This document shows positions 1 through 25,592 of a stretch of 25,592 nt of DNA, piece by piece. Under the pieces are notes generated by a model. That model searched no databases. It was given only the letters and a program-made list of their open reading frames with translations, and had not been told where the DNA came from. Made by a program: the position numbers and the translations under genes. Origin of the DNA: a virus; IMG/VR virus record IMGVR_UViG_3300011113_000039, positions 1 to 25,592 of that record. One strand, 5' to 3'. How positions within the stretch are numbered: position 1 is the first letter of the stretch; every line of letters starts with the position of its first letter.

Positions 1-1
1 A

Positions 2-778
2 TACCAAAGGTTTGTGGTAGAGCCACCAGAGAACGCTAAAGTCGTTAAAGTAAACTACATGGATAACCCATGGTTTCCTGAAGTGCTAGAGATAGAACGC
101 TTACATAGTGAAAAGACTAACCCTGACTATGCAAACATCTGGGAAGGTGAATGTAAAGCAGCTGTAGATGGTGCTATCTATGCTAACGAGATACGTGAAG
201 CACAAGAGAATAACCGTATTACTACTGTTCCTTATGACCCTATGCTAAAGGTTCATGTAGTTATGGACTTAGGCTTTAATGACTCTATGGCTATCATATT
301 ATGCCAACGTGGTGTATCTGATATACGCATTATTAAATACATAGAAGATAATCATAGAACATTAGACAGTTTCTCATCTGAGATAAGGTCATTAAACTAT
401 AATTGGGGTACAATGTTCTTACCGCATGATGGTAAGTCTAGGGATTATAAGTCAGGTCTGTCAGCAGAAGACATTATGAGGAAACAAGGCTGGAGTGTTC
501 GTATAGTTCCAGTATCAAGTATAGAAGCTGGTATTAAGATAGCTAGGATGCACTTCCATAAATGCTATTTTGATAAGTCTACACAAAGACTATTAGAATG
601 TTTAAAGAATTATAAGAGGTCAATTAACTCATCAACCAATGAACCAGGCGCACCTTTACATGACGAATATAGTCATGGTGCAGACGCATTTAGATATATG
701 GCTACATCTGTAGAGCAAATGAAGAATGAGTCTTGGGGTGGTGAGAAGATAATATATAACAACCGAAGTATCGTATAG
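2..778 (+). CDS. Terminase large subunit, C-terminal part (cut by window edge)
   Basis: Packaging motor subunit that cuts concatemeric phage DNA and drives it through the portal. The reading frame is open to the first bases of the window (YQRF before a GTG at 14), so the ATPase half lies outside and the GTG is not a real start. What is visible is the RNase H-like nuclease half. Numbering from the GTG, there is a WEGE motif near residue 43, an aspartate in VMDLGFND (D85), PHDG (D139) and the C-terminal HDEYSHGADAFRYM (216-229), which together give the acidic cluster expected of terminase nucleases. The portal gene follows after 10 bases, the usual terminase-portal order. The stop TAG overlaps the portal ribosome binding site AGGA. 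The family assignment is secure; the subfamily is not resolved. Confidence 0.92.
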   Translation, partial: YQRFVVEPPENAKVVKVNYMDNPWFPEVLEIERLHSEKTNPDYANIWEGECKAAVDGAIYANEIREAQENNRITTVPYDPMLKVHVVMDLGFNDSMAIILCQRGVSDIRIIKYIEDNHRTLDSFSSEIRSLNYNWGTMFLPHDGKSRDYKSGLSAEDIMRKQGWSVRIVPVSSIEAGIKIARMHFHKCYFDKSTQRLLECLKNYKRSINSSTNEPGAPLHDEYSHGADAFRYMATSVEQMKNESWGGEKIIYNNRSIV

Positions 779-788
779 GAATTTACTG

Positions 789-3014
789 ATGAAAATACAG
801 GACATGGAGATAATTGCACAGATAGAGGCAGAAGAGAATATTGCCTATGGTGTAAATGATAGTGCATTATCTAATGATAGAGCAACAGCGATTGACTATT
901 ATCTAGGACAACCATTCGGTAACGAAGAAGAAGGTCGTAGCCAAGTTGTATCTTATGACGTTCAAGACACGATTGAGTCAGCACTCCCACAACTCTTAAA
1001 AGTCTTTGTAGCCGGTGATAAGGTTGTTCAGTTTGACCCTAAAGGTCCTGAAGACCAAGACGCAGCAGACCAAGAAACAGATTACATTAACCATATCGTG
1101 ATGGAAAAGAACGAAGGCTTCAAGATATTCTACGTATGGTTTAAAGACGCATTACTCTCTAAAAACGGTTATGTAAAAGTATATGCTGAAGAAGAAGAAG
1201 AAGTAGAAGAATACGAATATAAAGGTTTAACAGACGCACAACTACAAATGTTAGCGTCAGATGAGAAGACAGAAGTATTAGAGCATACAGCTTATCCTGA
1301 CCCATCTGTAAACATGGATGCACTTATCCAACAAGCTATGGCAATGGGACAAGACCCATCTACCATTATGCAACCTATGTTACATGACGTTAAGCTCAAG
1401 GTTACAGAAAAGAATACAGAGATTGTTATTGAGAACGTAGCACCTGAAAACATGATGGTATCTGTAGAAGTATCAGGTCCTAACCTACAAGATGCACGTT
1501 TCGTTCAGCACAGAGAAGTCATGCAATTAGCTGACATTGCTGAAACATTTGACAAGCCACTAGAATATATTAAGTCTATCATGTCAGACCTTCGTGATAC
1601 ATTTGAAGAAGAGTCTAATGCACGTGATATTTATGACGAAGAATATGACAGAGCTATTGAGTCTAACGAAGCTCTCGTTAAAGATACATACATTAAGTTA
1701 GATGGTGAAAGACATAGAGTAGTAGTGTTAGGCAATACTATTCTCTACAAAGAAAAATGCGAGTATGTTCCTTTCGCATGTATCACACCAATGATAATGC
1801 CACATAGACATATTGGTCGTTCTTATGCTGACTTGACTATGGACATTCAGCTTATCAAGTCTACACTTATTCGTGGTCAGTTAGATAACATGTATCTAGC
1901 TAACAATGGTCGTTATGCTATCTCTGATAGAGTCAACCTAGACGATATGTTGACAAGCCGTCCAGGTGGTATTGTTCGTGTAGAAGGTGACCCAGGTTCA
2001 GGCATTATGCCTTTATCACATCCACCATTACCAGCATCATCATTCGGTATGGTTGAATACATGGACTCTATGAAAGAGAAGAGAACAGGTATCACAGCAT
2101 ATAACCAAGGCTTAGACTCTAATAGTCTTAACAAGACAGCTAGTGGCGTATCACAGATAATGAACGCTGCTCAACAACGTATAGAGTTAGTAGCTAGAAC
2201 ATTTGCAGAAACAGGTGTAAAAGAACTATTTAAACTTGTTCACAGACTTGTTAGAACTACACTTACTAAACCTGACATTGTTCGTATTAGAAACAAATGG
2301 GTAGAAGTAGACCCAAGAGAATGGGAAGACCGTAAAGACTTATCTATCTCTGTAGGCTTAGGTGCTGGTAATAAAGACCAACAGTTAATGCACTTAACTA
2401 CTATCCTACAAATGCAAAAAGAAGCTATCCAAATTGGTATTACAAACCCAGAAAAGATATACAATGCGTTGGCTAAACTTACACAAAACGCAGGCTTTAA
2501 GAACCCTGAAGAGTTCTGGACTAATCCAGCTAACAATCCACCACAAGCACCACAAGGTCCATCTATAGAAGAACAAGCTATCCAAGCTCAAAAAGAAATA
2601 GATGCTATGAAGGTGCAAGCAGAAAATGCTCGTAAGGCTGCTGAACTAGAAGAACGTCAACGTAAAGATGCTGCTGACTATGAAATGAAACAACGTCAAC
2701 TAGCGTTTGATGAGTGGAAGACTAAACTAGAAAACGATACTAAACTTATGATAGCTGAACTACAAGCTAACAAAGATATCAAGACTACAGCTATGGGTAT
2801 AAAAGGTGCTAATCCAGACACGTTTACTAACTTTGATGAATATGGTCAAGAGCAACCTAATAATGCGTTAGCGTCTCTTGTAGAAGCTATAAACGCTAAT
2901 ATGGCTAAGTTAGTAGAACAACAAACAATGAATCATCAACAAATGGTAGAAACATTAAACAGACCTAAACAAATCGTTCGTGGTCCAGATGGTAAAGCAC
3001 AAGGTGTCGTATGA
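789..3014 (+). CDS. Portal protein, SU10-like
   Basis: Dodecameric channel at the capsid vertex through which DNA enters and leaves. The 741-residue length fits podovirus portals. The N-terminal third has the pattern of the SU10 portal family: a segment around DTIESALPQLLKVF, then GDKVVQFDPKGPEDQDAA, then a WFKDALLSKNGYVKVY segment. An acidic run follows (AEEEEEVEEYEY, near residue 135). The last 150 residues are a charged, glutamine-rich coiled coil with many K/E/Q residues, as in other portals with a long C-terminal helical barrel. The ATG at 789 has AGGA just upstream. The stop overlaps the next start as ATGA. The portal role is well supported by sequence style and by position after the terminase; the SU10 subfamily is recalled from family knowledge, not searched. 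Confidence 0.9.
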   Translation: MKIQDMEIIAQIEAEENIAYGVNDSALSNDRATAIDYYLGQPFGNEEEGRSQVVSYDVQDTIESALPQLLKVFVAGDKVVQFDPKGPEDQDAADQETDYINHIVMEKNEGFKIFYVWFKDALLSKNGYVKVYAEEEEEVEEYEYKGLTDAQLQMLASDEKTEVLEHTAYPDPSVNMDALIQQAMAMGQDPSTIMQPMLHDVKLKVTEKNTEIVIENVAPENMMVSVEVSGPNLQDARFVQHREVMQLADIAETFDKPLEYIKSIMSDLRDTFEEESNARDIYDEEYDRAIESNEALVKDTYIKLDGERHRVVVLGNTILYKEKCEYVPFACITPMIMPHRHIGRSYADLTMDIQLIKSTLIRGQLDNMYLANNGRYAISDRVNLDDMLTSRPGGIVRVEGDPGSGIMPLSHPPLPASSFGMVEYMDSMKEKRTGITAYNQGLDSNSLNKTASGVSQIMNAAQQRIELVARTFAETGVKELFKLVHRLVRTTLTKPDIVRIRNKWVEVDPREWEDRKDLSISVGLGAGNKDQQLMHLTTILQMQKEAIQIGITNPEKIYNALAKLTQNAGFKNPEEFWTNPANNPPQAPQGPSIEEQAIQAQKEIDAMKVQAENARKAAELEERQRKDAADYEMKQRQLAFDEWKTKLENDTKLMIAELQANKDIKTTAMGIKGANPDTFTNFDEYGQEQPNNALASLVEAINANMAKLVEQQTMNHQQMVETLNRPKQIVRGPDGKAQGVV

Positions 3015-5098
3015 CAGTAACCGTCAAGCATAGTAAAACTAATGCTATATCTGACTGGACACAAGCTCAGTTAGACGAGCAAATAGCTTTAGGTAACTTT
3101 CCTGCTGGAACAACATTAGCTAACATTGTATTACCTAGCGATTGGAATAATGACCATACGCTAACAGGTGTAGGCACAATGGCAGAACAAAATGCTAATA
3201 GTGTAGCTATCACAGGTGGCTCTGTAAACGGAACTACAATTGGTGCTACTACAGCATCCACAGGTAAATTTACATCTGTCACCACACCATCTGTTACAGC
3301 AACAACTAACGACCTAACATTAAGTGCTATTAGCACAGGTAATGTCAATTTAGCTACATTAGGTGGAACACAGTTTAAAGCAATAGAAGCTACAGGTTCT
3401 GTAAATATATGGAATGTTCGTGGTGGTGATGGCTCTACAACAAGCCCAAGATTTACTACAGAAGGCACAGGAACAAATATTGCAGGTCAGTTTAATACTA
3501 AAGGAACAGGTGCATTACAATTCTTTAGTGGCAATACAGAGCAAATGCGTATTACTAACACCGCTTCTGCCGTAAACTATGTTCAAGTAACAGGTGCGGC
3601 TACAGGTGCAGCTCCAACAATATCTGCTCAAGGTTCAGATGCTGCAGTAGACTTAACTTTAAATACTAAATCTACAGGCACTTTAAGACTACAATCTAAT
3701 TCAACAACAAGAGTATCAGTTAATTCAGGTGGCACAGTTGCTTTAGGTATTTCAGCTAGTGGTGGTTCAGGTTTACAAGTTATAGCAACAGGCAGTCAAG
3801 TAAACTTTACAACAGTATTAGGTTCAATTACAGGACAAATTCCTACATTAAGTATGGTAAATAGTTCTGATACTAATGTTGGATTAGGTATAGTTACCAA
3901 AGGCACAGGTGCTATAGACCTAGCCGCAGGTAGTAGTGGTGTAAATATAAGTAATGGTGGAACAGTAACAGCAGTAACATTAACAAATGCAGGAACAGGT
4001 TATACTTCATTTCCAACTGCAACTATAGCAGTTCCTACTACCGCAGGTGGTGTGCAAGGTGTAGTAAGTTTTACTCGTATGTATCCATCAGGATATACAA
4101 TAAGTTCAGGTGGCACAGGATACACAGCAGGTGATGTTCTTACTATTGTAGGTGGAACTGCTGTAACAACTGCGGCACAATTAACAGTATCCACTGTATC
4201 TAGTGGTGTAATTACAGCAGTAACAGTATCTGCTGCTAACTCATATACAGCATTACCTACCAATCCTGTATCAGTAACAGGTGGCACAGGAACAGGTGCA
4301 ACATTTAATTTAACATATAGTTTAGGTGCGGCTACAACTATATCCAACGCAGGTTCAGGCTACATAGAACAACCTACAATCACCTTTAGCGGTGGTGGTG
4401 GTAGTGGTGCTGCGGCTTATGCGACTGTGGGTTCTGTGCCAATTATTCGTTCATTAGCAGGTTCTGGTGCTTCAGGATCATCATTATCATTTTATACTCC
4501 TGCGGGCGAATCAGTAAGAATAAATGATCAAGGTGTTGCATCAAGCGGATATGTGCAATTACAAGGAGCATCAGCTACTTCTGGTGGTTCTTATGTAACA
4601 TCTTCTTATCAAAGTTTATATTTATCAGCTACTGGCGGTCAACAAATAGCGTTCTTTACTAATGGTCAAGGTCAAACTAGACAGTTTAATGTAGCCCACA
4701 CAGCATCAGCAGTTAATTATGTGCAGGTGACAGGTGCGACTACAGGTAATAGAGCAAGTATTTCAGCACAAGGTTCAGATTCAGCAGTTGGGTTAAACTA
4801 TGTTACAAAATCAAATGGTGTTCATGCCTTTTACACAAATTCAAATAGCTTACAAGTTGCTATTAGTCATGTAGCAAGCCCTGTAAATTATATTGATTTA
4901 AAAGGTTCTATTGCTACAGCATCTCCTGTAATATCAACAGCAGGTTCAGACACTAACATAGACCTAGCACTAACACCTAAAGGTACAGGTGTGGTAAGAT
5001 TTGGCACATATACAGCTAATATGGCATTAACTGTTCAAGGATATATTGAAATTAAAGATTCAGGTGGTACACTTAGGAAATTAGCAGTAATAGCTTAA
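3011..5098 (+). CDS. Repeat-rich virion fibre/decoration-like protein
   Basis: A 695-residue protein rich in Thr, Ser, Gly, Ala and Val with very few charges and essentially no cysteine, typical of beta-structured phage fibres or head decorations. At least five diverged copies of a roughly 40-residue module end in TKGTG/TKSTG (about residues 127-167, 184-223, 259-300, 564-603, 621-660). Between the third and fourth lies another repeat type built around GTGYT or GSGY (about 314-460), a motif known from phage surface proteins. The C-terminus GYIEIKDSGGTLRKLAVIA resembles a short conserved tail on other phage fibre-like proteins. It overlaps the portal stop by 4 bases and so is probably translationally coupled. 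Its place between portal and capsid genes fits a head fibre as well as a tail fibre; which one is not shown. Confidence 0.72.
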   Translation: MTVTVKHSKTNAISDWTQAQLDEQIALGNFPAGTTLANIVLPSDWNNDHTLTGVGTMAEQNANSVAITGGSVNGTTIGATTASTGKFTSVTTPSVTATTNDLTLSAISTGNVNLATLGGTQFKAIEATGSVNIWNVRGGDGSTTSPRFTTEGTGTNIAGQFNTKGTGALQFFSGNTEQMRITNTASAVNYVQVTGAATGAAPTISAQGSDAAVDLTLNTKSTGTLRLQSNSTTRVSVNSGGTVALGISASGGSGLQVIATGSQVNFTTVLGSITGQIPTLSMVNSSDTNVGLGIVTKGTGAIDLAAGSSGVNISNGGTVTAVTLTNAGTGYTSFPTATIAVPTTAGGVQGVVSFTRMYPSGYTISSGGTGYTAGDVLTIVGGTAVTTAAQLTVSTVSSGVITAVTVSAANSYTALPTNPVSVTGGTGTGATFNLTYSLGAATTISNAGSGYIEQPTITFSGGGGSGAAAYATVGSVPIIRSLAGSGASGSSLSFYTPAGESVRINDQGVASSGYVQLQGASATSGGSYVTSSYQSLYLSATGGQQIAFFTNGQGQTRQFNVAHTASAVNYVQVTGATTGNRASISAQGSDSAVGLNYVTKSNGVHAFYTNSNSLQVAISHVASPVNYIDLKGSIATASPVISTAGSDTNIDLALTPKGTGVVRFGTYTANMALTVQGYIEIKDSGGTLRKLAVIA
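3389..4990 (+). repeat. Protein-coding repeat array with a second repeat family inserted
   Basis: Coding region of the tandem beta modules. Five clear copies share the pattern VNY-x-V-x-G, then IS-x-x-GSD, then T-K-G/S-T-G. A sixth weak copy may lie at residues 513-552. Bases 3950-4393 hold the distinct GxGYT repeats, which split the first array. The copies differ by many synonymous and non-synonymous changes, so this is an old duplication rather than recent slippage. Confidence 0.7.
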
Positions 5099-5116
5099 CT
5101 TTAACAAGGAAATAAC

Positions 5117-5386
5117 ATGGCATTAATTAAATCAGTAGACACAGACTTTGGTATTCCAGCAGAGTATTGGAACATAGGTGCAGTACAAGAGGACTTTAAA
5201 GGTAAAGGCACAGAAGTCACATTCTATGGCTACGCATCTAAAGAAGCTCGTGATGCAGGTAAACAACCCTTATCAGCAGGTAAAGTTCAAATTGCAGGTG
5301 ATGAATATGTAGCAGGTGCAGATAGAGCAGCACTATACGCTATTATCAAACAAAAGCCTGAGTTTGAAGGTGCTGAAGACGCTTAA
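5117..5386 (+). CDS. Small conserved phage protein, unknown function
   Basis: 89 residues, beginning MALIKSVDTDFGIPAEYWNI and ending in an acidic tail (EFEGAEDA). The middle section (VTFYGYASKEARDAGKQPL) looks like a small beta/alpha domain. No signal peptide or membrane segment is seen. AAGGAAA sits at the right distance from the ATG, so the start is clear. The stop overlaps the next ATG by one base (TAATG). I recall similar small proteins beside portal and capsid genes in other podoviruses, which suggests a minor virion or assembly role, but no function is recognised. Real-gene status is strongly supported by ribosome binding site, spacing and codon pattern. Confidence 0.8.
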   Translation: MALIKSVDTDFGIPAEYWNIGAVQEDFKGKGTEVTFYGYASKEARDAGKQPLSAGKVQIAGDEYVAGADRAALYAIIKQKPEFEGAEDA

Positions 5387-5871
5387 TGTATTCATCTGCT
5401 TTTCAAAGTAACGCTTTCCAAAGCAATGCGTTTGAGATAGCAAGAGCAGTATCCGCCATTATTGGTGGTGTAACAGGTAGTCGTAAAAAGAAAAAGCCAC
5501 AAGTTAAGGCAAGACAAAGACGTTTCTTTATAGAAGACAAAGGGCAAATACTTATATTTGCTAATGCTGAACAAGCTCAAGCATGGACTTTAGCACAACA
5601 GCAATTATCTAAGTCTGTTAAGAAGCGTAAGAAAATATCACTTCCTATTGCAGAACCATTAGAGAAGTTAGACATATCACAGATTAAAGATGTCGCTGAA
5701 AAGTATAAGAAGACTACATCTGTAAACAAGCTACTAGAGTCTGGTAGTTATGCTAAAATAGTAACCTTGTATGAAACAATCATACAACAGGACTTCTACA
5801 TACAATCTTTAAGACGTAAGATTGAAGACCAAGATGAAGAAGATATTGCAATGTTACTCATGGCACTATAA
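5386..5871 (+). CDS. Virion-associated protein with N-terminal AFQSN repeats, unknown function
   Basis: 161 residues. The N-terminus carries AFQSN-AFQSN-AFE (residues 5-17), a short repeat I recall from other phage structural-region proteins. A basic stretch follows (RKKKK near 53 and a run of K/R to about 66), then a small domain containing FFIEDKGQILIFAN, a Lys/Leu-rich helical region, and an acidic C-terminus (EDQDEEDIAMLLMAL). The start overlaps the preceding stop by one base and has no strong ribosome binding site, so translation is probably coupled. The basic patch could touch DNA or an acidic partner such as the scaffold; that is inference. No enzymatic motif is visible. Confidence 0.75.
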   Translation: MYSSAFQSNAFQSNAFEIARAVSAIIGGVTGSRKKKKPQVKARQRRFFIEDKGQILIFANAEQAQAWTLAQQQLSKSVKKRKKISLPIAEPLEKLDISQIKDVAEKYKKTTSVNKLLESGSYAKIVTLYETIIQQDFYIQSLRRKIEDQDEEDIAMLLMAL

Positions 5872-5879
5872 GGATAATT

Positions 5880-6152
5880 ATGGTAGATAAAACATTAGAA
5901 GAAGTAAAACGTGGTGAACAAGCAGCAGTTATATTAGAGAACCCTATTTACCAAGAAGCATTACAAAAGGTTAAAGATAGTCTTATTGCTAGTATGGCTA
6001 ATAGCCCATTAGGTGATGAAAAGACCCATAACAGATTAGTTATCGCACTACAATTACTAAATCAAATTAACAAGCAACTTACTGACGTTATGCAAACAGG
6101 TAAGTTAGCAGCTATCCAAACAGATAGACCTAAGTTTAAGATATTTGGGTAA
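5880..6152 (+). CDS. Small helical phage protein, unknown function
   Basis: 90 residues, mostly predicted helix: VILENPIYQEALQKVKDSLI, then a short loop (SPLGDEKTHN), then a second amphipathic helix (LVIALQLLNQINKQLTDVMQ), and a short C-terminal tail ending KFKIFG. The ATG follows AAGGATAATT, a good ribosome binding site. It is the last gene before the terminator at 6157-6191, so it closes the portal-side transcription unit. Proteins of this size with the ENPIYQEA-x-x-K pattern occur near capsid genes in other podoviruses, but I know of no proven role. A small adaptor or assembly factor is possible. Confidence 0.75.
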   Translation: MVDKTLEEVKRGEQAAVILENPIYQEALQKVKDSLIASMANSPLGDEKTHNRLVIALQLLNQINKQLTDVMQTGKLAAIQTDRPKFKIFG

Positions 6153-6156
6153 GGAC

Positions 6157-6191
6157 AAGCCCACTTAAAGCTCACTTCGGTGGGCTTTTTT
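6157..6191 (+). terminator. Intrinsic terminator with two competing 5' arms
   Basis: The 3' arm GTGGGCT (6180-6186) can pair with the near arm AGCTCAC (6169-6175) around a TTCG tetraloop closed by C-G, giving seven pairs with one G-U. It can also pair, extended to 6187, with the upstream perfect 8-base arm AAGCCCAC (6157-6164). Six T residues (6186-6191) follow. It separates the portal-side genes from scaffold and capsid. Confidence 0.85.
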
Positions 6192-6216
6192 ATTGTCTAA
6201 TTTTAAGGAAAATATT

Positions 6217-7203
6217 ATGAGTGACCAAGTCGTAGAACAGTCACCACAAAGCCGATTAGAGGCTATGCTAGGTGATGATATTCAGGATGATGTAAAACAA
6301 CAACAACCTGAAGAACAAAAACCAACAGAGGCTGAAGCAGAATCAGAAGCACCAACGGAAGAAGGTGTTGAAGAAGAAGCTACAGAAGAATCATCAGATG
6401 ATGAAGCTACAGAAGAGGAACAGTCGGAAGATGAAGTTCCTGCCATTCTAAAGCTAAAAGTCAATGGTGAGGAAATTGAAAAGCCACTAGACGAAGTCGT
6501 AGCATTAGCACAACAAGGCTTAGACTACACACAAAAGACACAGCAAGTAGCAGAACAACGTAAAGAGTTAGAAGACTATGCTAAAGGTATACAAGCCCAA
6601 GAAGCTATCTTTAGACAAGAAGTTGAGCTACAAAATGTGTTAATTAATGAAGTCGCACAAATCACAGCATTAGACCAAAAGTTATCTGCCTATCAAAATG
6701 TAAATTGGCAAGAACTTTCTGATAATGACTTTGTAGAAGCACAAAAATTATTTTTTACATATAACCAGTTACAGCAAGAACGTAACCAACTTGTTTCACA
6801 GTTTGAAGCCAAAAAGCAAGAAGTCGTCACAAAGCAAACGCAATTGTTATCTGAGAAGATAGCTAAAGGAAAAGAGATTCTAGCAAAAGAGATACCAAAT
6901 TGGAGTCCTGAGACTAACCAAGCATTGTTATCTACTGGCAAAGAGTATGGCTTTTCTGATGCAGAACTCAATTCAATTGTTGACCCTCGTCACGTAAAGG
7001 TATTGCATGACGCTATGCAATGGCGCAAATTACAAAAGAATCCTACTGTAAAAAATAAGATTGCCAATGCAAAACCAGTTGTGAAACCTGGAGCAAAGGA
7101 CAGCAAAGCGGAAGCCAATTCTAATCACCGTCAATTACGTGAGCAATTACGTAAAACAGGTAAATCAGAAATGGCTGCTAAACTTATTGAAAACATGATT
7201 TAA
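6217..7203 (+). CDS. Scaffolding-like protein
   Basis: 328 residues starting at ATG 6217, preceded by AAGGAA (6205-6210). An in-frame TTG at 6193 lies directly after the terminator T-run and is rejected as the start. The first 90 residues are extremely acidic, with long Glu/Asp-rich runs. The middle (about 115-225) is a Gln/Glu/Lys-rich coiled coil, and the C-terminus is basic (K/R-rich, ending in KLIENMI). An acidic N-terminus, coiled-coil body and basic C-terminus directly upstream of the capsid gene is the standard profile of a capsid scaffolding protein, which directs shell assembly and then leaves. No protease motif is seen. The call rests on composition and position rather than a specific signature. 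Confidence 0.82.
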   Translation: MSDQVVEQSPQSRLEAMLGDDIQDDVKQQQPEEQKPTEAEAESEAPTEEGVEEEATEESSDDEATEEEQSEDEVPAILKLKVNGEEIEKPLDEVVALAQQGLDYTQKTQQVAEQRKELEDYAKGIQAQEAIFRQEVELQNVLINEVAQITALDQKLSAYQNVNWQELSDNDFVEAQKLFFTYNQLQQERNQLVSQFEAKKQEVVTKQTQLLSEKIAKGKEILAKEIPNWSPETNQALLSTGKEYGFSDAELNSIVDPRHVKVLHDAMQWRKLQKNPTVKNKIANAKPVVKPGAKDSKAEANSNHRQLREQLRKTGKSEMAAKLIENMI

Positions 7204-7223
7204 TTTAAAAAGGAAAAGATAAC

Positions 7224-8177
7224 ATGGCAGCATCAGCAACCAATAGTTATACCGGTAAAGGTATAGCAGAGTCTTTTGAAGACGTAATTTTTGATATTTC
7301 TCCAGAAGATACACCATTGCTTTCATTAGCAAAAAGAATGTCAGCAGGTCAAACATACCATCAATGGCAAACAGATGCACTTGCAGCAGCAGGTACTAAC
7401 AGAGCTATTGAAGGTGATGACTCATCATTCGCAACATTAGCAGCAACAACAGTATTAGGTAACTATACTCAAATCTCAAGCAAAACAGTTCAAATTTCAA
7501 ACACTTATGACGTAGTTAAAAAATATGGTCGTAAGTCTGAAGTTGCTTACCAACTTATGAAAGCTGGTAAAGAACTTAAGCGTGACATGGAGTATGCTAT
7601 TGTTCGTAACCAAGCATCATCTGCAGGTGGCGCAGCAACAGCTCGTTCAACAGCAGGTATTGAGTCTTGGATTGTTAATCGTGTATTAGCAACAGGTTCT
7701 ACATCAGGTACAACACCTGGTTTCTCAGGTGGTACAGTTGCAGCACCAACAGACGGTACTTCAGTAACATTCATTGAAGCAGACTTAAAGTCAGCATTAC
7801 AATTAGCATGGACAGACGGTGGTGAACCATCACTTATCCTTATGTCAGCTACAAACAAAGCTCGTTTCTCAGGCTTTGCTGGTATTGCTACTAAGTTCAA
7901 CAACGTTCAAGGTACAACACAAGCTACAATTACTGGCGCAGCAGACGTTTACGTTTCTGACTTCGGTAACCATACTGTGAAACTTGACCGCTTCATGCGT
8001 GACCAAGCTGTTTTATGCGTAGACCCAGGTTATGTTGGCTTAGCTTCATTACGCCCAATGGCTAAAGAAGAATTAGCTAAAACTGGTGACAGCACAAAAT
8101 GGCTCTTAACTGCAGAGTATGCACTTGTGGTTCAAAACCCAGATGCACACGCTAAAGTTCAAAACGTAGGTGCTTAG
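7224..8177 (+). CDS. Major capsid protein, SU10-like
   Basis: 317 residues, forming the icosahedral or prolate shell. The N-terminus has the SU10-type capsid pattern: SFEDVIFDISPEDTPLLSLA near residues 16-35, then a Tyr/His/Trp segment (TYHQWQTDAL), TNRAIEGDD, and a helix with RDMEYAIVRNQ. The C-terminal part carries VYVSDFGNHTVKLDRFMRD and a strand-rich end. It lacks a long N-terminal delta domain, as expected when a separate scaffold is present. AAAGGAAAAG precedes the ATG, the strongest ribosome binding site in the window, and codons are regular, both fitting very high expression. It is followed by a hairpin terminator. The capsid role is near certain from sequence type and position. Confidence 0.92.
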   Translation: MAASATNSYTGKGIAESFEDVIFDISPEDTPLLSLAKRMSAGQTYHQWQTDALAAAGTNRAIEGDDSSFATLAATTVLGNYTQISSKTVQISNTYDVVKKYGRKSEVAYQLMKAGKELKRDMEYAIVRNQASSAGGAATARSTAGIESWIVNRVLATGSTSGTTPGFSGGTVAAPTDGTSVTFIEADLKSALQLAWTDGGEPSLILMSATNKARFSGFAGIATKFNNVQGTTQATITGAADVYVSDFGNHTVKLDRFMRDQAVLCVDPGYVGLASLRPMAKEELAKTGDSTKWLLTAEYALVVQNPDAHAKVQNVGA

Positions 8178-8187
8178 TAACTAGACG

Positions 8188-8196
8188 TGATATAAT
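8188..8196 (+). promoter_or_regulatory. Extended -10 promoter candidate (TGATATAAT)
   Basis: A perfect TGnTATAAT motif in the short gap after the capsid gene. No TTGACA-like -35 is seen, which extended -10 promoters do not need. Transcription would begin near 8203, inside the adjacent hairpin. It could restart transcription for the glycosyltransferase-to-tail genes. In AT-rich DNA such a match can arise by chance. Confidence 0.35.
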
Positions 8197-8227
8197 GGAG
8201 GGAGTTAATTCTCCCTCTGTTATTTTT
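8197..8227 (+). terminator. Hairpin terminator after the capsid gene
   Basis: GAGGGAG (8198-8204) pairs perfectly with CTCCCTC (8211-8217) around a six-base loop, extended by a G-U pair. It is followed by a T-rich but interrupted tract (TGTTATTTTT). It lies 20 bases after the capsid stop and would lower readthrough. GGAGGGAG also resembles a ribosome binding site but sits too far (about 25 bases) from the next ATG. Confidence 0.6.
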
Positions 8228-8229
8228 AT

Positions 8230-8553
8230 ATGCCAATATTATTTGACCACAATAGCGTAACAGGTGTAAGTCAGTACTTTGACTATGACCCAGCTAAAGA
8301 TACATATTACCTAACTTCTACTCAAGACTTGAGTGGCATGTTAGACAAAATTAAACAGTCTAGAGATAACCCTGAAATATGGGATAAAGGCGTTAAACAA
8401 GAATGGGCGCACTTTGCTAGTATTCCACCTGTAGTGGAAATGCAGTTAAAGCAAAAGGGTATAGATATATATAACCCTAACCAAACTAAAGAACTCATAA
8501 AAGAAATAAATGAAAACTATCCATATCTTAAGTTGACTACTAAACGTGGATGA
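8230..8553 (+). CDS. Conserved small phage protein, unknown function
   Basis: 107 residues beginning MPILFDHNSVTGVSQYFDYD, a pattern I recall from small proteins next to capsid genes in other podoviruses. A central helix (LDKIKQSRDNPEIWDKGVKQ) leads to EWAHFASIPPVVEMQLKQKG, then NPNQTKELIKEINENYPYLK. There is no membrane segment or catalytic motif. The ATG directly follows the T-rich tail of the terminator and lacks a ribosome binding site at normal distance, so initiation is either leaderless-like or weak. The stop overlaps the next start (ATGA). The conserved style makes it a real gene; the function is unknown. Confidence 0.78.
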   Translation: MPILFDHNSVTGVSQYFDYDPAKDTYYLTSTQDLSGMLDKIKQSRDNPEIWDKGVKQEWAHFASIPPVVEMQLKQKGIDIYNPNQTKELIKEINENYPYLKLTTKRG

Positions 8554-8672
8554 TATTTTATACAGGTAAAACATTAAACGGTCATTACAGAACTGATAGA
8601 ATGACTAAGAGAAGAAAGTCTGATAAAGATAAAAGATATTATCAACATTTGCAAAGAATCTTAAATAGATAA
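8550..8672 (+). CDS. Short basic protein, unknown function
   Basis: A 40-residue reading frame starting in a 4-base ATGA overlap with the preceding stop and ending one base before the TTG start of the glycosyltransferase. It is strongly basic and hydrophilic, with TKRRKSDKDKRYYQHLQRIL in the C-terminal half, and has no hydrophobic segment. It fills what would otherwise be a 120-base gap in an otherwise gapless region, and its overlap style matches neighbouring junctions. It could bind nucleic acid or an acidic surface. No family is recognised. A non-coding alternative cannot be excluded at this length. Confidence 0.55.
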   Translation: MIFYTGKTLNGHYRTDRMTKRRKSDKDKRYYQHLQRILNR

Positions 8673-8673
8673 A

Positions 8674-9996
8674 TTGGATAAAGAAGAATTAAAGCAAGTA
8701 CAGTTAGCCATACATGACCTTATACAAAAAGAACAGTATGAGGTTGCTATGCCTATTATTAACGAAGTATTAATGTTGTATCCAAATGATGCACCTACAT
8801 TAAACTTCTTGGGTTATATATGGTTGATGGGTGATAAACCTGCATTTGCATATCAACTATTTCGTAGAGCATTACAAGAACAACCAGGCAACAAAGCATT
8901 ATGGACTTCTCTAGGTCGTGCATGTCACGAAATGGATATGTTTGAAGATGCTATTAAATACTTTTTAAAGTCAGCAGAATTAGACCCTAGCTATGCTATG
9001 GCTTACTCTAATGCTAGTGCTTCACTCGTTCAAATGTCTAAATGGGAAGACGCAGAAAAAGCAGCAAAGATGGCTTTGGAATGTGACCCTAAAGAATTAC
9101 ATGCACAATTAAACCTAGCTCATAGTTACTTAGCTAAAGGACAATGGGTAGAAGGTTGGAAAGAATGGGATAAGTCACTAGGTGGCAAGTTCCGTAAAGA
9201 ATTAGTCTATGGTGATGAACCTAGATGGGATGGTTCTAAAGACAAAACTATAGTTATTTATGGTGAACAAGGTTTAGGTGATGAGATATTCTATGCTTCA
9301 TGTATACCTGACGCTATAGACATTAGCAAAAAAGTCTATATAGACTGTGATGAACGCTTAGAAACACTATTTAAACGTAGTTTTCCTAAAGCAGAAGTGC
9401 ATGGCACTCGTAAACAAGATAATGTGAGGTGGTTAGATGGTCTTAACTTTGACGCAAGGTGTGGAATTGGCGGTTTACCTCAGTTTTTCAGAACAACAAA
9501 CAAGAGCTTTCCTGGGACTCCTTTTCTAGTTCCTGATACAGAACAAGTAAATATGTGGAAGTCCATGTTTAAGACATGGGGTAAGACAGTTATAGGTATC
9601 ACAACTAAAGGTGGTACATTTAGAACCAATGCTAAAGGTCGTCAACTTACAGAAGATGACTTGCAACCATTACTTAAACGCAAAGATATACAGTTAGTAA
9701 GCCTAGACTATAGCGTAGAACGCAAAATTGATGGTATTAAGTACTTTGAATTTGCGACAGACGCAAAAGATTATGACGTTACAGCATCATTAATAGCTGC
9801 TTGTGACATGATATTAGGTGTAAACACTACAGCATTGCATTGTAGTGCTGCTATGGGCGTTAAAACATGGTGTTTAGTACCTAAATGGCATCAATGGCGT
9901 TATGCACAACCAAGTATACCATGGTATCGCCACATGAGACTAATTTATCAAGACGATAGAACGTGGAAAGAAGTCATTGAGCAACTTAATATCTAA
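8674..9996 (+). CDS. TPR-containing glycosyltransferase
   Basis: 440 residues. Residues about 5-150 are three to four tetratricopeptide repeats, with typical spacing such as ALWTSLGRACHEMDMFEDAI and AMAYSNASASLVQ. Residues about 190-440 form a GT-B type sugar transferase of the heptosyltransferase/TPR-transferase kind. They include GEQGLGDEIFYAS (197-209), YIDCDERLETLF, and the C-terminal ILGVNTTALHCSAAMGVKTW (380-399) with the conserved histidine H389. The usual aspartate before the threonine is Asn here (VNTT). It would transfer a sugar from a nucleotide donor to a protein or surface glycan. The start is TTG; the only in-frame stop upstream is 12 bases away, and the first internal ATG would remove the first repeat. 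The ribosome binding site is weak. It overlaps the methyltransferase by 20 bases. Confidence 0.85.
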   Translation: MDKEELKQVQLAIHDLIQKEQYEVAMPIINEVLMLYPNDAPTLNFLGYIWLMGDKPAFAYQLFRRALQEQPGNKALWTSLGRACHEMDMFEDAIKYFLKSAELDPSYAMAYSNASASLVQMSKWEDAEKAAKMALECDPKELHAQLNLAHSYLAKGQWVEGWKEWDKSLGGKFRKELVYGDEPRWDGSKDKTIVIYGEQGLGDEIFYASCIPDAIDISKKVYIDCDERLETLFKRSFPKAEVHGTRKQDNVRWLDGLNFDARCGIGGLPQFFRTTNKSFPGTPFLVPDTEQVNMWKSMFKTWGKTVIGITTKGGTFRTNAKGRQLTEDDLQPLLKRKDIQLVSLDYSVERKIDGIKYFEFATDAKDYDVTASLIAACDMILGVNTTALHCSAAMGVKTWCLVPKWHQWRYAQPSIPWYRHMRLIYQDDRTWKEVIEQLNI

Positions 9997-10489
9997 CGAA
10001 TATAGGGAAATGCAGGCAAAACTGCATGAAAATCCTGAATACGGTGTAGCAAGTGTAGCTTATGCACCTATTGTTGATGAAATTATCAAGAACCATAACA
10101 TTACTAACTTATTAGACTACGGTGCAGGTAAATGTAGACTAAAAGATGCAATAAAATGTGTAGTAAATTACACACCTTATGAACCAAGTAACGAATTATG
10201 GAGTCAAACACCAGAACCATGCGAATTTGTTACATGTATAGACGTTCTTGAACATATAGAACCAGAATTACTAGATAATGTACTAGATGACTTGCAAAGA
10301 GTCGTAGATAAATATGGTCTGTTTACAATACACACAGGTCCAGCAGCTAAAACTTTACCAGATGGTCGTAATGCTCACTTAATTCAACAACCATTAGCAT
10401 GGTGGGAAGACAAAATAAAACTAAGATTTAAAATAATTAAACAAGTAGCTATGACTAATGGTTGTATCTTCTTTGTTAAAAAAGGATAA
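9977..10489 (+). CDS. SAM-dependent class I methyltransferase
   Basis: 170 residues. Motif I is LLDYGAGKCRLKD (45-57), the glycine-rich SAM-binding loop. FVTCIDVLEHIEPE (84-97) is the motif II/III region typical of small-molecule and sugar methyltransferases, followed by a C-terminal strand pair ending GCIFFVKKG. A DGRNAHLIQQPLAWWEDKI segment is shared with methyltransferases found beside glycosyltransferases in phages, as I recall. The start is uncertain: TTG 9977 gives the full protein, while ATG 10010 has AGGG only two bases upstream. It lacks an obvious DNA-target domain, so a sugar or protein methyltransferase is likelier than a DNA methylase. With the preceding gene it forms a two-step modification pair. 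Confidence 0.82.
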   Translation: MSNLISNEYREMQAKLHENPEYGVASVAYAPIVDEIIKNHNITNLLDYGAGKCRLKDAIKCVVNYTPYEPSNELWSQTPEPCEFVTCIDVLEHIEPELLDNVLDDLQRVVDKYGLFTIHTGPAAKTLPDGRNAHLIQQPLAWWEDKIKLRFKIIKQVAMTNGCIFFVKKG

Positions 10490-10491
10490 CT

Positions 10492-11100
10492 ATGGCGTTC
10501 ACAAATTACAGTTCATTCGTAACGGTAGTAGAAAACTATCTAGCACGAACAGACTTATCATCACAAATACCTGACTTTATTCAACTAGCACAAACTAGAA
10601 TGAGTCGTGACTTACGCACACAAAAGATGTTAAGTTCTACTACATTGTCTTTATCATCAGGAACAGTAGCATTTCCTAGTGACTTATTAGAAGTAAGAGA
10701 AATACATATACAAGGTAACCCTGTTATTAGACTAGAGTATCAGTCACCAGACTTATTCTTTAGAGATGGTCAAACAACACTTTCAGGTATGCCACATTAC
10801 TTTACAATGGTAGGTTCAAACTTCCAATTTGCACCTGCACCTGACTCTACAATGACACTTAGCTTATTGTATTATGCACAACCTACATTTATCTCTACAA
10901 CAACAGCAAGTAACTTATATTTAGTTAATTATCCAGATGCTTTACTCTATTCAACATTAGCAGAAGCAGAACCTTATTTAATGAACGACAACCGTATTCA
11001 AACATGGTCAGCGTTATACGACAGAGCTATTGCTAATATTAAAACAAATGATTTGGGTGCAACATATCCATATACAACATTAAGCGTTACGCCAAGATAA
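10492..11100 (+). CDS. Head-tail adaptor protein, SU10-like
   Basis: 202 residues. It starts with AFTNYSSFVTVVENYLARTD, then IPDFIQLAQTRMSRDLRTQK, then a beta-rich middle (ALPSD-like VAFPSDLLEVREI) and a helical C-terminus with LYDRAIANIKTND. This helix-sheet-helix arrangement matches the SU10/P22 gp4-type adaptor that docks beneath the portal and joins it to the tail nozzle. Length and position within the neck/tail block agree. AAGGATAACT precedes the ATG. I place it in the SU10 adaptor family from memory of the motif pattern. Confidence 0.8.
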   Translation: MAFTNYSSFVTVVENYLARTDLSSQIPDFIQLAQTRMSRDLRTQKMLSSTTLSLSSGTVAFPSDLLEVREIHIQGNPVIRLEYQSPDLFFRDGQTTLSGMPHYFTMVGSNFQFAPAPDSTMTLSLLYYAQPTFISTTTASNLYLVNYPDALLYSTLAEAEPYLMNDNRIQTWSALYDRAIANIKTNDLGATYPYTTLSVTPR

Positions 11101-11109
11101 AGGAAAATT

Positions 11110-11835
11110 ATGCCAAAGAACAAAATAAGCCAGTATGACTCTACAAGTGCTGGTGCTAATCTAAACACAGATATTGCAGGTATTAATATTGATGAGGGTT
11201 GTGCACCTTCTGGTATTAACAATGCTATTAGAACGCTTATGGCACAAATTCGTGACTTACAGTCAGGTGTAAGTGGTGATACTATTCCTGTTACAGCAGG
11301 TGGTACAGGTTCAACTACAGCAAGTGGAGCTAGAAGTGCATTATCAGCAGCAGCATCAGGTGCTAACTCTGATATTACATCACTTACAGGACTTACTACT
11401 CCATTATCTGTAGGACAAGGTGGAACTAATGCTGCAACATCAGCTTCAGCTAGAGCATCTTTAGGGTTAGTGATTGGAACAGATGTTCAAGCCTATAGTG
11501 CTAACACAGCATTTATAAACGCACTACAAACATTTACAGCAGCACAGCGTGGCACAGTCACTACAGACAATGATGGTTCATTTGACATGGCTGTCACTAA
11601 TAACTTTAAATGCACACCTACTGCTACATTTGCTCTTACATTTACCAACATTACTGCTGGTCAAAGTGGTTATGTATTATTAGTAAACACAGGTGGCTAT
11701 ACTGTAACAGCAGCAGCGACAACTAAAGTAAATACATCATTCTTAACAACTGTATCTACAGCAGGGACATACTTACTTTCATACTTCACAGATGGAACTA
11801 ATGTATATGTAACTACTGGTGGAGCAATGGCTTAA
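11110..11835 (+). CDS. Tail fibre-like protein
   Basis: 241 residues. The N-terminal region (NKISQYDSTSAGANLNTDIA, then GCAPSGINNAIRTLMAQIRD) is the standard N-terminal motif of phage tail-fibre and virion-anchored proteins: a small helical piece that connects to the particle. A Gly/Ser/Thr/Ala-rich repeated stalk with GGTGSTTASGARSALS and GGTNAATSASARASLGL follows. The C-terminal half is a beta-rich tip domain ending TGGAMA. AAGGAAAATT precedes the ATG. The stop abuts the next ATG with no gap. It probably carries the following adhesin or acts with it; trimeric assembly is inferred from family style. Confidence 0.82.
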   Translation: MPKNKISQYDSTSAGANLNTDIAGINIDEGCAPSGINNAIRTLMAQIRDLQSGVSGDTIPVTAGGTGSTTASGARSALSAAASGANSDITSLTGLTTPLSVGQGGTNAATSASARASLGLVIGTDVQAYSANTAFINALQTFTAAQRGTVTTDNDGSFDMAVTNNFKCTPTATFALTFTNITAGQSGYVLLVNTGGYTVTAAATTKVNTSFLTTVSTAGTYLLSYFTDGTNVYVTTGGAMA

Positions 11836-14214
11836 ATGGCTATCTTATCTAACAGCAATGCTATTAGTAGTGGTGGATATAATCTAACGAACTCACTTCG
11901 CTTTAGAAGTAGTGCTAGTGCTTATTTAAATAGAACACCAGCAAGTGCTGGGAATAGACAAATCTGGACTATTTCATTTTGGTGGAAAAGAGGAGTACTT
12001 TCATCAGAGCAATATATAATTTCTGCTGATACTGCAGGAGCTAATGAAACATGGTTAAGAATTAATGCTGCAGATACATTACAATTTCAAACATTTGGTG
12101 GAACAAATGCTAACTTAACTACTTCTGCTGTATTTAGAGACCCATCAGCTTGGTATCATATTGTTATGGCTTATGACTCAACTCAAGCAACTGCTGGAAA
12201 TAGGTTTAAATTATATGTTAATGGAACTCAACAAACATTAACAGGGACAAATCCAACATTAAATGAATCTCAAGCTATTAATAATACTGTTTCACATCAA
12301 TTTTGTCGTAGAGCTTCTACATCTGGAAGTTATGCAGATAATTATTTAACAGAAGTAAACTTCATTGACGGACAAGCCCTAACCCCATCATCATTCGGTG
12401 CTACAGACGCAACCACAGGTGTATGGCAGCCAGCTAAATATACAGGCACTTATGGCACTAATGGCTTCTACCTTAAATTCTCTGACATAGCTACGACATC
12501 AGGTTCTAACGCTGGTCTAGGTAAAGACTTCTCTGGTAATAGTAACTACTGGACTACAAACAATATCTCTGTCACATCTGGCACAACATACGATGCTATG
12601 ACAGATGTTCCTACTAATACAAGTGCGACTGTGGCTAATTATGCTGTGTTAAACCCATTATGGAAGGGTTCAGTTTTAACACTTGCTGGTGCTAACTTAA
12701 ATGTAACTTCATCTGGTCTTACTGGTTCTGCTTTATCTACTATAGCTATGGAGTCAGGAAAGTATTATTGTGAAGTAAGACTAAATTCAAGCACAGATGC
12801 AACAATTATTGGTATTGCTATTTCATCATTTAACCCAACTACATCTAACTTATCTGGTGCAGGAGGTGTAGGTTATTATGTATCTAATGGTGATAAATTT
12901 GTAAATGGCACTCAAACTGCTTATGGTGCATCATGTGCATCTGGAGATATAGTAGGTATTGCTGTAGATATTACTGCTGGAACAATTACATTCTATAAAA
13001 ACAATGTAAGTCAAGGTGCAATTACTCATGGTTTAACTGGACCATTTTACTTTGCAACAAGTGATGTATCATCTACTTCTAATATTGACCAGTCATGGAA
13101 CTTCGGTCAAAGACCATTCTCTTACACACCACCTACAGGCTATAACAGACTAAACACATATAACCTTCCAGATAGCACTATCAAAAAAGGTAATAGCTAT
13201 ATGGATGCAAGTCTTTGGACAGGTGATAGTACAAGTCCCAGAGCAGTAGTATCTACATTAAACTTTAAGCCTGATTTTGTATGGACTAAAGTAAGAAGCA
13301 ATACATATTCAAATACTTTATATGATTCTGTTCGTGGCGGTGGTCAAGCATTATTTTCAGATACAACTGGTGCAGAACAAGCTAACTATACTAATGGTTA
13401 TATTCAATCATTTAATAGCAATGGTTGGACCATGCAAAATGGTGGCACAGGCGGTATTGTTTTAAATAACTCTGGTCAAACCTATGTAGCTTGGCAATGG
13501 CAAGCTGGTCAAGGCACAACATCATCTAACACAAGTGGTTCTATTACATCTACTGTATCTGTAAACACAACTGCTGGGTTTAGCATTGTGACTTATACAG
13601 GAACAGGTGCTAATGCTACAGTTGGACATGGTTTGGGTGTTGCACCTAAAATGGTGATTGTGAAGCGTAGAACTGTATCTCCATCAAACTGGGTTGTTTG
13701 GCATGGGTCAATACCTAATACGGATTATATTTTGTTAAACAGCACAGCGGCTAAAGCTACATTAGCTTCTGTTTGGAACAGCACATCTCCAACATCATCT
13801 GTTTTCTCAGTTGGAACAGACAACGATACAAATGGAAGCACTAATACAACTGTAGCCTATTGCTGGGCTGATGTATCAGGTTACTCCAAAGCATTTAGCT
13901 ATACTGGTAATGGCTCTACTGACGGTCCGTTTGTATTTTGTAATTTTTTACCTCGTTTTGTATTAATTAAACGAACAGATAGCACATCTAATTGGTATAT
14001 ATTTGATACTGCAAGAAATACATATAATGTAATGAAAGATGAATTATTACCAAATTCTACAAATGCTGAAGCAGATAATTCAAGATGGATAGATTGTCTA
14101 TCTAATGGTTTTAAAATTAGAAATGATAATGTAGGTCAAATTAATGCCAATGGTGGTACATATATTGGTATGGCATGGGCTTCTAACCCCTTTAAGAATA
14201 GCTTGGCAAGGTAA
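11836..14214 (+). CDS. Multidomain adhesin with lectin-like, SPRY-like and repeated modules
   Basis: 792 residues, likely surface-binding. The first 215 residues form a concanavalin A/LamG-like lectin fold: ISFWWKRG, then WYHIVMAYDS, FKLYVNGTQQ, and FIDGQALTPSSFG with a closing W. Residues about 270-430 resemble SPRY: SGKYYCEVRL, IAISS, GVGYYVSNGDKF, IVGIAVDITAGTITFYKNN. From 476 to the end, three copies of a roughly 100-residue module recur (P-x-FVWTKVRS at 479, P-K-MVIVKRR at 604, P-R-FVLIKRT at 706), each ending in a TYVAWQW-like strand. There is no clear catalytic motif, so sugar or protein binding is more likely than cleavage. It starts directly after the fibre gene and could be recruited by it. 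Confidence 0.78.
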   Translation: MAILSNSNAISSGGYNLTNSLRFRSSASAYLNRTPASAGNRQIWTISFWWKRGVLSSEQYIISADTAGANETWLRINAADTLQFQTFGGTNANLTTSAVFRDPSAWYHIVMAYDSTQATAGNRFKLYVNGTQQTLTGTNPTLNESQAINNTVSHQFCRRASTSGSYADNYLTEVNFIDGQALTPSSFGATDATTGVWQPAKYTGTYGTNGFYLKFSDIATTSGSNAGLGKDFSGNSNYWTTNNISVTSGTTYDAMTDVPTNTSATVANYAVLNPLWKGSVLTLAGANLNVTSSGLTGSALSTIAMESGKYYCEVRLNSSTDATIIGIAISSFNPTTSNLSGAGGVGYYVSNGDKFVNGTQTAYGASCASGDIVGIAVDITAGTITFYKNNVSQGAITHGLTGPFYFATSDVSSTSNIDQSWNFGQRPFSYTPPTGYNRLNTYNLPDSTIKKGNSYMDASLWTGDSTSPRAVVSTLNFKPDFVWTKVRSNTYSNTLYDSVRGGGQALFSDTTGAEQANYTNGYIQSFNSNGWTMQNGGTGGIVLNNSGQTYVAWQWQAGQGTTSSNTSGSITSTVSVNTTAGFSIVTYTGTGANATVGHGLGVAPKMVIVKRRTVSPSNWVVWHGSIPNTDYILLNSTAAKATLASVWNSTSPTSSVFSVGTDNDTNGSTNTTVAYCWADVSGYSKAFSYTGNGSTDGPFVFCNFLPRFVLIKRTDSTSNWYIFDTARNTYNVMKDELLPNSTNAEADNSRWIDCLSNGFKIRNDNVGQINANGGTYIGMAWASNPFKNSLAR
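13261..14205 (+). repeat. Threefold module repeat within the adhesin gene
   Basis: Coding DNA for three diverged copies. The starts are LNFKPDFVWTKVRS (476), LGVAPKMVIVKRR (600) and NFLPRFVLIKRT (703). Each has a Trp/Asp mid-section (NTLYDSVRG, NWVVWHGS, NWYIFDTARN) and an ending strand (AWQWQAG, AYCWADVSG, GMAWASNP). Identity between copies is low, so this is an old internal triplication. Confidence 0.68.
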
Positions 14215-14235
14215 CAATTTAACAAAGGAAAAATT

Positions 14236-14697
14236 ATGTTTTTATTAAACGGAAAACACTTACCAGAAGGCACATCATTCTATGACGCTAATGGAGTTCA
14301 ATATGGTGCTGGGTGGTTAAATCAATCTACAGAAGAACAGAAACTAGCTATTGGTATTACATGGGTAGCTGACCCTATCCCTGTAGACACTCGTTTCTAC
14401 TGGGACACTAATTTACCTAAAGCTCTTGATGATAAACTAGAAGAAAATGGTTCAACCACTAAAGGTTTAAAGTCACAGTTTGTATCTCAAATTAAAGATA
14501 CTGCTGGTAAACTACTAGCTAACACAGACTGGTATGTTATTCGTAAGATAGAACGTAATGTAGATATCCCATCAGAAATAGCTCTAAAACGCACACAAAT
14601 CGTCACAGAAGCGAATAGATTAGAAACTGATATCAACGCATCAACTACTGTAGAAGCTCTTATAGAGGTCTTAAATACACAAAATTGGGGTGAGTAA
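14236..14697 (+). CDS. Tail fibre assembly-like protein
   Basis: 153 residues. It starts MFLLNGKHLPEGTSFYDANG and contains WVADPIPVDTRFYWD. A C-terminal segment, ADTDWYVIRK-like (NTDWYVIRKIERN, near 99-111), then IPSEIALKRTQIVTEANRLE, is the signature of phage tail-fibre assembly/chaperone C-termini, where a Trp-x-x-x-R region and a terminal helix bind the fibre. It follows the adhesin gene, the normal place for a fibre chaperone. AAAGGAAAAATT precedes the ATG. The stop overlaps the next start by one base. It may instead be a small structural protein of the adhesin complex. Confidence 0.68.
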   Translation: MFLLNGKHLPEGTSFYDANGVQYGAGWLNQSTEEQKLAIGITWVADPIPVDTRFYWDTNLPKALDDKLEENGSTTKGLKSQFVSQIKDTAGKLLANTDWYVIRKIERNVDIPSEIALKRTQIVTEANRLETDINASTTVEALIEVLNTQNWGE

Positions 14698-16118
14698 TGC
14701 CTACGCAAAGAATAGCATTTACAGAATGGTTACCAGACCAACCTACGACTACTAATGCTTTACTAGAGGCTAATAATGTTTATCCTTTAACAGTAGGATA
14801 TGGACCATTTCCATTATCTGCTGACTATTCTACTGCTGCTAGTGAAGACTTAAACAATGTAGTGGCTGCTAAATTTGAATTAGAAACACAGTTATTTGCA
14901 GGTGGAGCTACTAAACTATTTAAGTTTAACCCAGCTACAGCAGGTTTAACAGATGTAAGTAAGTCAGGTGGATATTCTAGCACAGAACGCTGGAGTTTTA
15001 CACAGTTTGGTGACGCTATATTAGCCTCTAATAATACAGCTAAAATACAAGCATGGTATGTAGGCACTTCTACAGCTTTTGCAGATGTATCTGCTACTGC
15101 ACCTATTGCTAAATTTATTACAGTTGTTCGTGACTTTGTAGTCGCTGCTAACATTAGTGGCACACCTAATAAGCTAATCTGGTCGGATATTTCAGATGAG
15201 ACCGACTGGACAAGTGGTGGTGCATCACAATCTGACTATCAGATAATTGCCGAAGGCGGTAACATCACAGGTATCACAGGTGGAGAGTTTGGTATCGTAT
15301 TACTAGAACGTGCTATCTATCGTATGTCATATATAGGTTCACCATTATTCTTCCAGTTTGATGCTATCTCAAGAAACTTAGGTTGTAATACCGCAGGTTC
15401 AGTTACACAGTATGGACCTAATACATATTTCTTAGCTGATGACGGTTTCTACATGTGTGACGGTACTAATGTTATGAATATTGGTAACGATAAAGTAGAC
15501 GAATACTTTTACGACAACATGGCAATAGCACAACAAGATACTATTAGTGCTGCTGTAGACCCAGTTCGTAATATCGTAGTATGGAATTATCCTAATACAA
15601 ATGGTGGTCGTTCACTTCTTATCTATAACTGGTTAGTAAAGAAATGGTCATCTGCTGACACAACTTCAGAATACATTGTATCACTTGCTTCATCTACTAT
15701 AGCGTTAGAAGGTTTAGATGCGTATGGCACTATAGACTCATTACCTGCTTCATTAGATAGTCGTATTTGGTCAGGTGGTAAGTTCTTATTTGGTGGTGCA
15801 GACGGTGCTAAAATTATTACATTTACAGGACAAAATTCTACAGCATCTATCGTTGTAGGTGAAATGGAATTCGGATATAACTCTGTAGTGACTAATGGTC
15901 GTGCGCAAATAGATAATGGTGCTTGTACTATGGCTATAGCATCTCGTAAAGAATTAGATGATGCAGTTAATTATAGTTCTACAGTCACACAAAATTCAGA
16001 TGGCAGATGTCCGTTAAGGTCTTATGGTCGTTATCACAGAATTAAAGTCATACCTACAGGAACATGGAATCATGCTATTTCTGTAGACGTAGACTATACA
16101 CAAAGCGGTGGTAGATAA
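14697..16118 (+). CDS. Tail nozzle / DNA stabilisation protein (P22 gp10-like)
   Basis: 473 residues with the pattern of the beta-propeller nozzle that closes the podovirus tail: an early FTEWLPDQPTTTNALLEANN with a GPF motif, repeated beta blades (GGATKLFKFNP, DAILASNNTAKIQAW), WSDISDETDWTSGG, IVLLERAIYRMSYIG, FLADDGFYMCDGTNV and NYPNTNGG. The C-terminus has RCPLRSYGRYHRIKV and ends in a VDYTQSGGR strand. It is assigned to the P22 gp10-like class by motif order, which I recall from related phages. It begins at a TAATG junction after the chaperone-like gene and ends at another before the next gene. Structure is probably hexameric by analogy. Confidence 0.78.
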   Translation: MPTQRIAFTEWLPDQPTTTNALLEANNVYPLTVGYGPFPLSADYSTAASEDLNNVVAAKFELETQLFAGGATKLFKFNPATAGLTDVSKSGGYSSTERWSFTQFGDAILASNNTAKIQAWYVGTSTAFADVSATAPIAKFITVVRDFVVAANISGTPNKLIWSDISDETDWTSGGASQSDYQIIAEGGNITGITGGEFGIVLLERAIYRMSYIGSPLFFQFDAISRNLGCNTAGSVTQYGPNTYFLADDGFYMCDGTNVMNIGNDKVDEYFYDNMAIAQQDTISAAVDPVRNIVVWNYPNTNGGRSLLIYNWLVKKWSSADTTSEYIVSLASSTIALEGLDAYGTIDSLPASLDSRIWSGGKFLFGGADGAKIITFTGQNSTASIVVGEMEFGYNSVVTNGRAQIDNGACTMAIASRKELDDAVNYSSTVTQNSDGRCPLRSYGRYHRIKVIPTGTWNHAISVDVDYTQSGGR

Positions 16119-16432
16119 TGTCTAGGGACATGTATCGTAAGTTAAATTGGCAAGGTGGCACGCCAAGAGAAGTATCAGAAGTAGTAAATAACCTTGTGGA
16201 AGGAAAGTCTAACAATACAGGTGACTTTTCTACATCTACAAGCTCTACAACAACTACATTATATGATGAACGTATAGGTTATAATAGCGTAATATTATTT
16301 ATGCCATTAGACCATAACTCGTCTCAAGAACTTAAAGATATTTACTTTACAAACTTTGCTAAAGGAAGTTGCACAGTTAATCATGGTAATCATGCAACTG
16401 CAAGAACTTATCGTTACGCTATCATTGCATGA
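16118..16432 (+). CDS. Small beta-rich virion protein, unknown function
   Basis: 104 residues with a short helix (TPREVSEVVNNLVEGKSNNT), a Ser/Thr stretch (FSTSTSSTTTTLYDERIG), a strand NSVILFMPLD, and a C-terminal beta pair (CTVNHGNHATARTYRYAIIA). I recall closely similar small proteins directly after nozzle genes in other podoviruses, so a part of the tail tip or neck is plausible. It starts at TAATG overlap and ends in ATGA overlap, so it is coupled at both ends. The function is unknown. Confidence 0.72.
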   Translation: MSRDMYRKLNWQGGTPREVSEVVNNLVEGKSNNTGDFSTSTSSTTTTLYDERIGYNSVILFMPLDHNSSQELKDIYFTNFAKGSCTVNHGNHATARTYRYAIIA

Positions 16433-16827
16433 TATTACACTACATACCTAAAGATAATTTACGTCAACATTGGGACTATGTAAAACATGGTCTTGAATTA
16501 GTAAGACAACGTGGTCATACATCTTGGATAGTAGAAGATGTTTACTGTGACTGTTATGAAAACAGGTCTATGTTATTTATAGGCATTATAAACAATAAAG
16601 CAGTAGGTTTTGTTGTTTTACAACCTATTGGTGATGCGCTTCATATATGGATAACGTGGTCAACACTTCACGATATTACTATCTTTCAACAAGCATGGCA
16701 AGAAATACAAGCAATAGCAAAACAAGGCGGTAAGACTAAAGTTACATTCAATTCACAAAGAAAAGGATGGGAACGTAGGGCTAGACAAATGGGTTTTAAA
16801 CCTCAAACATGGGAATATACACTTTAA
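16429..16827 (+). CDS. GNAT-fold-like internal virion protein
   Basis: 132 residues. Strand-helix order resembles the GNAT acetyltransferase fold: MLFIGIINNKAVGFVVLQPI in the mid-section, then LHIWITWS, then a helix (IFQQAWQEIQAIAKQGG), then VTFNSQRKGWERRARQMGF and a final strand with WEYTL. The usual acetyl-CoA loop (Q/R-x-x-G-x-G/A) is not evident, so catalysis is doubtful. Podoviruses often have such a GNAT-like protein beside ejection genes, where it is thought to be a structural or chaperone element. It overlaps the preceding stop by 4 bases. Confidence 0.68.
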   Translation: MILHYIPKDNLRQHWDYVKHGLELVRQRGHTSWIVEDVYCDCYENRSMLFIGIINNKAVGFVVLQPIGDALHIWITWSTLHDITIFQQAWQEIQAIAKQGGKTKVTFNSQRKGWERRARQMGFKPQTWEYTL

Positions 16828-16837
16828 GGAAAGCAAC

Positions 16838-17959
16838 ATGAAATTATTACATTTTTTAATTCCAGCATTAAGTAACTACTTCACTTTATGGGGTGGAGGT
16901 GGTTCAGGTGGTGGTTCTTCTACAACTAAAACTTCTAATGAACTAGACCCTACAGTAAGACCATTTGTTGAATACGGTCTCGGTGAAGCTAAAAATTTAT
17001 ATCAAACACAAACTCCTACATACTATCCTGGTCAAACATACATTAGTCCATCTACACAAACTACACAAGCATTAAATCTTGCTGAACAACGTGCTTTAAC
17101 AGGAAACCCATTAGTTTCATCTGCACAACAACAACAATTAGGTACAATTGGTGGACAATATCTATCTGCTGGTAACCCATACTTAACACAAGCATTAGCA
17201 GGTCCAACACAACAAGCTACACAAGCATATAATGACGCTATTAAAGCAGCACAAGGCACAGCTTCTATGGCAGGTCGTTATGGCTCAGGTGTATCTGCTG
17301 ACATTCAAAACAGAGCAGCAAATACACTAGCTAATACACTTGCTAACAAATATGGAGAACTTGCATATACTAACTATGCTACAGAACGTGGTTTACAAAA
17401 TGCTGCTGCATTATCTGCTCCTACTATGGCTGCTGCTGACTATGCAGACATTCAACAATTAGCAAACATTGGTAAAACACAAGAGAATTATGCTCAAACA
17501 GCATTACAAGCTGACATTGACAGATATAACTTTGAACAAAATAAACCATACCAAAAACTGCAGGCATACCTTGGTGCAGCTTATGGTGCGCCTATGGGTC
17601 AAGTATCTACATCACAGTCACAACAAAGCGGTGGAAAAATTGTATGTACTGCTATGAACAATGAATATGGCTTTGGTAGCTTCCGTAATGCTATTTGGTT
17701 AGCTCAGTCTAAAGACTTAGACCCAGCATACGAAAAAGGTTACCACAAACTATTCTTACCATTAGTAAACTATGCTTACAGAAGTGGTGAAAAGAACACT
17801 CTACAACGCATTTTAAAGGGTGTTTTAGAGCATATCGCAAGACATAGGACTGCTGATATATGGAAACAAAAACGTGGTAAAAACAGAGATAATTTAGGTA
17901 TGGTTTATCGTGCTGTCTTAGAACCAATCTGCTATGCAGTAGGAAAGGTAGGTAAGTAA
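16838..17959 (+). CDS. DNA ejection protein, first of four
   Basis: 373 residues. A hydrophobic N-terminus (HFLIPALSNYFTLW) leads into a Gly/Ser stretch (GGGGSGGGSS), then PTYYPGQTYISPSTQTTQAL. An Ala/Gln/Asn-rich helical body follows with SMAGRYGSGVSADIQNRAAN near 144-163. The last 100 residues form a separate charged domain that begins VCTAMNNEYGFGSFRNAIW (residues about 269-287) and ends with many Lys/Arg. The body resembles P22 gp7-type ejection proteins, which leave the capsid with DNA. The C-terminal CTAMN...YGFGSFR motif occurs in other phage ejection proteins, as I recall. The ATG has AAGGAAAGCAAC upstream. It ends at TAATG overlap with the next gene. Confidence 0.75.
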   Translation: MKLLHFLIPALSNYFTLWGGGGSGGGSSTTKTSNELDPTVRPFVEYGLGEAKNLYQTQTPTYYPGQTYISPSTQTTQALNLAEQRALTGNPLVSSAQQQQLGTIGGQYLSAGNPYLTQALAGPTQQATQAYNDAIKAAQGTASMAGRYGSGVSADIQNRAANTLANTLANKYGELAYTNYATERGLQNAAALSAPTMAAADYADIQQLANIGKTQENYAQTALQADIDRYNFEQNKPYQKLQAYLGAAYGAPMGQVSTSQSQQSGGKIVCTAMNNEYGFGSFRNAIWLAQSKDLDPAYEKGYHKLFLPLVNYAYRSGEKNTLQRILKGVLEHIARHRTADIWKQKRGKNRDNLGMVYRAVLEPICYAVGKVGK

Positions 17960-18720
17960 TGTTTAAATACTTTAATCCTTTATGGCTTATTCAAAACTTT
18001 TTACAACCATCTATAGAGCCAGTAGTAATGGGAGCTGGTATTGGAGCTTTAGGTTCTGCTGTTACAGGTAGAAACCCATTACAAGGTGCTTTATTAGGCG
18101 GTGCTACAGGTGGTATTTTAGGTGGCAAAGAAAGTCTTTTAGGTAAAACAGCATTTGGTCAAAAATTATTTGGTAGTGTAGCAGGTGGTTTTGACCCTAC
18201 TACAGCAGTTGGAGGAACATTACCAGCTTCTACAGTTGTTGACCAGTCTGGAAATATTATTGGTGCTAATTTATCAAGAGCAGGTGCAACACAAGGAGCG
18301 CAAGTTGCAGGTGCAGAAGGTTTAGGTAATTTAGTTACAAATAATGTTACAGATACGATTGCTCCTAAAGTATTTAATACTGCTAGAAATACTATACCTA
18401 ACCCATCTATTGTTCGTGATGCAGCAGGTAATATATCTGGTGTTAATATGTCTATTAGTCCACAACCACAAAGTCTTATTGGAAATATTGGTGATGCTGC
18501 TAAAGCAAATGTAATGCAAAACCCAATTTCATCTATCAATATGGCTACACAAGCATTTAGTCCATCAAGACCAAATATTGTGCAACCAACAGCTCCAACA
18601 CCTATTCAAAGAAAAGACCCTTCAATTATCAACCAAGAAAATGATAAGCAAAGGTTTGACTTAGCTAAGGCAGGTGTATCCCCACAAGTAATTGACTTAT
18701 TATATCCAAGAGGTTATTAA
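17959..18720 (+). CDS. Glycine-zipper ejection-type protein
   Basis: 253 residues. A glycine-zipper membrane-type segment lies near residues 24-56 (GAGIGALGSAVTG, then GALLGGATGGILGG), as in proteins that line a channel through a membrane. The rest is Ala/Asn/Thr-rich with low charge. The C-terminus has IINQENDKQRFDLAKAGVSP and ends PRGY. In the row of ejection genes it would be injected with DNA and help bridge the envelope; this is inferred from composition and neighbours. It starts at TAATG overlap with the previous ejection gene. Confidence 0.68.
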   Translation: MFKYFNPLWLIQNFLQPSIEPVVMGAGIGALGSAVTGRNPLQGALLGGATGGILGGKESLLGKTAFGQKLFGSVAGGFDPTTAVGGTLPASTVVDQSGNIIGANLSRAGATQGAQVAGAEGLGNLVTNNVTDTIAPKVFNTARNTIPNPSIVRDAAGNISGVNMSISPQPQSLIGNIGDAAKANVMQNPISSINMATQAFSPSRPNIVQPTAPTPIQRKDPSIINQENDKQRFDLAKAGVSPQVIDLLYPRGY

Positions 18721-18721
18721 C

Positions 18722-19744
18722 ATGGCATTTTTTGACCCTAATACAAACCCTTTTGAGGGAATGAATATATTTGGTGCTAAACCTAGTGAAGCATTAACAG
18801 GCGTTTTAAAAGACGACCCTAATGCTTTAGAAAAACTTAAAAACCAATCATTATTACAAGGTATATTAGGTGCAGGAGCTACATATTTAGCACAACCTAA
18901 AAACCAAAATGTAGGTTTAACTTCTATTTTAGGTAAATCATTTTTAGGTGGTATGCAGTCTTCGCAAGGTGCTTATGACGCAGCACTTAAAGGAAAATTA
19001 GATACATTAAATTTACAAAAAACACAAAAAGAACTTGAAATGGCAGGAGTGCCTGAATTTCAAAAATTATTAATGTATAAAAATTCTCTTGACCCAAAAA
19101 GTCCTACATATCAAGCAGACCTTAAAGCTATCAATGACAAAATTGTTAAAGAGTCAAGTTGGCAACCGCCAACAACACAAGTTATTATGGGTCAAGAAAA
19201 AGCAGAAAACAAAGCAGTTGGTGAATTTTTTGGTAAACAATTTGCTGATATTCAAAGTGCTGGTGCTTCAGCTACTAATAAAATTAACAAAGTAGAAAGA
19301 CTTAATGCGTTGCTAGAAGGAGTGCAAACAGGTAAATTAACTCCATTTGGTGTTGATGTAGCTTCTACCGCATCTTCATTAGGCTTTAAAATTGACCCTA
19401 AACTTGGAAATAAACAAGCTGCTGACGCATTATCTAAAGAAATGGCTCTTGAATTACGAAACCCATCTGGAGGTGCTGGTATGCCAGGTGCTTTATCTAA
19501 TTCTGATAGAGAATTCTTGATGAGTATAACTCCAGGTTTAACTGCAGACCCAGAAGCAAGAAAATTAATTTCTGAGTCTATGGTAAAACTTGCTAAACGT
19601 GACCAGGAAGTTGCAAAACTTGCACGTGATTATCGTAAAAGAAAAGGTAATCTTGATGAAGGTTTCTATGATGAATTAGCTAAATTCTCTGATGCTAACC
19701 CATTATTTACCAAAACAAATAAAACTATTGAGGTAAAATACTAA
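18722..19744 (+). CDS. Ejection-type internal virion protein
   Basis: 340 residues starting MAFFDPNTNPFEGMNIFG at ATG 18722, with AAGAGG at 18708-18713. An upstream in-frame alternative start at 18692 lies inside the previous gene and is rejected. A Gly/Ala-rich region (LQGILGAGATYLAQP, SILGKSFLGGMQSSQGA) is followed by long amphipathic helices (KLDTLNLQKTQKELEM; AEARKLISESMVKLAKRDQE-like) and a C-terminus with a basic stretch (ARDYRKRKGN). It has no lytic motif. Composition and place between other ejection genes make an internal virion role likely; precise function is unknown. Its stop overlaps the next ATG by one base. Confidence 0.68.
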   Translation: MAFFDPNTNPFEGMNIFGAKPSEALTGVLKDDPNALEKLKNQSLLQGILGAGATYLAQPKNQNVGLTSILGKSFLGGMQSSQGAYDAALKGKLDTLNLQKTQKELEMAGVPEFQKLLMYKNSLDPKSPTYQADLKAINDKIVKESSWQPPTTQVIMGQEKAENKAVGEFFGKQFADIQSAGASATNKINKVERLNALLEGVQTGKLTPFGVDVASTASSLGFKIDPKLGNKQAADALSKEMALELRNPSGGAGMPGALSNSDREFLMSITPGLTADPEARKLISESMVKLAKRDQEVAKLARDYRKRKGNLDEGFYDELAKFSDANPLFTKTNKTIEVKY

Positions 19745-21375
19745 TGCCATACGATATTAAAACAAAAGATGGTATTGTTTTAAAAGACATACCTGACGAC
19801 ATTAAACCTGATGACCCTATTCTTAAACAAAAAGTTCAAGAAGCTAGAGTTCAAAATAAATTACCCACAATAGAAGTTAAACCAGAACAAACATATAGCA
19901 AGGGTGTTGAGTCTGCACGTTCTGCTGCAGGTGGTTTATTGCTTGAATATGCAGATGAATTAGAAGCTGCTTTAAGAACAGGTAAAATTTCAGGTCCTGA
20001 ATATACTCAATTACGTGATGAACTTCGTGCTAAACAAACACAATTTGCACAAGAAAACCCTAAGTTAGCTTTAGGAACAAAAATAGCAGGTAGTTTAGTT
20101 ATGCCTGGTGGAGTTGCAGTTAAAGGAGGTAAAGAAGGTCTTACTTTCTTAAAAAACTTAGGTTTAGGAACTACTATGGGTGCTGTTGAAGGTACAGGAG
20201 CAGCAACAGATAATCAAGATATATTTCAAAAAGGTATTGAAGGTGCTGCTTTTGGTGGTGGCACTACAGCAGGTTTAAACCTTATTGGTAGAGCTATTGC
20301 GCCTACATTAAGAGAAGGTGCTAGAGAGTTACAACAAAAAGGTATTAGACTTACTCCAGGTCAAGCATTTGGTGGAACTGCAGAAACACTAGAACAGTCA
20401 GCAGAAAGTATTCCTGTTATAGGTAATTTAGTCAAAGGTGCTAGACGTGCATCTATGGAAGATTTTAATGTTGCTGCCATGAATGATACATTAAGTTCTA
20501 TTGGTGAAAAAGTAACAAAAGGCTCAACAGGAAGAAAAGCATTAATTGAAACAAGAGATAAAGTATCTTCTGCTTATGAAGAATTATTACCAAAATTAAA
20601 ACTTACACAAGACTCTACTTTATCTAATAATTTAGATAGTGTTGTTAAAAAATATTCTAAAGGTAAATTATCTCAACCACAAATTGAGCAATTAAATGAA
20701 TATATTAGTGGCTTAAAAGGTGATATTGGAAATAAAGTTGTTCAAGGTGAAAAAGTTAAACTTATTCACGAAGATATTAAAAATTTAGTAGAGTCTTATC
20801 GTGGTGCAAAAGGTACAGAAAAACTTTATGGTGACGCTTTAGAAGATGTACAAAAAGCATTTAAACGTAGTCTAGAAATTCAAAACCCTAAATATATTAA
20901 AGACTTACGCAATGTAGATGAGTCTTATGCTAAATATATTAGAGTAGAAAATGCTGTAACTAGAGCTAGTAAACAAGGTTCAGAGCCTGTATTTAGTCCA
21001 GAACAATTAGCTGCATCTATTCAAAGTTTAGAAAAAACATTGCGTAAAGGTGCTATTGGTCGTGGAACTGCATTAATGCAAGACTTATCTAATAAAGGTA
21101 TTGATGTATTAGGAACAAGAGTTCCAGACTCAGGAACAGCAGGAAGATTAGGAACTGCAGCTTTATTAACTGGTGGAGCAGCAGCAGTAAGTCCAAAATT
21201 AATTCCATTAGGTTTATTGTCAGGTCTTTATACAGACGTTGGTCAAAAATACATTATGCCTACTTTATTAAGTCCAAGAAGACCTGGTGTTGAATTAATT
21301 GGAAGAAAAACTGCTCAAATATCACCTTATGTAGGAACTGGTTTAATGGGTTATAGTAATGAGGAAGAACAATAA
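19744..21375 (+). CDS. Large ejection/DNA-transfer protein
   Basis: 543 residues. The N-terminal 50 residues are a small polar domain (MPYDIKTKDGIVLKDIPDDI). Then come an amphipathic helix (SAAGGLLLEYADELEAALR) and a glycine-rich membrane-type region near 105-195 (GSLVMPGGVAVKGG, GLGTTMGAVEGTGAA, GAAFGGGTTAGLNLIG). A motif REGARELQQKGIRLTPGQA (191-209) follows, seen in large phage ejection proteins as I recall, then a long charged helical domain to about 440. A hydrophobic Gly/Ala stretch (LGTAALLTGGAAAVS) sits near the end. No lysozyme or transglycosylase residues are evident. It is the longest of the four ejection-type proteins. It begins in TAATG overlap. Confidence 0.72.
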   Translation: MPYDIKTKDGIVLKDIPDDIKPDDPILKQKVQEARVQNKLPTIEVKPEQTYSKGVESARSAAGGLLLEYADELEAALRTGKISGPEYTQLRDELRAKQTQFAQENPKLALGTKIAGSLVMPGGVAVKGGKEGLTFLKNLGLGTTMGAVEGTGAATDNQDIFQKGIEGAAFGGGTTAGLNLIGRAIAPTLREGARELQQKGIRLTPGQAFGGTAETLEQSAESIPVIGNLVKGARRASMEDFNVAAMNDTLSSIGEKVTKGSTGRKALIETRDKVSSAYEELLPKLKLTQDSTLSNNLDSVVKKYSKGKLSQPQIEQLNEYISGLKGDIGNKVVQGEKVKLIHEDIKNLVESYRGAKGTEKLYGDALEDVQKAFKRSLEIQNPKYIKDLRNVDESYAKYIRVENAVTRASKQGSEPVFSPEQLAASIQSLEKTLRKGAIGRGTALMQDLSNKGIDVLGTRVPDSGTAGRLGTAALLTGGAAAVSPKLIPLGLLSGLYTDVGQKYIMPTLLSPRRPGVELIGRKTAQISPYVGTGLMGYSNEEEQ

Positions 21376-21533
21376 TGGTAAAGAACGACACAGACTCACG
21401 TTTAAATACGCATGAAGAAGTTTGTGCTATTCGCTATGAGCAAATAAATGCAAGACTCAAGCGTTTAGAGCAAATACTTTTAGGTACAGCAGGTTTTGTT
21501 ATTGTATTTTTATTAACACACTTTGCAAAATGA
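21375..21533 (+). CDS. XhlA-like membrane peptide (lysis-related)
   Basis: A 52-residue gene read by hand. It starts in the TAATG overlap with the ejection gene and stops in an ATGA overlap with the metallopeptidase. The polar N-terminal 33 residues form an amphipathic helix (YEQINARLKRLEQI) and the C-terminal 17 residues are one membrane helix (LLGTAGFVIVFLLTHFA). This is the two-part plan of XhlA/hemolysin-type accessory lysis proteins. It could anchor on the inner face of the membrane and assist the holin at 22401-22766. Overlapping junctions on both sides make it a real gene despite its size. Confidence 0.65.
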   Translation: MVKNDTDSRLNTHEEVCAIRYEQINARLKRLEQILLGTAGFVIVFLLTHFAK

Positions 21534-21889
21534 CATTTATCACAGAGAACAACATAGCTAATTTATATTCAGCTTTAATAGAGTTCCCTGTGTTTGACGA
21601 GTATAAACTCCCACCAGCATCTAAAGTAGACTTCGTAGTAGTGCATGATGATACTATCTGTGGACAATATGAACCGCCTGAAGCAGGTGAACCACATGTC
21701 ATCACAATATCTACTGCAAAGTGTGGACATTTAGATACAGTTATCAAGACTATCTGTCACGAAATTATCCACATGATATGCTATCTTGAAGCACCTAAAA
21801 CAGAGAAATACACAAGTCACAAAGGTTTATTCTTAAAACTACAAAAGAGAGTAGCTAACACACTTGGCTATGACCCTAAGGAATTATAA
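21530..21889 (+). CDS. SprT-like zinc metallopeptidase
   Basis: 119 residues. HEIIH (77-81) is the HExxH zinc and catalytic motif, followed by a third ligand candidate at H97 in SHKGLF, as in SprT-like domains. The N-terminal strand pair (VDFVVVHDDTICGQYEP, VITIST) and the final helix (LKLQKRVANTLGYDPKEL) complete a minimal peptidase fold. It has no signal peptide. Between a membrane peptide and a holin it could be a cell-wall or virion-processing peptidase, or a protein-trimming enzyme; the family includes DNA-protein crosslink proteases. It overlaps neighbours at both ends (ATGA, TAATG). Confidence 0.78.
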   Translation: MTFITENNIANLYSALIEFPVFDEYKLPPASKVDFVVVHDDTICGQYEPPEAGEPHVITISTAKCGHLDTVIKTICHEIIHMICYLEAPKTEKYTSHKGLFLKLQKRVANTLGYDPKEL

Positions 21890-22401
21890 TGGATATTGCA
21901 GAATTTTTAAGGCAATTAACAGAACAACAAAATACTCAGCAAAATGTTACTAGCGTAGGTAATGATAACTTAAATATTAATGCTTATACTAGACCTACAT
22001 TAGGCGGTAATGTTAATGCTTATCAAGAAACTCCTGTAGGTTTATTAAGTGGTACTGTTGGCAAAGAAGGTACAAATCCAATATATAAAGACATTGCTTT
22101 AACAAACCAAAATTTTAGAGGTGGTATATTAAGTCAACCAGGTGATGTTGCTCCTTATGGCGAATATCGTGATGCTAACATTATGGCTAAAGTTATAGGT
22201 GGTAATTATCCTAATGCTTCTGCACAATACACTACACCATTAGCAGGTGGTAAATTTACAGGTGGTGCTAATTATAGTAAAGATGGTTTAGGTGTTAATG
22301 CTGAATATGCAAAACAAATAAATGACTGGTTATTAAAAGCAACAGCAAATGCAAACCCTTATGAAAAACAACTTTTATTTGGATTAGGAAGAGAGTTTTA
22401 A
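21889..22401 (+). CDS. 170-residue protein with beta-barrel-like C-terminus, unknown function
   Basis: It starts MDIAEFLRQLTEQQNTQQN, a Gln/Asn-rich helix, then a polar Asn/Gly/Thr region, then from about residue 100 a series of alternating polar/apolar strands (NASAQYTTPL, GKFTGGANYS, LGVNAEYAKQ, WLLKATANANPY, KQLLFGLGREF). The last strand ends in Phe, as outer-membrane beta strands usually do. That pattern raises the possibility of a short membrane beta-hairpin sheet or a beta-rich virion part. It has no signal peptide, which argues against a classical exported porin. No family is recognised. Confidence 0.62.
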   Translation: MDIAEFLRQLTEQQNTQQNVTSVGNDNLNINAYTRPTLGGNVNAYQETPVGLLSGTVGKEGTNPIYKDIALTNQNFRGGILSQPGDVAPYGEYRDANIMAKVIGGNYPNASAQYTTPLAGGKFTGGANYSKDGLGVNAEYAKQINDWLLKATANANPYEKQLLFGLGREF

Positions 22402-22766
22402 TGGACCCAATTACTATACTAGCAGCATTAGGACCATTAGCAGTAGACTTAGGTAAATCACTTATTAATCGCTTTGTAGCGCCTGACCAATTTAAACCTG
22501 CTACTATAGAACAATATGCTCAGATGAAAAACATTGACTTAGAGTTCTTTAAAGTAATGAATGAAGCAGGTAGTGGTAACCCATCATATCCATGGGTAGA
22601 AGCTATTGTAAGACTTATGCGACCAACTATAGGTTTATTAGTATTAGCAACATGGGCTACAATGCACTTAAAAGGTATAGCAACACAAGAAGTAGATAAC
22701 TTTGCTAGTGCTGTAGGTTTCTATCTCTTTGGGGAACGTAGTTTATTCTACATTAAAAAGAAATGA
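22401..22766 (+). CDS. Holin, GTA-type three-helix family
   Basis: 121 residues. One clear membrane segment (MRPTIGLLVLATWATMHL, about 73-90) is flanked by a weakly hydrophobic N-terminal helix (PITILAALGPLAVDLG) and a C-terminal one (NFASAVGFYLFGERSLFY). The YPWVEAIVRLMRP to FYLFGERS pattern matches the GTA-type holin family (holin of 3TMs), which forms pores in the inner membrane to release lytic enzyme. It lies in the lysis module with two small membrane peptides. It starts in TAATG overlap and ends in ATGA overlap. Confidence 0.78.
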   Translation: MDPITILAALGPLAVDLGKSLINRFVAPDQFKPATIEQYAQMKNIDLEFFKVMNEAGSGNPSYPWVEAIVRLMRPTIGLLVLATWATMHLKGIATQEVDNFASAVGFYLFGERSLFYIKKK

Positions 22767-22921
22767 TAGTCTTAAACATACTTAACTTTATCGGTTTAGC
22801 AATACTTAAATTATTAGTAGTATCCTTGTTATTCGTAGCTATGGGTTTCTCTATTTTATTTATGTATGCTATGCAATATCTCACACAAGCACTTACTTAT
22901 ATAGACAAAAATGTTAATTGA
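22763..22921 (+). CDS. Small membrane peptide (lysis module)
   Basis: A 52-residue gene read by hand, ATG in a 4-base overlap with the holin stop and TGA overlapping the next start by 11 bases. It is almost entirely hydrophobic from residue 3 to about 38 (VLNILNFIGLAILKLLVVSL, then FVAMGFSILFMYAM), giving one long or two short membrane helices, and ends in a polar tail (YIDKNVN). It could be an antiholin or accessory pore peptide. No conserved motif is recognised; its role is inferred from location and topology. Confidence 0.6.
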   Translation: MIVLNILNFIGLAILKLLVVSLLFVAMGFSILFMYAMQYLTQALTYIDKNVN

Positions 22922-23300
22922 AGTAAAAAGGTTTGAGTTTAAAGACACGCATACTATAGGTAAAATGTATATAGATGGTATATACGAATGTTACACGCTA
23001 GAGGACGTGGTCAGAAATGGCACTAAAGTTATAGGTAAGACTGCTATCCCTACTGGTGAATATAAACTCATTATAGACGCTTCTACACGCTTTAAACAAG
23101 ATATGCCACATATACTAGACGTTCCAAACTTTACCGGTGTTCGTATTCATTCAGGTAATACATCTGCTGATACAGATGGATGTATATTACTTGGAACAAC
23201 ATGGTCAGGACAAGACTTTATTGGTAATTCTAAAGTAGCTTATAAGAAGTTTTTTGAGAAGTTACAGAAAGCTAAAACAGCCACAATTAAGATATGCTAG
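22911..23300 (+). CDS. DUF5675 family protein, YkuD-like motif
   Basis: 129 residues. GVRIHSGNTSADTDGCILLG (76-95) carries the His (H80) and Cys (C91) pair in the IHxGN ... TxGCI arrangement of DUF5675, which resembles the catalytic centre of L,D-transpeptidase/YkuD domains. Preceding strands include YTLEDVVRNG and KTAIPTGEYKLIID. It may cut or remake peptidoglycan cross-links and serve as the lysis enzyme, but the activity of this family is not established. It has no signal peptide. It is the last gene of the lysis module and starts 11 bases inside the preceding gene. Confidence 0.78.
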   Translation: MLIEVKRFEFKDTHTIGKMYIDGIYECYTLEDVVRNGTKVIGKTAIPTGEYKLIIDASTRFKQDMPHILDVPNFTGVRIHSGNTSADTDGCILLGTTWSGQDFIGNSKVAYKKFFEKLQKAKTATIKIC

Positions 23301-23409
23301 ATTATTTAATCTGCGACATATTATGTGCTATTTATCATTTTAAATACGTGTTTCTCATGCTAATTTTATATCTAGTATATAATAAAGTATCTCAACACTA
23401 GAGAAACTT
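23301..23409 (+). promoter_or_regulatory. Intergenic region with a candidate promoter
   Basis: The largest non-coding gap in the window, AT-rich. TATAAT at 23378-23383 is a good -10 with no convincing -35. It sits in the loop of an inverted repeat TCTAGT (23371-23376) / ACTAGA (23397-23402). A weak AT-rich hairpin AGATTA/TAATCT (23299-23312) straddles the preceding stop. A start of transcription near 23390 would serve the phosphoesterase. No tRNA or strong terminator is seen. Confidence 0.4.
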
Positions 23410-24114
23410 ATGAAATATAAATCAGTTTTAGTTATATCTGACTTACACATTCCATATCATCATCCTGACGCATTTTCGTTTCTAAAAGCACTTAAAAACA
23501 AATACAAGTTTGACCATGTAGTCAACATAGGTGATGAGTTAGACCAACATGCTATTTCTATGCACGAACATAACCCAGACCTATACTCTCCTGGGCATGA
23601 ATTAGAACAAGCTAAAAAGCACGTAAAAGAACTAGAAAAGATATTCCCAAAGATGACTCTAGTTCACTCTAATCACAGTTCTTTAGTATATCGTAGAGCA
23701 TTAAAATATGGCTTGCCAAAGGCTTATTTAAAGCATTACAACGAGTTTTTAGGCGTTGGTAAGGGTTGGGTATGGGTAGATGATTACACCATTACATTAA
23801 GTGATGGCAGTCGTTGTTTTTTTACTCATGGCTTATCTGCTGACGTTCTTAAAGTAGCACAACAATATGGTATGAATACTGTGCAAGGTCACTATCATAC
23901 TAAGTTTAGTATTGGTTATTACAGTAACCCTGATGCTCTTATTTGGGGTATGCAAGTCGGATGTTTAATCCACCAAAAGTCTATGGCATTTGATTATGCT
24001 AAAAACTTCAAGAGTCGTTTTATTGTAGGATGCGGTATTATTATTAATGGACAACCAAAACTAATGCCTATGGTATTAAAACAGAATGGGCGTTGGAATG
24101 GCACTATTTGTTAG
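23410..24114 (+). CDS. Calcineurin-like metallophosphoesterase
   Basis: 234 residues. The metal-binding motifs occur in order: D-x-H at 11-13 (ISDLHIPYHH), GD at 41-42 (NIGDELDQ), SNHS at 87-90, TH at 139-140, and GHYH at 160-163. In the third motif the usual GNH(D/E) is SNHS, so the acidic residue is replaced. It hydrolyses a phosphate mono- or diester; the substrate is not predictable. It has no signal peptide and is probably cytoplasmic. It is set apart from the lysis genes by a promoter-like gap and followed by a small acidic gene, so it probably belongs to a short separate unit. Confidence 0.85.
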   Translation: MKYKSVLVISDLHIPYHHPDAFSFLKALKNKYKFDHVVNIGDELDQHAISMHEHNPDLYSPGHELEQAKKHVKELEKIFPKMTLVHSNHSSLVYRRALKYGLPKAYLKHYNEFLGVGKGWVWVDDYTITLSDGSRCFFTHGLSADVLKVAQQYGMNTVQGHYHTKFSIGYYSNPDALIWGMQVGCLIHQKSMAFDYAKNFKSRFIVGCGIIINGQPKLMPMVLKQNGRWNGTIC

Positions 24115-24121
24115 GACAATT

Positions 24122-24298
24122 ATGCAAAGGTCAGAAGTAGAAATTATCTGCAATCACATGATTGGTAGAGTCATTGTATCATGTGAAGCATTACATGGTG
24201 ATAGCACTATAGTAATAGGATTAGATGACGATAGCCTAATTGAAATTAGTGGTGAAGAGTTATCTATCTATGGTGAATTAACACCTAGAGACGATTAG
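24122..24298 (+). CDS. Small acidic protein, unknown function
   Basis: 58 residues from ATG 24122, with AGGA (24113-24116) five bases upstream overlapping the phosphoesterase stop. An in-frame start at 24086 would lie inside the previous gene and is rejected. The sequence is beta-like (GRVIVSCEALHGDSTIVIGL, LIEISGEELSIYGEL) with Asp/Glu at the end. It may be a small SH3-like domain. It overlaps the convergent minus-strand gene by 4 bases at the stops. No family is recognised. Confidence 0.6.
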   Translation: MQRSEVEIICNHMIGRVIVSCEALHGDSTIVIGLDDDSLIEISGEELSIYGELTPRDD

Positions 24299-24450
24299 AC
24301 ACAAATAACAATACCATTACTTCCTATTTGACAAACTGTTACAGAACCATCTGGTGCTAATATAGTCGTAGTTTGACCTATAGCTTTTTCAGTTCCCCAA
24401 ATAGCTAATGCTGCCATTACAATAACAAATATTAAATATACTTTATTCAT
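24295..24450 (-). CDS. Small membrane-anchored or secreted peptide
   Basis: 51 residues from ATG 24450, chosen because AAGGAG ends five bases upstream (24461-24456). An ATG three bases earlier would leave only two. The N-terminal helix (VYLIFVIVMAALAIW) is a signal/anchor segment. The remainder is polar beta (QTTTILAPDGSVTVC, then GIVICV) with two cysteines (C40 and C50). I recall similar tiny peptides ending in this TTT-x-PDG style in other phages. A periplasmic or membrane role, perhaps disulfide-linked, is inferred. The stop converges on the plus-strand gene. Confidence 0.58.
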   Translation of the reverse strand: MNKVYLIFVIVMAALAIWGTEKAIGQTTTILAPDGSVTVCQIGSNGIVICV

Positions 24451-24793
24451 CATCACTCCTTTGTAATTGAATTGCTGTTTCTTTAGGAACACCATCTACA
24501 ATATACATATCTACAGCATTATCTAATGCAATCTTATCTTTACGAACTCTATCAATAATCAACTGACAATAGCCTTGAATATCAAGCCATGAGTCAAGAT
24601 AATCAGGGTCACCATTTACAATTCTACCCATTTTAGTTGCAATCATTTCTAATGCTTCTTTTTGGTCTGCTTTTAACAAACGATAAGACTCACCATTATG
24701 AATAAGAGTTTTAAAGTCTTGTGATATTTTAGACCTATTTAAAAAGTTGCCATACTGCTCTTCTCTTTCATTTAAAATTTCTTCTATCTGCAT
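24443..24793 (-). CDS. DUF6378 family protein
   Basis: 116 residues, helical and charged. The DUF6378 pattern is visible: ILNEREEQYGNF near the start, then ADQKEALEMIATKMGRIVNG (42-61), then DPDYLDSWLDIQGYCQLIID. It is a common small phage early-region protein of unproven function; the fold suggests an MazG-like or all-alpha nucleotide-related protein, but that is uncertain. AAGGGG lies upstream of the ATG. The stop overlaps the next gene start by 8 bases and the start lies two bases after the preceding stop. Confidence 0.75.
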   Translation of the reverse strand: MQIEEILNEREEQYGNFLNRSKISQDFKTLIHNGESYRLLKADQKEALEMIATKMGRIVNGDPDYLDSWLDIQGYCQLIIDRVRKDKIALDNAVDMYIVDGVPKETAIQLQRSDDE

Positions 24794-24794
24794 A

Positions 24795-24911
24795 TCATCC
24801 CCTTATAAAAAATAAATCAATTACCTGATACGTACCATAAAAAAAGCCTATTATACTACCAATTACTAAAATCCATATAATATAATCAATTACTTTTTCC
24901 AAAATTTCCAT
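24795..24911 (-). CDS. Small membrane peptide
   Basis: 38 residues read by hand. AAGGA lies seven bases before the ATG. One membrane helix (VIDYIIWILVIGSIIGFFYG) is flanked by a short charged start (MEILEK) and a tail ending in RG. Its start lies 22 bases inside the end of the upstream gene, and its TGA is part of the ribosome binding region of the DUF6378 gene, so the junctions support translation. Function unknown. Confidence 0.58.
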   Translation of the reverse strand: MEILEKVIDYIIWILVIGSIIGFFYGTYQVIDLFFIRG

Positions 24912-25117
24912 GCTTCATTCCTTTTAGATAATCCATTACGTTCACCGTATGGAGTTGGTTTGGGTAAAGTAATATATCCTTGTCTTTCTAAATTAGATAG
25001 TCTATGTCTATTAGTTACGCAATTTTGAATAATATCTTTTAATGTACAATTAGGATGAGTATTCATATAAGATTGAATAAAGTTAGCTTGTCTTTGCTCA
25101 TCTAGTTTTGTGTACAT
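24890..25117 (-). CDS. Small HTH-like protein, paralogue A
   Basis: 75 residues, basic. YMNTHPNCTLKDIIQNC followed by NRHRLSNLERQGYITLPKP has the helix-turn-helix-wing spacing of small DNA-binding proteins, with LPKP as the wing turn. The same layout recurs in the next minus-strand gene (Y-M-x-x-H-P, R-x-L-x-x-x-G-x-I-x-L-P-K), so these are paralogues. It overlaps both neighbours (22 and 20 bases). It may be a repressor, activator or DNA-coating protein; this is inferred from shape only. Confidence 0.6.
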   Translation of the reverse strand: MYTKLDEQRQANFIQSYMNTHPNCTLKDIIQNCVTNRHRLSNLERQGYITLPKPTPYGERNGLSKRNEAWKFWKK

Positions 25118-25361
25118 TATATTTCATTCCTGTTTTAAAAGCATTTACTTCAGCTCTATCAATATTAAAATACTTAGCCCAATTACTTTTACTTCCTTTT
25201 GGCATTGCTTTAGGTAGTTTAATTAATCCTTTTTTATCTAATTCTCTAACTCTAGTGTGATTGCCAAATGCGTGTAATATAACATGGTTTCTTCCTGCTG
25301 TAGGATGTTCTTCCATGTATTTATTTACTATGTCTATTAATTGTTCATCAGTTACTTGCAT
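25098..25361 (-). CDS. Small HTH-like protein, paralogue B
   Basis: 87 residues. It shares the YM-x-x-HP start (YMEEHPTAGRNHVILHAFGN) and the TRVRELDKKGLIKLPKAMPKG core with the downstream paralogue, and then has a longer basic tail (AKYFNIDRAEVNAFKTGMKY). Its predicted fold is a small winged helix. It overlaps the 49-residue gene by 14 bases. The ribosome binding site is weak (GGA about nine bases before the ATG), so translation may be coupled. Confidence 0.6.
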   Translation of the reverse strand: MQVTDEQLIDIVNKYMEEHPTAGRNHVILHAFGNHTRVRELDKKGLIKLPKAMPKGSKSNWAKYFNIDRAEVNAFKTGMKYNVHKTR

Positions 25362-25497
25362 TTTTTATTCCATGAGCCTGTTCTACTAATCTTGCAAATC
25401 TAAATATTCTATCTATTGTAACCAACTGGTCACCTTTACCAAATGCTTCTTTATATATCTTAATAATTTCTTCTTGTGTAAGTGGTTTAGAGTCCAT
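25348..25497 (-). CDS. Small helical protein, unknown function
   Basis: 49 residues read by hand, starting ATG 25497 within the preceding partial gene and ending 14 bases inside the paralogue B gene. PLTQEEIIKIYKEAFGKGDQ is followed by FRFARLVEQAHGIKNAS, a short two-helix layout I recall from many small phage early proteins. It has no membrane segment. Function unknown. The tiled overlaps match the other minus-strand genes. Confidence 0.55.
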   Translation of the reverse strand: MDSKPLTQEEIIKIYKEAFGKGDQLVTIDRIFRFARLVEQAHGIKNASN

Positions 25498-25591
25498 TAT
25501 TACTTTCAATCAATCGTTGCGTTTCTTCTGAATACTTATTCATTGACTTGTATTCTTCTATCTTATCACCTCTAAATAACGGTGTAATCTT
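25487..25591 (-). CDS. C-terminus of a minus-strand gene (cut by window edge)
   Basis: Open frame from the window end to TAA at 25487, giving the last 34 residues (KITPLFRGDKIEEYKSMNKY then SEETQRLIESNNGL). It is charged and helical. The start lies outside, so no family can be named. Its stop overlaps the next gene start by 11 bases, in keeping with the tiled layout of this strand. Confidence 0.5.
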   Translation of the reverse strand, partial: KITPLFRGDKIEEYKSMNKYSEETQRLIESNNGL

Positions 25592-25592
25592 A

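Follow-up and report, generated by a model that had tools for sequence, protein, structure and literature searches.

The locus described here raises the question of which protein a virus would modify with a predicted sugar transferase and a methyltransferase encoded amid its virion genes. We analysed the full 25,592-nt stretch of IMG/VR virus record IMGVR_UViG_3300011113_000039 (hereafter the window, to which all coordinates refer), which has a G+C content of 36%. Its structural block is of the podovirus type, with portal, capsid and adaptor recognised by Pfam as SU10 proteins (2.8e-196 for the portal; see Table 1 for the others). An earlier note, made from the letters alone, had described between the capsid and adaptor genes a GT-B type transferase fused to tetratricopeptide repeats (TPR) and followed by an overlapping SAM methyltransferase (MT). 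The Pfam matches, the ORF borders and the predicted models bear out this arrangement. In all 16 relatives inspected the methyltransferase starts with TTG. We consider the transferase and the methyltransferase to be real genes because both are under purifying selection in all seven comparisons with relatives (dN/dS 0.06-0.21). Elsewhere in the window, the 695-aa protein between the portal and p90 (3011-5098) displays a weak similarity to head-decoration proteins (phrog_9703, 2e-11); at E 1e-4 it matched nothing in the relatives that were compared first.

Table 1. Features of the island and its borders in the window
Feature	Position	Strand	Basis
SU10-type major capsid protein, proposed acceptor	7224-8177	+	Pfam SU10_MCP 6e-91
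Capsid residues 152-178, Ser/Thr-rich loop	7677-7757	+	Capsid comparison
Thr163-Thr164-Pro165 of capsid, candidate glycosylation site	7710-7718	+	Inferred site
p107, conserved 107-aa gene preceding the transferase	8230-8553	+	phrog_3982
40-aa ORF located in the gap upstream of the transferase	8550-8672	+	Weak phrog_7316 match, E 0.016
Whole TPR-transferase ORF, 440 aa, TTG start	8674-9996	+	ORF, Pfam, model
TPR domain of transferase, residues 1-170, presumed acceptor-binding module	8674-9183	+	Pfam, predicted model
GT-B, GT9-like domain of transferase, residues 171-440	9184-9996	+	Model; Pfam matches of relatives
GEQGLGDE motif, transferase residues 197-204	9262-9285	+	QGxGD invariant in 197/197 phage proteins
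VNTTALH motif, transferase residues 383-389	9820-9840	+	GT9 Asp position, variable in the phage family
Class I SAM methyltransferase, 170 aa, TTG start	9977-10489	+	phrog match, model; 20-nt overlap with transferase
SU10 adaptor, which closes the island on the right	10492-11100	+	Pfam SU10_adaptor 2.7e-33

Residues 3-167 of the TPR-transferase (TPR-GT) are covered by TPR_2 (3.9e-13) and other TPR matches from Pfam, and the C-terminal half of the window protein has no Pfam match. In three of the four distant phage members tested, this half matched Glyco_transf_9 (PF01075) with E values of 0.00026-0.028 and scores of 14.2-20.8 bits, which are below the curated cutoff of 22. The AlphaFold model (pLDDT 87.9, pTM 0.83), together with the Pfam matches, places a TPR N-terminus and a GT-B C-terminus in one protein, as in enzymes of the FlmG type. 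The model matches SPINDLY (8dtf, E 4.9e-11) and OGT over its whole length, but the domain placement differs, as the rmsd over the whole is near 16 Å. The VIA-align Z score near 20 is partly carried by the TPR repeats and is not taken as proof of GT41 membership. Among the best 60 of 205 profile matches, those to OGT chains covered TPR residues only, and no heptosyltransferase appeared among the 50 structural matches listed for the model. The TPR domain presumably serves as the acceptor-binding module.

Two motifs bear on whether the GT half could be active. The QGxGD motif in its first subdomain is the GxGD-type motif expected in the N-terminal part of GT9 domains, and most of the invariant copies (157 of 197) have the form GEQGxGDE. 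The Asp corresponding to this motif is the catalytic base in heptosyltransferases. The second motif reads VNTTALH in the window, as the earlier note had stated, with no Asp at the usual position of D-[ST]-x-x-x-H. The same note had warned that activity should not be assumed for this reason, and this argument did not hold. At this position the 36 close rows of the alignment have Asn, and the 107 of 121 phage ORFs that could be parsed have N, P, Q, T or C. Because the Asp is absent from every parsed copy, VNTTALH is no argument for a dead enzyme, and its replacement is a family trait that says little about activity. The same replacement could be read as the mark of a protein that has lost catalysis and serves as a chaperone or scaffold in assembly. 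We rejected this reading on conservation, as QGxGD is kept throughout and the Asp position varies family-wide. Sugar-modifying enzymes, moreover, accompany the TPR-GT in 134 of 136 distinct loci. A catalytically dead role is in our opinion very improbable.

The second gene of the island matched phrog_24759 (1.6e-20), and its match to Pfam Methyltransf_23 was below the cutoff. The model (pLDDT 92.7) has the class I SAM fold, and its structural matches, at E 2.7e-6 and weaker, point to no specific family. D47, G49 and G51 of the SAM motif D-x-G-x-G, and likewise K52, are invariant in 18 of 18 sequences. Fold and motif together identify the protein as a class I SAM methyltransferase.

We inspected which genes accompany the transferase in related phages, using samples fetched by the transferase (126 of 131 stretches, 273 of 343 and at least 531 of 599, with at most 80 kept from each). 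Where the flanks of distinct loci were long enough to judge, the capsid gene lies upstream of the transferase in 106 of 106 loci, and 77 of 79 have the adaptor gene downstream of it. The census of the cassette between transferase and adaptor covered 136 distinct loci. The methyltransferase stands alone in 71 of them, is followed by a GT8 in 22 and preceded by one in 7 (29 in either order). Other loci carry a GT9 with a 239-aa GT-like protein (13), an FkbM methyltransferase with a DxD GT (8), the methyltransferase with GT9 and the 239-aa protein (7) or a GT8 only (2). Two loci (L250 and L364) have no gene between transferase and adaptor, and four other arrangements were found once each. No Pfam match was obtained for the 239-aa and DxD proteins, whose labels as putative GTs come from motifs read by eye. 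On the transferase tree, the cassette type changed at least 16 times in 99 copies of the window clade (shuffled mean 29.9). Since the partners vary and were exchanged so many times, the pair seen in the window is one version of a cassette with interchangeable contents. The earlier note had proposed to survey related phages for co-occurrence of the two genes; the transferase proved to be constant, but the methyltransferase is only one of several second enzymes.

Several further genes were seen in or near the island of relatives. The Manatee Spring phage MW202512 has consecutive genes for TPR-GT, an HNH nuclease, MT and GT8. ORFs resembling homing nucleases are inserted in the island of L029 (3505-4104, GIY-YIG-like by eye) and L144 (13019-13492, HNH by Pfam). 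In L540 (MW202711) a gene annotated as 'putative glycosyltransferase' (5344-5973) lies between the equivalents of p107 and the adaptor; it was unmatched by any profile used, and is another occupant of the island. A further GT8 is located just upstream of the terminase in 9 of 10 distinct relatives with at least 1.7 kb of flank there (relatives noted for it: L190, L192, L193, L195, L197, L198, L200, L203, L209 and L217), and its counterpart would fall beyond the left end of the window. The 132-aa ORF at 16429-16827 has counterparts within the structural block of several relatives. From its sequence and the annotations of relatives it is probably a GNAT-like acetyltransferase, which could act on the same sugar as the island enzymes.

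Fetching loci by the transferase biases the samples towards its presence, so we studied presence and absence only in scans anchored on three capsids. The transferase was carried by 43 of 64, 40 of 66 and 44 of 45 scorable loci. On the capsid tree of 86 representatives (59 with the transferase, hereafter plus, and 27 without, minus), the distribution is explained by a single change, compared with an average of 23 in shuffles; the key capsid branch has a support of only 74, and the scoring was asymmetric, as a minus required a visible adaptor and a plus did not. Another 42 loci were unscorable: in 6 a TPR-GT accompanies a capsid match that is partial or split, in 34 the sequence stops shortly after the capsid gene, and in 2 neither gene is seen. 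The last two (L231 and L454) represent one contig, and the capsid of L231 is nearest to minus capsids. Given the single change on the capsid tree, the transferase behaves like a core gene of the virion block. Its distances track the capsid and portal distances (0.94-0.96), and correlations with the capsid distances were 0.96 for the TPR part, 0.95 for the GT part and 0.97 for the portal. Mirror-tree partial correlations, in which we sought the acceptor, did not single out the capsid.

Capsids have also recombined past the island. Two relatives (L194 and L198) share 92-94% capsid identity with the window, but the region from p107 to the adaptor is only 56-69% identical (p107 56-58%), which suggests a recent exchange of the capsid gene. 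In MW202512 the enzyme trio follows a capsid that is unalignable at the Thr-rich loop discussed below, which shows that the enzyme is compatible with a different capsid. The lineage behaviour of the transferase does not itself name the acceptor.

The relatives of the transferase in bacteria point to a different acceptor. None of the 26 hits of a genome scan with the close-relative profile was confirmed, and a wider family profile recovered 74 loci from bacterial genomes, mostly Betaproteobacteria. More than one TPR-GT is present in 56 of these loci, and MT or GT8 relatives in 37. The clusters (L260-L333), from Betaproteobacteria and others, often combine tandem TPR-GTs with MT and GT8. An ORF for a PilA-type pilin was identified in 38 of the 74 loci, mostly within about 350 bp of a TPR-GT, and in all three genomes searched whole this ORF was the best pilin match of the genome. 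We had also considered flagellin as the neighbour, and a motif pattern returned one flagellin-like ORF in the 74 loci. The gene neighbourhoods suggest that the bacterial TPR-GT enzymes act on pilin. It is possible that the clusters represent an uncharacterised pilin-modification system, and our literature search found no description of a TPR-GT with pilin. When 399 genomes from a single order were searched with the capsid for a host, there was one match, with no TPR-GT in the stretch read.

Alteration of the host surface, which the earlier note had given as the alternative to virion decoration, thus gains a specific form from these neighbours. The island could re-glycosylate a surface filament of the host, most likely type IV pilin, and so block superinfection or shield the receptor. 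This reading stays alive because, in bacteria, the closest relatives of the transferase lie in clusters with pilin genes, rather than with phage-like proteins. However, no pilin ORF was present in 338 non-bacterial loci. The gene was gained or lost once and is fixed in the virion block, whereas a gene acting on the host surface would be expected to come and go. The phage transferases also form one side of a branch (support 78) opposite 54 bacterial ones, and not a set of repeated captures. We therefore regard modification of the host pilin as unlikely.

A candidate acceptor within the virion emerged from comparing plus and minus capsids. Among Ser/Thr positions conserved in plus capsids, 4 of 14 are absent from the minus set, as against 8 of 96 for the other residue classes. 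Two of the four columns are adjacent Thr in one loop, which is shorter in most minus capsids. Amid highly variable residues, 56 of 57 plus rows have Thr in one of the loop columns, and the adjoining column has Thr or Ser in 58 of 58. The motif [ST][ST]P occurs in the loop of 48 of 59 plus capsids and of 1 of 26 minus capsids, from which L536 was omitted for its long branch. In 11 named phages without the transferase, a single loop motif was read (TSP, in L544). As the loop difference and the presence pattern both rest on one evolutionary event, their match may be a coincidence.

The acceptor could also be a virion protein other than the capsid, such as p107, the adaptor or a fibre. This would fit with p107, which lies no more than 1.2 kb upstream of the transferase in 141 of 144 distinct loci, and with L194 and L198, where the capsid segregated apart from the island. 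No comparable Ser/Thr contrast was seen in other proteins, with one plus-specific column in p107, none in the adaptor, none in the scaffold and one in the portal; the comparison covered these four and the capsid, and fibres are variable proteins. We hold another virion protein to be quite improbable as the acceptor.

On balance we lean slightly towards a virion protein as the acceptor, with the capsid as the most likely one, and the pair in the window is best explained as the form that a phage island for virion glycosylation takes here. The decoration of a virion protein foreseen by the earlier note is retained in that a putative protein-directed transferase and a putative sugar methyltransferase sit in the structural block, but not as regards the methyltransferase, which is no fixed partner. 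We propose O-glycosylation of the capsid followed by methylation or extension, with the capsid as a candidate acceptor and the chemistry as predicted. During late gene expression, the TPR domain would dock on the virion protein in the cytoplasm, most likely at the Thr-Thr-Pro loop of the major capsid protein, and the GT9-like domain would take a sugar from a nucleotide-sugar of the host and attach it to Ser/Thr. In phages of the window type this sugar would then be methylated by the small methyltransferase, and in related phages GT9, GT8, the DxD GT or the FkbM methyltransferase would extend or cap it instead. A fuller scenario, which we put forward tentatively and with some doubt, is that of a capsid-dedicated O-glycosyltransferase, taken once from the pilin-adjoining bacterial family, which one branch of SU10-like capsids came to have as an obligate partner; in these capsids the Thr-Thr-Pro loop would have evolved as the acceptor, and downstream swaps would vary the sugar.

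The transferase accompanies a whole capsid branch while its partners swap, which suggests that freshwater phages of this kind put sugars on their own particles. If so, a large group of uncultured podoviruses from freshwater and soil would glycosylate its particles by a soluble TPR-guided enzyme, and the sugar of the coat would be modular, with related phages wearing different coats. It would also provide a compact two-gene system for glycosylating a self-assembling shell, and variation in capsid glycans could be tested in phages other than mycobacteriophages.

Several known systems resemble the island in part. The GT9 heptosyltransferases share with it the C-terminal motif over which distant phage members match PF01075, but the phage enzyme is fused to TPR, has the Asp of the second motif replaced and is not expected to act on LPS. 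OGT and SPINDLY (GT41), the best structural matches to the whole predicted model, likewise have TPR followed by GT-B; identity is 12-14%, the domains are placed differently and, among the listed profile matches, none supports membership in GT41 by the sequence of the GT half. The giant Caulobacter phages CcrColossus and CcrBL9 and phage DSL-LC06 have the same MT and GT9 families adjacent and in the same order, but none of the three was among the matches listed in the TPR-GT phage search, and in CcrColossus and CcrBL9 the run follows the tail genes, so that location and genome type differ from the window. The virion glycosylation islands of mycobacteriophages (Freeman 2023, as cited in PMC11600133 and PMC12619734) resemble it in gene content. 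Cluster O phages are said to use glycosyltransferases in tandem beside an O-methyltransferase to modify capsid and tail tube (PMC11600133; also PMC12619734). They belong to another phage group, the passages of these papers on the islands mention no TPR-GT fusion, and the claim there comes from experiment and here from genes. A precedent for the architecture is FlmG of Caulobacter, described in the relevant part of PMC7591256 as an N-terminal TPR docking domain with a C-terminal GT-B domain that O-glycosylates flagellin, a self-assembling structural protein bound by the TPR, in the cytoplasm. The window enzyme differs from FlmG, as far as that account goes, in being phage-borne, shorter and fixed beside a capsid gene. 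A FlmG-type gene may be expected next to the filament protein that it modifies; the neighbour is the capsid gene in the phages and, in the bacterial loci, a pilin ORF in 38 of 74 and a flagellin-like ORF in 1 of 74.
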